Shown: positions 1-64,000, counted from the first letter of the stretch. The stretch is DNA of 64,000 nt from Pseudoleptotrichia goodfellowii (GCF_007990505.1 NZ_AP019822.1:1364001-1428000); one strand, 5' to 3'. The notes: generated by a model not told the origin, from the sequence alone. Numbers and translations are program-made.

Positions 1-583
1 GTGCCTGTATAGTAACATCAAGTGCCGTTGTAGGCTCATCAGCTATTATAATTTCAGGTTTACATGAAAGTGCAATGGCAGTCATAACACGTTGTCGCAT
101 TCCTCCCGACAATTCATGAGGAAACTGTCTTGCAACTCTTTCAGGCTTTGGAATACCTACCTGCACAAGTAATTCCTGTACTCTTTTCTTTCTTTCGTCT
201 TTATTCAGTTTAGTATGATAAATTAAGCCTTCTTCTATCTGTTCTTCCACTCTCATCAAAGGATTTAAAGCCGACAAAGGATCCTGAAATATCATTCCTA
301 TCTCATTTCCCCTTACATCGTTATATTCGTTTTCAGTCAATTTCAGGAGATTTCTTCCTTTATAAAGAATTTCCCCTTCCGATTTTGTATTTATCGGATT
401 GTGAAGTCCTATAATCGACGTTGCCAGTGTACTTTTTCCGCAGCCTGACTCTCCGACTATTGCCAATATCTCATTTTTCTGCAAATCGAGAGTAACATTA
501 TCAACTGCCGGATAATACTCATCCTTAATACGAAAACTCGTGTATAAGTTGTTAATTTTCAGCAATGTTTTAGTTTCTTCCAC
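1..583 (-). CDS. Oligopeptide/dipeptide ABC transporter ATP-binding protein (OppD/DppD type), 3' end cut by window
   Basis: This is the cytoplasmic ATPase of a peptide-type ABC importer, and about 194 N-terminal codons are visible. The translation shows a Walker A (GESGCGKST), a Q-loop ([12 protein letters not shown]), the signature LSGGMRQR and a Walker B running into ADEPTTALD. That order and wording are typical of the Opp/Dpp/Nik ATPase family. The start is GTG at 583, preceded by AGGAG about seven bases upstream; no ATG competes. Members of this family usually pair with a second ATPase (OppF) and two permeases, which would lie beyond the left edge. The C-terminal part, including any oligopeptide-binding C-terminal domain, is outside the window, so the substrate cannot be judged. 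Confidence 0.9.
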
Positions 584-673
584 TATTCTTCTCCTCTTAT
601 TTAATATTCAATCATTAAAATTAATTTTCTATATGCATATTATAACATATTTTATTATTTTTCAATACTTTAT

Positions 674-737
674 TTTTCAAAAAAACACCTCTAAATACTA
701 ACTTTTTCGCAAATGTTAAATATTTTAAAGGTGTTTT
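674..737 (-). terminator. Rho-independent terminator of the fru operon
   Basis: On the minus strand the arms AAAACACCT (plus 682-690) and AGGTGTTTT (plus 729-737) pair, and the pairing extends imperfectly inward. A run of seven T follows. It lies about 150 bases beyond the fruA stop. The rest of the 584-883 interval is AT-rich and shows no gene. Confidence 0.7.
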
Positions 738-883
738 CTCAATTTTATATATTTTATATATTTTTATATATTATTTATTAATTCTTTTTCTCTGATAATC
801 ATTCGTTTTGTTGCTCCGAACGCTTCCAAACCTTATATTACAAGGATTTCTATATTAACAACTTTTTCTAAATAATATATTAT

Positions 884-2794
884 CTATGCTTTTTTTATGT
901 CTTTTTTTAATAGACCTAATAACACTGCCGATATAATACTTCCTACAGCTATTGCTACAAAATACATAATAAAATTATTACTTAATGCCATTACAAGCAC
1001 TCCCCCATGAGGAGCTCTTATTTTTATACCGAACAACATTGTCAATGCTCCTGATATTGCAGCACCTACTAGATTTGCAGGAATAACTCTTGTAGGATCT
1101 GCAGCTGCGTATGGAATAGCTCCTTCTGTAATAAACGATAATCCCATTACATAGTTTGTAAGTCCCGCTTCTCTTTCTTCTTCTGTAAATTTATTTTTGA
1201 ATAATGTCGATGCTAACGCTATCGCTAACGGAGGCACCATTCCTCCTGCCATAACCGCAGCCATTACTCCGCTTCCGCCTGTTGTCATAGTAGCAGCTAA
1301 TGTTCCTGTACCGAATACATAAGCAGCTTTATTTACAGGACCTCCCATATCTACAGCCATCATTCCTCCAAGTATTAGTCCTAACAGCACGGCACTTGAG
1401 CCGTTCATTGAGTTCAAATAGTTTGTCAACGCTGTATTGACTATTGAAACAATAGGATTTATTACTATTATCATTGCTAATCCTACAATTAATACTGATA
1501 ACACAGGATAAAACAGAATCATTTTCAAACCGTTCAATGATTTAGGCAATCCGCTTAGTGATTTTATCAAGAATTTAACAACTGCACCGGCAAATAATCC
1601 ACCAACTATTGCACCTAAAAATCCTGATCCTAAAGATGTAGCCAACGCACCTGCAACAAGTCCTGCGGTTAGTGCTGCCCTATCTCCCATACTGTACGCT
1701 ATATATCCTCCCAAAATAGGCACGAATAATCCGAATGCCTGACCTCCTATAGTCATAAGCATTTTAGCCAATGCCGCTTTCGATCCGAAGTCTTTCCCCG
1801 CATCGGTATTCCCCATTAATGTATCCACTAAGAATGCCAATGCTATCAGTATTCCTCCGCTTATTACAAGAGGCAACATATATGAAACTCCGCTCATCAA
1901 ATGTTTATACAATCCTGATTTTTCATTTGATTTTGAAGCACTTCCTTCTTCCGAAGCCGAAGCTGCATATTTAGGCAAATTCCCGTCCAATACTTTTTGG
2001 ATTAATCCTTTTGCATTATTGATACCTTCTTTTGCCCCTACTTTTATTAACTGTTTTCCGTCAAATCTTGCCATTTCGATATTTCTATCTATTGCCAGAA
2101 TTACCCCTTTAGCTGCTTTAATATCTTCAGCCGTCAATTCATTTTTTCTTCCGTCTGTTCCGTTTGTTTCGACTTTTATTTTAATTCCCATTTCAGTTGC
2201 CGCTTTTTTCAAAGCCTCTTCAGCCATATAAGTATGTGCAATTCCTGTAGGACAAGCTGTTGCAGCTATTATATAAGTTTCGTCATTTCCGATTGGAGCA
2301 TTTGCTGCTTCTTTTTCAGCATTTTCCGCTGCCAATTTTTCAGCTTCTTTTGCATTTATAATATCCAGAACTTCTTCAGGTGTTTTGGCATTATCAAGAC
2401 TTGTTTTAAACTCGTCATCAAGTAACAACTGTGTCAATCTTGCCAATGTTTCAATATGAGTATTATTTGCCCCTGCAGGTGCCGCTATCATAAAAAACAA
2501 TGTGGATTTTTCTCCATCTATTGAATCATAATCTATTCCTTTGCTGCTTCTTCCCATGGCAAGAGCAGGTTCTTTTACATACTCCGTTTTTGCGTGAGGT
2601 ATTGCGATTCCTTCTTCCAGTGCAGTAGAACTTTGTGCTTCTCTTGCATTCAACGCTCCCACATATCCTTCATAATCAGTCAAAACTCCTGTATTGTCAT
2701 GTAATTTTGCTATTTCTCTTATAACACTTTCTTTATCCTCAGATTTCAAATCCAGATTGATTCTTTCCTTTATCAGTAAATCCGATATTTTCAT
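884..2794 (-). CDS. fruA: PTS fructose-specific enzyme IIABC (FruA)
   Basis: This membrane permease takes up fructose and phosphorylates it to fructose-1-phosphate. Three domains are fused in the order IIA, IIB, IIC (636 aa). The IIA domain (about 1-150) has its phosphorylatable His67 in GIAIPHAKTEY. The IIB domain (about 172-270) has Cys181 in ATACPTGIAHTYMAEE. The IIC domain (about 295-636) is a run of hydrophobic segments. A linker rich in Ala, Glu and Lys separates IIA and IIB. A TTG 24 bases upstream would extend the ORF into fruK, but ATG at 2794 gives the usual MKISDLL beginning and has an AGGAAGG SD within the fruK end. It is the last gene of fruR-fruK-fruA, four bases after fruK. Confidence 0.95.
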   Translation of the reverse strand: MKISDLLIKERINLDLKSEDKESVIREIAKLHDNTGVLTDYEGYVGALNAREAQSSTALEEGIAIPHAKTEYVKEPALAMGRSSKGIDYDSIDGEKSTLFFMIAAPAGANNTHIETLARLTQLLLDDEFKTSLDNAKTPEEVLDIINAKEAEKLAAENAEKEAANAPIGNDETYIIAATACPTGIAHTYMAEEALKKAATEMGIKIKVETNGTDGRKNELTAEDIKAAKGVILAIDRNIEMARFDGKQLIKVGAKEGINNAKGLIQKVLDGNLPKYAASASEEGSASKSNEKSGLYKHLMSGVSYMLPLVISGGILIALAFLVDTLMGNTDAGKDFGSKAALAKMLMTIGGQAFGLFVPILGGYIAYSMGDRAALTAGLVAGALATSLGSGFLGAIVGGLFAGAVVKFLIKSLSGLPKSLNGLKMILFYPVLSVLIVGLAMIIVINPIVSIVNTALTNYLNSMNGSSAVLLGLILGGMMAVDMGGPVNKAAYVFGTGTLAATMTTGGSGVMAAVMAGGMVPPLAIALASTLFKNKFTEEEREAGLTNYVMGLSFITEGAIPYAAADPTRVIPANLVGAAISGALTMLFGIKIRAPHGGVLVMALSNNFIMYFVAIAVGSIISAVLLGLLKKDIKKA

Positions 2795-2798
2795 AAGT

Positions 2799-3716
2799 TT
2801 ATACACCTTCCTTAACAATATTTATTTCTTCATATAATTTATTGACAAAATCTTTTTCAGCGAGTCCATACGAATATGCAGTAGCACTTCCTGCCGCAAC
2901 TGCAAGTCTGAAAGAATCTTCTGTCGACATTCCTTTTACATATCCTGCTATAAATCCTGCCACCATTGAATCTCCTGCCCCTATGGAATTTATCAGTTCT
3001 CCTTTCGGAACTGATGCCTCCAATACAAAGTCCTTATTTACTAGCAATGCCCCATCACCGCCACGTGAAATAATTACATTTTTTACTCCTCTTTCCAAGA
3101 AAAACGAACATTTTTTTACAATTTCCTGTTTTGTTTCCAATTTTTCATCAAACATATCTCTTAATTCATGAATATTAGGTTTAATGAAAAAGTTATTATG
3201 TATATTATTCTGTAATAAATTACCTCTTGTATCAAGTACAATTTCCACATCTGTCTTTATTTTTTCAGAAAGTTCCTTATATACTGTTTTACTTACACTT
3301 TCGGGTATACTTCCTGATAAAACAAGTATATCTCCGTCTTTTAAATGAGAAACTTTTTCCATCAGCAATTTTAACTTTTCTTCGGAAATAACCGGAGAAA
3401 CTCCTGTTATCTCGGTTTCTTTGTCATTACCGTTTACTTTGACATTAATTCTTGTATTCCCGTCCAGTTCTACAAATTCGGATTTTATCCCGTCTTTTTT
3501 CAAATCTTCGATTATAAAATTTCCTGTAAATCCGGCTGTATAACCGATTGCAACAGATTCCACATCAAGATTTTTAAGAACTTTAGATACATTTATTCCT
3601 TTTCCTCCTGCTCTGTAATTAACTTTATCAGCAAGATTAAGATGTTCCGTTTTCAAATCTTCCTTGATATACATGTCGTAATCTAGAGCCGGATTCAAAG
3701 TTAATGTATAAATCAT
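2799..3716 (-). CDS. fruK: 1-phosphofructokinase
   Basis: This PfkB/ribokinase-family kinase converts fructose-1-phosphate to fructose-1,6-bisphosphate, the step after FruA uptake. The 305 aa length is standard. The N-terminal sugar-binding signature GGKGINVSKVLKNL is near residues 38-51, and the C-terminal anion-hole/catalytic signature GAGDSMVAGFIAGY is near 245-258 with its catalytic Asp. The start ATG at 3716 follows GAGGAGG. It lies 78 bases after fruR and four before fruA, so the three genes are probably one transcript. 1-Phosphofructokinase and tagatose-6-phosphate kinase are close relatives; the neighbours decide for FruK. Confidence 0.95.
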   Translation of the reverse strand: MIYTLTLNPALDYDMYIKEDLKTEHLNLADKVNYRAGGKGINVSKVLKNLDVESVAIGYTAGFTGNFIIEDLKKDGIKSEFVELDGNTRINVKVNGNDKETEITGVSPVISEEKLKLLMEKVSHLKDGDILVLSGSIPESVSKTVYKELSEKIKTDVEIVLDTRGNLLQNNIHNNFFIKPNIHELRDMFDEKLETKQEIVKKCSFFLERGVKNVIISRGGDGALLVNKDFVLEASVPKGELINSIGAGDSMVAGFIAGYVKGMSTEDSFRLAVAAGSATAYSYGLAEKDFVNKLYEEINIVKEGV

Positions 3717-3794
3717 TTTGACCTCCTCTTCATTTATTAATATTTCTAATATTTTCAGAAATTATCAATCGATTTTCTCTTCAAAATCTGAATA

Positions 3795-4529
3795 TTAATA
3801 AAAATATTTTTTATATCTATTATTTTCTTTAATAGCCTGTTTAGTTGTCACTATTTTACATTCTTCCAGTTCGGCAAATTTCACATTGGACATTTTGTCA
3901 AACTTTTCTTTATCCGCTAAAATATATTTTTCTTCGGATAATTCCAACACTTTCTTTTTTATCATTGCCTCATTTATTTCAGGAGTGGTAAATCCGTTTT
4001 CAAGATTTATACCGTTCACGCCTAAAAAACATTTATCAAATCTGTATTTTTCAAGCGACAGAATAGCTTCCAATCCTATTACGGCTTTTGTTGATTCTTT
4101 TATTTCTCCGCCAAGTATGATTGTTTTTATTTTGTATTTAAGCAATTCTTCTATGTGCATAGTTCCGTTTGTTACAACCGTAATATTTTTACCTCTTAAT
4201 TTTTCAATGAGATAAAAAGCTGTCGTTCCTGCATCAAGAAAAATAAAATCTTTATCTTTTAAAGTTTTCGAGATTCTTTCGGCAATTTCTTTTTTAGCCT
4301 CGACATTTTCTCTGAATCTGTCTTTCACTTCAACATCAAAACTCAACTTTTTTTGTTGGCAGATACCTCCTTTTATTTTTAAAAGAAGTCCCTTTGAATA
4401 CATTTTTTCTATATCTCTTCTCACAGTTGATGAGGAAACTTCCATAATATCGTCCAGTTCCCTATAAGAAAGTCTGCCTTTTTTATTCAATTCCTGCATT
4501 ATCTTCTCAAATCTATCTATTTCCAGCAT
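3795..4529 (-). CDS. fruR: DeoR-family transcriptional repressor of the fructose operon
   Basis: This is a DeoR-type regulator (244 aa). It has an N-terminal winged helix-turn-helix (about 1-57; SYRELDDIMEVSSSTVRRDIEKM) and a C-terminal sugar-phosphate sensor domain containing FLDAGTTAFYL and LGVNGI. DeoR proteins of fru operons usually sense fructose-1-phosphate. An in-frame ATG at 4607 would add 26 residues. However, a very good promoter (-35 at 4589-4594, -10 at 4566-4571) lies inside that extension, and ATG 4529 has its own AGGAAGAG. The short form is therefore the real start. The gene probably represses its own operon through the TGA repeats at 4578-4636. Confidence 0.9.
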   Translation of the reverse strand: MLEIDRFEKIMQELNKKGRLSYRELDDIMEVSSSTVRRDIEKMYSKGLLLKIKGGICQQKKLSFDVEVKDRFRENVEAKKEIAERISKTLKDKDFIFLDAGTTAFYLIEKLRGKNITVVTNGTMHIEELLKYKIKTIILGGEIKESTKAVIGLEAILSLEKYRFDKCFLGVNGINLENGFTTPEINEAMIKKKVLELSEEKYILADKEKFDKMSNVKFAELEECKIVTTKQAIKENNRYKKYFY

Positions 4530-4565
4530 ATTTTCTCTTCCTGTCATTTTTATTTTTGTACCCAT

Positions 4566-4594
4566 ATAATATACTTTATTTTTTTCAAAGTCAA
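4566..4594 (-). promoter_or_regulatory. Promoter of fruR-fruK-fruA
   Basis: On the minus strand TTGACT (4589-4594) and TATTAT (4566-4571) are separated by exactly 17 bases. Transcription would begin near 4559, giving about 30 bases of leader before the fruR ATG at 4529. Confidence 0.75.
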
Positions 4595-4636
4595 TCATTT
4601 TTTTCATTTTTTGTCATTTTTTTTTATTTTTTTTCA
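4578..4636 (-). promoter_or_regulatory. Putative DeoR/FruR operator: TGA direct repeats phased by about one helical turn
   Basis: On the minus strand, TGA followed by an A-rich stretch recurs with first bases at about 4636, 4616, 4606, 4597 and 4587. The steps are 20, 10, 9 and 10 bases, and the array covers the -35 box. DeoR-family repressors often bind direct repeats. That FruR binds here is inference. Confidence 0.45.
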
Positions 4637-4732
4637 CAACACAAAGGAATAATTTGTTAAAATTCTATATATTTTCTAATTAAGAAGGAATATAATTCAT
4701 TTTAAATTAATTATGACAAGGAGATAATACTT

Positions 4733-5836
4733 ATGAAATTGAGAAAAACTTTGGCTTTGACATTTTTGTTGACTGCTCTCGGCATTCATGCTGAAACCGC
4801 AAATCCTAAACCGAATGTCGAAGTTACAACAAAAAGTACAACATCAGGAGATGTGTACAGAATACAGGATGCCTTTTCAAATGTTTATGAGAGAACAAAA
4901 GACTCTGTAGTAAATATAAGAACGAAAAAAACTATTATAGTAAATACTTATAATCCTTTGGAAGAGCTTTTATTCGGTACGTCAGGACGTAGACAAATCA
5001 AGAAAGAATCAGGAAGTTTGGGTTCGGGATTTATAGTTTCAAATGACGGATATGTAATGACCAATAATCACGTTATTGACGGAGCAAACGAGATATTTGT
5101 AAAACTTTCTGACGGAAATGAGTATTCGGCAAAATTTATAGGCGGCTCACCTGAAATAGATATTGCAATATTGAAAATCAATTCAAACAAAAAATTTGTT
5201 CCGCTAAAATTTGAAAATTCCGACAATATTAAAATAGGACATTGGGCAATAGCTTTCGGAAATCCTCTCGGACTTAACAGTTCAATGACCGTGGGTGTAA
5301 TCGGGGCTTTAGGAAGAAGTTCTCTCGGAATTGAACAGGTGGAAAACTTTATTCAAACTGATGCTGCTATAAATCAAGGGAACAGCGGAGGTCCTCTTTT
5401 GGACATTAACGGAAATGTTATCGGAGTTAATACTGCTATTTTCTCTACAACGGGTGGAAGTATAGGGATCAGTTTTGCTATCCCGTCAAATTTGGCTCAA
5501 AATGTTAAAGACTCTATTATAAAAACAGGAAAATTTGAACGTCCTTATTTGGGAATATCCATAGCCGACTTATCGTCTATCCCGGCTAATCAGCAAAAAC
5601 CGCCATATTCTTACGGTGTTTACGTAAATAAAGTATTTCCTAATTCGCCTGCGGCAAAATACGGTATTCGTGATAAAGATGTAATTCTGGAACTTAATAA
5701 CAGAAGAATCTCATCTGCAAGTTCTTTTATAGGAGAATTGGCTGCTAAAAAGATAGGCGATACAGTTAATTTAAAAGTTTATTCCGACGGAAAAGAAAAA
5801 AATGTAAATATAGTTTTGGAGAAATATAATAATTAA
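4733..5836 (+). CDS. HtrA/DegP-like periplasmic serine protease with one PDZ domain
   Basis: This trypsin-fold protease degrades or refolds damaged envelope proteins. It has an N-terminal signal peptide (about 1-20, cleavage near IHA/ET). The catalytic triad is complete: His113 in TNNHVIDG, Asp143 in EIDIAILKI and Ser218 in QGNSGGPL. A single PDZ domain (about 270-360) follows, as in DegS or HtrA1 layouts; DegP has two. At 367 aa it is complete. The start ATG is preceded by AAGGAG. It is divergent from the fruR operon, and a possible -10 (TATAAT at 4691-4696) lies upstream with a poor -35. Confidence 0.93.
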   Translation: MKLRKTLALTFLLTALGIHAETANPKPNVEVTTKSTTSGDVYRIQDAFSNVYERTKDSVVNIRTKKTIIVNTYNPLEELLFGTSGRRQIKKESGSLGSGFIVSNDGYVMTNNHVIDGANEIFVKLSDGNEYSAKFIGGSPEIDIAILKINSNKKFVPLKFENSDNIKIGHWAIAFGNPLGLNSSMTVGVIGALGRSSLGIEQVENFIQTDAAINQGNSGGPLLDINGNVIGVNTAIFSTTGGSIGISFAIPSNLAQNVKDSIIKTGKFERPYLGISIADLSSIPANQQKPPYSYGVYVNKVFPNSPAAKYGIRDKDVILELNNRRISSASSFIGELAAKKIGDTVNLKVYSDGKEKNVNIVLEKYNN

Positions 5837-5871
5837 ATTTCAGTTTTATAAGCTGATTTTAAAATATTTTC

Positions 5872-5900
5872 TTGATATTATTTATAATCTTTGATATAAT
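5872..5900 (+). promoter_or_regulatory. Strong promoter of the small RNA at 5907-5983
   Basis: TTGATA (5872-5877) and TATAAT (5895-5900) are separated by 17 bases. The start would fall near 5907, immediately before two hairpins. Confidence 0.75.
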
Positions 5901-5906
5901 TATTTC

Positions 5907-5983
5907 ATAGTGGAATGCATGATTGATTGCCTGAGGGCTTCATGCTAACCCGATATTGCAGGACGATATCGGGTCAATTTTTT
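5907..5983 (+). ncRNA. Small two-hairpin RNA with own promoter and terminator; resembles the abiF-associated RNA
   Basis: Hairpin 1 pairs GCATGA (5917-5922) with TCATGC (5940-5945) and contains an inner GCC/GGC stem with a TGAG loop. Hairpin 2 pairs ACCCGATAT (5948-5956) with ATATCGGGT (5966-5974), and six T follow (5978-5983), so it also works as an intrinsic terminator. The transcript would be about 77 nt. The next thing downstream is a stump of an Abi_2/AbiF protein. A structured RNA motif upstream of abiF genes is known (Rfam abiF RNA), and such RNAs have been proposed as antitoxins. Identity with that motif is inferred from position and shape, not from a covariance search. Confidence 0.6.
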
Positions 5984-6337
5984 ATTAACAGTTTCAGAAA
6001 TGTATGTGCCCATAATGAAAGGCTTTACGAACATCGCCATACAAGAGGAATTAAAATTAAAAGTACAATTCTTCACAATTTGCATAATTTAGAATTCAAA
6101 TACAGTTTATTTGACTTAATTCTAATATTAGTCAGTTTTATGACAAATTTTGAATATTCTCTTTTATTCAAAGATTTAATTGTTTCTCCGTTAGCTCTTT
6201 TATATTCAAATATAGGAGAAAAAAGATTTATAAAAATTCTTAATATGATGAATTTCCCGAAAAATTGGCAGGAAATTTTAACTATAGAAGATTCTTTTAA
6301 TAAATATATCGATCTTTATGAAAAAGAAAAAATATGA
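5984..6337 (+). pseudogene. C-terminal remnant of an AbiF/AbiD (Abi_2) family abortive-infection protein
   Basis: The frame ending at 6337 contains RNVCAHNERLYE, the hallmark R-N-x-C-A-H-x-x-R-L-Y of Abi_2 proteins, followed by the helical C-terminal part of the family. Intact members are about 300 aa, but only about 115 residues remain. The open frame runs back through the small-RNA terminator hairpin into an ATG at 5927 that has no SD and encodes nothing family-like. The 5' part of the gene therefore seems deleted, bringing the RNA directly against the stump. In Abi_2 proteins the conserved RxxxxH resembles a HEPN RNase motif, so this is likely a dead RNA-cleaving toxin. Its stop lies inside the bidirectional terminator at 6331-6359. 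Confidence 0.75.
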
Positions 6338-6359
6338 GGCTTTTGAATTACCTCATATT
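6331..6359. terminator. Bidirectional terminator between the Abi remnant and the cyclophilin gene
   Basis: AATATGAGG (6331-6339) pairs with CCTCATATT (6351-6359). T-rich flanks lie on both sides, so it can serve both convergent genes. Confidence 0.75.
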
Positions 6360-6363
6360 TTTA

Positions 6364-7029
6364 TTACCTACTCTGTTTCAATATCTCTTCCCATTGTGCA
6401 ACTTCTGTTGAAAAGTAAGTTAAAAAGTCATCTACTTTTCTTCCTTTTATTTCTATATCCACTATTTTATCTTCAGGTCTTATAAGTCTTAATACACTCA
6501 TATCTTCTCTTGATTTTATTTCACCGATTATTGTGTATTTACCGTTCAGCTGACTCACAGGAGATACCGTAATAAAGAACTGGCTGCTGTTTGTATTCGG
6601 TCCTGTATTTGCCATTCCTACTTTTCCTGCACTGTCAAATGTCAACCAGTCGACTATTTCATCATTGACAAGGTAACCTGTATTCCCTGTCCCGTCACCT
6701 TTAGGATCTCCCGACTGAACTAAAACATTTCCTATAATTCTGTGAAAGGAAAGCCCATTATAAAAATTGTTTTTAGCTAAAAATACAAAATTTGCTACAT
6801 TTTGAGGAGCAGCTTCAGGATAAAGAAACAACGAAATATTTCCTTTATTAGTTTTAATAACTGCTTCCAATTCAAATTTTTTCATCTGTTTTTTAAATTT
6901 ACTGTCTTCTTTCTTTTCCTGTCTTTCGAGTTTTCTTTCTTCTCTTGTCTTTTTTATCTTTACTGTTTTGGCATTACCTAAATTAAAAAACATCATCATT
7001 AAAATTCCGAGTAGTAATATTCTTTTCAT
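6364..7029 (-). CDS. Cyclophilin-type peptidyl-prolyl cis-trans isomerase, exported
   Basis: This protein catalyses proline cis-trans isomerisation, probably in the periplasm. A signal peptide (about 1-20, MKRILLLG...LGNAK) is followed by a short Lys/Glu/Arg-rich linker (about 24-50). The cyclophilin domain covers about 55-215: NFVFLAKNNFYNGLSFHRII, QSGDPKGDGTGNTGY, and SQFFITV with the conserved Gln-Phe-Phe. The length, 221 aa, suits a single-domain exported cyclophilin. There is no lipobox cysteine. It is convergent with the Abi remnant and 24 bases downstream of the following small gene, so the two may be co-transcribed. Confidence 0.92.
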   Translation of the reverse strand: MKRILLLGILMMMFFNLGNAKTVKIKKTREERKLERQEKKEDSKFKKQMKKFELEAVIKTNKGNISLFLYPEAAPQNVANFVFLAKNNFYNGLSFHRIIGNVLVQSGDPKGDGTGNTGYLVNDEIVDWLTFDSAGKVGMANTGPNTNSSQFFITVSPVSQLNGKYTIIGEIKSREDMSVLRLIRPEDKIVDIEIKGRKVDDFLTYFSTEVAQWEEILKQSR

Positions 7030-7053
7030 TTTATCAAACCTTTCTTTAAAAAT

Positions 7054-7401
7054 TTAGTTTTTAATTCTTTTAATTACGTCTTCAATATTTATTTTATTAT
7101 TATAATCAAACTCAAAAATATTAAAATCAAAAATTTCTATTTCCAAATCCATTTTCAGTATTTCTCTTTCGGTTACGAAATTATCATAAATTACAAGCAC
7201 CGATGCAGGATTATCATAAGCATCACGGACATCCACAATGTTAATAAGTCTTCCGTCAGCTATATTAAGTGTATTTCTTATTATTTCATAGACCTTCTTT
7301 TTATTTTTGATTTCTTTGGATAAATCAACAGCTATTGAAGGTAACTTTATACCGAATAAAATTTCAGGTTCTTCCCGTTTCTTAAACTTTATTATTGCCA
7401 T
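7054..7401 (-). CDS. Conserved-looking small protein of unknown function (115 aa)
   Basis: I do not recognise a family. The product is soluble, with no signal peptide or membrane segment, and has alternating Lys/Glu and Ile/Val stretches. A central segment reads SVLVIYDNFVTEREILKMDLEIEIFDFNIFEF, suggesting a mixed alpha/beta fold. A GTG at 7419 would add six residues, but those bases are the SD itself (AAAGGAAAAGG) for ATG 7401, so the shorter start is chosen. It lies just upstream of the cyclophilin gene. Function unknown. Confidence 0.7.
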   Translation of the reverse strand: MAIIKFKKREEPEILFGIKLPSIAVDLSKEIKNKKKVYEIIRNTLNIADGRLINIVDVRDAYDNPASVLVIYDNFVTEREILKMDLEIEIFDFNIFEFDYNNKINIEDVIKRIKN

Positions 7402-7476
7402 ACCTTTTCCTTTAAACACTTATTTTAAAAATTATATCATATATAAATAATTTTTTCAATTTTATAAAATTTTAAT

Positions 7477-8250
7477 TTAATTACTTGACTGATATTTTTT
7501 TATCCCTGCATACCACATTTTATAAACAGCTGTTGTAAAAACAATCAGAAAAAGTATATACCAAAGCATACTCATTATATTTACTTTTCCTCTTAATATA
7601 TCCACAGGCAGATTTATCGAAGTCAATATCGGGATTATCCATATCATTAGAAATCTTATTATTTTGGGATAAATAGAAGCAGGCCTTGAAGAAAAATCAG
7701 TTAATATTTCCGGCACCCATGTCAGTTCATTTGCTCTTTCTTTCCAAAAAGCTACTGTTACAGTAAGATGATTAAACAAAAATATGAACCATACTCCCAT
7801 TATTACAGATACAATATACATAAGTATCTGCAGTCCGCCAACTTTTTCTTTGTATATTATATAACTTTGTACTCCTATCCCTGCAAGAATATTTATAAGG
7901 CTTGGAAAATCTATCCTGTAAAGAGAATAATACCAGAATGAATTTATCGGACGTAAAAATATATAATCCAGTTTACCTTCCAAAATTTCTTCATCTAATG
8001 TAGAATCTCCCCATACAAAGAAAAAATTATAACCGTACATTATGATTGTTGCTGTCGTAATCAGGCTAAAATAATCCCATTTCGTCCAACCCATTATATT
8101 ATCTGTATATTTAAAATATACAAATCCTGAAAAAAGCTCAAACAGATAAAATATCAACCCGAATACAACTATAAGCAAAGAAGTTGTTCTGTAAATAAGC
8201 ATTTGCTGAATACTGTTACTTATCATTATTTTATAAACTTTCATATTCAT
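7477..8250 (-). CDS. ABC-2 type exporter permease (COG3694/DUF990-like)
   Basis: This is an inner-membrane permease (257 aa) with about six hydrophobic segments. It is the third gene of an ATPase-permease-permease set whose wording matches the COG4586/COG4587/COG3694 group of uncharacterised ABC-2 exporters. In that group the two permeases are short and homologous. Internal signposts include LDYIFLRPINSFWYYSLYRIDFPSL and FNHLTVTVAFWKERANEL. The longest frame starts at 8325 inside the upstream gene. ATG 8250 lies four bases past that gene's stop, has GGGGG nearby, and begins MNMKVYKIMI, which fits the family. The exported substrate is unknown. Confidence 0.85.
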   Translation of the reverse strand: MNMKVYKIMISNSIQQMLIYRTTSLLIVVFGLIFYLFELFSGFVYFKYTDNIMGWTKWDYFSLITTATIIMYGYNFFFVWGDSTLDEEILEGKLDYIFLRPINSFWYYSLYRIDFPSLINILAGIGVQSYIIYKEKVGGLQILMYIVSVIMGVWFIFLFNHLTVTVAFWKERANELTWVPEILTDFSSRPASIYPKIIRFLMIWIIPILTSINLPVDILRGKVNIMSMLWYILFLIVFTTAVYKMWYAGIKKYQSSN

Positions 8251-8254
8251 TCTT

Positions 8255-9046
8255 TTACGCCCCCATTCCTTCGTATTTTCTGAGACCTTTTGTGAAAGCA
8301 TAACGGTATGCCGCTCTGAATACAAAAATCCATATGATTATCACAATTATATAGAAAAATACTTCCTTTTCGGTAAACATTTCCTGCAATCCGTGAATAG
8401 AAGCATATCCGACTATTGCAAAAGGGTTGTATTTTATTATATTATAAAAATTTTCCGACAACAAATCCAAAGGAAAATAAATCCCCGATAAAAGCAGATA
8501 AATTCCGTTAACAACGGCACTCAAAGGCCAAACCTCAATAAGCCAGAAACCTACTGTGGACATAAAAGAAATCATATAAAAGAACATTATATAACTTAAA
8601 ATTATAAATATGAGCATGCCGAGAAAATAAACAGGACTTTTGAAAAAACCTGTAAATCTGCTGAAAATAAGGGCCGACAAATAAATAATTATAAGAAATA
8701 GCTTTCTTCCTGTATATTTTGCAAAACTTTCCCCCAACAAATTAATCGGTCTTAAAAGTAAAGTCGTCAATTTCCCGTTATGTATCATTTTGCCCAATTC
8801 CATCATATATGACGATGAAAATAGAGCCACTGTAAGATTTATGAGAACAATGTATATAAGCATTTCTTTTTTTGTATAATTTCCTATTTTGCCTGTTTTT
8901 GTCGAATTATATATTCCGTTCCATATATAATAGAGCATAGATAACTGTGCAAACCTTAAAAATATTCCTACAAAACTGTTGAATTTATATTGTAACTTTA
9001 TCGTAATTTCATTTAAAGCGATTATTACATATTTTTTTATTGCCAT
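8255..9046 (-). CDS. ABC-2 type exporter permease (COG4587-like)
   Basis: This membrane protein (263 aa) has about six predicted helices and pairs with the next permease to form the channel of an ABC-2 exporter. It shares the family pattern LLRPINLLGESFAKYTGRKL with its partner's LRPINSFWYYSLYR. That common RPIN element supports an ancestral duplication. The start ATG at 9046 has AGGGAGGAATT upstream. It lies 15 bases after the ATPase stop and four before the next permease, so the three genes form one operon. Confidence 0.86.
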   Translation of the reverse strand: MAIKKYVIIALNEITIKLQYKFNSFVGIFLRFAQLSMLYYIWNGIYNSTKTGKIGNYTKKEMLIYIVLINLTVALFSSSYMMELGKMIHNGKLTTLLLRPINLLGESFAKYTGRKLFLIIIYLSALIFSRFTGFFKSPVYFLGMLIFIILSYIMFFYMISFMSTVGFWLIEVWPLSAVVNGIYLLLSGIYFPLDLLSENFYNIIKYNPFAIVGYASIHGLQEMFTEKEVFFYIIVIIIWIFVFRAAYRYAFTKGLRKYEGMGA

Positions 9047-9061
9047 AATTCCTCCCTTTCA

Positions 9062-10066
9062 TTAGGACTTATTACTCTCATCAAGAGCAGAGTCGGTAAA
9101 CAGTTCAAAAATAATATCTTCCAGTTCCGGAGTATTTTCCTTTATAGAAACTATATCCTTTAAATTCAATTCGTCGATTTTAATATCGCCGTCTTCACGA
9201 TAAATTTCAAATGTATTGTTATCAAATTTTTTTACAACAATATCTTTTTCTTCAAAAGGAAGTTTTTCATTTTTACTTTCTACAATATATGTTTTTTTAG
9301 TTATAAATTTCTGCTTTAACTCATCGATTGTCAAGTCAAAATGTTTTTCTCCCTTTAATATGATAATCACTCTTTCACATAATTTTTCTATATCTTTCAT
9401 ATAGTGGCTTGTAAGAATTATCGTTGTATTTTCAGTTTTATTGACTTCTTTCAGAAAATCATAAACTGCGTATTGGCTTGTTATGTCAAGACCTATAGTC
9501 GGCTCATCCAGAAACAGAATTTCCGGCTTATGAATCAAAGAACAGATAAGTTCAAACTTTATTCTTTCACCGAGAGAAAGCTTTCTCACCGGAATATTGA
9601 TTTTCTCTTTCAAATTAAGTAATTTCAGTAATTTTTCCAGTCTTTCTTCAAATTCTCTTTTTTCTATTTCGTAAATTTCCTTGAGCATTTTCAAAGTTTC
9701 CATAGAAGGCAAATCCCAAATAAGCTGACTTTTCTGCCCCATAACGACACCTATGTTTTTAAGATACTCTTTTTCTTTTTTATAAGGATTTTTATTCAGA
9801 CATTTTATTTCTCCCGATTTCAATTCCAAAATTCCCGTCAACAATTTTATTAAAGTCGTTTTACCGGCTCCGTTAGGACCCAGTAATCCGACTATTTCTC
9901 CTTTATTTATTGATATATCCACATCAATTACAGCAGGGGCTTTTTTGTGTTTTCTTTTCCACAGATCCTGCAACGTTCCTTTTATTCCGGAACTTTTTTC
10001 ATATGTCTGATACCAATAATTCAGCTTTTCACATTTTATTATTTCATTTTCAGTATTTTCATTCAT
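9062..10066 (-). CDS. ABC exporter ATP-binding protein (COG4586-like)
   Basis: This cytoplasmic ATPase (334 aa) powers the two permeases that follow. Walker A GPNGAGKTT is at 63-71, the signature is at 163-167, Walker B ILFLDEP at 183-189, and the H-loop is TSHYM. The signature is LSLGE rather than LSGGQ, as is usual for the COG4586 group. The N-terminal stretch YWYQTYEKSSGIKGTLQDLW and the C-terminal extension (about 245-334) are also features of that group. The start ATG 10066 has AAGGAGTGAG upstream. Some relatives export viologens or daunorubicin-like drugs; here the substrate is unknown. Confidence 0.9.
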   Translation of the reverse strand: MNENTENEIIKCEKLNYWYQTYEKSSGIKGTLQDLWKRKHKKAPAVIDVDISINKGEIVGLLGPNGAGKTTLIKLLTGILELKSGEIKCLNKNPYKKEKEYLKNIGVVMGQKSQLIWDLPSMETLKMLKEIYEIEKREFEERLEKLLKLLNLKEKINIPVRKLSLGERIKFELICSLIHKPEILFLDEPTIGLDITSQYAVYDFLKEVNKTENTTIILTSHYMKDIEKLCERVIIILKGEKHFDLTIDELKQKFITKKTYIVESKNEKLPFEEKDIVVKKFDNNTFEIYREDGDIKIDELNLKDIVSIKENTPELEDIIFELFTDSALDESNKS

Positions 10067-10129
10067 TAAAATCTCACTCCTTTTTTATAGTAAAGAAGCT
10101 CAATATAATTTAAAAATATCGAATGACTC

Positions 10130-11053
10130 TTAATTTCCCTGTATTGCTTTTGTCAAAGGCGGTATAACCTGTTTTTTTCTTGAAACTACACCTTTTAATA
10201 GAACAGTATTATTCTCCACTTTTCCGTTAAAAGCTTTTTCTATAATTTCATTGCCGTTTCCTGCAACTATTCCTACAGAATCGTTGGACAGTATATTAGT
10301 GATTACGAATAAGAAGAAATCCAGATTTTCTTTTGAATTAAGAGCATTCATTTCAGAAATCAGTTTTTCTTTTCTTTCAAGTATTTCTTCTTCGTTTACA
10401 GTGTTTACCTGTCCTACACCTATTCTTTTCCCGTCAATTTCAAATATTTTCATATCCATATTAAGCAATTCGGACTCAGATTTTCCTCCCAAAGCAGTTC
10501 CCGCTTTAAGCATTTCAAGCCCGTATTCTTCCAAATTTACCCCTGCTATTTCGGCAAGTTCTTTTCCTGCTTTTACATCACATTCAGTGCATGTAGGCGA
10601 TTTAAACAGCAATGTATCTGAAATAATAGCACTCAGCATTAATCCCGCTGTTTCTTTTGATGGAAGCAGATTTTTCTCTTTAAATAATTTCAGTATGATT
10701 GTAGCAGTACATCCCACAGGCTCCATTCTTACGTATAAAGGTTCATCCACGTTAAAGTTGGATATTCTGTGATGATCTACAAGCTCCAGTACTTTCGCTT
10801 CTTCAAATCCGTCAGCTGTTTGAGTTCTTTCGTTGTGATCCACAAGCATAATTTCTTTTCCTGCAACAGTTTCTATTAACTCAGGTTTTTGAATTTTAAA
10901 ATAATCCAATACAAACTTCGTTTCCTCGTTTACTTCCCCCAATCTTGCAGGTTTTACTTCTTTTCCCGTTTTTCCTTTCAGCTCTGCATAAGCTATCGCT
11001 GAGCAGATTGTATCCGTATCCGGATTTTTGTGTCCAAAAACTAATATTGACAT
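10130..11053 (-). CDS. ppaC: Manganese-dependent inorganic pyrophosphatase (family II)
   Basis: This DHH-family enzyme hydrolyses pyrophosphate to phosphate in the cytoplasm. The metal-binding motif GHKNPDTDTICSA (7-19) is followed by LVDHNE and LVDHHRI (the DHH motif), then by the C-terminal DHHA2 domain with the substrate-binding RKKQ motif near the end. At 307 aa it matches the family. A TTG 24 bases upstream extends the frame, but ATG 11053 follows a perfect AGGAGGAG and gives the family start MSILVFGHKNPD. There are no CBS domains, so this is the unregulated form. Confidence 0.94.
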   Translation of the reverse strand: MSILVFGHKNPDTDTICSAIAYAELKGKTGKEVKPARLGEVNEETKFVLDYFKIQKPELIETVAGKEIMLVDHNERTQTADGFEEAKVLELVDHHRISNFNVDEPLYVRMEPVGCTATIILKLFKEKNLLPSKETAGLMLSAIISDTLLFKSPTCTECDVKAGKELAEIAGVNLEEYGLEMLKAGTALGGKSESELLNMDMKIFEIDGKRIGVGQVNTVNEEEILERKEKLISEMNALNSKENLDFFLFVITNILSNDSVGIVAGNGNEIIEKAFNGKVENNTVLLKGVVSRKKQVIPPLTKAIQGN

Positions 11054-11182
11054 TGTATCTCCTCCTCTTGTAGTCAAAGATTATTTTTAAAATCTTTGCT
11101 TTTTAATTTATTTATATTTTTTAAATATATTAAATAATTTTTATATGATTTTCCAGGAAGTCTTTTTCTCGCTTTCCTAAAA

Positions 11183-12145
11183 TCAATCCTTCCAAATAAA
11201 ATTTCTCAAATACAGAAAAGTAATATCTTTTATCATAACTTCCGATTTTGTAGCAAAAATTCCCATACTTTTATCTATTTCTTTAAATATTATTCTATCT
11301 TCAAAAAAGTTTTCTATTATTCCGTATTTTTCATAATAGGATTGCTCGTATTCGAGATGTATAAATATTTTCTTTTCAAAACATTTTTTTAAAATTTCAC
11401 TTATTTTTATATTCGCAATATCGGAAAAAATATCTCTCAGGCAGATATCTTCTGTTTCTATCGGATATAACTTTTCATTAATTTCCCAAACATCTCCGGC
11501 TTTCAAAATTTTAAAATTTTCATCTTTACCCCAAAATAAATCATTCTCACAAATCAAAATATAATTTTTATCCTGAAAAACTATGTTCGCTTCCTGATTT
11601 TCACCAGATACAATAATTTTATTTTTTTGAATTTCCGTATCTTCAACAATAATATCATTAATAACATTTTTACCTATTTCTATATTTTCTATCTGTTCTT
11701 TTTTCACAATTTCTTCAAAATTGTCATCATATTCGCTAATCCACTGAAAATGAAAAAAGTTTTCCGAAATTTGTTTCAAATATCCGTTATTTATATAATC
11801 CTCTTTAGAAATTACTCTGATCGAAATTTTATTTTTTATGAAATATTTGAATAAATCTTTAAAAAAATTTTCCTTTTTCAAAATAATAGTCTTTCTATCC
11901 CCTGAGTTTCTTGACTTTATTTTTTCTTCTATTATTTTCAGATATTCCGAATTTTTCGCTATTCTTTTTAATTCAGTCAATTCTATAAAATTGTATCCTT
12001 CTTCTTTTCCGTGAGGACTGACTGAAATAAAAACAGCAAATTTATCATTTATTCCGATAAAATTTCCGACAGAAAATTTTCCCTCTGATGTTCTCCAATA
12101 TTCCAACAATAAATTTTTCTCTAATTTTTGTAATATTTTTTTCAC
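11183..12145 (-). CDS. Protein of unknown function (320 aa)
   Basis: I cannot assign this to a family. It is soluble, rich in Lys, Glu, Ile and Phe, and has no signal peptide. Three similar-looking beta-rich blocks occur: FSVGNFIGINDKFAVFISV near the N-terminus, NIVFQDKNYILICENDLFWG in the middle, and YYEKYGIIENFFEDRIIFKEID near the C-terminus. Between them lie charged helices (LTELKRIAKNSEYLKIIEEKI; LRDIFSDIANIKISEILKKCFEKK). The pattern suggests repeated small beta-barrel modules with helical linkers, but that is only an impression. The start ATG 12145 has GAGGTG upstream. It lies between ppaC and the dgkA-PAP2 fusion with no overlap. Confidence 0.7.
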   Translation of the reverse strand: MKKILQKLEKNLLLEYWRTSEGKFSVGNFIGINDKFAVFISVSPHGKEEGYNFIELTELKRIAKNSEYLKIIEEKIKSRNSGDRKTIILKKENFFKDLFKYFIKNKISIRVISKEDYINNGYLKQISENFFHFQWISEYDDNFEEIVKKEQIENIEIGKNVINDIIVEDTEIQKNKIIVSGENQEANIVFQDKNYILICENDLFWGKDENFKILKAGDVWEINEKLYPIETEDICLRDIFSDIANIKISEILKKCFEKKIFIHLEYEQSYYEKYGIIENFFEDRIIFKEIDKSMGIFATKSEVMIKDITFLYLRNFIWKD

Positions 12146-12182
12146 TTTCTCACCTCTTTGATATTAATAACACTACTTTTTA

Positions 12183-13007
12183 TCAATTATACAATATCCC
12201 GAAATGTATCATTACAAACATTATAATAAATGCCACTGCAAATCCCAAGGCTCCTCCTGCAAAAACTTCTCTGAAACTGTGAATCCCTGCTTTTACTCTG
12301 CTCTGTGCTACTAAAAGTGCCATTAAAAACACCAGTGCCAACACTCTTACATCACTAGTCATAAAAAGCAGTATCCCGAATGTCGCAAATGCTATGGCAC
12401 TGTGCCCGCTCGGCATTCCACCTTCAAGAGGTGTCCCTTTTTTATAGAAAGATTTTATAATAATTACAATAATAGCAATTAACACAAGTATCAATATTGC
12501 TATATTTCCTTTTCTTCCTGCAATAACATGAAGCTGATTTTTAGTATCCAGTATATTTAAAAGTTTGTCGTAAAATATGAGATAACCGACACAAAGTGCA
12601 TTTATCGCTGCAATCAGGACCGCTCCTGCTGCTACGTCTTTGGCAAGTTTTGCCAGAGGATGTCTTTTCGGCGATATCAAATCCACAAGTGCTTCTACCG
12701 ATGTATTTATGAGCTCTGTAATCATAACAAAAGAAACAGATACCGAAATTATAAGTATTTCAGTTTTTGCAGCATTTGTCAATATAGCCAGAATAACTAC
12801 AATTATAGCTAATAATATATGGACTTTCATATGTTTTTCATTTCTTATAGCTTCAGTCAGCCCTTCTATCGCAAAATTAAAACTGTCTACAATTCTTCTG
12901 TCTCTTTCTCTTTCGCTTTTTATATCCCAATTATAATTTTCATATTTTCTGAAAAAGAAAGATTTTCTTTTCTTTTTCTCTTTTTTTTCCGCATTGTTTT
13001 TATCCAT
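12183..13007 (-). CDS. DgkA-type lipid kinase fused to a PAP2 phosphatase
   Basis: Two membrane enzymes are joined in 274 aa. The N-terminal half (about 30-150) is a DgkA/undecaprenol kinase: SFNFAIEGLTEAIRNEKHMKVH, then ELINTSVEALVDL and HPLAKLAKDVAAGAVL carrying the catalytic and Mg-binding Glu/Asp residues. The C-terminal half (about 165-274) is a PAP2 lipid phosphatase with PSGHSAIAF and SRVKAGIHSFREVFAG, the second and third PAP2 signature motifs; the first (K-x6-RP) is weak, perhaps KSFYKKGTPLEGG. The kinase would phosphorylate undecaprenol or diacylglycerol and the PAP2 part would do the reverse. ATG 13007 is chosen because an upstream ATG overlaps its GAGGTG SD. The position after YbeY matches Firmicute gene order for dgkA. 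Confidence 0.88.
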   Translation of the reverse strand: MDKNNAEKKEKKKRKSFFFRKYENYNWDIKSERERDRRIVDSFNFAIEGLTEAIRNEKHMKVHILLAIIVVILAILTNAAKTEILIISVSVSFVMITELINTSVEALVDLISPKRHPLAKLAKDVAAGAVLIAAINALCVGYLIFYDKLLNILDTKNQLHVIAGRKGNIAILILVLIAIIVIIIKSFYKKGTPLEGGMPSGHSAIAFATFGILLFMTSDVRVLALVFLMALLVAQSRVKAGIHSFREVFAGGALGFAVAFIIMFVMIHFGILYN

Positions 13008-13049
13008 AAAACACCTCATTTTTTCGGATTATTTTTACGAATTCAAAAT

Positions 13050-13514
13050 TTAATCTCTCGTATAATTAAATTCTTTCAATATTTTTTCTTCCTTTTCTCT
13101 CATAACTTTTTTATCTTCTTCTTCTATATGGTCATACCCTAGCAAATGGAGCATACCGTGACACAGAACATAGTAAAACTCCCTTTCTTCAGAATGCCCG
13201 TAATCTTGAGCCTGACTTTTTACTCTCTCCAGGGATATTATAATATCTCCTAAAACATTCATTCCTCCGATATTTTCGGTTTCGTTGTAAGCAAAAGAGA
13301 TAACATCAGTTTCAGAGTCTTTATCTCTATACTCTTTATTGATTTTTCTTATTATTTTATTATCAGCTATAAGTAATGATAAATAATAGTCATTTTCACT
13401 GTATTCTTCTTTAAATTCATTTTCAAGAATAAATTTTATAAAATTTTCGATTTTCTTTTCGTCCAGAAATTCTTCAATCTCATTTATTTCATAAGTTATA
13501 TCACATTCCAACAT
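13050..13514 (-). CDS. ybeY: rRNA maturation endoribonuclease YbeY
   Basis: This is a zinc-dependent endoribonuclease for 16S rRNA 3' processing and ribosome quality control. The zinc motif HGMLHLLGYDH (His119, His123, His129) is intact in a 154 aa protein of normal length. The start overlaps the stop of the preceding HD-phosphodiesterase gene by one base (TAATG), so translation is coupled. The order pgpH-ybeY-dgkA is conserved in many Firmicutes, which supports all three calls. Confidence 0.95.
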   Translation of the reverse strand: MLECDITYEINEIEEFLDEKKIENFIKFILENEFKEEYSENDYYLSLLIADNKIIRKINKEYRDKDSETDVISFAYNETENIGGMNVLGDIIISLERVKSQAQDYGHSEEREFYYVLCHGMLHLLGYDHIEEEDKKVMREKEEKILKEFNYTRD

Positions 13515-15568
13515 TATTTTTCTCTCCTTTCGGATTTTTCATCCAGTTTCGGATATTTGATTCTTTCATGATAAGCACCCTGCAATACATTTAAAAATGC
13601 CTGTATTACTTTTTCGATTTCTCCCAAAGTCAGATCCGAATTATTCAGCTGATTATCATCGATTTTGTATCTTATAAGGTATCTTATCAGATTTTCTATA
13701 CCTTCTCTACTTTTATCCTCTGATGCCCTTACTGCCGCTTCAATAGTGTCTGCAAGTAATATTATGCTTGATTCTTTTGTTCTCGGTTTAGGTCCGCTGT
13801 ATCTGAAGTCAGATTCCAGTACTTCTTCGCCGTTTTCAAGTGCTTTGTAGTAGAAAAACTGAACCAGCGTAGTTCCGTGATGCTCCAATATTATATCAAG
13901 AATTTCTTTCGGCAGTTTATTCTGCTTTCCTATTATATATCCGTCTTTTGTATGTGATGTTATTATCAACGCACTTAATGACGGTCTTATAGTATTATGA
14001 GGATTTTTCCCTCCTCTTTGATTTTCCACAAAGAACATCGGTCTTTTCATTTTACCTATGTCATGGTAATAGGAAGCTACCCTTGTAAACGTGGCATTGG
14101 CTCCTATAGCTTCAGCTCCCGCTTCGGCTAAGGCTCCTACCATTATACTGTGATGAAAAGTTCCCGGTGCCGTAACTAAAAGCTGTTTTAACAAAGTATG
14201 TGAAAAATCACTTAATTCCAGAAGTTTTATATCAGTCAGTATATCAAAGGAATTTTCCAGATAAGGCAATATTCCCAAAGAAATCATTCCTGTCAAAATC
14301 CCCGATAATACTGAAAATATAATCATTACTATCTGCATAGGAAATTCAAGCTGATTTACAAGCCCGTAACTTAGAGACATTATTCCCTGAAATATCCCCG
14401 TAAATATTCCCAGTTTTACTATATCGCTTCTGTTTGTAAGTTTGTCGGCTCGATATACTGCAACAAGAGTAACAGCTATAATTACAAGGAACCACGTTTC
14501 ATCTCTTGAAAGAATTATCATATTGAAAAACGTAAACGTCAGTGCAAAAACTTTATCTCCGAGTACCGTCAGTATTATGGGAATCGTAGCAAACGGCAGC
14601 AAATATATGAAAAACTCATCATTTGCAAATAATACATAAGAAAGATTTATCATTATCACTGTCAGTAACGACGGATAAAAAGCTTTTGATTCTACGACTT
14701 TTTCACAATATTTTTTAGTTATATAATAAAACACTGCTCCCACAACGACAAAAGTTATAAATAATCCCGCTATCTTTTTAGCTTTATCCTGTCCTCTTAC
14801 AAGGTTAAGACGCTCAAGCTTTTCAAAATCATCACTGTCAATGATTTCACCTTTTTTAACGATTATATCTCCTTTATAAATTTTTATCTCGTTATTTCTC
14901 AAAGAATCTATATTATCTTCTATTTTTTCGGCAGTTTTTTTCTCGTTTATCTTTAAATTGGGCTTAATAAAGTTTTTCAAAAATTTCTTGTCCAATTCAT
15001 CTATTTTTATATTGTTTGCAGCTATTATTTTTTCAAAATCACTTGCTTTTACTACACCTATTTCATATATTTCTTTGACTATAGTAATCAGATTTACCAC
15101 GTAACCGACACTTTCCCTTTCAGTGATGGCTTTTATGTCTTTTACCGTCAGGTTATATTTATTTTCTTTTATAAAATTACTTATACTCTGTTCATTTGAC
15201 AAATCTATGTTTTTTATATCTCTGAAAAAATTATTTATTCTGACTACAGATTCTTCAGGAACAGAAGGGATTTTATCGTATTCGGGTGTAGTATTTTTCA
15301 TAATTTTATCTTTTACGCCCTTATCCATAATATCCACATTATAAACAACGTCTTTATACGCTATAATATCAGTAGGAGCCACCGTTCCCACTATATAATT
15401 GGCTTTTATTTTGGAAAGCTCTATAGCCGTTCCGAAACAAAAAAATACTATCATAGACCATATAAATCTGTTTATAAATTTTTTATCGGATGTTTTTTTC
15501 TGTTCCTCTTTCTGATTTTTTTCTTTTACTTCAAATACTATTTCCCGCCCGAATATATTAATCGTCAT
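13514..15568 (-). CDS. PgpH/YqfF-type membrane HD phosphohydrolase (cyclic-di-AMP phosphodiesterase)
   Basis: This 684 aa membrane enzyme breaks down cyclic di-AMP in characterised homologues. An N-terminal membrane anchor (about 35-55) is followed by an extracytoplasmic domain (about 60-285) and a seven-helix 7TMR-HD region (about 285-470). The cytoplasmic HD domain (about 485-660) contains the first metal His in TFHHSIMVG, then YYHDIGKM (the HD pair) and later His residues in NPHNTIRPS and LEHHGTTLV. A frame opening at 15613 overlaps dinG; ATG 15568 has GGAGG and is chosen. The c-di-AMP activity is inferred from family knowledge. Confidence 0.9.
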   Translation of the reverse strand: MTINIFGREIVFEVKEKNQKEEQKKTSDKKFINRFIWSMIVFFCFGTAIELSKIKANYIVGTVAPTDIIAYKDVVYNVDIMDKGVKDKIMKNTTPEYDKIPSVPEESVVRINNFFRDIKNIDLSNEQSISNFIKENKYNLTVKDIKAITERESVGYVVNLITIVKEIYEIGVVKASDFEKIIAANNIKIDELDKKFLKNFIKPNLKINEKKTAEKIEDNIDSLRNNEIKIYKGDIIVKKGEIIDSDDFEKLERLNLVRGQDKAKKIAGLFITFVVVGAVFYYITKKYCEKVVESKAFYPSLLTVIMINLSYVLFANDEFFIYLLPFATIPIILTVLGDKVFALTFTFFNMIILSRDETWFLVIIAVTLVAVYRADKLTNRSDIVKLGIFTGIFQGIMSLSYGLVNQLEFPMQIVMIIFSVLSGILTGMISLGILPYLENSFDILTDIKLLELSDFSHTLLKQLLVTAPGTFHHSIMVGALAEAGAEAIGANATFTRVASYYHDIGKMKRPMFFVENQRGGKNPHNTIRPSLSALIITSHTKDGYIIGKQNKLPKEILDIILEHHGTTLVQFFYYKALENGEEVLESDFRYSGPKPRTKESSIILLADTIEAAVRASEDKSREGIENLIRYLIRYKIDDNQLNNSDLTLGEIEKVIQAFLNVLQGAYHERIKYPKLDEKSERREK

Positions 15569-15581
15569 TTTTAACCTCCAA

Positions 15582-18044
15582 TTACTCAGATTCCGATAAA
15601 TCAAGAATTTCATCTTTGCTTTTTTCTATTATATTTTTAGGCAATGATTTTAAAAATTTTTTGCCATAAGATTTCTTTATTACTCTGTTATCTAAAATTG
15701 TTATAATTCCTGTATCTTTTTTACTTCTTATCAGTCTGCCCACTCCCTGTTTAAATTTAATAACCGCCTGAGGTACCTGATAATCATTAAAGGGATTCTT
15801 TCCTTTTTTTCTTATATCTTCTATAATAGCTTCCGTCACAGGATCATTAGGCACTTTAAAAGGAAGTTTTACTATAATTACCGATTTCAGCTGTTCTCCC
15901 TGAACGTCTACTCCTTCCCAGAAACTGTCTGTTCCGAATAGCACCGGATTTTTAGAGTTTTTAAATATTTCTATCATTTCATGTCTCGGATAATCATTCT
16001 GCTTTATAAAAGTGTACTCATTTTTATTAAAATAATTTTTGAGTCTGTTGTACATATAGTTCATGGAACTGTATGAAGTAAACAGTAAAAAACAATGTCC
16101 CTCTGTTTTTTTTATAATTTTTTCCGTAAAATATTCCAAATCATCTAAAAAATTAATATCGTTAGGATCTAAAGTATCATTGGGAATATATACTTTCATC
16201 TGTTTTTCATAATCAAAAGGAGAACTTATAATTTTTTCTTCTATATTTTTTTTCTCCTCTTTTTGGAGTCCTATACTTTTTTTATAATAATTGAATTTAT
16301 TGTCTACTGCCAATGTTGCCGACGTAAAAATCATTCTATTCATTTTGTTGAACAGATTTTCTTCAAGAGATTCCGCTACGTCAAAAGGTGTCGCATAAAG
16401 CTTTATATTTGCTCTCGAAGCGTTTATATTAAGCCAGTAAACATAATTTTCGTCATCTCCCTGTAATATAAACTCAAAATTTGCGTTATACTGTTTCATC
16501 CTTTCAAAATATCTCATAAAATCAAATACTATTCCGTTCTCGTCTTCCAACTCGAAATTATCGATAAAAGTAAGAAATCTCGCTGTTTTTCTTAAAAAAT
16601 CCCCGTATTTTACTTTCATCTCTTTTTTAAGTTCCATTATTTCTCTCCAGAACTGACTGTTTTTTATTTCATTTTTATCTATTCTTCTTTTTATTTCTCC
16701 GCTTGTCAGCTCCTGAGCAAAAGGAAATATTATCTTGTCCAGAATCACATTTCCCATATCATAATACTCATTCAAAGCTTTTATAACTTCATCTTTCATC
16801 TCGTCGGCTTTGACATACTCTTCCTGTTTCAGACTTTCATTAAGAAAAACCATAACCCTTGCCAAAGCTCCCGCATTATTTGCTCCTGTAGCCCTTCTGT
16901 TATGTATATTTCCTGCAAGTCTTCCGAGGGTATGCCTTGATACTTCATAAGTAAAATAGTTTCTTGCGGTATCTTCTATATTGTGTGCTTCATCAAAAAC
17001 AACAATATCATAATTGGGCAATATGGAATACTCGGTATAAAATCCTATCTCGTTTCTTATTGCCAGATCTGCAAAAAACAGATGATGATTTACTATGAGC
17101 ATATCAGCATTTCCTATTTTTTTTCTTGCTTTATAAAAATAACAGTCAGGCGAATGGCTTTGAGTGCATAAATCCGATTCACAGTTTACCTGTTCCCAAA
17201 TATAGTTGGGTATTTCATTTTTCAACTCGCTTCTGTCCCCTGTTTCCGTTATTTCATCCCATTCGAGAATATTTTTCAATATTTTTTTTTCTTTTCTTTC
17301 TTCTTCTGTATCTTTATCACTTTCAATTACGTTAAGATTTTTAAGTTTTCTTTTACAAAGATAATTTCCCCGTCCTTTAACTATTTCATAAGTAAAATCT
17401 TTTTCTATTATCTTTTTTATCAGCGGAATATCTTTATTTATAAGCTGCTCCTGTAAATTTATAGTATTCGTGGAAATAATCAGTTTCAGATTATTTTCCA
17501 GAGCATATAAAAGTGTAGGTAGCAGATAAGCTATCGTCTTTCCTGTTCCTGTTCCTGCTTCTATAATAAGTTTTTTATTTTCATTTACACAATGTTCAAT
17601 ATATTTGGACATTTTATACTGTTCTTTACGAGGTTCAAATTTTTTTATTTTTTGATGAATTTTCCCCTTTTCTCCGAAAAATTCGTCTATATTTATTTTA
17701 TTATGCTTTTTTAAAGGAACAATCACATATATATCATCTACATCATTATTTACTATATAAGAGGCCCCGCCGCTTTCTCCATACACGCTTGAGACCGTTA
17801 CATCTTCATTGGAAGGTATAAGCACTCCCGACGGATGATTATGTATTATTACTTCATTTTTTCTCATCATATTCAATAACGCAGCAACGGAATTTTCGTT
17901 TCCTCTTGCTATCACTTTGACATCGACTACAAATCCGTTTTCATCGGGTATTCCTCTGAAAAAAACTTCATTTCCTCCCGATTCTTCTATTTCCTTTTTC
18001 ATTATTACTGCTGTTTCGTTACTGATAAAATCGGCAATTCTCAT
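15582..18044 (-). CDS. DinG-like XPD-family helicase with an N-terminal JAMM (RadC/JAB-like) domain
   Basis: This 820 aa protein joins two modules. Residues about 1-125 form a JAB/MPN-type domain with the full metalloprotease motif H68-N-H70-(7 residues)-S78-x-x-D81 in HNHPSGVLIPSNED; Glu26 could complete it. From about 135 onward it is a superfamily 2 helicase of the DinG/XPD type. Features are Walker A EAGTGTGKT, four cysteines suited to a 4Fe-4S cluster (YLCKRKL, then NCESDLCTQSHSPDC), the DEAH box VFDEAHNIED and motif VI QGVGRLIRS. DinG unwinds DNA and R-loops. RadC itself has no settled biochemical role, so the function of the fusion is open. It overlaps nothing but sits 13 bases before the PgpH gene. 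Confidence 0.9.
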   Translation of the reverse strand: MRIADFISNETAVIMKKEIEESGGNEVFFRGIPDENGFVVDVKVIARGNENSVAALLNMMRKNEVIIHNHPSGVLIPSNEDVTVSSVYGESGGASYIVNNDVDDIYVIVPLKKHNKINIDEFFGEKGKIHQKIKKFEPRKEQYKMSKYIEHCVNENKKLIIEAGTGTGKTIAYLLPTLLYALENNLKLIISTNTINLQEQLINKDIPLIKKIIEKDFTYEIVKGRGNYLCKRKLKNLNVIESDKDTEEERKEKKILKNILEWDEITETGDRSELKNEIPNYIWEQVNCESDLCTQSHSPDCYFYKARKKIGNADMLIVNHHLFFADLAIRNEIGFYTEYSILPNYDIVVFDEAHNIEDTARNYFTYEVSRHTLGRLAGNIHNRRATGANNAGALARVMVFLNESLKQEEYVKADEMKDEVIKALNEYYDMGNVILDKIIFPFAQELTSGEIKRRIDKNEIKNSQFWREIMELKKEMKVKYGDFLRKTARFLTFIDNFELEDENGIVFDFMRYFERMKQYNANFEFILQGDDENYVYWLNINASRANIKLYATPFDVAESLEENLFNKMNRMIFTSATLAVDNKFNYYKKSIGLQKEEKKNIEEKIISSPFDYEKQMKVYIPNDTLDPNDINFLDDLEYFTEKIIKKTEGHCFLLFTSYSSMNYMYNRLKNYFNKNEYTFIKQNDYPRHEMIEIFKNSKNPVLFGTDSFWEGVDVQGEQLKSVIIVKLPFKVPNDPVTEAIIEDIRKKGKNPFNDYQVPQAVIKFKQGVGRLIRSKKDTGIITILDNRVIKKSYGKKFLKSLPKNIIEKSKDEILDLSESE

Positions 18045-18110
18045 CTTTCCTCCTATTAGAAGATTGTACTATATATATAACTTTTTTTCAATAAATAACT
18101 GTTAAAAATC

Positions 18111-18149
18111 AGAAAAAAGCCGCCTCAAAATTTCTTCTTTCAAGGCAGC
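18111..18149 (-). terminator. Rho-independent terminator after crr
   Basis: On the minus strand GCTGCCTT (plus 18142-18149) pairs with GAGGCGGC (plus 18119-18126), with a G-U pair, and six T follow. It lies just past the crr stop. Confidence 0.75.
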
Positions 18150-18172
18150 ATTTTATCAATTATTCAGGATTT

Positions 18173-18685
18173 TTATTTTATTACATTCAAAACCAGTGTT
18201 TCTCCGGCTACAGCATTTCCGTCTTTTTTTTCTAAAGAAGAAAATTCATCATAATTTGAGATTATTACAGGAGTAATAACAGATTTTGCATTTTCTTTTA
18301 AAAATTCATAGTCATATTTTATTAAAGGATCTCCTTTTTTTACAATATCTCCTTCATTAGCTATTCTTTCAAATCCTTTTCCGTCCAACTTTACAGTGTC
18401 CATACCGAAATGAACGAATACTTCCATTCCCGATGTTGTAGTTACACTGAAAGCATGGTTTGTATCAAAAATTTTCTCAACTTTTCCGTCTACAGGTGCC
18501 AACATTACTCCCGAAGCATCAGGCTCTATAGCTACTCCGTCCCCAACCATTTTTTGAGCAAATACTTCATCGGGTACCTGTTCCAAAGGTAAGATTTTTC
18601 CTGAAATAGGTGCGTAAATTTTCCCTTCAAATTCTTTTTTTTCAACTTCTTTATTATTACCTTTTAAAAAATCAAATAAACCCAT
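18173..18685 (-). CDS. crr: PTS glucose-type enzyme IIA component (EIIA-Glc)
   Basis: This soluble phosphocarrier passes phosphate from HPr to sugar-specific EIIB domains. The active-site segment VFVHFGMDTVKLDGKGF with the phospho-His is near residue 91, and the partner His lies in FDTNHAFSVTT. The sequence APISGKILPLEQVPDEVFAQKMVGDGVAI is the standard N-terminal part. At 170 aa it is a free-standing single domain. The start ATG has GGAGG upstream. It stands alone with its own terminator; the sugar served is not evident from neighbours. Confidence 0.95.
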   Translation of the reverse strand: MGLFDFLKGNNKEVEKKEFEGKIYAPISGKILPLEQVPDEVFAQKMVGDGVAIEPDASGVMLAPVDGKVEKIFDTNHAFSVTTTSGMEVFVHFGMDTVKLDGKGFERIANEGDIVKKGDPLIKYDYEFLKENAKSVITPVIISNYDEFSSLEKKDGNAVAGETLVLNVIK

Positions 18686-18756
18686 ACTCTAAACCTCCAT
18701 AAAAATATATTTATATCCTAAATGTATCATATATAAAGGAATTAGTCAATCATTAC

Positions 18757-20544
18757 TTATTTTCCCGAAAAATAAAAGTCTATATCATAATCTTCAAATT
18801 TGAGTTTTCCGTCTTTTGTTTTTATTACCAGGAAATTTCTTATTAACAGCTTATATTTTATATTTTCGTTTTCTCCTGTGTAATCCATTATATTTTCAGG
18901 AAGTGAAGCTGTTACATAGTACTCTTTATTATTTTTAACTTCTGCTTCTTTTTTTGTCATTATTTCATCAAATATTTTATCAACATCTATTTTCAATAAT
19001 TCCTTATTATTTTTATCTGAAAGTTTTATGCTTCTGTTCTTATGTTCTATTTTATATTTTTCAGATTCATAATTATCCCCATCGTAAAAATTTGACGAAA
19101 TCAGGTATTCGTAACCGTATGTTTTTGTTATCATATATTCACTATTTTGAAGTTTATATGAAATTCTTGTTTCATGATCTTCAACCAACAAATATGAATT
19201 ATACCATGTATCGTCCATTCCTATAATATTTTTAAATTCATCTACCGTTTTGTATGATTCTTTCCCGAAAACTTTCAGGCTTTCTTTTTTATCGACATTA
19301 TTGATATAGGATACGATATCAGCTATTTCGGCTTTTGTTTTCTCATCTAAATCTGTTTTTTTAACAAGTTTTCCGTCTTTTAAAATACTATTCTTAATCA
19401 GTATTTTTTCAAGCCTGTTATTCTGACTTCTTAGAGAGACACTTTCCGCATCAATAAACGGAACATAAAAAGTAACAAAGATAACTGCTATTGCGGAAAT
19501 CATAATGACAGTGACTTTTGTCCTGAAAATATAGAAAATCATACAGAAGAGAAGCCATACGGCTACGGCAACTATATAATATCTGCTTTCGGTTATTCCG
19601 TACTGTCCTATTCTTTGAAATATCGCTACAAAAGAAAGTAAAATAAGGGGTATTGATATTTTCGGAAAATTCTTTTTAAATTCACTTACAATTTTATCAG
19701 TTTCTGCCATAGGAGTAATCATTATCATAACGAACAGACTGAAAGTCGTATACCACAATACAAGATGGGAAACTATCCCTTTAGGCATTTTCATCTGTAT
19801 TAATATTCTTCCCAAATAAAGATAAAGAACTAAAGTATATCCTAATATTAAAGGGATTATTATAAATTTCAGTAAAGTTTTGAAAACTATATTCGTCTGA
19901 TATTCTTCAAGATTTTCATTTACTTCTTTCAGTCTTGACAAAAAGAAAGTCATTGCAAATATAAAGACAGAAAACATATATGTATAAAGGTATACTTTAT
20001 TATCAATATTTATTAACAATACATCTACTGCTCCTATTATAGCAATCAGCCCTAAATACAGTACAACTGAAAAAACTTTCGTTACAAATATATTTACTAC
20101 AACAGTTTCAATATATTTTTCAGCATCTTTTTTTCTGCCTATTACAGGAATGAAGAAAAATAGAATAGTAAAAATAACTCCTATAAAGAATAGTCTTATA
20201 AAGTCACTTTCTATAAAAGCATGTCCTAAATACTGTAGTTTTATAATATATAGGAAGATTAAAGTTACCGTTCCTTCAACAACTCTTGAAAACAACTTAT
20301 TTTTATCCGGAAAATATTTTTCCCTTATTAATTCCAAAGTTGCAGTCATCGGAAGTCCTATCCCGAGTAAAGTCAAAATTTTATTGAGTCTTTCTTCTAA
20401 ACTGCTTGCAATGTCTCCTTCCTGATGAATCATGTATACTAATATACCGAAAATAACCACACTGAAAAGTATAGTTATAGGAAATCTCTCAATTCCTTTT
20501 TTCATATTCGGTAAAAATTTTTTTATTCTTTCTTTCAAAGTCAT
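18757..20544 (-). CDS. DUF4153-like polytopic membrane protein
   Basis: This 595 aa protein has about ten to twelve hydrophobic helices in its first 380 residues, followed by a roughly 210 aa hydrophilic C-terminal domain (from about 385). The first helices and the phrase LNKILTLLGIGLPMTATLELIREKYFP resemble the DUF4153 family, whose function is unknown. The hydrophilic tail contains many Lys/Asp/Tyr residues and no motif I know. An upstream ATG is abutted by the SD, so ATG 20544 (AAAGGA ten bases before) is chosen. It is not close enough to pepF or crr to prove an operon. Confidence 0.75.
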   Translation of the reverse strand: MTLKERIKKFLPNMKKGIERFPITILFSVVIFGILVYMIHQEGDIASSLEERLNKILTLLGIGLPMTATLELIREKYFPDKNKLFSRVVEGTVTLIFLYIIKLQYLGHAFIESDFIRLFFIGVIFTILFFFIPVIGRKKDAEKYIETVVVNIFVTKVFSVVLYLGLIAIIGAVDVLLINIDNKVYLYTYMFSVFIFAMTFFLSRLKEVNENLEEYQTNIVFKTLLKFIIIPLILGYTLVLYLYLGRILIQMKMPKGIVSHLVLWYTTFSLFVMIMITPMAETDKIVSEFKKNFPKISIPLILLSFVAIFQRIGQYGITESRYYIVAVAVWLLFCMIFYIFRTKVTVIMISAIAVIFVTFYVPFIDAESVSLRSQNNRLEKILIKNSILKDGKLVKKTDLDEKTKAEIADIVSYINNVDKKESLKVFGKESYKTVDEFKNIIGMDDTWYNSYLLVEDHETRISYKLQNSEYMITKTYGYEYLISSNFYDGDNYESEKYKIEHKNRSIKLSDKNNKELLKIDVDKIFDEIMTKKEAEVKNNKEYYVTASLPENIMDYTGENENIKYKLLIRNFLVIKTKDGKLKFEDYDIDFYFSGK

Positions 20545-20665
20545 AAAAATCATTTCCTTTCGTACGATTTTTTATATAATCATACCGATTTTATAACTGT
20601 AACTTTTTTATGTCTGTATGATTTTTTGTATACTACCATACAAAACTTAAAATAAACTGAAAATT

Positions 20666-22474
20666 TTATTTTAAATCCATCTTTTCTATTTCTTTTTCCA
20701 ATTTATCCAAAAGCAAATCAAACTGTTCGGACACAGCTTTTACTGTTTCTTTTTTTGATAAATCGGCTCCCGCTTTTTTAAGCTGTTCCATAGGAAAATC
20801 ATTTCCGCCTGAAGACAGTAACTCTATATATTTTTTAAGTGCTTCTTCTTTTTTCTTTTTATCTTTCTCATTTATTATTTTATCATATAATATTGCCGAT
20901 GATGCAAAACATGTAGCATATTGATAAACATAAAAAGGAGAATTAAAGAAATGAGGCACTCTTGCCCATAATGCATAGATTAATTCATCTTTTTCCATTT
21001 CTTTTCCGTAATATTCGTCAAAAAGTTTTTCTATAATTTTACTTAAAATATCGGCTGTAACAGGTTCTCCTTTTTCAACAAGGGAATGAGCCTGATATTC
21101 ATATTCGGCTAACAGTGCCTGAAAATAGAAAGTTCCTGTTATATTTCTTATTTCCTGTTCCAGTAATGCTATTCTCTCTTTAGGATCATCAGTATTTTCA
21201 AGCATATAATCAAGTAAAAGTCTTTCATTGAAAGTAGAAGCCACTTCAGCTACAAATATTGTATAATCGGACATTGAAAAAGGCTGATTTTCGTCAGAAT
21301 ACAATGTATGTAAAGTATGTCCCAATTCGTGTGCCAAGGTGAATACGCTATCCAAAGTATTGTTATAGTTCAAAAGCATATAAGGGTGAACACCGTATAT
21401 TCCCGCTGAATAAGCTCCCGAACGTTTGCCTTTTGCTTCAAATACGTCAAGCCAACCTTCACTTACAGCTTTTTTCATTTTTTTAACATAGTCTTTTCCC
21501 AAAGGAGCCACAGATTTCAAAACTATATCTTTTGCATCGTCATATTCATATTCTTTATTAAATTCTATAAGATTTACCAAACCGTCATAATTATGATATT
21601 TTTTTAAGCCCAATATTTTCTTTCTGAGTTTCAAATATCTTTTTAGAGGTTTTGTATTTTCTTTAGCGGTATTTATAAGGTTCATATAAACTTCTTCGGG
21701 AATGTTGTTCCCTTCAAGAAAACTTAACAAAAACGAATCATATTCATATGCTTTCATTTTAGCTATATCTTTCTGTAAAATCGAGTTGTATATTGCGGCT
21801 ATTGTATTTTCTTTTCTCTTATATACTCCGTAATAACTGTCAAATATCAGTTTTCTGTCTTTCTGATTTCTGTTTTTAGTTAAAACTTTGGTATAATTTG
21901 CAGGTGTCGCTTCGGCTTTTTCTCCTGTACTCAATTTAACTACAGGCCATTCTACATCTGTTACTGTAACTTCGGTATACACCGTTCTCGGAGTTGAGAA
22001 AAACGAGCCGAAATAAGATAAAAGTTTACTCTCTCTTTCATTTAAAACATGTTTTTGCAATCTGAACAAGTTTTCCAGTCCGAATTTATAGTCGGAAAAT
22101 TCTTCTTTTTTTATATATTTTTCTATCTTTTTTCTGTTTTCTATAAGTTCAGGATTAACCCAAGACAATTCCGTAGTTATTTCAGAAAAAAGAAACTGTA
22201 TTTTCTGCAAGTTTTCCGTTGCTTCTTTGTCAGACGAATTCAAATCCCTTGCCAATTGGGGATATGCGTATAATTTGTACGCTATTTTATCCAGTTCTTC
22301 CTGTTTTTTGAGAAATTCCGATAACTTTTTCTCATCTGAAAATTTTCCTTTGTACATAAGAAGTTCATCTTTTAATTTCTGAACTTTTCCGAAATCTTTT
22401 TCCCACTCCTTGTAACTTTTATAAATATCTCTTAAATTCCATTTGTATTCTTTTTTTATCTCTTTTTCCGCCAT
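20666..22474 (-). CDS. pepF: Oligoendopeptidase F (M3 family)
   Basis: This cytosolic zinc metallopeptidase cleaves short peptides. The zinc site HELGHTLHTLYS (HExxH) is near residue 385, with the third ligand Glu in FVAEVASTFNERLL about 25 residues later. The N-terminal KEYKWNLRDIYKSYKEWEKDF is the usual PepF opening, and 602 aa is the typical length. The stop codon is about 120 bases from the DUF4153 gene. It starts 14 bases after the ylmH-like gene, so the two are probably co-transcribed. Confidence 0.95.
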   Translation of the reverse strand: MAEKEIKKEYKWNLRDIYKSYKEWEKDFGKVQKLKDELLMYKGKFSDEKKLSEFLKKQEELDKIAYKLYAYPQLARDLNSSDKEATENLQKIQFLFSEITTELSWVNPELIENRKKIEKYIKKEEFSDYKFGLENLFRLQKHVLNERESKLLSYFGSFFSTPRTVYTEVTVTDVEWPVVKLSTGEKAEATPANYTKVLTKNRNQKDRKLIFDSYYGVYKRKENTIAAIYNSILQKDIAKMKAYEYDSFLLSFLEGNNIPEEVYMNLINTAKENTKPLKRYLKLRKKILGLKKYHNYDGLVNLIEFNKEYEYDDAKDIVLKSVAPLGKDYVKKMKKAVSEGWLDVFEAKGKRSGAYSAGIYGVHPYMLLNYNNTLDSVFTLAHELGHTLHTLYSDENQPFSMSDYTIFVAEVASTFNERLLLDYMLENTDDPKERIALLEQEIRNITGTFYFQALLAEYEYQAHSLVEKGEPVTADILSKIIEKLFDEYYGKEMEKDELIYALWARVPHFFNSPFYVYQYATCFASSAILYDKIINEKDKKKKEEALKKYIELLSSGGNDFPMEQLKKAGADLSKKETVKAVSEQFDLLLDKLEKEIEKMDLK

Positions 22475-22488
22475 TTTCTTTTCCTTTC

Positions 22489-23322
22489 CTATATATATTT
22501 TTTTATGAGCAGTCTTTCTTTTCCTTTTTTTGTTTCGCCGTGTTCCGAAAAAAGTTTATATTTCCCGTAACCTCTTATTGTTATAAGACTTCCAGTTTCA
22601 ATAATTTTGGACTTATCCTTTTCCTCATAATAATCCACTAAAACTTTTCCCTTTTCAATAGGCTCTATTACTTTATTTCTGGGCAACAACGTAATTGCCG
22701 CCACAATACTGTCGAGCCTTTTGGAAGGAACAGTTATAAACTTGTCATCATATTTATATTCAGGTATAATCTCACGATTTTTTATGTCCACTTCTTCCAC
22801 ACTGCACTTATCACGCCCTATCTGTTTCAATTCGGTCAAAATATAATCGGAAATTTTATCGGAAACAGGAACATAAGCTGTTCCTTTATCAAATATCAAA
22901 TCTCCCATAAGTTCTCTTTTTATATTAAGTCCCGTTAAGCTTCCCAAAAAGTTTTTATGCCCGTATTCTCTGAATCTTGAATTTATTTTTATTTTTAAAA
23001 GTTTAGACGGAAATTCAGCAGAATTTTTGTTATCCCCATCGGCATCCGAATATATCTCTTCAATGCCTGAACTGTTTTTCCCATAAAATCCTTCAGGAAT
23101 AAAAGCTATTTGTCTTCTGTCGCTGTTTTCAAATATTCCGTTTGCTTCTATTTTTATATTTTCGATTTTTTCTGTAAGTTTCTTCCAAATATTCGGCGTA
23201 TAAAATTCTTCCGTATAAGCCGGCACACTGTATTCTTTCGCAATTTCAAAAGAATTATACAGCTTACTCACTTCATACTCCAAATCTTTAGGAAACTGTT
23301 TCAGAAACATTTCTTTTTTCAC
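22489..23322 (-). CDS. S4-domain RNA-binding protein of the YlmH family
   Basis: This RNA-binding protein (277 aa) has an N-terminal YlmH-specific region (IAFIPEGFYG; SRFREYGHKNFLGSLTGLNIKRELMGDLIF), which is diagnostic, and a C-terminal S4 domain (about 205-275; VPSKRLDSIVAAITLLPRNKVIEPIEKGKVLVDY). Homologues lie beside cell-division genes in Firmicutes and have been linked to ribosome rescue with RqcH. Here it instead precedes pepF. The start ATG at 23322 has a weak AAGGAAAAATC upstream. Confidence 0.9.
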   Translation of the reverse strand: MKKEMFLKQFPKDLEYEVSKLYNSFEIAKEYSVPAYTEEFYTPNIWKKLTEKIENIKIEANGIFENSDRRQIAFIPEGFYGKNSSGIEEIYSDADGDNKNSAEFPSKLLKIKINSRFREYGHKNFLGSLTGLNIKRELMGDLIFDKGTAYVPVSDKISDYILTELKQIGRDKCSVEEVDIKNREIIPEYKYDDKFITVPSKRLDSIVAAITLLPRNKVIEPIEKGKVLVDYYEEKDKSKIIETGSLITIRGYGKYKLFSEHGETKKGKERLLIKKYI

Positions 23323-23421
23323 TTGATTTTTCCTTTCTTATAATCTAAAGACTTTCTATTTTTCCCCAATCCCTGTTTTCCAAGTATTTACCGGTAAATT
23401 TTCAATCTCTAAAATAATTTT

Positions 23422-23835
23422 CTAATCATCTTCATTTACTACTCTCATATTTTCAAAATCCGGTCCATCGGATTTTTTCTTATCCTGAGTTTTTTTATTT
23501 TCAAATTCTTCATATTCGGAAATAATTTTATTCAGCTTTGTCAGCACATAAGTTACGACTGCTATATCATCTCCGAAGCCCAATATCGGCAAAATATCCG
23601 GAATCGCATCTGTAGGAGTTATTACATAAACTATCGCTCCTATTATTTTCAGTTTATCAATTACAGGAATTTTAAATTCCCCTTTTAAATCCGAATTCAG
23701 CATTTTTATAAGTAATAAAAACTTTGATGATACTTTTCCTAAATGTGAAGCCATATTTTTAGCTTTATTAATTTGTTCCGAATCGATATTTTCCGACTTA
23801 AATCTTTCATAAAATTTTTTCTCTCTTTTATTCAT
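23422..23835 (-). CDS. YkvA/DUF1232 family small membrane-associated protein
   Basis: The core VYVITPTDAIPDILPILGFGDDIAVVTYVL (about 71-100) is the DUF1232 signature, with its conserved P-x-D-x-I-P-D pattern. The 137 aa protein has Lys/Glu-rich helices on both sides and a charged tail. Function is not established for the family. The start ATG at 23835 has AGGCAGGAT upstream. Confidence 0.85.
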   Translation of the reverse strand: MNKREKKFYERFKSENIDSEQINKAKNMASHLGKVSSKFLLLIKMLNSDLKGEFKIPVIDKLKIIGAIVYVITPTDAIPDILPILGFGDDIAVVTYVLTKLNKIISEYEEFENKKTQDKKKSDGPDFENMRVVNEDD

Positions 23836-23907
23836 TTTATCCTGCCTCTTTAAATTTCAATTTTTATAATTTATTTTATCATAAATGAGAAATATTTCAT
23901 AGATATT

Positions 23908-23933
23908 AAAAAACGACAGGTTTTATCCTATCG
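23908..23933 (-). terminator. Rho-independent terminator after the PspC gene
   Basis: On the minus strand CGATAGG (plus 23927-23933) pairs with CCTGTCG (plus 23914-23920) around a six-base loop. Six T follow. Confidence 0.75.
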
Positions 23934-23965
23934 CATTTTCTCACTTCAAGGTATATTTTAAAGTT

Positions 23966-24154
23966 TTATTCACCTTCAGGCAATACAAATCCTGCTATTA
24001 AGTAAGCAACTAAAGCAGCTCCCCCTGTAAAAAGACCTAAAACTACAGCTATTATTCTTACAAGATTAGAATCTTTATCAAAATATTTTCCTAATCCTCC
24101 GCATACTCCCATTAATTTTTTGTCAGATTTTGACTTGAACAATTTTTTTTCCAT
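23966..24154 (-). CDS. PspC-domain small membrane protein
   Basis: This 62 aa protein consists of one PspC domain: [22 protein letters not shown], then a hydrophobic segment and the ending [12 protein letters not shown]. PspC proteins sit in the inner membrane; in enterobacteria PspC works in the phage-shock envelope-stress response, whereas free-standing short forms are uncharacterised. The start has AAGGAGG. A 17-bp palindrome (24182-24198) lies 28 bases upstream and may be an operator. Confidence 0.88.
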
Positions 24155-24181
24155 TAAAAATTTCCTCCTTGATAAATATTT

Positions 24182-24198
24182 ATAAACATGATGTTTAT
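24182..24198. promoter_or_regulatory. Palindrome upstream of the PspC gene, possible operator
   Basis: ATAAACAT, one central base, ATGTTTAT: a perfect 8-bp inverted repeat between the pspC SD and its probable promoter region. No regulator can be assigned. Confidence 0.4.
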
Positions 24199-24297
24199 TA
24201 CCTTCTTATTAATGTTTTCTTTAATTACTGGTACTGTTTTCCTGCAATTAAATTTTAAAATATGTAATACCATTTTTTAAATGACAACTGTATTGTA

Positions 24298-25422
24298 TCA
24301 ATTTTTAGGCAAATTTGCAACACTTCTTTTGATTTTTCTTTCCCATTTCGTCAGCACATCATCCTGAATTGTTCCCGTCCATTCAGCCATTTTGGATAAT
24401 GAAATTTCTTCACTCCCCTGTTTTCCTATAATAACAGCTTCACTACCTATTACAGCATCTTCAATATCTGTAATATCGGTTATAATCATATCCATACAGA
24501 TTTCCCCTAAAATATATGACCTTTTTCCTTTTATAAGGACATAGGCATTTTTATTTTCTATTTGTTTTTGCAGCCCGTGTGCATATCCTACAGGAATTAT
24601 CGCTATTTTTCCGTCTTTTTCAAGAGGTTCGCCATTTCCGTAAGATACGCTTTCTCCTTTTTTTACTTTCCGAATATTTATAATTTTCGAACTTAATTTT
24701 ACCGTATTATAAAGTCCGACTTTCTCTTTTAAAGGTTCCATTCCGTATATTGCCATTCCTGTCCTTACAAAATCATAATTATACTTTTCCTTATATTTAA
24801 AAAGCAAAGGACTTGCCTGAATATGTTTGAACTTATATTTTATAGAATTTTTATCAAAAACCGACATCATTTTATCATATTTTATTATTTGTTCTTCTGT
24901 TTCTTTTTTATTTTCGGCATGAGATATATGAGAAAAAACGGATATTATTTCTAAATTCGGATTTCCCCTTAAAATTTCCGTTAATTTATCAATTTCGTTT
25001 TCATTAAATCCGAGTCTGTTCATTCCTGTATTAAGTTTTATATGAATCTTAAGTTTTTTACCTTTTGCCGAAGCATTAATATAGCTTTCCAACTGCTCAA
25101 AATTGAAAATAGTCAATTCAATATCATTTTTTACAGTTTTTTTTATTTCTTTTTCCTCTATATAATTCAATGTCATAATTTTTATTTTATCAGCTTTATC
25201 AGGATATTTTTTTTGAATAATCTTTTTTATTTCCAGTGCTTCTCCGATATATGCAACTGCAAAATAAAAGCAGTCATTTTCTATAAGTATCGGTAATATA
25301 TTTTTTATTTCCAGTCCATAGGCATTATCTTTTAACACACAGATTATATTTTTATTTATACTTTTTATTTTTTCAAGGTTTTTTTCTATATTTTTTCTGT
25401 TTATCTCTAACTTTATAAGCAT
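24298..25422 (-). CDS. alr: Alanine racemase
   Basis: This PLP enzyme makes D-alanine for peptidoglycan. The PLP lysine is Lys31 in CVLKDNAYGLE. The catalytic tyrosine region is IPVGYAHGLQ near residue 275, and GEICMDMIITDIT follows. At 374 aa it is a complete fold-type III barrel plus C-terminal beta domain. The start is ATG 25422 with AAGAGAGAAA upstream. It is divergent from the fluoride-riboswitch antiporter locus. Confidence 0.95.
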   Translation of the reverse strand: MLIKLEINRKNIEKNLEKIKSINKNIICVLKDNAYGLEIKNILPILIENDCFYFAVAYIGEALEIKKIIQKKYPDKADKIKIMTLNYIEEKEIKKTVKNDIELTIFNFEQLESYINASAKGKKLKIHIKLNTGMNRLGFNENEIDKLTEILRGNPNLEIISVFSHISHAENKKETEEQIIKYDKMMSVFDKNSIKYKFKHIQASPLLFKYKEKYNYDFVRTGMAIYGMEPLKEKVGLYNTVKLSSKIINIRKVKKGESVSYGNGEPLEKDGKIAIIPVGYAHGLQKQIENKNAYVLIKGKRSYILGEICMDMIITDITDIEDAVIGSEAVIIGKQGSEEISLSKMAEWTGTIQDDVLTKWERKIKRSVANLPKN

Positions 25423-25485
25423 TTCTCTCTTATTCCTTTTTAGATTTTCTATTACAGTATATCATTTTTTCAAAAAAATTTCCTC

Positions 25486-25514
25486 TTGAAAAATACGTTT
25501 ATATATGTTAACAT
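25486..25514 (+). promoter_or_regulatory. Promoter of the fluoride-riboswitch transcript
   Basis: TTGAAA (25486-25491), a 17-base spacer, and TAACAT (25509-25514). The start would be close to 25521, right at the aptamer. Confidence 0.5.
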
Positions 25515-25521
25515 TATTTCA

Positions 25522-25617
25522 CGGGAATGATGTCTCCCGAGGCAAGTGCCTAAACCGCTTTATTTGAGCTGATGACTTCTGCATATTTTTGTAATGCGGA
25601 AAACATCACTTTTTTTA
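25522..25617 (+). promoter_or_regulatory. Fluoride (crcB) riboswitch with transcription-terminator expression platform
   Basis: The aptamer (25522-25584) has the fluoride-riboswitch landmarks in order. These are a GGGAATGATGTCTCCC hairpin, then AAACCGC, then GAGCTGATGACTTCTGC, the same plan as published crcB-motif RNAs. It contains an extra small AGGC/GCCT hairpin. The 3' aptamer strand GATGACTTCTGCAT (25571-25584) can alternatively pair with ATGCGGAAAACATC (25594-25607), with mismatches. That forms a terminator followed by eight T (25610-25617). Fluoride binding should hold the aptamer, block this hairpin and turn the gene on. Known targets of this class include fluoride channels and cation/proton antiporters. 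Confidence 0.88.
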
Positions 25618-25637
25618 TTTATGAAAGGATAGATTTT

Positions 25638-26816
25638 ATGTTATTCAGTCTTACTCTTATTTTTCTTTCGGGACTCATATTGGGAAGTATTTTTAACAGA
25701 TTGAAACTTCCTCAACTATTAGGAATGTTACTTACAGGGATAATTTTAGGACCTTATGTTTTGAACTTGCTTGATCCGAAAATTCTGACAATTTCTGCCG
25801 ATTTAAGACAAATATCTTTAATTATAATACTTACACGTGCAGGATTAAATCTCGATATAAACGATTTGAAGAAAGTCGGTCGTCCTGCAATTTTGATGTG
25901 TTTTGTTCCTGCCACTCTGGAAATTTTGGGAATGATACTTTTTGCTCCTAAATTTTTAGGATTGAATTTACTCGATTCGATTATTTTAGGAACTGTCATT
26001 GCTGCAGTTTCTCCTGCTGTTGTTGTTCCGAAAATGTTAAAACTTATGGAAGAAAACTACGGTACTGACAAAAGTATTCCCCAGCTTATTATGGCGGGAG
26101 CTTCTGTGGACGATGTCTATGTCATAGTTCTTTTTACTTCTTTCACGGGACTTGCTTCCAAAGGAACTTTTTCTTTCCTTGATTTTGTTAAAATACCTAC
26201 TTCCATTTTATTCGGTATATCGGGAGGATTTATTTGCGGCATTTTAGCAGTTTATCTTTTTAAAAAACTGCATATTCGTGACAGTGTCAAAGTTATTATT
26301 ATTTTATGTATTTCTTTTATGCTCGTTACTTTTGAGCATTCTTTAAAAGGAATTATCGGTTTTTCAGGCTTACTCGCAATAATGAGTATCGGAATAGCGA
26401 TTCAAAAGAAGAAACCCGGTCTTTCAAAAAGACTTTCGGTAAAATATTCTAAACTGTGGATCGGAGCAGAGATTATACTATTCGTTCTTGTAGGTGCTGC
26501 TGTAAATATAAAATATGCTTTATTTTCAGCAATTCCGTCTATTATTCTGATTTTTCTTGTTTTGATTTTTAGAATGATCGGTGTATTTATATGCTTACTT
26601 GGAACTTCTTTATCATTTAAAGAACGGATTTTTTGCATGATTGCTTATTGTCCGAAAGCCACTGTTCAAGCTGCAATAGGTTCTATTCCTTTAGCAATGG
26701 GACTTTCTTCAGGAAATACCATACTTACTGTTGCAGTGTTGTCTATTTTGATAACTGCTCCTTTAGGGGCCTTTGCTATTGATATGACTTACAAAAAACT
26801 GCTTTTAAAAAGTTAA
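25638..26816 (+). CDS. Cation/proton antiporter (CPA2-like), fluoride-riboswitch controlled
   Basis: This integral membrane antiporter (392 aa) of the monovalent cation:proton antiporter family has about 12-13 helices. The segments LKLPQLLGMLLTGIILGPYVL and DDVYVIVLFTSFTGLAS carry the conserved Asp residues expected at the ion site, and KATVQAAIGSIPLAMG is in the C-terminal part. The longest frame begins at 25572 within the riboswitch. ATG 25638 with GAAAGGAT is the real start. Control by a fluoride riboswitch suggests a role in fluoride resistance, either by direct export or by pH/ion compensation. The mechanism is not shown by the sequence. Confidence 0.9.
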   Translation: MLFSLTLIFLSGLILGSIFNRLKLPQLLGMLLTGIILGPYVLNLLDPKILTISADLRQISLIIILTRAGLNLDINDLKKVGRPAILMCFVPATLEILGMILFAPKFLGLNLLDSIILGTVIAAVSPAVVVPKMLKLMEENYGTDKSIPQLIMAGASVDDVYVIVLFTSFTGLASKGTFSFLDFVKIPTSILFGISGGFICGILAVYLFKKLHIRDSVKVIIILCISFMLVTFEHSLKGIIGFSGLLAIMSIGIAIQKKKPGLSKRLSVKYSKLWIGAEIILFVLVGAAVNIKYALFSAIPSIILIFLVLIFRMIGVFICLLGTSLSFKERIFCMIAYCPKATVQAAIGSIPLAMGLSSGNTILTVAVLSILITAPLGAFAIDMTYKKLLLKS

Positions 26817-26878
26817 AATATATTCTGATAATATAACAAACTGTGGAATTTTTGACTGTTTTGACTATATTATAAAAT

Positions 26879-26899
26879 TTGAGGGTTAAAAACCCTCAT
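26879..26899. terminator. Bidirectional terminator between the antiporter and the KAS III operon
   Basis: GAGGGTT (26881-26887) pairs with AACCCTC (26891-26897) around AAA. AT-rich flanks on both sides suit the two convergent transcripts. Confidence 0.65.
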
Positions 26900-26909
26900 T
26901 TATTATTTT

Positions 26910-27839
26910 TTATAATTTTATAAGTAATATATTTGTTGTCAGTCCCGCCGCAGTACCTATAAGCAATACAGTATCTCCCGTTTTCAGCATTCCATTTTCC
27001 AATCCGTAACACAACGTAAACGGTACCGAAGCCGATACCATATTTCCGTATTCGGCAACGATATTTATATATTTTCCTTCGGAAATACCCAGTTTTTTCA
27101 TAACTGAAGGCATTGCAGAGCTTGCCTGATGAGGTACTGTCATATCAATATCCGCAATATCTATATTATTTTCTTTTAGAAACTCTGTCAGCATTTCAGG
27201 TATCTTCTTTTTTGATAGAGATAAAATAATTTTTCCTTTCATATCAAACATAAATTCTTCTTTTGTTTCTTCAGAATAATTTTCAGGATGAAGATTTGCA
27301 AGTCCTCCACGAATTTCAGTAGAATGAGCTCCCTCTGACCATGTTTTCTGGACAGCAGAAATGATACCTTTATTTTCTTCAGTTTTTTCTATAATAATTG
27401 CTGCCGCACCGTCACTGAATAATTCGTAGCTTTCTTTCTGATTCGGATTCAATCCCATAGAAGCCGAGTCGCTCGAAACAATTAAAACTCTTTTATATCT
27501 TCCCGCTTCTATCATATAAGACATTATATCCAATGAACTTATAAAACTTGTACAAGTTGTATTAATATCCAATGCAGGAATATCAGTTCCTTTAGCAATA
27601 CTTTCATGAATAAGTGCAGCTGTACAGGGTATAGGTTGTACTCCTACGGCACTTGCCGAAACAATACAATCTACATCATTTATGGATAAGTCCGCATTTT
27701 CCAATGCCTTTTTACAGGCATCTACAGCTAAATTAAACTGACTTTCTTCTCCGGTCAGTCTATAACGAATCTGTTCTCCGAATTTCACAGTTTTTTTAGG
27801 TAAACTTACTCCATAACCCCTTATTCTTATTTTTCTCAT
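26910..27839 (-). CDS. 3-oxoacyl-ACP synthase III-like condensing enzyme (KAS III)
   Basis: This 309 aa thiolase-fold enzyme has the full FabH-type triad: Cys96 in NTTCTSF, His237 in VPHQASSAMP and Asn266 in EYGNMVSAS. It would join an acyl starter to malonyl-ACP or to a second acyl chain. It is the last gene of an eight-gene overlapping operon and overlaps the adenylate-forming enzyme by four bases. FabH for housekeeping fatty-acid synthesis normally sits with fabD/acpP/fabF, which are absent here. A dedicated secondary role is therefore more likely, comparable to OleA in the ole cluster or to KAS III enzymes of lipid natural products. Confidence 0.9.
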   Translation of the reverse strand: MRKIRIRGYGVSLPKKTVKFGEQIRYRLTGEESQFNLAVDACKKALENADLSINDVDCIVSASAVGVQPIPCTAALIHESIAKGTDIPALDINTTCTSFISSLDIMSYMIEAGRYKRVLIVSSDSASMGLNPNQKESYELFSDGAAAIIIEKTEENKGIISAVQKTWSEGAHSTEIRGGLANLHPENYSEETKEEFMFDMKGKIILSLSKKKIPEMLTEFLKENNIDIADIDMTVPHQASSAMPSVMKKLGISEGKYINIVAEYGNMVSASVPFTLCYGLENGMLKTGDTVLLIGTAAGLTTNILLIKL

Positions 27840-29122
27840 TTTCTACCTTCTTTTTTCATTTTTTGACATATTCTTTTCAATTTTATTTTATTATCCGTAT
27901 TGTATTCAACGAATTTTATTCTTATATTTTCTACATTTAAAGAATCAAACAGCTTTTCAAATTCTCTTAATATCTGCTCTTTTTGATTTTCATTAATCTC
28001 AGGAACTGCTATTTCAAGGCGGTCATATTCAGTCTGAAATACCTGATATTCCCTTATTCCTTCTGAAAATAACATACATCTTCTTATAAAATCGGGAAAA
28101 GCAGTTACAATTTGATTTTTTTTATTGTAAAATTCAAAAATATCATCAGAACGTCCTTCAATTTTTTCTATCCTTTGAAATACAGATCCGCATTTACAAG
28201 GCTTGTTATTTTCAACTAAAATATCATTTAATCTGTATTTTACAAAAGGCTGACTGGTCCTTTTAAAGTCGGTTATTATAGGATAAAATCTTTTTTCGTC
28301 AATATATTCTTTTTCAAATTTTATTATATCTTCATTCAGATGAAGCGATCCGCATGGACAGGTACAGGCAAGAAATCCTTCTGTTGCCTGATAAATCTGG
28401 TGTATTATTTTATTCCCGAAACATTCCGAAATAAATTCTTCATCTTTTTTCTCCAATATTTCCGCAACAGAAATTATTTTTTTCGGACAGATTTTCAACA
28501 TTCCGTGTTTTTTTCTTTCTCCCAATAAAATCAGCATTGAAGCGGGAGCTATTAAAATAGTCGGATTCAGTTTATTCAATCTATCAATATGCTCATTAAC
28601 GCTTTTAAATGTGTCAAAATATTCCAAACGGATAATAAAAGAGTTTACTGTTTTATACAGTTCATTGTCAGCTCTTAGAAAAAATGCAATTCTGTGACCG
28701 AATAATTTTCCTCGGGGCAGCATTTTAGCAAGAATTGTTCCCGCCCAAACAGCCTGTTCACTATCAGTAGTTACAAAAATCCCTCTATGTCCCGAAGTTC
28801 CTGAAGACAGACCTACAGAAAATTTTTCATATTTTTTCCCGAAATCTCTTGTTCTTTCACTCTCCAATGCGATATTCATTGCCTCTTCTTTTTTTATTCC
28901 CAAAGTGTTTAACTCATCAAAATTTTCCATCACAAATTTTTTGTCGGTTATAAAATCGCCTTTAATATTGTTTTTTCTGAAATAAGGAGATTTATTTTTT
29001 AAATAATTTAAATGTTTTTTTATTTCTTTATTCTGATATTTTTCAAGTTCTTTTCTTGAATGAAACTTTTTTATCCAACGGACCTGAATAAAAGTCAATA
29101 ACGTCTTAACTATCTTTTTCAT
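27836..29122 (-). CDS. Adenylate-forming enzyme, F390-synthetase/PaaK-like
   Basis: This 428 aa member of the ANL (acyl-CoA synthetase) superfamily is nearest to coenzyme F390 synthetase-related and phenylacetate-CoA ligase proteins. The nucleotide loop is SSGTSGHRG (106-114). The A5-type motif reads YQATEGFLACTCPCG, with clustered cysteines. The hinge region is IEGRSDDIF, and a second Cys pair lies in NKPCKCGS. It probably activates a carboxylic acid as an acyl-AMP. It overlaps the MBL hydrolase by 17 bases upstream and KAS III by four downstream. A distinct clade of this family is repeatedly found next to KAS III genes (family knowledge); the natural substrate is unknown. Confidence 0.82.
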   Translation of the reverse strand: MKKIVKTLLTFIQVRWIKKFHSRKELEKYQNKEIKKHLNYLKNKSPYFRKNNIKGDFITDKKFVMENFDELNTLGIKKEEAMNIALESERTRDFGKKYEKFSVGLSSGTSGHRGIFVTTDSEQAVWAGTILAKMLPRGKLFGHRIAFFLRADNELYKTVNSFIIRLEYFDTFKSVNEHIDRLNKLNPTILIAPASMLILLGERKKHGMLKICPKKIISVAEILEKKDEEFISECFGNKIIHQIYQATEGFLACTCPCGSLHLNEDIIKFEKEYIDEKRFYPIITDFKRTSQPFVKYRLNDILVENNKPCKCGSVFQRIEKIEGRSDDIFEFYNKKNQIVTAFPDFIRRCMLFSEGIREYQVFQTEYDRLEIAVPEINENQKEQILREFEKLFDSLNVENIRIKFVEYNTDNKIKLKRICQKMKKEGRK

Positions 29123-29918
29123 TTAAAATACCTCTTATCCTTTCGGGCATATCATGGCTGACAATTACGTCAATGTTATTTTTCATAAGTTTTTTCAATA
29201 TTTCGACACCTTTTTTATATTCGGAAAAATTATTTTGAATTAATCTCGGTATAAACTTTATTTTGTCAGTCAATTCCAACAAATCTATACCCCAACATAC
29301 ATCGGCAGCTAAAAACAGGTTTTTTTCGGGTATAAAAAGACATCCCTGTCCTTTTGCATGACCATCTATCCGACTTAAAAACAAACTTCCGTCATTAAAT
29401 AAATCATGACTTTTGATATAAGGAAAAGCCGAATTATGAGAGTTAATTTCTATTATTTTCAATCTTTCTTCAAAATTTTCAGGCAGTATTTCTTTAAAAA
29501 TCAGAGATTTGAAAGAACTCTTTTTATATTCCTGAAAATATTCGTCTGTAATTATAATTTGAGCATCAGGAAAAAATTCCGCTCCTCCTATATGATCAGG
29601 ATGTAAATGGGATAAAATAATATAATTTATTTTTTCTGTTCCGATCCCCTCTTTTTTCAACTGTTCATTTATTATATCCTCTTTTTTTAAAGTAACAGGA
29701 TTTAATCCTGTATATATCTTGTATTCCAGCTTATTTTCAAAGATTTTCATGCTGTAACCTGTATCGTATAATATATATCCTCTTGTTTTATGTTTTATCA
29801 AAAATACTCCCGCATGAAAATTACGTTTTCCGCTGCATACCCCTTTAAATATTTTTTGCATATCATTAGTACAATATCCGCATGAAAAATAATCAATTTT
29901 TTCGATTGTTTTCGACAT
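29106..29918 (-). CDS. Metallo-beta-lactamase-fold hydrolase, AHL-lactonase-like
   Basis: This 270 aa cytosolic di-zinc hydrolase has the motif H104-x-H106-x-D108-H109 (SHLHPDHIGG), a later IDGHAKGQG histidine, ADVCWG and a C-terminal VSHDMP. The overall plan, with an N-terminal GVFLIKHKTRGYILYDTGYS, is that of N-acyl-homoserine lactonase/AttM-type enzymes. These open lactones or hydrolyse thioesters. In this operon it could act on an acyl thioester or a beta-lactone intermediate. It overlaps the OleD-like gene by 26 bases. The lactonase label describes fold relatedness; quorum quenching is not implied. Confidence 0.85.
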   Translation of the reverse strand: MSKTIEKIDYFSCGYCTNDMQKIFKGVCSGKRNFHAGVFLIKHKTRGYILYDTGYSMKIFENKLEYKIYTGLNPVTLKKEDIINEQLKKEGIGTEKINYIILSHLHPDHIGGAEFFPDAQIIITDEYFQEYKKSSFKSLIFKEILPENFEERLKIIEINSHNSAFPYIKSHDLFNDGSLFLSRIDGHAKGQGCLFIPEKNLFLAADVCWGIDLLELTDKIKFIPRLIQNNFSEYKKGVEILKKLMKNNIDVIVSHDMPERIRGILNEKDS

Positions 29919-30966
29919 ATTTTTTTACTCCTTCGGCTATGGTCAGCTTCGGCTTGTAATTCAGTTCTTTTTCAGCTTTTTGAATATTCAGTGTCTGACT
30001 GTATCTCATAAGATAAAGAGTATACATTGTAATAGGAGGTTCTTTTGTTATACCGAATAAATGATATATTTTTTCTATAACATTTACAAAAAACTTGACT
30101 GTATTATAGTTTTTCCTAATAAAATGAGGTTTTTCACCGAATTCTTTGAAAAAAAGTTCCAAAATATTTTTAAATGCCATCGGTTCGTTATTTGTTATAT
30201 TATAGATCTGCCCTGAAGAATTTTCACTTTCCAAAGCCAATCTTATTGCAAACGCCGCATTTTCAACACATGTTACGTCTACCATCTGTTTTCCGTCATT
30301 AAATAAAGGAATACCCTTTGCCCTATTCAATTTTAAAAGTCTCGGAATAACACTCGTATCTCCTACTCCGAAAAGCCCTCTCGGACGAATTATGACAGAA
30401 GGTATGTCAGCATATTCTTTTATTTTTTTCTCAGCCATTATTTTACTTTTTATATAAAAATTCAGATTGTTTTCTTCAGGTGCTTCTTCTTCACGGACAT
30501 TCACCTGATCCTTAGGTTCCGCATAAATACTCGGCGAAGATATAAAAATAAGTTTTTTTATTTTATATATTCTGCATATTTCAAGGATATTTTCTGTTCC
30601 TTTGACATTGGAATTATAAAAATCCTGCCATTTTCCCCATACAGTCGACAGCCCTCCCGCGTGAATAACTGCTGAAATTTCCTCCGTATGGTATTTTCGG
30701 GAAACTTTCAAGTCTGATTTTGTTTGATTTTCGTGATTTAAGTCTGCATTAATCTTCGATTCCGGACTTTTCTGACTATTTATTACTTTTATTATATCTT
30801 CTTTTTCTGTAAAATCTCCTTTAAAAAACCGTACATTCTCATTTTCAAGACTTTTTCCGATTTTCTCATTTCTTCCGAAAGCTACGACTTTATAGTTATT
30901 TTCGACTAATTCGTCAATAATATATTTCCCCAGAAATCCTGTAGCTCCTGTTACTAAAACTTTCAT
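29893..30966 (-). CDS. NAD(P)-dependent extended SDR, OleD/3-beta-HSD-like reductase
   Basis: This 357 aa extended short-chain dehydrogenase has the nucleotide loop GATGFLG (7-13) and the catalytic Tyr171-x-x-x-Lys175 in FYIKSK. The stretch VWGKWQDFYNSNVKGTENILEIC and the following SSPSIYAEP closely follow OleD, which reduces 2-alkyl-3-ketoacids to hydroxy acids in long-chain olefin/beta-lactone synthesis. An insertion of about 35 residues (60-95) is not typical. It overlaps the glycosyltransferase gene by four bases (ATGA). The substrate is presumed to be the beta-keto product of the KAS III in the same operon. Confidence 0.82.
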   Translation of the reverse strand: MKVLVTGATGFLGKYIIDELVENNYKVVAFGRNEKIGKSLENENVRFFKGDFTEKEDIIKVINSQKSPESKINADLNHENQTKSDLKVSRKYHTEEISAVIHAGGLSTVWGKWQDFYNSNVKGTENILEICRIYKIKKLIFISSPSIYAEPKDQVNVREEEAPEENNLNFYIKSKIMAEKKIKEYADIPSVIIRPRGLFGVGDTSVIPRLLKLNRAKGIPLFNDGKQMVDVTCVENAAFAIRLALESENSSGQIYNITNNEPMAFKNILELFFKEFGEKPHFIRKNYNTVKFFVNVIEKIYHLFGITKEPPITMYTLYLMRYSQTLNIQKAEKELNYKPKLTIAEGVKKYVENNRKN

Positions 30967-32243
30967 TTATTATTTTCCCTGCCTTTCAGCAATCTTTCTA
31001 TTTCCTTTTCCAAAATATCAGCTGACGGATAATTATTAAAACTGTTATGAATTTTTTCAAGATTTTTCCATTCTTTCCTGTTCAGCATATCTTGAAAAGC
31101 TTTATTTATGGAATCTTCCGATTTCAAATCTGCAACAAAAGCTATATCCGCTATTCTTGCCCGAACTGCATAATCAAACTGATCATAATCATGGGGAATT
31201 ATAACTGAAGGCTTATTATGCTTAATCACTTTATACATAATTCCCGCACCTCCGTGATGTATAACATAATCTGCACGGGGCAATGCCGTTTCATAATCTA
31301 TATATTTATAGACATATACATTTTCAGATATTTTTTTTACTTCTTCATCCTTTTTTGAATAATCTCCCGAAGATACTATAAAACAAATATCAGGATAAGA
31401 TTTCCCCAAATTTTTCGCTATTTTAATCATTCTTTCTTTTGCCCATAAAACATGAGTTCCGTTTGACAAAAATACAGTCTTTTTAAATTTTGATGTATCT
31501 GTAAAAGTATACTCTTTTTTATCAAAAGAGGGCGAACAGGGACCTATCCATATAAATCTTTCAGGAAAATCATCTCTAAATTCAAGCTCTTTCATTCCTA
31601 CTCCTAGAATCGAGTAGGGAGAATATATGTTTTCTTCTCCGTTTTCATTATAAAGTTTAAAATTCAAAGTTTTTAATTCTTTTGACACTGCAAGACAAAC
31701 TATTCTTTTAAAACTTCTTATTACAAATCTGCCTATACTGTCTCTTATTTTATAAAATATATTATTTTTAGGATACCAGCCCCCTAAATATGAAGGAGTG
31801 GTACTTTTACTTTCCAGAGCAAAAGGTGTAGGCATGGAAGTTATCCACGGTATTTTCAGATTATTACAGGCTATTCCCGCAGGAATTGCTACAAAGTCTG
31901 CTATTACAATATCAGTTCCTCTCTTTTTAAATTCCTCTTCCAGTTCTTTTATAATTATCGGAATAATTTTCATATTTTTTTTGAACTGTTTATACAAAAT
32001 AGTCGCATCGGTTTTTTCAGGAGTATTTGCAATATTTTCAAAAGCATCGGGATAATCTTCCAGTACAACTTTACAGCTTATTCCCAGTGATTCTGCAACT
32101 TCCTTTTTCTGTATTCCTGTATAGACACGAATGTCATACTTTTTGTTATTTAAAAGAGGAATTATCATTTCCAGTAAAGGATATAAATGTCCGCTGAAAG
32201 GCGGTGCAACAACATCAACTTTTATCTTTTTGGAGGGTGTCAT
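30963..32243 (-). CDS. UGT/MGT-type glycosyltransferase (GT1-like)
   Basis: This GT-B-fold enzyme (426 aa) resembles macrolide and lipid UDP-glycosyltransferases. The N-terminal domain begins VDVVAPPFSGHLYPLLEMI with the acceptor-side His. The donor-binding motif HHGGAGIMYKVI is near residue 330, followed by PHDYDQFDYAVRARI, equivalent to the P-x-x-x-DQ site of the family. It would attach a sugar to a hydroxyl of the small molecule or lipid built by the neighbouring enzymes. It overlaps the alpha/beta-hydrolase-like gene by 29 bases. Confidence 0.85.
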   Translation of the reverse strand: MTPSKKIKVDVVAPPFSGHLYPLLEMIIPLLNNKKYDIRVYTGIQKKEVAESLGISCKVVLEDYPDAFENIANTPEKTDATILYKQFKKNMKIIPIIIKELEEEFKKRGTDIVIADFVAIPAGIACNNLKIPWITSMPTPFALESKSTTPSYLGGWYPKNNIFYKIRDSIGRFVIRSFKRIVCLAVSKELKTLNFKLYNENGEENIYSPYSILGVGMKELEFRDDFPERFIWIGPCSPSFDKKEYTFTDTSKFKKTVFLSNGTHVLWAKERMIKIAKNLGKSYPDICFIVSSGDYSKKDEEVKKISENVYVYKYIDYETALPRADYVIHHGGAGIMYKVIKHNKPSVIIPHDYDQFDYAVRARIADIAFVADLKSEDSINKAFQDMLNRKEWKNLEKIHNSFNNYPSADILEKEIERLLKGRENNK

Positions 32244-32847
32244 AAATAAACTCCTTTATTTCTTTGTTTTTCAAATAATCAAAATGTTTGCAGTCAACTC
32301 TCACATCACATTTATGATTATCGAGAATTTTAGTATACATATCTTTTTTACCTTTGAAAATTATCGCTTTTTCAATTTTTTCACTTCCCTGTGCGACAGG
32401 TCCCAAGCAAAATATTCTAAAATTCTTTTCTTTTATATTTCGATCTTTTAAAACACAATTTAATAAATTTAAACCTGAACTTTGAGTTACAATAATCGCA
32501 TTTTCCAATTCAAATAAAGGACTTAAGTGCCTTTTTATTTCTTTTTGAAAATTTATATTATATAAGGTATGCCAATAATAAACTATATTGGATATTGAAG
32601 CTTTTAATATATGGACATCATCAAAATCATTATGTTTAAAATCTTCATTATAAGGAAAGTTTGAATTTACAACATTATATCCGAATTTCTCAAAAATATT
32701 TAAAAACTCTTTCTGAATCTGAGATAAAGCGGCATTTTTATAATTACTGCTCCCACTTAACAATATTACGGATCTTTCTTTTTTTATAAGTGTTTTTTCA
32801 CTTTCCAGACATTGCAGCTTTTTAAGATATTCATTAAAATTATTCAT
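32215..32847 (-). CDS. Small alpha/beta-hydrolase-like protein
   Basis: I do not recognise a named family, but the layout fits an alpha/beta hydrolase (210 aa). A first strand VILLSGSSNYKNAALSQIQ precedes a helix. A nucleophile-elbow-like turn TQSSGLNLLNCVL lies near residue 125. A later strand carries GKKDMYTKI (possible acid), and HFDYL (possible base) is close to the C-terminus. The Ser-Asp-His assignment is inference. The longest frame starts at 32871; ATG 32847 with GGGAG is chosen and overlaps the upstream glycosyltransferase by eight bases. Thioesterase, esterase or acyltransferase activity would all suit the operon. Confidence 0.6.
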   Translation of the reverse strand: MNNFNEYLKKLQCLESEKTLIKKERSVILLSGSSNYKNAALSQIQKEFLNIFEKFGYNVVNSNFPYNEDFKHNDFDDVHILKASISNIVYYWHTLYNINFQKEIKRHLSPLFELENAIIVTQSSGLNLLNCVLKDRNIKEKNFRIFCLGPVAQGSEKIEKAIIFKGKKDMYTKILDNHKCDVRVDCKHFDYLKNKEIKEFIYDTLQKDKS

Positions 32848-33988
32848 AGTGTATTCTCCCGTCGGAAACACGGATTTTCTTATTTCTCCATTTTATTACC
32901 GGAGGAGTGATTAAAGTGTATATAAAAACAGGTATCAGGATTAAATCACTTATTATTTCATATAAAATTACATTCATATTTTCTTTCTTTTTCAAAAGAC
33001 TGTATCTGAAAAGGTACAAAATAAAGGCTTTTAATACAAAATATCCGAAAATAACAAATATAAACTTTATCCCTAAAAATAAGCTCATTATAAGCACTAT
33101 GCCCGGTAATAAAGACGGCAAAAGTATAAATACAAAAAATTTCATTGAAAAAGCTTTTTTTATATAGATTTTTGTAAATAAAAACCATCTTTTCATAAGA
33201 AGTATATAGTTTAAACTGTTTTTTACGGTAGTCCGTACATTACAAAAAACAGTAGTTTGAATAATTTTTACTTTTTTCTCCGATAAAAAAGTTGCCAATG
33301 CCAAATCGTCGCATAATTCATATTTTATTTCGTCAAAAGTATTATATTTTCTAAAAAGCTCTGTTTTTGCCATGTAAAACATTCCGTTCAATGTTCTGCT
33401 TTCTTTTAAATATGCCATAGGAAAATAAGTCAAAAAAGAATTTCCGTTTACAAATGCTGCAATTAATTTTGAAAATAATCCTTTAATACCGTAATTATAA
33501 GGTATTCCCGTTGCTATCCATTCTTCTTTTCTTTTTTCATAAAGAGCAAATTCATTTATTCTTTTAATGTCCATAACAGTGTCGTCGTCTAAAATAATCG
33601 TATATTTTGTCTTGACTTTTTCAATAATCTGACTTATTTTAAAGATTTTCGGATTTATTTCCTGAGGTACATCGTCCATTTGAAAAATTTCTGTTCTTTG
33701 GAAAAAATCTTTATTTCCCAAAATTTTTTCCGCTGTTTCCAGAGCGACTCTGTCACTTTTATCAATAAGCCATATAAACCTCATTTTTTCAGTGTTTTTC
33801 AAATTTTCCGTCAAATCTTCTTCAAGTCTCAAATCTCCCGAAAGAATAGGCTGAATAACAGTGTAGTTTTCTTCATTAATATAACTTTTGGGTTGATTTT
33901 CTATATTTTTGAAATATTTATATGCAAAAAATAATTTCAAAACCAATAAAAATATTGATGTAAAAAGAAAGAAATAATAAATAAACAT
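32840..33988 (-). CDS. Membrane glycosyltransferase of GT2/GT21 type (ceramide-glucosyltransferase-like)
   Basis: This 382 aa protein has an N-terminal membrane helix (1-22). A GT-A catalytic domain follows with D134-D135-D136 (ILDDDTV), the ELCDDLALA motif near residue 222, and a MKRW motif near 265 that matches (Q/R)-x-x-R-W. Three or more C-terminal helices follow (about 280-365). This is the plan of ceramide glucosyltransferase and HpnI-type GT21 enzymes, which glycosylate lipids at the membrane. It lies one base from the SDR stop and overlaps the hydrolase gene by eight. A lipid acceptor is therefore likely. Confidence 0.83.
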   Translation of the reverse strand: MFIYYFFLFTSIFLLVLKLFFAYKYFKNIENQPKSYINEENYTVIQPILSGDLRLEEDLTENLKNTEKMRFIWLIDKSDRVALETAEKILGNKDFFQRTEIFQMDDVPQEINPKIFKISQIIEKVKTKYTIILDDDTVMDIKRINEFALYEKRKEEWIATGIPYNYGIKGLFSKLIAAFVNGNSFLTYFPMAYLKESRTLNGMFYMAKTELFRKYNTFDEIKYELCDDLALATFLSEKKVKIIQTTVFCNVRTTVKNSLNYILLMKRWFLFTKIYIKKAFSMKFFVFILLPSLLPGIVLIMSLFLGIKFIFVIFGYFVLKAFILYLFRYSLLKKKENMNVILYEIISDLILIPVFIYTLITPPVIKWRNKKIRVSDGRIHYE

Positions 33989-33989
33989 T

Positions 33990-34757
33990 TCAAACTCCTT
34001 TTCTTAAAAATTTTTCAACTATTTTCAGTTGAAAAGAAATCGGAAGCACTCTCATTATATATGAAAAAATTTTATTTCCGAAACCTATAACAGTAAATCT
34101 TTTTTTCATGTCAAAAGCCTGCATTATAGCTTTTGCAACCTTTGAAACTTTCATTTCGTATTTTTTCCACGAAGAAAATTTTTCTCTTGTATCTTTTTCA
34201 AAAAAATCAGTATTTACAGGTCCAGGACATACACTTAATACTCTTATATTATTATTTTTCATGCTTATTTCCTTATCCAAAGCCAAAGAATAATAAAGAA
34301 GCGAAACTTTGGACACACTGTACACGTTAAGATAAGGATTTGGATATAACGAGGCTGTAGAACATACGTTTATTATTGTTCCGTATTTTTTAACCATAAA
34401 CTTTTTTATAAAAATTTTACTTAAAATCATCGGAGCAACAAAGTTTACATTAATCATTCTTTTTTCATCTTCCAAAGATAGACTTTCATAATCTCCCATT
34501 TTTCCTGTTCCTGCACAATTTATAAGTACATCCGCATCATAATTTCCTATTATTTTTTCAATATTCTCGGTATTATTTAAGTCATATTGAATTACAGTGG
34601 AGTTAATCTCATATTTACTTAAAATCTCTTTTTGAACATCCTCCAGTTTTTCCAATGTTCTTCCACATAAAAGTAAATCATACTTTCTTTCTGCAAATAA
34701 ATTTGCAAGTTCTTTTCCTATTCCCGATCCGGCTCCTGTAATGAGTACTGTAGACAT
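33990..34757 (-). CDS. Classical short-chain dehydrogenase/reductase
   Basis: This 255 aa NAD(P)-dependent oxidoreductase has the cofactor loop TGAGSGIG (7-14), the NCAG motif (80-83), Ser133/136 and the catalytic pair Tyr146-x-x-x-Lys150 in YSVSK. The C-terminal end (IMRVLPISFQLKIVEKFLRKG) is hydrophobic and may touch the membrane, as in lipid-modifying SDRs. It is the first gene of the overlapping eight-gene set. It follows the uracil-glycosylase-like gene by 12 bases, so the operon may begin even earlier. Confidence 0.88.
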   Translation of the reverse strand: MSTVLITGAGSGIGKELANLFAERKYDLLLCGRTLEKLEDVQKEILSKYEINSTVIQYDLNNTENIEKIIGNYDADVLINCAGTGKMGDYESLSLEDEKRMINVNFVAPMILSKIFIKKFMVKKYGTIINVCSTASLYPNPYLNVYSVSKVSLLYYSLALDKEISMKNNNIRVLSVCPGPVNTDFFEKDTREKFSSWKKYEMKVSKVAKAIMQAFDMKKRFTVIGFGNKIFSYIMRVLPISFQLKIVEKFLRKGV

Positions 34758-34769
34758 AAAATCTCCTTT

Positions 34770-36449
34770 TTAAAAAAGTCTTCCTGTATTTTCAGTATCT
34801 TCTACGACTTTTTCAGGTTTTATTTCAAATCCTGTCCAGTTTATAATATTTTTTGTTTTTTCAAAAGATTTTCCGTTCATAAAATCTTTTTCATTGGATA
34901 GATTTCCCGATATAGCAGGATGATTGTGCTTTATAATTTCCCCCGACAATATATTTTTTTCAAATATTTCGGCGTCTTTTCCCCATAAGAAATACACTAT
35001 ATTGGGATTTTTTGCGGAAATATATTCGAGCAAATCCCTTGTGAAAGGGTCCCAGAATTTATGATGCTCTCCCGCTTTCCCGACAATCGTTGTAAGAGCG
35101 GCACTGACAAGAAGAACTCCTTGCTCTTTCCATGATTTTATAAGTTTGTTGGGCGGCAATATCAAAAACTTTTTATTTTCGATTTCTTCTCTGATTTTAC
35201 TTATATCTTCAGATTTTCCCGTGTAAGTTTTGTAAATTAACTTAACTATATTTTTCAGTGATGTATTTATTTCAGGATCATCCCACGAAGATTTATTTAC
35301 TTCAAAAGAAAGTCCTGTTGCTACTCCTTCCTGAAAATAAGGATCTTTTCCTATCAGACACACTTTTCTCGAAGAAATCGAATCGGAAAATACTTTAAAT
35401 ATGTTTTCTCTTGATGGAGTATAGTTTATCTTTTTTATATCCATTTCTTTTATAAAATTATCTATTTTTATAACTCTGTCCAACGTAAAAAAATCATAAT
35501 AATCACTATGAATATTATATTCTTCCAAAAACTTTTCTCTTAACGGTGTATTTTTACTGTCATTTTCTTCATCGATAATTTTTAAAGTTACTATTTTATT
35601 ATCTGCACTTAAAATAAAAATCTGATCTTCAATATAACATATTTTTATAATTTCATTTTTAAAAACACTTTGTGTTTTCAATATTTTAAATTCCCAATCG
35701 GTTATAATCAAATCACCGTTTCCCGTACCGATAAAATAATTTCCGTTATTCTTCTCAATATATGTTATTCTCGAATCAGCTATTTTTATGGAATTATACA
35801 GCTCTTTTTCGAGTATATTCCATATTTCTATTTCTCCTGTTGCAGTTCCCGCAATATACTCCAAGTCGGAAATTTTTGCATATATATGATTATTTTCGGT
35901 TTTTATTTCAAATATTTTTTCAAGTTTACTGTCAAAAATGTTGATTATATTTGTCTGGCTGTGAAGCTCTCTGTATTTTAAAATAACATTTTCACCGCTC
36001 GTAAATAATTTATAATTTCCCCTTTGTCTGCTTTCTTTCTCAGAAATTTCAGCTTGATTAAGTTCCAAGCTGTTCGAATCATAAGAATACAATATATCAT
36101 TTTCAATATAAATTATTTTTCCGCCTGTTGTAAAATTTATAAACTCTATTAATTTTTCCGAATCAAAAACAGGTTCAACTATTTTTTTCTTTGAACTGTC
36201 GCATTTATAAACTTTTCCCGTTCCGGTAGAAACAAAAAATGTACTTGAAACAAATAACTGATTCTTCTCTTTAATATATTTTATTATTTCACAATTCTTA
36301 ACTTTTCCGCTTATTTCTTTTTCTATTTTACCATTTTTGAAAAATACAAGTTTTTCTCCTGTCATGATTATCCGTTCATTTACAGGATCTACTCCGAAAT
36401 CTTTTATTCCGCTTCTATGATATATACTGTCTTCTAAAATTATATTCAT
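34770..36449 (-). CDS. Beta-propeller-like domain fused to a divergent uracil-DNA-glycosylase domain
   Basis: The first about 300 residues of this 559 aa protein are beta-rich with WD-like repeats, for example YIAGTATGEIEIWNI and YFIGTGNGDLIITDW. Residues about 305-545 are a family-1 uracil-DNA glycosylase. The water-activating loop reads GKDPYFQEGVATGLSF, so catalytic Asp369 and Tyr371 are kept, but the usual His after Tyr is Phe372. The uracil-specificity Asn in LLLN is replaced by Ser449 (LLVSAAL). The Leu-loop motif is HNHPAIS, with His510 kept. The changes suggest an altered base preference or a non-enzymatic role. It sits between cspA and the lipid operon with the same direction. Confidence 0.82.
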   Translation of the reverse strand: MNIILEDSIYHRSGIKDFGVDPVNERIIMTGEKLVFFKNGKIEKEISGKVKNCEIIKYIKEKNQLFVSSTFFVSTGTGKVYKCDSSKKKIVEPVFDSEKLIEFINFTTGGKIIYIENDILYSYDSNSLELNQAEISEKESRQRGNYKLFTSGENVILKYRELHSQTNIINIFDSKLEKIFEIKTENNHIYAKISDLEYIAGTATGEIEIWNILEKELYNSIKIADSRITYIEKNNGNYFIGTGNGDLIITDWEFKILKTQSVFKNEIIKICYIEDQIFILSADNKIVTLKIIDEENDSKNTPLREKFLEEYNIHSDYYDFFTLDRVIKIDNFIKEMDIKKINYTPSRENIFKVFSDSISSRKVCLIGKDPYFQEGVATGLSFEVNKSSWDDPEINTSLKNIVKLIYKTYTGKSEDISKIREEIENKKFLILPPNKLIKSWKEQGVLLVSAALTTIVGKAGEHHKFWDPFTRDLLEYISAKNPNIVYFLWGKDAEIFEKNILSGEIIKHNHPAISGNLSNEKDFMNGKSFEKTKNIINWTGFEIKPEKVVEDTENTGRLF

Positions 36450-36537
36450 TACTTTTACTACCTCATTTCCTATACCTTTTAATAGATTTATATACTGTTC
36501 AATATCTTAGTAAATTTTGCTTATTTATATAGAAAAG

Positions 36538-36572
36538 AAAACTTCCGATTTGTTCAACAAAAAAGAAGTTTT
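36538..36572 (-). repeat. Inverted repeat in the leader of the glycosylase-lipid operon
   Basis: AAAACTTC (36538-36545) and GAAGTTTT (36565-36572) form an 8-bp stem. On the minus strand it is followed by TTTTCTTTTC, so it may act as a leader terminator or attenuator. A TTGACA (plus 36597-36602) lies just upstream of it, but no clear -10 is at the right distance. Confidence 0.4.
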
Positions 36573-36650
36573 ACATAAAAAGTATACAAAATATATTGTC
36601 AAAAAGCAATAAGAATTTTAACTCTTCAAAAATTTCTGAATTATTTATTC

Positions 36651-36681
36651 AAAAAAAAGGAGCAATCTTAAAGATCACTCC
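36651..36681 (-). terminator. Rho-independent terminator of cspA
   Basis: On the minus strand GGAG-T-GATCTT and its partner ending in GCTCC (plus 36659-36681) form a hairpin followed by eight T (36651-36658). Confidence 0.8.
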
Positions 36682-36710
36682 TACTCTTAATTCTGACATT
36701 TAATTAATTA

Positions 36711-36908
36711 CTATTGAGAAACTACGTTTGTTGCTTGAGGTCCTTTTGGCCCTTCTTCTACATCAAAACTTACTTCTTCACCTTCATTAACTGATTTGAA
36801 TCCTTCTTTATTGATTTTAGAGAAATGCAAGAAATAATCATTTCCGTCTTCTCCTGAAATAAATCCGAATCCTTTTTTGTCGTTAAACCATTTTACTTTA
36901 CCTAACAA
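36711..36908 (-). CDS. Cold-shock protein (CspA family)
   Basis: This 65 aa single cold-shock domain binds single-stranded RNA/DNA. The RNP motifs KGFGFIS and DYFLHFS are present, as is the typical ending [11 protein letters not shown]. The frame is open from 36938, but TTG at 36908 gives the standard first residues MLGKVKWFN and sits seven bases after a perfect AGGAGG. The true start is therefore a TTG. A long, AT-rich leader of about 85 bases lies between the promoter at 37000-37005 and the start, as is common for cold-inducible csp genes. Confidence 0.93.
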
Positions 36909-36997
36909 AGTACTACCTCCTAAAAATTTACACCTCAAACAACCTTGTTACAAACTACATTTATATATTTTGTTACACTTGCTTTTGGTTTCTATAG

Positions 36998-37028
36998 TTA
37001 TTATACCACATTTTTTCAGAATTGGAAG
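36998..37028 (-). promoter_or_regulatory. Promoter of cspA (extended -10)
   Basis: On the minus strand TGGTATAAT places TATAAT at plus 37000-37005. A weak TTCCAA lies about 16 bases upstream. It is the best signal in the otherwise gene-free 36909-37317 interval, which also holds the lysC promoter. Confidence 0.6.
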
Positions 37029-37186
37029 TCTTTTTTTGATTTATATTTATTTTATATCAATATTATGCTTTTTGTTTATTCTTTTTAATCCCTTAAAAAA
37101 CAAGTGTTTTCATCTTATCATTAATAGTATATATAATAGATTGAAAAATTTATATAATCATTAATGAAATAATATTCGTTTTAATA

Positions 37187-37215
37187 TTGAATTAAGTATT
37201 AAAATAGTATATTAT
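37187..37215 (+). promoter_or_regulatory. Promoter of lysC-hom
   Basis: TTGAAT (37187-37192), a 17-base spacer, and TATTAT (37210-37215). The leader to the lysC ATG would be about 95 bases. It contains AGGTTCCTAAAATAACCT, a small hairpin, but no lysine-riboswitch fold that I can see. Confidence 0.55.
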
Positions 37216-37317
37216 AGTATAGAATAAATTTTTAAAGGTAATAGGTTCCTAAAATAACCTAAATTTTAAAAAAGGAGAGAGATAATAACTTATTTTAAGT
37301 GTTATACGATGTGAAAT

Positions 37318-38541
37318 ATGGCGTTAATTATTCAAAAATATGGGGGAACTTCCGTTGCTGATGCCGAAAGAGTAAAAGAAGTTGCTAAAAGAGTTTTAAG
37401 ATACAAGAAAGAGGGGCATGACGTAATAGTTGTAGTATCTGCACCTGCAGGAACTACCGATTCGCTTATAAAAAGGGCATATGAAATTTCGGACACTCCG
37501 AATAAAAGAGAACTTGATATGCTTTTAACTTCGGGAGAACAGATTTCTATAGCTTCTCTTGCTATAGCCGTCGAAGCTTTAGGAGGAAAAGCCGTTTCAT
37601 TAAATGCTTTTCAGGTAAAATTCAAAACAACCGAAGATCACACAAAAGCTGAAATACTTGATATTGACACGGAACTTATAGAAGAAAAACTTTCCGAAGG
37701 AAATGTTGTTGTTTTTGCAGGCTTCCAGGGAATCACGGAAAACAACGATATTACTACTTTAGGACGGGGCGGTTCGGACACCACTGCTGTTGCTTTGGGG
37801 GCAGCTTTAAATGCCGATGAAGTAGAGATTTATACAGATGTTGACGGAGTTTATACTGCCGATCCGAGAGTAGTAAAAAGCCCTAAAAAACTGGAATTTA
37901 TTTCTTATCAGGAAATGCTCGAATTGGCAGTTTCAGGTGCCAAGGTACTTCATCCGAGATCTGTGGAAATTGCTGCGAGATACGGTATAAATATACATTT
38001 AAGATCATCTTTTGATGATTCTACGGGGACAATAGTAACTGATGAAAAAAAAGGAGAAAATTCAATGGAAGAAGTAAAAATAGTAGGAGTTACATCATCG
38101 AAAAACGAAGGAAAAATAACATTAATGGGAGTACCCGATAAACCGGGAATAGCTGCAAAAGTATTTTCAACACTGGCAAAATCCAAAATAAATACAGATA
38201 TAATACTTCAAAGCTCAAGCATAAACAAAGAGTTCAACAATATTTCGTTTACCGTTAAAACTGAAGACTTTAAAGAAGCTCTTAATGTATCCGAAAAACT
38301 TAAAGATGAACTTGGAGCTCAAGGTGTTATTCATGAAGAAAAAATCGCAAAAGTTTCTGTTATAGGAATAGGGCTCAAAACTCACTATGAAACTACTGCA
38401 GAAATATTCGATACTCTTGCTGAAAACGGTATAAATATAGATATGATTTCATGTTCTGAAATCAACGTATCATGTATTATAAAAGAAGATGACATTGAAA
38501 AAGCTGTAAAAGCTTTGCATCAAAAATTTATTGAAGTATAA
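37318..38541 (+). CDS. lysC: Aspartate kinase
   Basis: This enzyme catalyses the first step of the aspartate pathway (threonine, methionine, lysine/DAP). The kinase domain begins with IQKYGGTSVAD and contains GRGGSDTTAVAL and the ATP-site segment DVDGVYTADPR. Two C-terminal ACT domains (about 265-405) with NTDIILQSSS and ISCSEINVSCII allow allosteric control. At 407 aa it is a typical monofunctional class enzyme. The frame is closed by TGA six bases before the ATG, so the start is fixed. The only strong SD (AAAAGGAGAG) lies about 40 bases upstream, which is unusual. hom follows 12 bases downstream. Confidence 0.95.
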   Translation: MALIIQKYGGTSVADAERVKEVAKRVLRYKKEGHDVIVVVSAPAGTTDSLIKRAYEISDTPNKRELDMLLTSGEQISIASLAIAVEALGGKAVSLNAFQVKFKTTEDHTKAEILDIDTELIEEKLSEGNVVVFAGFQGITENNDITTLGRGGSDTTAVALGAALNADEVEIYTDVDGVYTADPRVVKSPKKLEFISYQEMLELAVSGAKVLHPRSVEIAARYGINIHLRSSFDDSTGTIVTDEKKGENSMEEVKIVGVTSSKNEGKITLMGVPDKPGIAAKVFSTLAKSKINTDIILQSSSINKEFNNISFTVKTEDFKEALNVSEKLKDELGAQGVIHEEKIAKVSVIGIGLKTHYETTAEIFDTLAENGINIDMISCSEINVSCIIKEDDIEKAVKALHQKFIEV

Positions 38542-38553
38542 AAGGAGGTTTAT

Positions 38554-39753
38554 ATGAAAATAGGAATTATAGGTCTTGGAACAGTCGGAGAGGGAGTTTT
38601 GAAAGTTCTTACGACTGAAGGAAAAAGTATTTTTGAAAAGTCGACTATGGACATCGAAGTAAAATACGCATGCGATTTGAATATTAACAGAGAATTTTCT
38701 TTTGATTTCGATAAATCAATTCTCATTGATGATTACAAGAAAATTATAAATGATGATGAAATTGAGATTGTTGTGGAGCTTATCGGAGGAGAAACAATTG
38801 CTAAAAATATTATTATTGAAGCATTCAGGGCTAAAAAGAGTGTAGTTACTGCAAATAAAGCTCTCGTTGCCAAGCATGGTGTGGAATTATTCCAGATAGC
38901 TAAAGAAAATAAAGTTTCTTTCTTATTTGAAGCTGCTGTAGGAGGAGGAATTCCTATTGTAACTCCTCTCATGGAAAGCCTTGTAGCCAATACAGTGACT
39001 GAGATAAGAGGTATAATGAACGGTACTTCAAATTACATACTTACTAAAATGAAAGAGGAAAAATTATCTTTTGCCGAAGCATTATCTCTGGCTTCTGCCA
39101 AAGGATATGCCGAAGCTGATCCGACTTATGATGTTGACGGAATTGATGCAGGACATAAAATCAATATTTTGGCTTCACTTGCTTATGGAGGTTCGATTAA
39201 ATTTAAGGATATGCAGCTTTCAGGAATCAGAGATATTAATTCTATTGATATTTTTGCTGCAAATCAAATGAATCATACTATAAAACTCATTGCTCAATCA
39301 AAACTTCTTTCGGAAAATTCCGTACAGATTTCAGTAGAGCCGACACTTGTACAAAATTCTGAAATTTTAGCAAAAGTTGATGATGTGTACAATGCTATCG
39401 AAACAATAGGTTCTTATACAGGAAGAACATTATTCTACGGAAAAGGGGCCGGAATGGATCCTACAGCTTCCGCTGTTGTTTCTGATATAGTAAAAATTGC
39501 CGCAAGAATACATATAGAATCGGATTATTTCTTTAACTCTACTAAGATATTTGATGTTGTTGATATTAATACTATAAAAAATTCTTATTATATAAGAGTT
39601 TCATCGGATTTTGATATTGAGAAATCTCCATTTGAAATATATAATGAAATAGACAGCTTTTATATTATAATTGCTGATGATATTTCAAGAAATGATATAA
39701 ATGAGTATTTGAAAAATGCACAGGAAAAATTGATTTTAAAAATTATGAGATAA
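38554..39753 (+). CDS. hom: Homoserine dehydrogenase
   Basis: This enzyme reduces aspartate semialdehyde to homoserine, the branch toward threonine and methionine. The NAD(P) loop GLGTVGEG (7-14), VTANKALVAKHG, the substrate motif GIMNGTSNYIL and KGYAEADPTYDVDGIDAGHK with the catalytic Asp/Lys are all present. The C-terminal about 75 residues (YYIRVSSDFDI...) form a shortened ACT-like domain. The protein has 399 aa. AAAGGAGG precedes the ATG, and lysC is directly upstream, so they are one operon ending at the terminator 39761-39792. Confidence 0.95.
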   Translation: MKIGIIGLGTVGEGVLKVLTTEGKSIFEKSTMDIEVKYACDLNINREFSFDFDKSILIDDYKKIINDDEIEIVVELIGGETIAKNIIIEAFRAKKSVVTANKALVAKHGVELFQIAKENKVSFLFEAAVGGGIPIVTPLMESLVANTVTEIRGIMNGTSNYILTKMKEEKLSFAEALSLASAKGYAEADPTYDVDGIDAGHKINILASLAYGGSIKFKDMQLSGIRDINSIDIFAANQMNHTIKLIAQSKLLSENSVQISVEPTLVQNSEILAKVDDVYNAIETIGSYTGRTLFYGKGAGMDPTASAVVSDIVKIAARIHIESDYFFNSTKIFDVVDINTIKNSYYIRVSSDFDIEKSPFEIYNEIDSFYIIIADDISRNDINEYLKNAQEKLILKIMR

Positions 39754-39760
39754 AAAATAT

Positions 39761-39792
39761 TGTGAGGATTTACTGTCCTCACATTTTTTATT
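39761..39792 (+). terminator. Rho-independent terminator of lysC-hom
   Basis: TGTGAGGA (39761-39768) pairs with TCCTCACA (39776-39783), followed by six T. Confidence 0.85.
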
Positions 39793-39873
39793 CCTAAGGA
39801 AAGTAAATTTAAATTTAATGATTAAATAAATGATTAGAAATCAAATTCAATGATATGTTTTGCAAATTATATA

Positions 39874-39892
39874 AGAGGCGTAAGCCTCTTTA
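39874..39892 (+). terminator. Second hairpin downstream of hom
   Basis: AGAGGC (39874-39879), loop GTAA, GCCTCT (39884-39889), then TTATT. It may be a back-up terminator or belong to the transposon edge. Confidence 0.5.
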
Positions 39893-39928
39893 TTATCTTT
39901 TTATCAAAAAAAATGTATGACAAAATAT

Positions 39929-39941
39929 CCAACATAGTTGG
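39929..39941. repeat. Small palindrome beside the IS91-family remnant
   Basis: CCAAC-ATA-GTTGG can form a 5-bp hairpin. It lies about 100 bases beyond the 3' end of the transposase remnant, where IS91-type elements carry a terminal hairpin. The element boundary is not proven. The rest of 39790-40040 shows no gene. Confidence 0.3.
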
Positions 39942-40041
39942 ATTAAAAAGATTTAATAATATCTTTTAGGTTTGGGATATAAATAATGATAAAATTCCCA
40001 TACAATCATTCTAATGTTACATATAGGACAATAGAAAGGAT

Positions 40042-41190
40042 TTATACCGAAAGTTTTAAATGTTTGTCTTTGATAAAAGAAAATTTATTAGGGACAATAT
40101 TCTTCTTAAAAGGAATAACAGCTCTTTTTAGCTTATTGGAAATATGTCTTGCATATAGTCCATATCTATTAACCATTTTAAAATTTTTAGGAGGTACATG
40201 GATTAAAATTTGGGAAATAAATTTTTGAATAGGCATAGTAATAAATGTTTTTGTTTATCATTAGCTAAATCATTGTAAAAGAAAGTAACTTCATTGTCAG
40301 TAATATCAGTAATTTTATACTCAGCAATAGGAGAACGTGCAAGATATCGACCTAAGTATTTGATAATACCTTTGGTGTTATTGACATCACCGCTTCTGAC
40401 ATTAAAAAGAATCTTGCATTTTGACTATATAGCTTATTGACAGTAATTTTAGCTAATCTTTTAATTTTTTGATTAGGATAGTTCCCTTAGAAATAATATC
40501 AAGGACGTGATATTTCCATTGAGCTGCAATAGTATCAACATTAAAGTATTCAAGTTTTTTAAAATCAAAATTTTTATTAAATCCTCCGAGAGAAACGATA
40601 GCGTGAATATGAGGATTCCATTTTAAATCACGCCCGAAAGTATGAATAACAGAAATAAGACCATAATGAAGAATATCAGAATCAGTGAAGTAAAATTTAG
40701 AAGATTTGGAAATTTTATTAATTCTTTTATTCTTTTTAGAAGTATTATGGAAGTGAAATTTAAAGATATCATTAACAGCGACAGAAAGCTTAGAAAGGAG
40801 ATTTCTATCATAGAAGAAGAACATTCTGCATATTTTTGGAATAGTAAAAAGAACATGTCTGTGAGGAATGTTTAGAATATGTTTATGAATATTATCAGTC
40901 CAAAGTTGAGAATATTTGTAACCGCAAGAAGGACAGAGTCTGGATTTACAGGAAAGAGGAAAATTGTGAGTAATAGGGCATTTAGGGCATTTGAAAGAAA
41001 CGAAGCCTTTGGATAAATCTCTACAAGCAAGAAATTTAGAGATAGAAGATTTAATATATTGTAGATGTATAGGATTAAGATAATTTTTCTTGCAAAAGTT
41101 TAAAGAATTTAGTACAATATTTTTATTACTGAAGATATCTTTCAGTTTATTTTGTATAAAGTGTTTACTAGTCATAAATACAGTATACAA
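40042..41190 (-). pseudogene. Broken IS91-family (HUH/Y2) transposase
   Basis: The 5' part (40453-41190) encodes a zinc-ribbon N-terminus (KCPKCPITH, CKSRLCPSCG) and the HUH motif WNPHIHAIVS, which define the IS91/IS801 family of rolling-circle transposases. It then hits a stop. The missing C-terminal half is still readable in other frames. KYLGRYLARSPIAEY, with the two catalytic tyrosines, is at about 40320-40370. The family ending HVPPKNFKMVNRYGLYARH is in the frame of 40042-40236. At least two frameshifts separate these pieces, so the gene is dead. It lies between hom and rplT, and a strong hairpin (41198-41217) stands just upstream. Confidence 0.85.
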
Positions 41191-41197
41191 AAAAATC

Positions 41198-41224
41198 AGC
41201 CGAATTTCAATTCGGCTTTTTTTA
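41198..41224. terminator. Bidirectional hairpin at the upstream edge of the transposase remnant
   Basis: AGCCGAA (41198-41204) pairs with TTCGGCT (41211-41217). T runs lie on both strands, so it would stop transcription either way and may mark the transposon edge. Confidence 0.65.
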
Positions 41225-41225
41225 T

Positions 41226-41255
41226 AATAAAAAGGCTCCTCAGTTGTTGAAGAGC
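41226..41255 (-). terminator. Terminator of the infC-rpmI-rplT operon
   Basis: On the minus strand GCTCTTCA (plus 41248-41255) pairs with TGAGGAGC (plus 41235-41242), followed by CTTTTTATT. Confidence 0.75.
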
Positions 41256-41272
41256 ATCTTTTATATAAATAA

Positions 41273-41617
41273 CTATTTTACTTTTTCTACTAATTTTGCA
41301 AAATCTGCAGGATTATTTAAAGCCAAATCAGCCAATACTTTTCTGTCTAATTCGATTCCCGCTTTTTTCAATCCGTTCATAAATTTAGAATAAGAAATTC
41401 CATTTAATCTTGCTGCAGCATTTATTCTTATTATCCACAATTCTCTCATTTTTCTTTTCTTCTGTTTTCTATGCTCTGTTGCGTAAGCCATTGCTTTTTT
41501 AACAGCTTCATTCGCTTTTTTAAAGTTTGTTTTTACGGATCCTCTATATCCTTTTGCTTCTTTTAATACTTTTTTATGTCTTTTTCTTCTTACTATTCCT
41601 GTTTTTACTCTTGGCAT
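41273..41617 (-). CDS. rplT: Ribosomal protein L20
   Basis: This is a 50S subunit assembly protein (114 aa). The sequence [24 protein letters not shown] and [23 protein letters not shown] are standard L20 segments. The start has AAGGAGGAAAG. It is the last gene of infC-rpmI-rplT, 30 bases after rpmI. In Firmicutes and gamma-proteobacteria L20 binds the operon mRNA and represses it. Confidence 0.97.
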
Positions 41618-41647
41618 TTTCTTTCCTCCTTATACTTTTTAGGTCGA

Positions 41648-41854
41648 TTATCTTCCTTCTTGTCCTGCTAATAATTTCTTGATTCTTCTTTCTGCACCTT
41701 TAGGAACAATTGCATCCTGTCCCAATCTTTTCTTTCTTTTATGTGTTTTCTTAGTCAATATGTGACTTTTTCCCGAATGTTTAATAACAAGTTTTCCGCT
41801 TCCTGTTACTTTAACTCTTTTTTTTGTTCCTCTGTGTGTTTTCATTTTTGGCAT
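41648..41854 (-). CDS. rpmI: Ribosomal protein L35
   Basis: This is a 68 aa basic protein of the large subunit. The opening MPKMKTHRGTKKRVKVTGSGKL and the run ILTKKTHKRKKRLGQ are diagnostic for L35. AAGGAGGAAAG lies before the ATG. It lies 17 bases after infC and is co-transcribed with infC and rplT. Confidence 0.97.
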   Translation of the reverse strand: MPKMKTHRGTKKRVKVTGSGKLVIKHSGKSHILTKKTHKRKKRLGQDAIVPKGAERRIKKLLAGQEGR

Positions 41855-41871
41855 TTTCTTTCCTCCTTATT

Positions 41872-42396
41872 TTACTTTTTAGGTGATAACATAATGAATT
41901 TTTGTAACTGCTCTTTCCCGTATTTTTTTTCTACAGTTGCAGTTTCTTCAAAATGACTTGCAAACTCATCCAAGACTTTAATAGCAGATTCAGCATGCAT
42001 TTTTTCTCTTCCGCTTAATCTCAAGCTTACTTTCACCTTATACTCTTTTGCTATGAATTTTTCAATTTGAGATATTTTTGTTTCTTTATCATGTTCATCA
42101 ATATGAGGTTTTATTCTTAACTCTTTGATTACAACATTTTTTTGTTTCTTTTTGTTTTCTTTTTCCTTTTTAGTTTTCTCATACTTGAATTTTCCATAGT
42201 CCATAATTTTGCATACAGGCGGTGTTGCATTGGGAGAGATTTCAACAAGTTCCAATCCTTTTTCATTGGCAAGAGCTATAGCTTCATTAACCGATAAAAT
42301 TCCGAACTGTTCACCGTCTTCTCCTATTACTCTTATTTCTCTCGCTCTGATTCTCTCATTCATTCTTGGTTCGTCAGATTTATTAGTTCCTTTTAT
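41872..42396 (-). CDS. infC: Translation initiation factor IF-3, apparent AUA start
   Basis: IF-3 controls start-codon selection on the 30S subunit. The N-domain (RMNERIRAREIRVIGEDGEQFGI) and the C-domain (VSLRLSGREKMHAESAIKVLDEF) are complete (174 aa). No ATG lies near the expected start. The first in-frame initiator, GTG at 42405, is part of the SD itself (AGGAGGTG at 42403-42410). The codon at the ideal distance, eight bases from AGGAGG, is ATA at 42394-42396. infC genes are known for rare AUU/AUA-class starts used in autoregulation, so I place the start at 42396. Confidence 0.85.
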   Translation of the reverse strand: MKGTNKSDEPRMNERIRAREIRVIGEDGEQFGILSVNEAIALANEKGLELVEISPNATPPVCKIMDYGKFKYEKTKKEKENKKKQKNVVIKELRIKPHIDEHDKETKISQIEKFIAKEYKVKVSLRLSGREKMHAESAIKVLDEFASHFEETATVEKKYGKEQLQKFIMLSPKK

Positions 42397-42410
42397 AAAG
42401 AACACCTCCT

Positions 42411-42617
42411 AAAGATTTTTGAAATAAAAAAACAAGATATAAGAAACCTTGTTCACCAGTCATATAAAATCACTTATATATCAAAATATAAGGATAAATA
42501 AAACTATATACCTGACTCATCTCTTATAAACCGTCTATTAAATAGACTCAATAACAGCTAAAATACTGTATATGATGGAAAGGTGAGAAACAACGTTTCT
42601 ACTTCTAATTTAATTAC
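42411..42617 (-). promoter_or_regulatory. Structured leader of infC-rpmI-rplT (possible L20-type leader)
   Basis: About 220 bases of untranslated RNA separate the promoter from infC. It contains AGAAAC-GTT-GTTTCT, GTCTA-TTTAA-TAGAC and the attenuator hairpin. This arrangement matches the L20-controlled leader of Bacillus infC operons in function and position. Sequence identity to that class has not been tested. Confidence 0.5.
42425..42453 (-). terminator. Leader attenuator upstream of infC
   Basis: On the minus strand AACAAG (plus 42448-42453) pairs with CTTGTT (plus 42431-42436) around an 11-base loop, followed by a T run. It sits about 30 bases before the infC SD and inside the transcript, so it can act as an attenuator. 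Confidence 0.65.
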
Positions 42618-42623
42618 TCAGTT

Positions 42624-42652
42624 ATTTTACTATATTTTTTATTTTTTGTCAA
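42624..42652 (-). promoter_or_regulatory. Promoter of infC-rpmI-rplT
   Basis: TTGACA (plus 42647-42652), 17-base spacer, TAAAAT (plus 42624-42629) on the minus strand. Confidence 0.8.
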
Positions 42653-42665
42653 ATTTTATTTTAAA

Positions 42666-44006
42666 TTAAATTTTCAAAAACAATGTAGCAAATTTAAAAT
42701 AAATAATAAGCGTAACTGCATCGGATATTGTAGTTATTAAAGGTGTTGCCATTACTGCCGGATCCGCTTTAATGAGTTTTGCTCCGAGCGGAAGCAACGC
42801 ACCCACTATTTTTGAAACTATAACTGTAAACACAAGTGTTACAGAAACTGTAAGAGCTATCATCAAATCTATTTTTTCCAACGTAATTAATCTTATAAAA
42901 TTCAAAATTGCCAGAACAATCGAAACCATTATGGAAATCGAAAATTCTTTTTTCAGCACTTTAAAGGCATCTTTGGGAGAAATTTCCCCTAAAGCCAATG
43001 CACGTATTACAACTGTGGAAGATTGAGAACCGACATTTCCTCCTGTGGACATCAGCATCGGAATGAATGCCGTCAGTATAATCGACTGTGCCAATACTTT
43101 TTCATATCCCTGAATTATATTTCCTGATATTGTATCGGAAATCATAAGTACGGCAAGCCAGCCTATTCTCTGTTTTGCCATAGTAAATACATTTGTTTTC
43201 AAATATGTTTCTTCTGCCGGAGCAGTAATCCCTGCCATCTTATGAAAGTCTTCGGTAACTTCCTGTTCAACTACGTCCATTACATCATCTATTGTTATTA
43301 TTCCCAAAAGTCTGTTTTCATGATCTGTAACAGGCATAACTATCAAGTCATATTTTTTAAACATATCCGCTACAGCTTCCTGATCATCGTTAGTCTGAAC
43401 ACTTATAAAGTTACGGTTCATAATATCTTCTATTATCGTATCGTCTTTTTTAGCTATCAGCTCTTTAAGAGAAAGCACACCTTCGAGTTTTCCCTGTTCA
43501 TCGGTTATATAACATGTGTAAATATTTTCTTTATCTTTCCCTGTATTTCTTATTTGCTCAATGGCTTCGAATACTTTCATATTTTTTTCCAAATCCACAT
43601 ACTCTGTAGTCATTATACTTCCTGCAGAATTGTCGGGATATTTCAAAAGCTGATTTATCAAATGTCTATCTTTCGCATCAGTATTTTTCAATATTTTTTT
43701 TACTACATCTGAAGGCATTTCTTCTATAATATCTACTATGTCATCAAAATAAAGTTCATCAAATATATTTTTTGTTTCAATGTCTGTTGCTGCATGAATA
43801 ATCATTTCCTGATGTTCGGAATCCAGATAAGGAAATACATCAGAAGCTTTATCTTTTTTCAAAAGTCTGAAAATCATTATTACAAGCTCTGAAATTTCAA
43901 ATTCATTTATTACTTCGGAAATTTCTACTGTATTTAATTCGTTTAACTGTTTTCTTATTTCAAAGTATTTTTTTTCTTTTATAAGAGTTTCTATTATTTC
44001 TTTCAT
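42666..44006 (-). CDS. mgtE: MgtE-type magnesium transporter, copy 2
   Basis: This Mg2+ channel-like transporter (446 aa) has a helical MgtE N-domain (about 1-125), a pair of CBS domains (about 130-250; NSAGSIMTTEYVDL, IITIDDVMDVVEQE) and about five transmembrane helices (about 280-446). The last helices contain PLGAKLIKADPAVMATPLITTISDAVTL with the conserved Asp of the ion pore. It is strongly similar along its whole length to the next gene upstream (44146-45480), evidence of tandem duplication. The start ATG 44006 has AAGGAGAAT. It lacks the leader ORF of the other copy, and I see no clear terminator between the two. Confidence 0.93.
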   Translation of the reverse strand: MKEIIETLIKEKKYFEIRKQLNELNTVEISEVINEFEISELVIMIFRLLKKDKASDVFPYLDSEHQEMIIHAATDIETKNIFDELYFDDIVDIIEEMPSDVVKKILKNTDAKDRHLINQLLKYPDNSAGSIMTTEYVDLEKNMKVFEAIEQIRNTGKDKENIYTCYITDEQGKLEGVLSLKELIAKKDDTIIEDIMNRNFISVQTNDDQEAVADMFKKYDLIVMPVTDHENRLLGIITIDDVMDVVEQEVTEDFHKMAGITAPAEETYLKTNVFTMAKQRIGWLAVLMISDTISGNIIQGYEKVLAQSIILTAFIPMLMSTGGNVGSQSSTVVIRALALGEISPKDAFKVLKKEFSISIMVSIVLAILNFIRLITLEKIDLMIALTVSVTLVFTVIVSKIVGALLPLGAKLIKADPAVMATPLITTISDAVTLIIYFKFATLFLKI

Positions 44007-44145
44007 TCTTATTCTCCTTTTTGATTTAATTAAGGATTTTTTATTATCTTACATTCACTAATTTTTTCTCAATATTTATTTTCAATTTTTCCGACATTAA
44101 AATTTCAGTCTGTTTTTTGCTACTTTTTTCTTAAAGCAAAGTAGG

Positions 44146-45480
44146 CTAAATCTTCAAAAAAACAGTTGCAAATTTAAAATAAATTGTAAGAGTTAAAGCA
44201 TCCAATATTGTAGTTATTAACGGTCCTGCCATAATAGCCGGATCCATTTTCAAAACTTTTGCTCCTATAGGAAGCAAAGCCCCTATTATTTTGGAAATTA
44301 TAACTACGAATATAAGAGTTACGGAAACAGTCAAAGCAACATTTAAAGGTACCTTTGTCAAAGCTATCAGCCTCAAATAATTTATTGCTGCCAAAACTAT
44401 CGCCACTATAAATGAAATAGAAAACTCCTTTATCAATACTCTGAAAGTATCTTTTACGTCTACTTCTCCCAATGCCAACGCACGAACTACTATAGTTGAA
44501 GACTGTGCACCGGCATTTCCGCCGGTATCCATCAGCATCGGAATAAACGAAGCCAGTATAACTACAGATTGCAGTACATTTTCATACTTTCCGATTATTC
44601 TTCCCGTGAATGTAGCAGAAATCATGAGGACTATAAGCCACATTATTCTCTGTCTTGCCATTGTAAAGGCACTTGTTTTAAGATACGACTCTTCCACAGG
44701 AGAAATCCCTGCCATTTTATGAAAATCTTCTGTAGCTTCTTTATCAATTACGTCCATTACATCATCTATTGTTATTATACCTAAAAGCCTATTTTCAATA
44801 TCTACAACAGGTAACACTATTAAATCGTATTTTTTAATTATTTCTGCTACTTCTTCCTGATCATCATTAGTATGAACACTCACAAAATTACGGTTCATAA
44901 TATCTTCTATAATAACATCATTATCACTTGTAATAATTTCTTTAAGCGAAACTACCCCTTCCAGTTTTCTGTCAGCACTTATTACATAACAGGTATATAT
45001 ATTTTCTTTATCTTCAACAGTATTTCTTATTTCTCTGATTGCATCGGATACTTTCATATCCTTTTTCAAATCCACATATTCTGTGGTCATTATACTTCCT
45101 GCCGAATTATCGGGATATTTCAACAGCTGATTTATCATATGTCTGTCTTTGGTATCGGTATTTTTCAATATTTTTTTTACTACATTTGACGGCATTTCTT
45201 CTATAATATCTACTATATCGTCAAAATACAGTTCATCAAATATATTTTTTGTTTCCACATCGGTCATGGTATTAATTATCATTTCCTGATGTTCCGTATC
45301 CAAATAAGAAAATACATCTGCGGCTCTGTCTTTAGACAATAATCTGAAAATCATTATAAGTTCGGAAGATTCAAATTGATTCAACAATTCCGAAACTTCC
45401 ACCGTATTCAAATCATTCAAATATTTTCTTATTTCAAAATATTTTTTTTCTTTTATAAGGTTTTGAATTGAATTTTCCAT
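44146..45480 (-). CDS. mgtE: MgtE-type magnesium transporter, copy 1
   Basis: This 444 aa paralogue of the adjacent gene has the same plan: N-domain, two CBS domains, five helices. The conserved pore segment is PIGAKVLKMDPAIMAGPLITTILDAL. In family members the cytosolic domains bind Mg2+ and close the channel when internal Mg2+ is high. AAAGGAAAAA precedes ATG 45480. A 41-codon ORF with a perfect SD lies directly upstream within the same transcript (45495-45620), and the promoter is at 45653-45681. No M-box riboswitch fits in this short leader. Confidence 0.93.
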   Translation of the reverse strand: MENSIQNLIKEKKYFEIRKYLNDLNTVEVSELLNQFESSELIMIFRLLSKDRAADVFSYLDTEHQEMIINTMTDVETKNIFDELYFDDIVDIIEEMPSNVVKKILKNTDTKDRHMINQLLKYPDNSAGSIMTTEYVDLKKDMKVSDAIREIRNTVEDKENIYTCYVISADRKLEGVVSLKEIITSDNDVIIEDIMNRNFVSVHTNDDQEEVAEIIKKYDLIVLPVVDIENRLLGIITIDDVMDVIDKEATEDFHKMAGISPVEESYLKTSAFTMARQRIMWLIVLMISATFTGRIIGKYENVLQSVVILASFIPMLMDTGGNAGAQSSTIVVRALALGEVDVKDTFRVLIKEFSISFIVAIVLAAINYLRLIALTKVPLNVALTVSVTLIFVVIISKIIGALLPIGAKVLKMDPAIMAGPLITTILDALTLTIYFKFATVFLKI

Positions 45481-45494
45481 TATTTTTCCTTTCT

Positions 45495-45620
45495 CTACTC
45501 TTCATACAAATTTTTGGATGAAAAGAATAACAATGGCGAAGATATTCCGATCATCCTGTATACATTTATAAAAATATTCTTTCCCATCTTAAATTTACTC
45601 CGACCGGTTTCTTCGTTCAA
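45495..45620 (-). CDS. 41-codon ORF in the leader of mgtE
   Basis: The frame starts with TTG at 45618-45620, preceded by GGAGGTGA at ideal spacing, and stops at 45495, 14 bases before the mgtE ATG. The predicted peptide starts MNEETGRSKFKMGKNIF and includes a hydrophobic stretch (MIGISSPLLFF) near residues 24-34. The promoter places the mRNA start about 26 bases before it. It may be a regulatory leader peptide or a small membrane protein acting with MgtE. I know no family for it, and existence as a protein is inferred from the SD and position. Confidence 0.5.
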   Translation of the reverse strand: MNEETGRSKFKMGKNIFINVYRMIGISSPLLFFSSKNLYEE

Positions 45621-45652
45621 AACACTCACCTCCATAAATTTTTTTCTATAAG

Positions 45653-45681
45653 ATTTTATCAGACAAAACAAGTGTTGTCAA
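45653..45681 (-). promoter_or_regulatory. Promoter of the leader ORF-mgtE transcript
   Basis: TTGACA (plus 45676-45681), 17-base spacer, TAAAAT (plus 45653-45658), minus strand. Transcription would start near 45646. Confidence 0.8.
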
Positions 45682-45776
45682 TGATTTTCTTAGAATTTTC
45701 TTTTGTTTTTTAAGACTTAAGTAAAAATATAATTATATTCTCAGTTGAACTTTTCTATATAACAATTTATATTTTA

Positions 45777-46463
45777 TCAATATATTCTCATATGTACTTT
45801 TAAAATCCCGATTATTTTTAATTGAGAATATTTTTCTTTTGTCAATAAAATCATATTTTCTCTTTCTCCCGGAGATTTTAATACAATAACTTCATCAATA
45901 TATTCGACTTTTTTTATTTCAATTTTTCCGTTACACTCTGTCAAACATATTTTCCCATGTAAATCGCTGTTTCTTGTAATATTTTTTTTCTCGAAAATCA
46001 AAGTATCATTTATATAAAAATCGGGAATATAGTCAATATATTCTGTTTTTACAGCAAAAAGCTCATTATTTGTTTCAATTTTAGGTAAAAATACTGATTC
46101 ATTATTTTCTGAATATCTGAAAAATCCGCTGTTATCAAACTTTCCTAACAGAGAAATCTTTTGAGTTCTCTCGTTTTTACTGACATTTCCGTCATTTTCA
46201 TTTGATTTTTTCAAAGCCGATATTTCTTCCTGAAATTTTTTCGGTAATTTTCTGAATTCTTCATATTCTTTTATTTCAGCTCTATCTTCTTCACTCACAT
46301 CAAATATTTTATAAAATTTTTCCAAAAAATTTTCAGACGGACTTTTTAGATTTTTTATTATATTGTTAATATACTGAGGAGATACCTCTATTATCTTTGC
46401 CAAATCCACCTGAGACATTTTTTTTCTCAAATATTCTTCCAATATTTCTCCGGTTTTTCTCAT
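45777..46463 (-). CDS. XRE-family regulator with S24/LexA-like C-terminal domain lacking the usual Ser
   Basis: This 228 aa DNA-binding protein has an N-terminal helix-turn-helix (about 10-60; KKMSQVDLAKIIEVSPQYINNIIKNLKSPS). Its C-terminal half resembles the S24 peptidase fold of phage CI/LexA regulators: LFAVKTEYIDYIPDFYINDTLIFEK, HGKICLTECNGKIEIKKVEY, and IIGILKVHMRIY. In active members the first segment carries G-D-S-M with the nucleophilic Ser; here that position lacks Ser. The domain is probably a non-cleaving dimerisation or sensing module. It sits between the mgtE leader and the VOC gene; targets are unknown. Confidence 0.75.
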   Translation of the reverse strand: MRKTGEILEEYLRKKMSQVDLAKIIEVSPQYINNIIKNLKSPSENFLEKFYKIFDVSEEDRAEIKEYEEFRKLPKKFQEEISALKKSNENDGNVSKNERTQKISLLGKFDNSGFFRYSENNESVFLPKIETNNELFAVKTEYIDYIPDFYINDTLIFEKKNITRNSDLHGKICLTECNGKIEIKKVEYIDEVIVLKSPGERENMILLTKEKYSQLKIIGILKVHMRIY

Positions 46464-46484
46464 ATCAGCCTCTTTTCATTAAAT

Positions 46485-47297
46485 TTACTCAGACTTGATA
46501 ACCAATTTTATGCCGTTCGGAGTTTCAATTACTGTTTTATCCCCCGAAAATTTTCTACTGAACTTTTCCTTATCCATTGTAATGTAGATTTCCTCAACTC
46601 CTGTAGAATTTTCCTTTTTAGGTATTTTTCTGTTTCCATTCCATTGATTCATTCCGAAGTGATGATGATATCTGTCCACAGACATAAAATAAGCTCTCGG
46701 CAATTCCGATACTACATCAAGTCCCAACTTTTCAATATAAAATTCTTTATCATTTTCAATATTAAACGTTTCCATATGAACATGTCCTATTTTTGTTCCT
46801 TCGGGAATTACAAAATCAGGCATATTATCAGAAATTCTTAACAAATCTTCCGTATCGACTTCTACCGTTCCCATTATAACATAATTACCGTTCCACTTCC
46901 AAGTATTATAATCTCTGTCGGCATAAGCTTCTATTCCGTTCCCTTCGGGATCTGTTAAATATATAGCTTCACTGACATCGTGGTCCCCCACTCCATCAAG
47001 TCTTATCTGCTCTTTTATACAATTTCTCAAAAAATTCCCTAAATCTTCTCTTGTCGGCAATAGATAAGCTATATGATATACATTGGTTTCTTCCTGTGAT
47101 TCTATACTTTCATTTCCATAGGAAATCAGCCTTATGATTTCTTTTGTATCTGTTCCCAAAACTATTTCTTTTTTCTCTCCTTCATTTTTTTCGCTTAAAA
47201 CTTTCATTTTCAATAATTTCAAGTAAAAATCTTTCATTTTTTCTATATTTTTCACTCTTAAAGTTATAAAATCAAAATTAAGTCCGTATTTTTTCAT
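46485..47297 (-). CDS. VOC-family extradiol dioxygenase-like protein (CatE-like)
   Basis: This two-module vicinal-oxygen-chelate protein (270 aa) resembles bacterial catechol-2,3-dioxygenases such as CatE. Each half has the beta-alpha-beta-beta-beta plan. Metal-ligand candidates are VYHIAYLLP in the first half, and GHVHMETFNIEN and the YHHHFGMNQW segment in the second. LTDPEGNGIEAYADR is a common VOC ending motif. The longest frame adds 29 hydrophobic residues from an ATG at 47384, but ATG 47297 has AAAGGAAAA upstream and gives the normal family start. The substrate is unknown; ring cleavage in this probably anaerobic organism is doubtful. Confidence 0.8.
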   Translation of the reverse strand: MKKYGLNFDFITLRVKNIEKMKDFYLKLLKMKVLSEKNEGEKKEIVLGTDTKEIIRLISYGNESIESQEETNVYHIAYLLPTREDLGNFLRNCIKEQIRLDGVGDHDVSEAIYLTDPEGNGIEAYADRDYNTWKWNGNYVIMGTVEVDTEDLLRISDNMPDFVIPEGTKIGHVHMETFNIENDKEFYIEKLGLDVVSELPRAYFMSVDRYHHHFGMNQWNGNRKIPKKENSTGVEEIYITMDKEKFSRKFSGDKTVIETPNGIKLVIKSE

Positions 47298-47389
47298 TTC
47301 TATAATTTTCCTTTCTTTGCATTTTTTAGCTTTCAAAACATTTGTATATAAAAATATAAAGAATAATAACATTTTAATAAACAAAAGTC

Positions 47390-47438
47390 AACAAAAGAAA
47401 AAGAGTGTGTATTTGAAGCATATAAATTCCACACTCTT
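47390..47438 (-). terminator. Terminator after the DUF333 lipoprotein gene
   Basis: On the minus strand AAGAGTGTG (plus 47430-47438) pairs with CACACTCTT (plus 47401-47409), followed by TTTTCTTTTG. Confidence 0.7.
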
Positions 47439-47452
47439 AAAACAACTATTTC

Positions 47453-47791
47453 CTATTCATGATTTTCTCTGTAAAATTGCCATTCATCGACTTCTTTTCC
47501 ATCCTTAAACTTGCAAATTCCGTATTCATTTCCTTGCTCATCTTTTTTCGTAACAGACTCTCCGCCTTGTTCCGTGCAGTAAACAGAAGCCGGATTAGGC
47601 ATTCCTATCATACGATCTCCGTCTTTCTTTGGATGATGTCCTTTTTTCTTATGCCCACCTTTGTGATGTCCTGTCTTTTCTAAATGTACATCCGATATTG
47701 TTTTTTCAGGTCCTGTATTTTTTGATACTTCCGTACATGAAATTACCGTTCCTAAAATCAATAAACATGTCATTATTTTCAATATTTTCAT
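47453..47791 (-). CDS. DUF333-domain lipoprotein with a His/Lys-rich linker
   Basis: This 112 aa exported protein has a lipoprotein signal: MKILKIMTCLLILGTVISC with lipobox GTVISC and Cys19 as lipidation site. A linker rich in His, Lys and Gly (about 40-60; HHKGGHKKKGHHPKKDGD) follows. The DUF333 domain (about 64-108) begins MPNPASVYCTEQGG and ends GICKFKDGKEVDEWQFYRE, with two conserved Cys. DUF333 proteins are sometimes labelled putative haemolysin, without good evidence. The His-rich linker could bind metal ions. It has its own terminator. Confidence 0.85.
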   Translation of the reverse strand: MKILKIMTCLLILGTVISCTEVSKNTGPEKTISDVHLEKTGHHKGGHKKKGHHPKKDGDRMIGMPNPASVYCTEQGGESVTKKDEQGNEYGICKFKDGKEVDEWQFYRENHE

Positions 47792-47873
47792 TCTTTCACC
47801 TCTACATTTTATTTTTCAACTATTCTTATAAGTTTTACTTATTATACAATCAATATCTTTATTTTCACTTATT

Positions 47874-49079
47874 TTATTTGCATAATTTAGAAAAATCTTC
47901 TTTTATCGCATTATATAATCTGTCCAGTGCTTTTTCCAAAACAGCTGAAGGAACAGCCAGATTTATTCTCTCAAATCCGCTTCCTTTTTCTCCGAAAGTA
48001 TATCCTTCGCTGAAAAATAATTTTGCTTTTTCATTCATAAATTTTTTCAGCTCTTCGTTTTTAAGTTCTAAAGCTCTGAAATCAATCCATTGTAAATAAG
48101 TCCCCTCTATTAAAGGAGCTTTCAATTCTATGAATTTTTCTTCAAAAAACTTATTTACTGTTTTCTGATTTCTGTCCACAAGTTCCAAAAACAAAGTCAA
48201 CCATTCTTCACATTGACTGTATGCAATTTCACACGCTCTGTATGGTAACGGAGAAAATACATGTGTTGCAGACTTTTCCTGTGAATTTCTGAATTTTTCT
48301 CTTAATTTTTTATTTTTTATTATAATATTTGATACTCCGACACCTGCCAAATTAAATGTTTTCGTAGGTGCTGTACAAGTTATTGTAATTTCTGCAAGTT
48401 CTTCGGATAAAGTTTGAAAAACAGTATGTTTATGTCCCGGAATTATTATATCAAAGTGAATTTCATCGGAAACTACTATCAAATTATTTTTTAAAGCTAT
48501 TTTTCCTATTTTCTCCAATTCTTCTTTTGTCCAGACTCTTCCTACAGGATTATGAGGGCTGCATAAAATAAGCAATTTATTATTCGGATCTTTGGCAAAT
48601 TCTTCAAATTTTTCAAAATCAATCGTATAATATCCCTCTTTTTCAATAAGTCCGCAATCTATAATTTTTCTGTTATTGAATTTTATTGCATTGTAAAAAG
48701 GATAGTATACAGGAGTAAATATAATTACCCCGTCATTTTCTTCGGTATACGCCTTAACGCAGTCATATATTGCCGAAACTACTCCCGGCGAACAGGAAAT
48801 CCAGTCTTTTTCAATATTAAAATCATGTTTTTTCTTCATCCATTTTATTACTGCATCAAAATAATCTTTATTCGGTCCTGTATATCCGAGTATCTGTTCC
48901 CCTATATATTTTTGCAATCCTTCTGTTATTTCAGTTGCAGGTTTTAACTCCATATCCGCTACCGAAAAAGGAACTATACTGTCTTCAAGGTCAGGATATT
49001 TTTCATACATCTGATCCCATTTATAAGCTCCCTGCCCTTTTCTGCTGATTACTGTTTCAAAGTCATATTTTTTACTCAT
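47874..49079 (-). CDS. PatB/MalY-type PLP C-S lyase (cystathionine beta-lyase family)
   Basis: This 401 aa fold-type I PLP enzyme cleaves C-S bonds of cystathionine or cysteine conjugates in homologues. The PLP lysine is Lys240 in TAPTKTFNLAGV and the pyridine Asp is Asp205 in SDEIHFD. SPHNPVGRVW binds the cofactor and substrate, and the opening FSVADMELKPA is typical of the PatB/MalY group. It starts 18 bases after fhs on the same strand with GGAGGAAAA, so both are likely co-transcribed. Production of hydrogen sulphide or homocysteine is possible. Confidence 0.9.
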   Translation of the reverse strand: MSKKYDFETVISRKGQGAYKWDQMYEKYPDLEDSIVPFSVADMELKPATEITEGLQKYIGEQILGYTGPNKDYFDAVIKWMKKKHDFNIEKDWISCSPGVVSAIYDCVKAYTEENDGVIIFTPVYYPFYNAIKFNNRKIIDCGLIEKEGYYTIDFEKFEEFAKDPNNKLLILCSPHNPVGRVWTKEELEKIGKIALKNNLIVVSDEIHFDIIIPGHKHTVFQTLSEELAEITITCTAPTKTFNLAGVGVSNIIIKNKKLREKFRNSQEKSATHVFSPLPYRACEIAYSQCEEWLTLFLELVDRNQKTVNKFFEEKFIELKAPLIEGTYLQWIDFRALELKNEELKKFMNEKAKLFFSEGYTFGEKGSGFERINLAVPSAVLEKALDRLYNAIKEDFSKLCK

Positions 49080-49097
49080 TTTAATTTTCCTCCTATT

Positions 49098-50768
49098 TTA
49101 AAATAACCCTGTTATTACTCCGTTATCATCTATATCAATCAACTCAGCCGACGGTTTTTTAGGAAGTCCCGGCATATCAATAATTTCTCCTGCCATTGCC
49201 ACTAAAAACCCCGCACCTGCCGACAATCTCACTTCATTTATTGTAACTTCAAATCCTTCAGGTCTTCCAAGTAAATTCGAATTATCCGACAAAGATTTCT
49301 GGGTTTTTGAAATACATATCGGCAGTTTATCGTATCCGTTTTCAGTATATTTTTTTATATTATTCAACGCTTTCGGCATAAATTTCACTCCGTCTGCTCC
49401 GTATATCTCACGACATATTATTTCTATCTTTTCTTTAATCGGCAATTTTTCATCATACAAAGGAGAAAACTTGACTTTCGACTTTTCATTTTTTTCAATA
49501 GCATCCATTACTTTTTCGACAAGCTCTTTTCCACCTTCGCCGCCTTTTTCCCAAATCTCGCAAAGAGCCGCTTCGACACCTTTTTTATTACAGAATTTTG
49601 TTATTTCTTCTATTTCCTCATCAGTATCCGTTACAAATTTATTTATTGCTACAACTAAAGGAACGTTGTATTTTTGCATATTTTCTATATGTTTTTCCAA
49701 GTTTGTCATACCTTTTTTCAATGTTTCAATGCTGTCTTTATTTCCATCCATATTACTTCCGTGATGTTTCAACGCTCTGACAGTAGCCACAAGAACAATA
49801 ACATTAGGCTCAAGATTCGCTTTTCTCGCTTTTATATCAAGAAATTTTTCTGCTCCCAAGTCCGCACCGAATCCTGCTTCGGTTACGACATAATCAGACA
49901 GTTTAAGTGCCGTTTTTGTAGCTAGAACCGAGTTACATCCATGAGCAATATTGGCAAAAGGTCCTCCATGGATAAATACCGGTGTATTTTCCAAAGTTTG
50001 AACAAGATTAGGTTTTATAGCCTCTTTTAAAAGCGATGCTGCTGCTCCCTGTACATTCAGCTGTTTTACTTTCAGTATTTCTCCTTTTCTGTTATATCCG
50101 AATACTATTTCGCCTATTCTGTTTTTCAAGTCAGTAATCGATTCTGCAAGGCAGAATATCGCCATTATTTCCGATGCAACCGTTATCTGAAAAGAGCTTT
50201 CTCTCGGAATACCGTTTATTTTTCCACCCAATCCGATAACAATGTTTCTCAATGCTCTGTCATTCATGTCCAACACACGTTTCCAAGTGATATTGTTTAC
50301 ATCTATATCAAGTTCGTTTCCGTGATTTATATGATTGTCAATGCACGTGGAAATAAGATTATGAGCAGCTGAAATAGCATGCAGATCCCCCGTAAAATGC
50401 AGATTTATCTCTTCCATCGGCACTACTTGAGACATTCCACCCCCTGTAGCTCCGCCTTTCATTCCGAATACAGGCCCCAATGACGGTTCTCTCAATGCCG
50501 CAATGGATTTATATCCGAATTTATTCAATGCCTGTGTCAACCCTACAGTTACCGTAGATTTCCCTTCTCCCGGCGGTGTAGGAGTTATAGCCGTTACAAG
50601 TATCAGTTTACCGTCTTTTTTATCGGCATTTCTTTCCAATACATCCAAATTAACTTTTGCTTTATATTTTCCGTATTGTTCGTAATCATCTTCTGTAAGT
50701 CCTATCTTTTCAGCAATAACATTAATTTTTTCCAACTTTGCTTTCTGAGAAATTTCCAAATCCGTCAT
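49098..50768 (-). CDS. fhs: Formate-tetrahydrofolate ligase
   Basis: This enzyme makes 10-formyl-THF from formate, THF and ATP, feeding purine and fMet synthesis. The P-loop [11 protein letters not shown] spans 63-72, followed by [19 protein letters not shown] and later [17 protein letters not shown], all diagnostic. The protein has 556 aa, the normal length. The start ATG 50768 has AGGAGGAT. An extended -10 promoter lies at 50802-50810. It precedes the PatB/MalY-like gene. Confidence 0.96.
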
Positions 50769-50801
50769 TTTATCCTCCTGTTTTTATAAATTTATATTTG
50801 T

Positions 50802-50810
50802 ATTATAGCA
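50802..50810 (-). promoter_or_regulatory. Extended -10 promoter of fhs
   Basis: On the minus strand TGCTATAAT places TATAAT at plus 50802-50807, with TG one base before it. The -35 is weak. Confidence 0.55.
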
Positions 50811-50868
50811 TTTTATAATAACTTTTTGTATTTAATTTTTTCATGTTTAATGACTTTTAAAAATTTAA

Positions 50869-50897
50869 TTGACAAAAATATTTTTTAGTGTTACTAT
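50869..50897 (+). promoter_or_regulatory. Promoter of the PadR-CPBP operon
   Basis: TTGACA (50869-50874), 17-base spacer, TACTAT (50892-50897). The -10 lies inside a perfect palindrome. Confidence 0.8.
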
Positions 50898-50917
50898 TAG
50901 ATATATCTAATAGTAAC
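50890..50917. promoter_or_regulatory. Perfect 28-bp palindrome over the -10 box: probable PadR operator
   Basis: The half site GTTACTATTAGATA (50890-50903) is followed without a gap by its exact reverse complement (50904-50917). It covers the -10 and the transcription start. The first downstream gene encodes a PadR regulator, so autorepression is likely. Confidence 0.75.
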
Positions 50918-50941
50918 ATTTTTAAAAAAGGAGAACGAAAT

Positions 50942-51559
50942 ATGAAATTTTTAATACTCGGTATTTTAGTAATAAAAGAATTTACAGTTTATGAAATAAG
51001 AAATATTATTCATGAAAATTTTCAGTCTATGTGCAGTGACAGTATGGGCAGTATACAAATTGCAATAAAAAAACTTTTGGCTGAAAACTTAATAGTTTTC
51101 AACGAGATTAGAGAAAAAAATGTAACAAAAAAACTCTATTCTATTACCGATACAGGTCGTGATGAATTTATAAAATGGCTGAAAACACCTATTGATATGA
51201 GTAAAACTAAGAATATGGAAATAGGAAAATTACTTTTTATGGGTATGGTTCCTGTAAAAAATCGTCTTTCTTTAATTTCCGAAATTATTGAGAGTCAGAA
51301 AGAAGAGCTGAGACTTCTGGAAAATATAAAAAAGCTCCGTTCCAATGAAGAATTTAACAATATAATTGAATTTCACAATAATAACGAAGATTATAAACAG
51401 GGTCTTTTAAAAATATCTGAACAGTCGGATATAGAAAATCTCGGTCATGATATTAACAATTACGAATTGCTTACACTCCAATATGGGATTGACAATACAA
51501 AGTTCAATATTAAATGGTTTGAAAATGTAAAGAAAGAAATTAAAAAAGGAAATCTTTAA
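50942..51559 (+). CDS. PadR-family transcriptional regulator
   Basis: This 205 aa protein has an N-terminal PadR winged helix (about 1-80). It opens MKFLILGILVIKEFTVYEIRNII and includes SMGSIQIAIKKLLAENLIVFNEIREKNVTKKLYSITDTGRDEFIKWL, with the wing containing KKLYSIT. A C-terminal helical dimerisation domain follows (about 100-205). The frame is open from 50888, but ATG 50942 after AAGGAGAACG is the true start; the extension would run through the operator. It is followed after 14 bases by two CPBP proteases, which it probably controls. Confidence 0.9.
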   Translation: MKFLILGILVIKEFTVYEIRNIIHENFQSMCSDSMGSIQIAIKKLLAENLIVFNEIREKNVTKKLYSITDTGRDEFIKWLKTPIDMSKTKNMEIGKLLFMGMVPVKNRLSLISEIIESQKEELRLLENIKKLRSNEEFNNIIEFHNNNEDYKQGLLKISEQSDIENLGHDINNYELLTLQYGIDNTKFNIKWFENVKKEIKKGNL

Positions 51560-51573
51560 AAAGAGGCGATATT

Positions 51574-52431
51574 ATGGACAGTTTAAAAATAACAAAAAGA
51601 AATGTAACTATATTTACTGTTTTCGTTTTAATTTACGGCTGGGTAGGAGTATTTATAGACAAAATCACAGATCAGACACATTATGAAAATATAGGAACTT
51701 TAAGCAACAACGGTACACTAATCGGTGTGGGTATTTTTTTAGCCTCTCCGCTTATACTTGTTTTTATCCTCAGAACTTTTTGCGGAGACGGTTGGAAAGA
51801 TGCAGGTTATAAGCCGAATTTTCGGAAAAATCGAAAATGGTATTTATTTTCCTGTCTTATTTATCCTACAGTTACTATTTTTATGCTTATACTCGGCTAT
51901 TTGACAAAAACAATGGTATTTAATCCCATAAGTATTTCTGTATATTTAACAATGTTAATCGGGCAACTATTTATACAAATTATAAAAAACTTTTTTGAAG
52001 AATCCGTTTGGCGAGGATATTTGACGAGTAAATTGATGAAATTTTCATGGAGTGATTGGAAATTGTATATTGTATCTGCTCTAATTTGTAACTTTTGGCA
52101 TTTACCTTATTATCTCGTTTTTTTATCCAAAGAAGAAATTGAAGCCACTATCCCGGTAGGAAGACTTTGTTTTGTCATTGTAGCAACAATTTGTATTCTT
52201 TGCTGGAATGTAATGTATGTCGAAATATATCGTGCCGCAAATTCAATCTGGCCTTTAGTAATTATGCACGCAATAAAAGATGCCGTTATAAATCCCCTTT
52301 TGCTTTTTAATATCATTTATGTTATTCCTAAGTGGGCTTTTATTTTCTCACTATCTGTGGGAATCATTCCCACTGTAATTTATTTGTGTATAGGACTTTA
52401 TCTTAGAGAAATGAGAATGAAAAAAAATTAA
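51574..52431 (+). CDS. CPBP-family intramembrane metalloprotease, copy A
   Basis: This 285 aa membrane protein has about eight helices. The CPBP/Abi (CAAX-protease-like) motifs are motif 1 Glu142-Glu143-x-x-x-Arg147 in FFEESVWRGY, motif 2 NFWHLPYY with His176, and a later MYVEIYRAANSIWPLVIMHAIKD carrying the third conserved His/Asp site. Bacterial members act in bacteriocin self-immunity or maturation, or have unknown substrates. The SD region AAAGAGGCG and most of the coding sequence recur in the next gene. It is controlled by the PadR promoter. Confidence 0.9.
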   Translation: MDSLKITKRNVTIFTVFVLIYGWVGVFIDKITDQTHYENIGTLSNNGTLIGVGIFLASPLILVFILRTFCGDGWKDAGYKPNFRKNRKWYLFSCLIYPTVTIFMLILGYLTKTMVFNPISISVYLTMLIGQLFIQIIKNFFEESVWRGYLTSKLMKFSWSDWKLYIVSALICNFWHLPYYLVFLSKEEIEATIPVGRLCFVIVATICILCWNVMYVEIYRAANSIWPLVIMHAIKDAVINPLLLFNIIYVIPKWAFIFSLSVGIIPTVIYLCIGLYLREMRMKKN

Positions 52432-52461
52432 AAAATAAAATCTTTAGAAAGAGGCGATATT

Positions 52462-53319
52462 ATGGACAATTTAAAAGTAACCAAAAGAAATGTAACTATA
52501 TTCACTGTTTTTGTTTTAATTTGCGGCTGGGTAGGAGTATTTATAGATAAAATTACAAATCAGGCACATTATGAAAATATGGGAACACTAAGTAACGACG
52601 GCACACTCGGCATGGGTATTTTTATATCTTCTCCGCTTATACTTGTCTTTATCCTCAGAACTTTCTGCGGAGACGGCTGGAAAGATACGGGCTATAAGCC
52701 GAATTTTCGTAAAAATAGAAAATGGTATTTACTTTCCTGTCTCATTTATCCTACGGTTACAGTTTTTATGCTTATACTCGGTTATTTGACAAAAACAATG
52801 GTATTTAATCCCATAAGTATTTCCGTATATTTAACAATGTTAATCGGGCAACTCGTTATACAGATTATAAAAAACTTTTTTGAAGAATCTCTTTGGCGGG
52901 GATATTTGACAAGTAAATTGATGAAGTTTTCATGGAGTGATTGGAAATTGTATGTTGTATCTGCTCTAATCTGGAATTTTTGGCATTTGCCTTACTACCT
53001 TGTTTTTTTGTCCAAAGAAGAAATTGAAGCGACTATTCCCGGCGGAAGACTTTGTTTTGTCATTGTCGCAACAATTTGTATTCTTTGCTGGAATGTAATG
53101 TATGTCGAAATATATCGTGCCACAAATTCAATCTGGCCTTTAGTAATTATGCACGCAACAGAAGATGCCGTTATAAATCCTCTTTTACTTTTTAACATTG
53201 TTTATGTTATTCCTAAATGGGCTTTTGCTTTTTCACTATCTTCAGGAATTATACCTACTGTAATTTATTTGTGTATTGGGCTTTATCTTAGAGGGGTGAG
53301 AATGAAAAAAGAATCTTAA
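52462..53319 (+). CDS. CPBP-family intramembrane metalloprotease, copy B
   Basis: This is a tandem duplicate of the preceding gene, also 285 aa, with only scattered substitutions. The motifs are retained: EESLWRGY, NFWHLPYY and MHATEDAV. Differences cluster near the N-terminus (residues 35-60) and near the C-terminal end. One residue is gained or lost between GTLIGVGIF of copy A and GTLGMGIF of copy B. Even the pre-start region is repeated (AAAGAGGCGATATT), so the duplication unit includes the ribosome-binding site. It ends just before a hairpin at 53336-53355. Confidence 0.9.
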   Translation: MDNLKVTKRNVTIFTVFVLICGWVGVFIDKITNQAHYENMGTLSNDGTLGMGIFISSPLILVFILRTFCGDGWKDTGYKPNFRKNRKWYLLSCLIYPTVTVFMLILGYLTKTMVFNPISISVYLTMLIGQLVIQIIKNFFEESLWRGYLTSKLMKFSWSDWKLYVVSALIWNFWHLPYYLVFLSKEEIEATIPGGRLCFVIVATICILCWNVMYVEIYRATNSIWPLVIMHATEDAVINPLLLFNIVYVIPKWAFAFSLSSGIIPTVIYLCIGLYLRGVRMKKES

Positions 53320-53335
53320 AATAATTGAAAGTAAA

Positions 53336-53355
53336 TGAGGGCTTAACAGCCCTCA
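53336..53355. terminator. Hairpin between convergent CPBP and nuclease genes
   Basis: TGAGGGC (53336-53342) pairs with GCCCTCA (53349-53355). The T tail is poor, so it is a weak bidirectional terminator. Confidence 0.55.
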
Positions 53356-53373
53356 AATTAAAGTAATTTACTT

Positions 53374-54144
53374 TTATCTTGTGTTATTTTCAGTATTTTG
53401 TAATTCCTCCAAAAGCTTCTCATCATTTCTTAAACTTTCTAGAATCTCCTGCAAGCATTTTATTTTTTTCTTATAATTTTCATAATCATATTCCAAATAT
53501 CCAACTGTCATATATTTCCCACTTCTGAAAGCTTTCTTTTTAAACTCTTCTCCTTTTTCTTTAGCTTTCTTTTGAAAATATTCATATATTATTCTTCTCT
53601 TTTCTGCTCCTATTTTTATTCCTTCAGTTTCTTTTTTCTCATCACTATCAGGTTTATCTACCGTATATTTTACAGCTATAATATCTTTTGTTATATATTT
53701 TTCTTCTTTTTCTTTCTTTTCTTTTACAGGATATTGTTCGATCTGAAAATATAGAAATTCGTTTTCCATTTGTATTTTTTTAAATTCTTCATCATTTAAC
53801 GGAAACCACCAAAATCCCATAAATCCTCCTGAAGCATTCGGAACATAGCCCCAACTACATTCATCACATTTCAATAATTCTTTTTCTTTCTCTTTTAAAA
53901 ATTTAAAAAAGCCTATGTACTGGTTTTTTTCCCATTTCTTTATATTCATATTCACATATAAATTTATTTCATTTTCCATTCTTTCTAAATATGTAAGATA
54001 GCTTTTAAAAATAGAATTTTCTATATTCCTATTTTTGAATAACTCAATTATTTTTTTTCTATTGTATTCAAAATCAGCTTCATCTTGAGGATTAGGTTGA
54101 TCTCCTATTTTATAATAAATACATCTAATACTATTTTTACTTAT
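53374..54144 (-). pseudogene. C-terminal part of a PD-(D/E)XK nuclease, -1 frame continuation of the upstream gene
   Basis: The open frame from 54144 to 53374 (about 256 codons) has an ATG only at 53979 and no SD before it. Its first 55 codons (IRCIYYKIGDQ..., ADFEYNRKKIIELF..., KSYLTYLERMENEI) continue the fold broken off at the stop of the upstream ORF. The rest contains CDECSWGYVPNASGGFMGFWWFPLN and a Lys/Glu-rich C-terminal part. It can be reached only by a -1 shift at the A8 tract (minus strand of 54144-54151), where codons GAA AAA AAA precede the stop. It is either a pseudogene half or the product of programmed or phase-variable slippage. Confidence 0.65.
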
Positions 54145-55184
54145 TTTTTTTCTTTTGCCAAGTATTCTCTATATTTATTTATTTGATCTCCATGAACTCC
54201 TGTAAAAGTTTTGTCTTCAATAATAATGTACTTATCAACTATTCCATCATTTTCTTTATTTTTAATTCCTAATAAAATATCTATAATATATTTTCTACTT
54301 TTTCCTTTCTCATCTTCTCCACTCATAACATATTGACGTTCAATCTTAACTTTTCTCTCATTTAACTTTTCTCCCGACATTTCTTCAATAAATTTTATAG
54401 CCAAATTTTTTAATTTTTCTTCATCGCTCTCCTTCTCAACTTCTATATTTACAGGTCCTGAATGCATAAAAGATACATATTTTCTGGATTTCCCGTCTTC
54501 AAATCTTTCGTTGTAAGGAAGTAAAAATTTTTGATTTTTTCTTTTTATTTCACTAATTCTGTCTATTCTTAAAATTGCAGGATATTCTTCTTTTCCATTA
54601 ACATAAGTAATAAGATAAAAATAATATTCGGAAAACATTATTGATAAAGATTTTGCTTCATAATTCTTCTGTACACCGTCTTTTGTTGTGTATTTTATAT
54701 TAATCAGTTCTTTATTTACAATATATTGAGATAAATCCCAAATTATCGACAAAAGATTTTTACCATGTTGTAAAGGGCTATAATTAAATTCTTCATTTTT
54801 TATTATATCTTCTATTATTTTCCTGTCTTCATTTGTAGCCTGCTTTATCAACTTTTTTAGGAGTTTCTCCAGTTCAGTCTTATTAAACGCTCTACTTTCG
54901 AGGATTATTTTACTTATCGCCAATGTTTCTTCATTTGTAAAATTGTTTTGATCATTATTTATCAGATAATATCCTTTTTTTGTCTTTGAATACTTGATTT
55001 CCGAAGAATTTTCCTCTAAAAAATAGGCTCTCAAACTTTCAATATCTCTTTGCACAGTTTTTCTGTGAACATTGTATTCATTTGAAACTTTTTCAATATT
55101 TATTATTTCTCCTTTAGACAGTCTCTTCAGAATTTTAAGTATTCTTATCGACTTTTCCGTTGAATCTTTTCTTTTATCAGACAT
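54141..55184 (-). CDS. WYL-type regulator whose C-terminus is replaced by the catalytic part of a PD-(D/E)XK nuclease
   Basis: Residues 1-60 are an HTH_11 DNA-binding domain (RILKILKRLSKGEIINIEKVSNEYNVHRKTVQRDIESLRAYF). Residues about 145-245 form a WYL domain (INIKYTTKDGVQKNYEAKSLSIMFSEYYFYLITY and LRIDRISEI). The usual C-terminal WCX extension is absent. From about residue 255 the sequence becomes a PDDEXK nuclease core: RKYIIDILLGI supplies the Asp, and KYIIIEDKTFTGVHGDQINKYREYL supplies the E-x-K. The ORF ends right after this core at GAA AAA AAA TAA; the remainder of the nuclease lies in the -1 frame. A deletion joining a regulator to a neighbouring nuclease is the simplest origin. Confidence 0.7.
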   Translation of the reverse strand: MSDKRKDSTEKSIRILKILKRLSKGEIINIEKVSNEYNVHRKTVQRDIESLRAYFLEENSSEIKYSKTKKGYYLINNDQNNFTNEETLAISKIILESRAFNKTELEKLLKKLIKQATNEDRKIIEDIIKNEEFNYSPLQHGKNLLSIIWDLSQYIVNKELINIKYTTKDGVQKNYEAKSLSIMFSEYYFYLITYVNGKEEYPAILRIDRISEIKRKNQKFLLPYNERFEDGKSRKYVSFMHSGPVNIEVEKESDEEKLKNLAIKFIEEMSGEKLNERKVKIERQYVMSGEDEKGKSRKYIIDILLGIKNKENDGIVDKYIIIEDKTFTGVHGDQINKYREYLAKEKK

Positions 55185-55222
55185 TTTCCTACTGCTCCTT
55201 TTAAAATTATTCTGTCAGTAAT

Positions 55223-56104
55223 CTATTTCAAACTTCTACTAATAATAAGTTCACTTTTCATTCCGTTAAGCTCTATAATATTTTCTGAATCTTCATCTCC
55301 GAAAGACTCCACATATTTCCCGTCTTTTTCATATAATAAAGAGTTTCCTATACCTCTTTTTTTAGCAAAAAATGACATTCCTTCTACCACTGAAAGTTTC
55401 GATGTTGCAAATAGCTGATTTATTTTGAGATTTCCGTTTAAAGTTTTGCATACAATATTCATATCAAGATTACAGTTCAATTTTACTTTCGCATTTACAT
55501 TATCCAACATAACATTTTCAGCTTTTCCGTCAAATTCTATCTGTTCACAGCTTAATGAATGAAATTCTACAGTATTTGCTGCAGCAGCCAATTCAATCCC
55601 TTCAATGTATTTTTCCGGCAATTTCATAAAAATAACCAAATCCTCTTTTGTTAAGGCTTTTGTTGTCTGATTAAAATAATTCACATCCAAATCAATATTA
55701 TATTTTCCGTCATCTATTTTCAATTTTAAATCTTTTTCAATATCAGCCAGTGTATTTGAAGCAAAACGAACATAAATTTTTTCTCCGCTATATCCTGTTA
55801 AAATGATTTTATATGCTCCTATAAGCTTTATGTCATAATGTTTTATCGAATCAATATCATATTCTGTTATGCTTTCAAAAAGATAATCTTTTTCTTTTTT
55901 CACTTCCAATTCATCAGATAAAAGCTCATCAATAGAAATTTCAAAAAGTTCCGATATTGCTCTTATATTTTCAATTTCAGGTATTCCCAATCCTGTTTCC
56001 CATTTGGTTACTGCCTGTCTTGATACCCCCAATTTCTCCGAAAGTTTTTCCTGAGACATTTTCGCCTGTTTTCTGAATGATTTTAATTTTTCTGCAAAAG
56101 TCAT
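55223..56104 (-). CDS. XRE-family regulator with a DUF4097-like beta-helix domain
   Basis: The N-terminal helix-turn-helix (about 5-60; MSQEKLSEKLGVSRQAVTKWETGLGIPEIENI) is a textbook XRE/Cro domain. Residues about 90-293 form short repeating beta strands (FHSLSCEQIEFDGKAENVMLDNVNAKVKLNCNLDMNIVCKTLNGNLKI), as in DUF4097-type domains. This class is common in Firmicutes and Fusobacteria but without a known ligand. The length is 293 aa. The start has AAGGAGG. A 17-bp palindrome (56191-56207) lies upstream and might be its operator or the toxN terminator. Confidence 0.8.
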   Translation of the reverse strand: MTFAEKLKSFRKQAKMSQEKLSEKLGVSRQAVTKWETGLGIPEIENIRAISELFEISIDELLSDELEVKKEKDYLFESITEYDIDSIKHYDIKLIGAYKIILTGYSGEKIYVRFASNTLADIEKDLKLKIDDGKYNIDLDVNYFNQTTKALTKEDLVIFMKLPEKYIEGIELAAAANTVEFHSLSCEQIEFDGKAENVMLDNVNAKVKLNCNLDMNIVCKTLNGNLKINQLFATSKLSVVEGMSFFAKKRGIGNSLLYEKDGKYVESFGDEDSENIIELNGMKSELIISRSLK

Positions 56105-56190
56105 AATGGTTCCTCCTTAGTTTTGATGCTCAAGTATAAATTATCTTCTTCAAAAAAACGAGAAAATAGAAATTACATTTTAAAAATTTT

Positions 56191-56207
56191 TGCTACTCTA
56201 AGTAGCA
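56191..56207. promoter_or_regulatory. Palindrome between toxN and the XRE gene (operator or terminator)
   Basis: TGCTACT-CTA-AGTAGCA, a perfect 7-bp inverted repeat. On the plus strand TTTATTATTTTT follows; on the minus strand AAAAATTTTT follows. Its role cannot be decided from sequence. Confidence 0.4.
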
Positions 56208-56263
56208 TTTATTATTTTTACTGGCTTTCAAGCATTAAAAAATAAAAATTTTTTTATTTTAAA

Positions 56264-56806
56264 TTACAATTTTTCTGTATATTTCTCACATAATTTTTCC
56301 ATTAATTTAAAATCTATCACTCTTTTTGATATAAATTTTTCTCTTTTTGTTAATTCAAATTTTTCTTTTGTAAAAGTTTCATAAACTTTTTCTGCTTTTT
56401 TCAAAATTTTTTCCTTATTCTGTATGCAGAATTCATGTTGTTCTTTTAATGAAAAATAATATCTTCTTTCTTTTTCTATTTTACTTTTTCTCAAATCACT
56501 TAACTTTATTTTTTCTATATATAAATTATTTGAAATTACAGGTATCATATTATTTAAATTTATTACTCCTAATTTCCCATTTTTTAATTTTATTAAATCC
56601 ATCTGTTCTTTCATTAATCTATATTTTTCTTTAGGAGATGATAAAGGTGCAAAATATTGTTTTTCTTTTATTTGTAATACTATTCCTATATAAGGTCTTT
56701 TTTCTTTTTCTCTTATTTTTTTATCATATTTCCTTAAATAATCTGAATATTTTTCATTTACCATAACGAAAAATAGTTCCTCTGTATATTTTTCATTAAA
56801 TTTCAT
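56264..56806 (-). CDS. ToxN/AbiQ-family type III toxin endoribonuclease
   Basis: This 180 aa RNase toxin is held inactive by a specific small RNA in characterised ToxIN/AbiQ systems, which block phage growth. The family signature is clear: YSDYLRKYDKKI, RPYIGIVLQIKEKQYFAPLSSPKEKY (active-site PLSSPK at 54-59) and LGVINLNNMIPV (80-90). The length matches ToxN proteins (about 170-200 aa). Directly upstream are a strong promoter, a roughly 90-nt RNA and a hairpin terminator, the usual ToxI-terminator-toxN order. The ATG has GAGGAGGAAA. The catalytic loop is intact, so it is probably functional. Confidence 0.92.
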   Translation of the reverse strand: MKFNEKYTEELFFVMVNEKYSDYLRKYDKKIREKEKRPYIGIVLQIKEKQYFAPLSSPKEKYRLMKEQMDLIKLKNGKLGVINLNNMIPVISNNLYIEKIKLSDLRKSKIEKERRYYFSLKEQHEFCIQNKEKILKKAEKVYETFTKEKFELTKREKFISKRVIDFKLMEKLCEKYTEKL

Positions 56807-56844
56807 TTTTCCTCCTCAAATTAACCCTTTCATTTATTTTGTAT

Positions 56845-56870
56845 TATAAAAGGTGATATCGCTATCACCT
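56845..56870 (-). terminator. Leaky terminator between antitoxin RNA and toxN
   Basis: AGGTGATA (56851-56858) pairs with TATCACCT (56863-56870). On the minus strand a short TTTTAT follows. Read-through would give toxN mRNA, as in other type III systems. Confidence 0.75.
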
Positions 56871-56937
56871 CGTGTCTTTTACTGCACACTTTTTAACACA
56901 TTGAATTTAATCAATGGAGCTGTAGCCACTCCCTCTT
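56845..56937 (-). ncRNA. ToxI-like antitoxin RNA, apparently a single unit
   Basis: The region between the promoter and the terminator hairpin is about 70 bases. It contains GGAG...CTCC and CATTGA-TTAAA-TCAATG stems and an AAAGTGTGCAG element. The last resembles, from memory, the GTGCAG part of known ToxI pseudoknots. Characterised ToxI/antiQ RNAs have about two to five tandem repeats of roughly 35-50 bases, but here I see no tandem repeat. Assignment rests on its position before toxN and its promoter/terminator frame. Confidence 0.7.
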
Positions 56938-56943
56938 GAAATT

Positions 56944-56972
56944 ATTATACCTCATTTTTCGATTTTTTGCAA
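56944..56972 (-). promoter_or_regulatory. Promoter of the ToxI-toxN locus
   Basis: TTGCAA (56967-56972), 17-base spacer, TATAAT (56944-56949) on the minus strand. The start is near 56937. Confidence 0.8.
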
Positions 56973-57013
56973 TACACTTTTTCATATTTTTTTAATAAAT
57001 TCAAGACTTAAAA

Positions 57014-57595
57014 TTATTCTTTTATCCCGAATGATAGCGGATTAACATTAAGTCCCAATTTTTTTGCTACTTCTATACCCCATCTGACAAACTCATACGA
57101 AACTGAAGTTATAATATTTCCGTCCTTAATATATCCGTTAGGCACAGGATTTTTAATGGATTCGTTCCAATCAATCATTAAAGTCAAATCTTTTTCCGAA
57201 AATCCTTCTTCATATAATTCTTCTTTATTTACTCCTGCCATGAAAGACTTTTCGCTCAAAATTCCTGCTTTTAACAATAGAATAGGAGCAATGGAAATAG
57301 CACCTATAATGTAATCTCTCTCATCGAATTTTTTAATAAAAGAAAGGATTTCTTCGTCTTCTATAGCTTTACGTATATCTGCTGCTCCTGTTAAAATCAA
57401 TGAATCAAATTCCGAAATATCCAAATCCTCTATTTTTATGTCAGGAATCACTTTCAAACCCTCTTCACTTATTATCGGTAAAATTTCCTTAGCAAAAAAT
57501 ACAACAGGCTTTTTATTTATCGCCAATATTTCCAGCAAGACACTAAATTCAAAATTACAAAATGATTCATAAAGTAAAACAGCCGTTTTTTTCAT
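57014..57595 (-). CDS. DJ-1/PfpI-superfamily protein with Ser at the nucleophile position
   Basis: This 193 aa flavodoxin-like protein belongs to the glutamine-amidotransferase-like superfamily. FCNFEFSVLLEILAI and SLILTGAADIRKAIEDEEILSFIKKFDERDYIIGAISIAPILLLKAGIL align with DJ-1/PfpI proteins. In active members the nucleophile elbow is I-C-x-G-P or similar, but here it reads AISIAPILL, with Ser instead of Cys. The conserved Glu near the N-terminus (FEFSVLLEI) is kept. It may be a non-enzymatic or altered-chemistry member. It lies upstream of the ToxIN locus on the same strand, without overlap. Confidence 0.82.
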   Translation of the reverse strand: MKKTAVLLYESFCNFEFSVLLEILAINKKPVVFFAKEILPIISEEGLKVIPDIKIEDLDISEFDSLILTGAADIRKAIEDEEILSFIKKFDERDYIIGAISIAPILLLKAGILSEKSFMAGVNKEELYEEGFSEKDLTLMIDWNESIKNPVPNGYIKDGNIITSVSYEFVRWGIEVAKKLGLNVNPLSFGIKE

Positions 57596-57633
57596 ATAAT
57601 TTCACCTGATTTCTATTAATTTGTATTGCAGAT

Positions 57634-58098
57634 TCACAAATATAACTGCACTTCATAATCTTTTTCATTTTCTGAAGAAACTAAAACTGTAGCTTTATCT
57701 CCGATTTTATAATAATTTCTTATTTTCTTTTCGGAATCTCCTTCAGAATGATAGACTTTTCCGTCATCGGTTTTTACAACAATTTTCATTAAATGTCTTT
57801 TATTAACTGTGTACTTTGTTTTTACAATATCAACAACTTTTCCTTTTTTCTCTATTCCCGAAATTTTTAACTGTTTCGATTTTTTGTCTTTTTTAAATAC
57901 AGACCTTAAAAATACAATTCCTATTGTTGTAAATATCAGTTCTATCATTATTGTCACTATAAAAGCTATCAAAATAGGATTATCTTTTGCAGGTGATACT
58001 AAAATTCCTACTATAAATACTATTTGAAACACTATACCTATTACTCCAAGTAATGTAAGGCAAATTCCCGCAAGTAATTTTAAGTTTCTTTCTCTCAT
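57634..58098 (-). CDS. Small two-helix membrane protein (DUF3592-like)
   Basis: This 154 aa protein has two hydrophobic helices (about 8-35 and 42-68; LKLLAGICLTLLGVIGIVFQIVFIVGIL and ILIAFIVTIMIELIFTTIGIVFL). A soluble C-terminal domain (about 85-154) follows, containing KKGKVVDIVKTKYTV, TDDGKVYHSEG and KIGDKATVLVSSENEKDYEV. That domain resembles the small beta fold of DUF3592 proteins. Function unknown. It starts four bases after the GNAT stop, so the two are co-transcribed. Confidence 0.75.
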   Translation of the reverse strand: MRERNLKLLAGICLTLLGVIGIVFQIVFIVGILVSPAKDNPILIAFIVTIMIELIFTTIGIVFLRSVFKKDKKSKQLKISGIEKKGKVVDIVKTKYTVNKRHLMKIVVKTDDGKVYHSEGDSEKKIRNYYKIGDKATVLVSSENEKDYEVQLYL

Positions 58099-58102
58099 TT
58101 TA

Positions 58103-58528
58103 CTATCCTTTCAAAAATTTTTTCATAAAATATCTGATATGATTTTCAGGACAGTCATTTAAAACTCCGAATACTTCATATCCGTATCTTTCATAGAAAT
58201 CTTTTGCCTGAAAATCAAATGTATCTAGATGTACCAAATAAAGCTTATTTATAGATGCTTCCTTTTCCACTTCTTTTAGCAGTTTTTCTCCTATGCCTTT
58301 TCCTCTATATTTTTCTGAAACCCACAAAGTATCTACATAAATACAATTCCAACAATACATTCTTGAAATAATACCTGCTATTATTTCTCCCTTTTCATTT
58401 TTGATTTTCTTATCAAAATTAACAAAATTAACTTCCTGTGTTGCAGGAACTTTAGATAAATTATATTCAACCAGTTTACTAATCAGATATTCTTTTTCTT
58501 CGTCATTACAGTCTTCTATCTCATACAT
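58103..58528 (-). CDS. GNAT-family N-acetyltransferase
   Basis: This 141 aa acetyl-CoA-dependent transferase has its acetyl-CoA loop in VSEKYRGKGIGEKLLKEVE (R-G-x-G-I-G; near 75-93) and the C-terminal segment FYERYGYEVFGVLND, which closes the GNAT fold. The second half of the first strand contains IISRMYCWNCIYVDTLWV. The acceptor is unknown. It is 28 bases after polC and four before the membrane protein gene. Confidence 0.88.
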   Translation of the reverse strand: MYEIEDCNDEEKEYLISKLVEYNLSKVPATQEVNFVNFDKKIKNEKGEIIAGIISRMYCWNCIYVDTLWVSEKYRGKGIGEKLLKEVEKEASINKLYLVHLDTFDFQAKDFYERYGYEVFGVLNDCPENHIRYFMKKFLKG

Positions 58529-58556
58529 TGTAATACCCTTTCTTTATCTAACAAAA

Positions 58557-61500
58557 TCAAAACAACGTCTGTTGATTAGTTGCTGATAATTCAGGCACAC
58601 AGTTATATGTTTTCAACAAATCAACGACAGTTTTATTAAGTTTTGTTCTTTTTACCAAATCTTCTATTGATAAAAATTCACCGTTTTTTCTTTCGTTTAT
58701 TACATTAATCGCTACCGCTTCTCCAAGACCGTCCATTGCAATCAAAGGCATTCTTATCTTTCCGTTTTCTATCCTGAACTGCCTTGCATCGGATTTATAA
58801 ATATCTATCTGCATCAATTCTATTCCTCTGTAATGCATTTCTATCAGAATTTCGTATAAAAACAGCTCTTGTTTTTCCTTTGCATTAAGGTTACCTTTTC
58901 TGTCAAGTTCGGTTCTCGATTTTTTCAATTCGTCGATTGGCTTAAACATAGCAGTCATTTTAAAATCTTCGACTTTTCTGTTCAAGAACGCAGTATAAAA
59001 TTCCAAAGGATAATGAACTTTAAAGTAAGCTATTCTCACAGCCATCATTACGTATGCTACCGCATGTCCTTTCGGGAACATATATTTTATTTTTTCGCAC
59101 GAATCTATATACCACTGTTTTACTTTGTGTTCTTTCATTATTTTTGAGTATTCTTTCCATTTTTCAGGATTTTTTGTAGGCTGCCCTTTTCTGACAAATT
59201 CCATTATAGTAAATGCAACGGATTTATCAAGACCGTTATCAATCAAATAGTTCATAATATCATCACGCACTGTTATTATTTCACTAAGAGTTGCTGTTCC
59301 GTTTCTTACATACTCCTGTGCATTATTAAGCCATACATCCGTTCCGTGAGACAGTCCCGATATTCTGACAAGTTCCGCAAATGTAGTCGGCTTTGTATCC
59401 ACAAGCATTTGTTTTACAAATGAAGTCCCAAATTCAGGTATTCCTGATGAGCCCACAGGAGATCCGATTTGTTCAGGAGTTACTCCCAGTGCTTCTGTTC
59501 CGCTGAACAGACTCATTACTTTTTTATCATCAAGTGGAATAGTATAAATATCTATTCCCGTCAAATCCTGCAATATTCTCAAAGTAGTCGGATCGTCATG
59601 TCCGAGTATATCCAGTTTTACAAGCTGCTCGTCCATTACGTGATAATCAAAATGGGTCGTTTTCGAGTCTGCATTTACATCGTTTGCCGGTCTTTGAATA
59701 GGACAGAAGTCATATATTGATTTATCTTTCGGCACGACTATCATTCCTCCGGGATGTTGTCCTGTAGTTTTTCTCGCCCCTTCGCAGCCTTTGGCTATTC
59801 TCATTATTTCAGATTTTCTTTTGCTTATTTCAGTTGTTCCTTCTACTTCCTCAAAATATTTTTTTACATAGCCGAAAGCATTTTTTTCTGCCAATGTGGA
59901 AATAGTTCCCGCTCGGAACACATTATCCGAGCCAAAAAGTTCTTCTGTATATTTATGTATTTCTCCCTGATATTCTCCCGAAAAGTTCAAATCTATATCA
60001 GGAACTTTATCTCCGTTAAATCCCATAAATACTTCAAAAGGTATTGCATGTCCGTCTTTTATATATTTAGTTCCGCAATTAGGACAGATTTTATCTTCCA
60101 AATCCACTCCGCTACCTTCCAACTCCGTAAATTCACTGTGCTTACAGTTAGGACATCGGTAATGAGGATAAAGTCCGTTTACTTCGGTTATTCCCATCAT
60201 ATATGCCACAATTGAAGATCCTACTGATCCCCTCGACCCTACGAGATAACCGTTATCAAGAGATTTTTTCACAAGCTTTTGAGCTATAAGGTAAAGCACT
60301 GCAAAACCGTTCCCGATAATTGAATTAAGTTCTTTTTCTATTCTTTCGTTCAAATGTTCGGGAACATTTTCTCCGTATAATTCATGTAATTTTTCATAGG
60401 TCATTTTTCTGACTTCGTCTTCCGCTCCTTCGATTTTCGGCGGATAGAATCCTTTAGGAATAGGTCTTACACTTTCTATCATATCATTTATTTTATTTGT
60501 GTTTTCTACGACAACTTCATAAGCCTCGTCATTTCCGAGATAGGAAAACTCTTCCAGCATTTCTTCGGTAGTTTTAAAGAATAACTTTTTATCATAAGAA
60601 AATACACGTCTTCCCATTCCGCTTCCCAAAACAAGTACACTTCGGTTTATTGCTTCTCTTTCCTCAAGATAATGCACATCTCCCGTAGCGACTACAATTT
60701 TATCGAGTTTTTTCCCTAAATCGTAAAAATACTTATTCATTTCCAAAACTATTTTCGCATTTTCATTTTCTATAAGGCTGTCTCCTTCCAAATCCGCATA
60801 ATTGGAAAGAGGCTGTATTTCAATATAGTCATAAAATTTTGCTTTTTCTTCTATCTCTTCTCTTTCAGTTCCACGTAAATATAGATTTACAAGTTCTCCG
60901 CTATTTCCAAATACTGCCGATGCCGAACTTGCAAGAAGGAGATTTTTTCTCATATTGTTTAACAGAGTTTTGGGTATTCTCGGTTTTTTGTTTCCGAAAA
61001 ACTCTATATGACTTCGTGAAATCAGTTCATACAAATCTCTTAATCCGTCCTGATTTTTAACAAGTATCATCGTATTAAGCGTATCGGCATTTTGAATATT
61101 TGTCTGTAACTCCTGATTTATCTCGCTCAACTTTAAAACCCCACGGCTAAGGACCATATTCAAAAATTTCTGAAAAATTTCCGCTGTAGCTTTGGCATCA
61201 TCCACAGCTCTATGGTGATTGTCCAGTACGACATTAAAATAATTTGCTATATATTTCAAGCCGAATCTTTTCTGTTCGGGCAGCAGTATTCTTGCCCAGT
61301 GAAGTGTATCTATTACGCTCGGAGAATATTCCAATCCGAGATTTTTAGCCTTTTGATTAATAAATCCCACGTCAAATTTAGCATTATGTGCTACGACAGT
61401 CGTATCTTTACAAAATTCCAAAAATTTCGGTAATACAGTTTCAACTTTTTCAGCATCTTTTACCATATCGTTTGTTATATTCGTAAGTGCTGTAATTTCC

Positions 61501-62873
61501 TCAGGAATATCAATTTCAGGATTTATAAATACCGAAAATTCGTCTATTATTTCTTTTCCTTTAAGTTTTATAGCTCCGATTTCGATTATTTTATCTTTAT
61601 AAGGGTCAAGTCCTGTCGTTTCTATATCGAATACTACATAAATCTCATCTTCAATTAACCGATCTGCAGGTTTCGTTATCATTTCCTGCTCGTCATCTAC
61701 GACATAGGCTTCCACTCCGAATATTATTTTAAAATTCTCGTCCGATTCTTTGTACGCAAAAGGAAACGAATGAACTACTCCGAAATCCGTAACAGCAACT
61801 GCACTGTGTCCGAATTCTTTTGCCCTTTTCGCCAAATCTTTGGCAGACACTACACCGCTCATCTCACTCATATTTGTATGGGCGTGAAGTTCCACTCTCT
61901 TTTTCTCGGCATTATCAAATCTTTTGGATATTTTAGGTTCAATTTTATCGACTTTTTGAGTTCTTATATAAAACTCTCCCGTAAATTTATCAGGTTCAAA
62001 TATCCCGTTTACTTTTACCCAGTCATTCAAGCTAATTTTCAAAGTTTCATTATTTTTCGGGAAAATCACACATCTGATAGAATCCGTATAATCAGTAATT
62101 AAAAATTCGTATTTAAGATTACCGTTTTTCGTTTCGGAAATGTTTATATCAAATATTTGCCCTTCGAGTGCTATTCCTTCGCCCGAATTTAAGTTTTCAA
62201 GTATACTGAACTCACTTGCTTCTCTGTTTTCGACTTTTCTTCTGAAGCCGTTATATGCTGTCGTTACTTTATTTCCGTTCTGCTGATCTTTTGTTTCATC
62301 TTTTTTAATCTCGATTTTAGGCACTTCTTCAGCTTTTACATCTCTTTCCAGATGTTTTTTCTTTTCTTTTATTTTTTCCTGAATTTCTTCAAAATCACCG
62401 TTTGTAAATTCTATATTAAATTTCTTATTTGTTATATCAAAAATTCTGTCGGACAACTCTTTTAAAATCTCGATTTTTCTGCCTTCTTCTATCATATATT
62501 CAGACGGAAGTTTTATAAATACTTCATTTTCAAAGCTTTCCACTTCATAATTGGCAAAAATGTACTGATGTCTTACACTTTCGGATTTATAATTTTCTAT
62601 TATAAATCTTATAAACTCCGTAACATCTTTTTCAATAATTTCAGGCTTTACACCTATTTTTATTTTCAAGGTCAAATCATTTCCGAAATTTTTATGTATA
62701 AGCTGTCTTAATTCTTTCAGCTCTTTATTTGCATCATAATGATTTATTATTACATGTATTTCCATTTCTTTTTTTTGGGAATACAGATTTATATATTCTA
62801 TTTCAAAATTTTTCATATCATATTTTACCGTAAATTTATTATCCGGTTTTAATTTTAAATATCTGGCTGTCAT
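58557..62873 (-). CDS. polC: DNA polymerase III alpha subunit, PolC (Gram-positive type)
   Basis: This replicative polymerase has built-in proofreading (1438 aa). Domain order: N-terminal tau-binding/KH-like region (about 1-200); OB domain (about 225-310; LEGQIFDINISETKNGNLKYEF); PHP domain beginning RVELHAHTNMSEMSG; an inserted DEDDh 3'-5' exonuclease starting VVFDIETTGLDPYKDK; then palm and fingers. The zinc motif is CPNCKHSEF...CPNCGTKY, and the catalytic carboxylates are in VPDIDLNFSGEYQ. HPGGMIVVP and the helix-hairpin-helix region are C-terminal. A TTG 18 bases upstream extends the frame, but ATG 62873 has AAAGGATAGAAG and is chosen. PolC with internal exonuclease is typical of Firmicutes and Fusobacteria. 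Confidence 0.97.
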   Translation of the reverse strand: MTARYLKLKPDNKFTVKYDMKNFEIEYINLYSQKKEMEIHVIINHYDANKELKELRQLIHKNFGNDLTLKIKIGVKPEIIEKDVTEFIRFIIENYKSESVRHQYIFANYEVESFENEVFIKLPSEYMIEEGRKIEILKELSDRIFDITNKKFNIEFTNGDFEEIQEKIKEKKKHLERDVKAEEVPKIEIKKDETKDQQNGNKVTTAYNGFRRKVENREASEFSILENLNSGEGIALEGQIFDINISETKNGNLKYEFLITDYTDSIRCVIFPKNNETLKISLNDWVKVNGIFEPDKFTGEFYIRTQKVDKIEPKISKRFDNAEKKRVELHAHTNMSEMSGVVSAKDLAKRAKEFGHSAVAVTDFGVVHSFPFAYKESDENFKIIFGVEAYVVDDEQEMITKPADRLIEDEIYVVFDIETTGLDPYKDKIIEIGAIKLKGKEIIDEFSVFINPEIDIPEEITALTNITNDMVKDAEKVETVLPKFLEFCKDTTVVAHNAKFDVGFINQKAKNLGLEYSPSVIDTLHWARILLPEQKRFGLKYIANYFNVVLDNHHRAVDDAKATAEIFQKFLNMVLSRGVLKLSEINQELQTNIQNADTLNTMILVKNQDGLRDLYELISRSHIEFFGNKKPRIPKTLLNNMRKNLLLASSASAVFGNSGELVNLYLRGTEREEIEEKAKFYDYIEIQPLSNYADLEGDSLIENENAKIVLEMNKYFYDLGKKLDKIVVATGDVHYLEEREAINRSVLVLGSGMGRRVFSYDKKLFFKTTEEMLEEFSYLGNDEAYEVVVENTNKINDMIESVRPIPKGFYPPKIEGAEDEVRKMTYEKLHELYGENVPEHLNERIEKELNSIIGNGFAVLYLIAQKLVKKSLDNGYLVGSRGSVGSSIVAYMMGITEVNGLYPHYRCPNCKHSEFTELEGSGVDLEDKICPNCGTKYIKDGHAIPFEVFMGFNGDKVPDIDLNFSGEYQGEIHKYTEELFGSDNVFRAGTISTLAEKNAFGYVKKYFEEVEGTTEISKRKSEIMRIAKGCEGARKTTGQHPGGMIVVPKDKSIYDFCPIQRPANDVNADSKTTHFDYHVMDEQLVKLDILGHDDPTTLRILQDLTGIDIYTIPLDDKKVMSLFSGTEALGVTPEQIGSPVGSSGIPEFGTSFVKQMLVDTKPTTFAELVRISGLSHGTDVWLNNAQEYVRNGTATLSEIITVRDDIMNYLIDNGLDKSVAFTIMEFVRKGQPTKNPEKWKEYSKIMKEHKVKQWYIDSCEKIKYMFPKGHAVAYVMMAVRIAYFKVHYPLEFYTAFLNRKVEDFKMTAMFKPIDELKKSRTELDRKGNLNAKEKQELFLYEILIEMHYRGIELMQIDIYKSDARQFRIENGKIRMPLIAMDGLGEAVAINVINERKNGEFLSIEDLVKRTKLNKTVVDLLKTYNCVPELSATNQQTLF

Positions 62874-62894
62874 TCTTCTATCCTTTATCAATTT

Positions 62895-63641
62895 TTATAA
62901 GTTCAATCCGAAATATTTCAATTTATCTTTATAAATGTCCTGAAAATGAAGGCATGTATCTGTCAAATATTCTTTTTCTGCAGAATATTCGGAAAGTCCT
63001 CTTATATAGTATTCTTTTTCTTCTTTTAGAACAATAAAAGGAATTATATTATTAGCTAAACATTCTTTAAACATAATAAGTCTACCTACTCTACCGTTTC
63101 CGTCCTGAAAAGGATGTATCCTTTCAAACTTCACATGAAAATCAAGAATATTTTCCAATGTTTTCTTCTCAATATGATTGTATTCTCTCAACAATTCTTC
63201 CATTTCTTTTTGAACATTTTCAACTTCCGTTGTTTCGACTATATTTCCTATTGTATTCTTTAAATCCTTATAATCTCCTATTTTAAAATATTTCAGTTTT
63301 TCTTTTGATGTCCCTGTCCACATTATTTTATGAAGTTCTTTAATCATATCTTCGCTTAACTCTTTATTCACATTGTCAATAATATAGTCAAATGTTTTAA
63401 AATGATTTTTTGTTTCTATAATATCGTCTATCTCTATTATTTCGCCTTCAGTAATATGCAGTTTGCCGGTATCGTATATATCTGCAGTCTGTTTCAAACT
63501 AAGTTTACTGCCTTCAATAGCGTTTGTATGATACGACATTTGAGTTTGAGTATAATCATAAATCGAATTTCTGAGTCCGCTTTCTCTTTCTTCTCTGAAT
63601 CTGTCTATCAAAGGCAGATTTTTCAACTGTTCCGAAGTCAT
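62895..63641 (-). CDS. Fic-domain protein (AMPylator-type) with N-terminal inhibitory motif
   Basis: Fic proteins transfer AMP or other nucleotide parts to target hydroxyls. The catalytic motif HPFQDGNGRVGR (His176-Arg187) is complete. An inhibitory helix TNAIEG (Thr39 to Glu43-Gly44) fits the S/T-x-x-x-E-G/N motif that blocks ATP in class II Fic proteins, so activity would be autoinhibited. The protein has 248 aa with no extra domain. The frame is open from 63686, but ATG 63641 follows AAAGGAG. It lies 21 bases upstream of polC on the same strand. Confidence 0.9.
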   Translation of the reverse strand: MTSEQLKNLPLIDRFREERESGLRNSIYDYTQTQMSYHTNAIEGSKLSLKQTADIYDTGKLHITEGEIIEIDDIIETKNHFKTFDYIIDNVNKELSEDMIKELHKIMWTGTSKEKLKYFKIGDYKDLKNTIGNIVETTEVENVQKEMEELLREYNHIEKKTLENILDFHVKFERIHPFQDGNGRVGRLIMFKECLANNIIPFIVLKEEKEYYIRGLSEYSAEKEYLTDTCLHFQDIYKDKLKYFGLNL

Positions 63642-63827
63642 TTTTTCTCCTTTTTTAAAAACAACTTTATTTTTTATATTATACAATATTCCGGAAATTA
63701 TATAAAGAATAATTTTATAAAGAAAAAAGAAACTTATACCGACTTTACAAATAATTGTTAATGATTGAGTCTATTATTAAATTTAGATATCAATTTTTCA
63801 AAATTATTTTTTCTTTTTCAAAAAATA

Positions 63828-63836
63828 TGCTATAAT
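63828..63836 (+). promoter_or_regulatory. Extended -10 promoter of the YebC-family gene
   Basis: TGC directly before TATAAT (63831-63836). No good -35 is present. The ATG is about 29 bases downstream. Confidence 0.55.
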
Positions 63837-63864
63837 CTTTTATATATTTTGAATGGAGGATTTT

Positions 63865-64000
63865 ATGGGAAGACATGGTACAATAGCAGGACGTAAAGAG
63901 GCACAGGACAGAAAAAGAGCTGCTTCTTTCACTAAATTTGTAAGACTTATAACTGTTGCCGCAAGAAACGGTGCGGACCCTGAATATAACGTAGCATTAA
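63865..64000 (+). CDS. YebC/PmpR-family protein, 3' end cut by window
   Basis: The 45 visible codons read MGRHGTIAGRKEAQDRKRAASFTKF followed by VRLITVAARNGADPEYNVAL. This is the highly conserved first domain of the YebC/TACO1 family, which acts in transcriptional regulation (PmpR) or in translation of proline-rich stretches, depending on the member. GGAGGA lies before the ATG. It is divergent from the Fic-polC genes. Which subgroup it belongs to cannot be decided from this fragment. Confidence 0.92.
   Translation, partial: MGRHGTIAGRKEAQDRKRAASFTKFVRLITVAARNGADPEYNVAL

Follow-up and report, generated by a model that had tools for sequence, protein, structure and literature searches.

In the pqsABCDE pathway, a ligase, KAS III-type enzymes and an MBL hydrolase work within a single pathway, and PqsE acts as a thioesterase. 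In housekeeping FabH, Trp32 packs on CoA. In the ole pathway, a glutamate of OleA is reported to be essential for Claisen (head-to-head) condensation (PMC7064751). Here we consider an eight-gene operon of Pseudoleptotrichia goodfellowii, which a sequence-only reading had likened to oleABCD and for which it had proposed a glycolipid or a glycosylated beta-hydroxy or beta-lactone fatty acid as product.

The operon lies within a window of 64 kb, the whole stretch of DNA that was analysed. The host genome is a single contig of 2.29 Mb, and its relatives are fusobacteria. Eight intact ORFs occupy positions 26910-34757 on the minus strand, as the sequence-only reading had placed them, and follow one another with transcription in the order SDR, GT21, AB, UGT, OLED, MBL, ADEN and KAS III (Table 1). 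When AB is started at the ATG at 32847, the junctions from SDR to KAS III measure +1, -8, -29, -4, -26, -17 and -4 bases, and the overlaps of 4-29 bases and the one gap of 1 base claimed for the operon hold; from the GTG at 32871 the GT21/AB junction would be -32 instead of -8. The ATG (Met9, in frame) is invariant in ten homologues, and it is this codon rather than the upstream GTG that has a clear ribosome-binding site, GGGAG, before it. The ORF starts are preceded by purine-rich stretches resembling ribosome-binding sites. The sequence thus supports a biosynthetic unit of eight genes that appear to be co-transcribed. It had also been said that no other fatty-acid-synthesis gene is nearby, and profiles for ACP, FabD and FabF indeed gave no further match anywhere in the window.

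Table 1. Features of the operon, listed in the direction of transcription (positions are those of the window).
Feature	Position	Strand	Description
SDR	33990..34757	-	Classical short-chain dehydrogenase; Y146xxxK150; Pfam adh_short 2e-40; second reductase of the eight-gene version
GT21	32840..33988	-	Membrane glycosyltransferase of ceramide-glucosyltransferase/HpnI type; Pfam Glyco_transf_21 3.8e-17
AB	32215..32847	-	Small alpha/beta-hydrolase-like protein, 210 aa from ATG 32847; ORF listing starts at GTG 32871
UGT	30963..32243	-	Soluble GT1/GT28-type glycosyltransferase, MGT/EryCIII-like; Pfam EryCIII-like_C 2.8e-9; TIGR01426 MGT 1.5e-20
OLED (core)	29893..30966	-	OleD-like/3beta-HSD-like extended SDR reductase; OleD models 174 bits, cut-off 580
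MBL (core)	29106..29918	-	Predicted dizinc metallo-beta-lactamase-fold hydrolase, lactonase type
ADEN (core)	27836..29122	-	PaaK/F390-type adenylate-forming enzyme, family TIGR02304; 605 bits, cut-off 252
KAS III (core)	26910..27839	-	PRK07204-like clade; Cys96-His237-Asn266; Ile70 where OleA has Glu; without the FabH Trp32 loop
Terminator-like hairpin	26880..26898	scored on both strands	8-bp stem; directly after KAS III

The eight proteins differ in how closely they can be assigned. SDR is syntenic in fusobacteria and Enterococcus, and GT21 has a weak match to HpnI and a DDD motif at 134. AB has no family match in Pfam or NCBIfam. The triad proposed for it, Ser131/132-Asp177-His196 when residues are counted from the GTG, is invariant, and an AlphaFold model built from only four sequences (pLDDT 74, pTM 0.76) has as its best Foldseek matches minimal alpha/beta-hydrolase lipases, weakly (E about 6e-4, TM about 0.46). 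The fold match and the invariant Ser, Asp and His lend support to the earlier description of AB as a small alpha/beta-hydrolase-like protein. The window OLED carries an insertion of about 30 aa that is absent from its relatives. In MBL, all seven putative metal ligands (H104, H106, D108, H109, H187, D206 and H255) are invariant in 16 of 16 sequences; against solved structures, the best PDB matches of its profile are AHL lactonases and 4-pyridoxolactonase. MBL therefore has the dizinc site of the AHL lactonase family, but it does not reach the AttM equivalog model (68 bits against 390). ADEN passes the cut-off of the F390 synthetase-related family and conserves the SSGTSG phosphate loop, the Y-x-x-TEG region and a C-terminal lysine, Lys414. 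The window KAS does not reach the PRK07204 cut-off (313 bits against 402), yet it falls in the same clade as the KAS of another locus (L123) that scores 543 bits.

Four of these genes, encoding the KAS III, the OleD-like reductase, the lactonase-type MBL hydrolase and the TIGR02304 ligase, form a core that recurs across genomes. With the ligase alone as query over genome contigs no relatives were found, and an alignment-based profile was needed; it gave at least 567 relatives, of which the best 80 were kept. Loci were judged if they had at least 3.5 kb on either side of the ligase, and KAS, OLED and MBL were required on the same strand within 6 kb. Among the 70 TIGR02304 loci with such room, which come from several phyla, the core is complete in 64, or in 67 if three natural fusions of OLED with MBL are counted. 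Since the loci were picked by ligase similarity, this rate holds for that ligase clade. The fusions, in three clostridial loci (L129, L134, L139), account for three of the six exceptions, and loss of MBL from these loci was rejected on finding its gene joined to OLED. In a fourth exception (L061) the MBL scores 49 bits where the limit is 50. Where GC-rich loci seemed to lack part of the core, some cases are an effect of the ORF overlap rule and disappear in a six-frame search. Only the ligase copy on a Pseudomonas amygdali plasmid stands alone; lower-similarity plasmid matches in E. coli, Paracoccus and Shinella also carry the core. A transposon list for P. syringae names a "coenzyme F390 synthetase" (PMC9823363), by its name a candidate for this family. 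The fusions suggest that the reductase and the hydrolase may act in consecutive steps. Chance neighbourhood was rejected as an explanation, the core being kept in 64 of 70 loci and the order of all eight genes in other fusobacterial genera as well as in Enterococcus; the conserved co-occurrence sought by a gene-neighbourhood check is thus present.

Around the core, the architecture varies with the lineage. Eight genes in identical order are found in four fusobacterial loci (L039-L041, L043) and in two Enterococcus species (L064, L081). Other fusobacterial loci are variants, with GT21 and AB damaged (L042), without UGT (L045, L046) or without SDR, GT21 and AB (L044). Most streptococci and several anaerobes have UGT with the core. 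The bacilli have KAS-ATPgrasp-OLED-MBL-ADEN plus a protein of about 383 aa. In E. coli, KAS-OLED-MBL-ADEN is followed by tailoring genes of lipid type, for a PAP2 phosphatase, a fatty-acid-hydroxylase-family protein and a fatty-acid desaturase, and the locus lies between narI and tRNA-Tyr/purU. In six loci of Lachnospiraceae, Erysipelotrichaceae and others (L096, L098, L100, L101, L104, L108) the core is followed by an ACP gene, and some ACP-linked loci add acetyl-CoA carboxylase subunits, FabD and FabF, which ties the core to ACP-based chain building. A GT1-like gene adjoins 54 of the 101 cassette loci. In many carriers, among them bacilli, Paracoccus and E. coli, the core lacks a neighbouring glycosyltransferase gene, so glycosylation falls outside the core function.

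The carriers include oral streptococci, enterococci, gut anaerobes, bacilli and E. coli, and presence is patchy. The TIGR02304 cut-off is passed in 14 of 98 Fusobacteriota genomes, 51 of the 197 Streptococcus genomes sampled are carriers, and the E. coli form occurs in 674 of 5426 complete genomes (12%, about one in eight). In the class of one Lachnospiraceae carrier the count is one genome in 291, namely the genome on which the search was centred. The window KAS clusters in the KAS tree with sequences from fusobacteria, Enterococcus and Streptococcus (98/92); a second set of fusobacterial copies (L047-L050) makes up a clade of its own (100/98), closer to the bacilli. Two fusobacterial clades in the tree suggest that the cassette may have entered fusobacteria by at least two horizontal transfers.

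The KAS tree resolves three clades, OleA (99/96), FabH (98/96) and cassette KAS (98/97). The FabH clade leaves aside one row named as Fab (L192_fab), which is a Bacillus cassette KAS, so that the clade is not mixed; of the rows named OleA, L169 is a clear OleA, and L172 (112 bits against 285) and L173 are OleA-like only. As the sequence-only reading had reported, the Cys96-His237-Asn266 triad of the window KAS is intact, and none of the 94 cassette KAS departs from it. The window KAS groups outside the FabH clade and scores 181 bits on TIGR00747 (FabH), where the cut-off is 292, so it is distinct from housekeeping FabH. A spare FabH was rejected on the separate clade. The FabH of the host genome is encoded elsewhere, and 14 of 15 cassette genomes also have a FabH over the family cut-off. 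The Trp32 loop is missing from 72 of the 94 cassette KAS, the window's included, and Trp is present in 16 of 16 FabH; from this difference, the acyl donor of the KAS may not be a CoA ester.

Taken together, we give a probability of about one half to the reading of the operon as a small pathway of fatty-acyl biosynthesis, in which four enzymes form a fixed core, the decoration is specific to the lineage and, in the window's lineage, the product is a glycolipid. The KAS III would condense an acyl primer with malonyl-ACP, OLED would reduce the 3-oxo group, and MBL would release or open the reduced product by thioester or lactone hydrolysis. ADEN would adenylate a carboxylate, either that of the primer or that of the 3-hydroxy acid after its release, so that it can be loaded or transferred; the enzyme could thus act at the start (loading the primer) or at the end (transferring the product), and both positions are kept. 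SDR, GT21, AB and the GT1 enzyme would further reduce, acylate or deacylate, and glycosylate, giving a glycolipid in the window's lineage. This scheme agrees with the enzyme types and the missing OleA base, as well as with the fusions and the linkage to ACP, FabD and FabF. Substrates, step order, the glycolipid nature and the biological role are inferred from the genes, and the best reading of the core product is a 3-oxo or 3-hydroxy acyl compound that two transferases would glycosylate in the window's lineage. The presence of two glycosyltransferases, one of ceramide-glucosyltransferase/HpnI type, suggests a glycolipid there. The glycosylated acyl product first proposed is plausible, though its beta-lactone form is not indicated.

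With hydrolases swapped, an ole/beta-lactone-type pathway would run from head-to-head condensation of two acyl chains by the KAS through OleD-type reduction to a beta-lactone closed by the ligase and opened by MBL. The enzyme types (KAS III, OleD-like reductase, AMP-forming enzyme, hydrolase) are alike in outline, and the MBL is of lactonase type. However, the position of the OleA catalytic Glu117, essential for head-to-head condensation (PMC7064751), holds Ile or Leu in 94 of 94 cassette KAS and Glu in seven of seven proteins of ole or oleD-linked clusters. This favours condensation that depends on malonyl over the non-decarboxylative kind, and the ACP/FabD/FabF linkage fits malonyl chemistry too; OleA-type condensation was rejected on these residues. 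The reductase likewise lies outside the compact OleD clade (100/100), scoring 174 bits against 580. ADEN has no significant match among the ORFs of ole clusters (best BLAST E = 0.1), the ligase being of TIGR02304 rather than OleC type, and the core hydrolase, where ole clusters have OleB, is of the MBL fold. In trees with OleA, FabH and OleD, then, the expected separation of the KAS from FabH is found, but neither KAS nor OLED groups with the ole proteins. The proposed kinship with oleABCD is not supported, on the same grounds; a beta-lactone is not indicated where the ole-type features are missing, and an ole-type pathway is unlikely. With KAS, OLED and ADEN set apart from FabH and the ole proteins, the unit is, on these comparisons, not a duplicate of FabH, nor is it an ole pathway.

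A pathway resembling that of PQS would have the PaaK-type ligase activate an aryl primer, the KAS III add malonyl units and MBL serve as thioesterase. It draws on the same three enzyme types, and the missing Trp32 loop fits an unusual donor; aryl acids are frequent substrates of PaaK-type ligases, so that an aromatic primer may stand in place of a fatty one, which counts against the fatty-acyl scheme. Against an aromatic product, the fatty-acid hydroxylase and desaturase of E. coli and the GT21/HpnI-type transferase favour lipids, and the MBL profile matches lactonases, with PqsE not among the PDB matches listed. By this analogy an aromatic route is a tentative possibility, on the doubtful side. 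A glycolipid of rhamnolipid type, with AB acting like RhlA on 3-hydroxyacyl-ACP, the GT1 enzyme like RhlB and the core supplying the hydroxyacyl chain, would suit the adjacency of AB to the EryCIII-type transferase gene; since streptococci and many anaerobes have GT1 and the core without AB, this analogy is decidedly unlikely. That the operon is a loose set of housekeeping-like genes with a spare FabH as its KAS has in its favour that KAS III and SDR are common families. It is contradicted by the separate KAS clade, the co-occurrence across phyla and the gene fusions, and is very improbable.

The fatty-acyl pathway with its fixed core remains the preferred reading. Besides fusobacteria, enterococci and bacilli, the conserved biosynthetic core occurs in oral streptococci and in 12% of complete E. 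coli genomes, and no description of its product was found. The open-access papers searched describe no pathway with this gene set, in keeping with what had been supposed, and the available text of open-access papers naming an "F390 synthetase" describes the cluster in none of them. We put at about even odds that the four-gene core defines an undescribed, horizontally spread class of KAS III-initiated clusters, whose shared acyl scaffold is modified in each lineage. Such a class would span human oral and gut bacteria and extraintestinal-type E. coli, with glycosylation, desaturation/hydroxylation or ATP-grasp ligation according to lineage. Were the product a lipid or a signal resembling one, an entire class of small molecules associated with hosts would have been overlooked. 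Some carriers have well-developed genetics, so the core is directly testable.

We file the unit as a variant of KAS III-initiated biosynthesis. PRK07204 and TIGR02304 (NCBIfam) supply family names for two core proteins, names that imply no pathway. With FabH, the cassette KAS shares the Cys-His-Asn triad, the lack of the OleA glutamate and, in some relatives, the linkage to ACP synthesis, but it forms its own clade, has a QPIPC motif and mostly lacks the Trp32 loop, and cassette genomes keep their FabH. With oleABCD and beta-lactone pathways, the unit shares the clustering of a KAS III-type enzyme and an OleD-like reductase with an adenylate-forming enzyme and a hydrolase; it differs in lacking the OleA glutamate, in having a PaaK-type ligase for OleC and an MBL for OleB, and in a reductase outside the OleD clade. 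With pqsABCDE, it shares a ligase, a KAS III-type enzyme and an MBL hydrolase, to which the cassette operon adds a reductase and glycosyltransferases.

A fluoride riboswitch lies upstream of a gene of the Na+/H+-exchanger family and overlaps its listed start, so that the true start of this gene is probably the in-frame Met23; the gene probably encodes a fluoride exporter. Located 12 bases upstream of the SDR gene is a gene fusing an N-terminal WD40-like propeller to a uracil-DNA glycosylase domain. Its same-genus counterpart (69% identity) also adjoins the operon, and in other genera the gene is not kept there.

One genome among the fusobacteria has an operon with damaged genes for GT21 and AB (small alpha/beta-hydrolase-like), while UGT and all four core genes are intact. 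The bacillus version of the cassette is followed in most carriers by a protein of ~383 aa that has no Pfam match. In three Lachnospiraceae/Clostridium-type loci, the OleD-like reductase and MBL hydrolase are naturally fused. The window reductase has a ~30-residue insertion ahead of its 'VIHAGG' strand, absent from same-genus relatives.

No paper describing the E. coli cassette was found in the open-access library searched. In strain NRG 857C it lies between narI and the tRNA-Tyr pair, and 674 of 5426 complete E. coli genomes have matches to it.

Coordinates of features in the window and in related loci (L)
Feature	Location	Strand	Remark
Fluoride riboswitch RF01734	window 25514-25588	+	47 bits
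Na+/H+-exchanger-family gene	window 25572-26816		downstream of riboswitch
OleD-like reductase	window 29893-30966	-	
Propeller-glycosylase fusion	window 34770-36449	-	
Same-genus counterpart	L039 3537-5219		
Damaged GT21 and AB	L042 5611-7255		
~383-aa protein	L123 11311-12462		
Reductase-hydrolase fusion	L129 7939-9960		
Reductase-hydrolase fusion	L134 8038-9966		
Reductase-hydrolase fusion	L139 7757-9889		
Core cassette plus genes for PAP2, fatty-acid hydroxylase and desaturase	L143 3001-9882		E. coli NRG 857C chromosome
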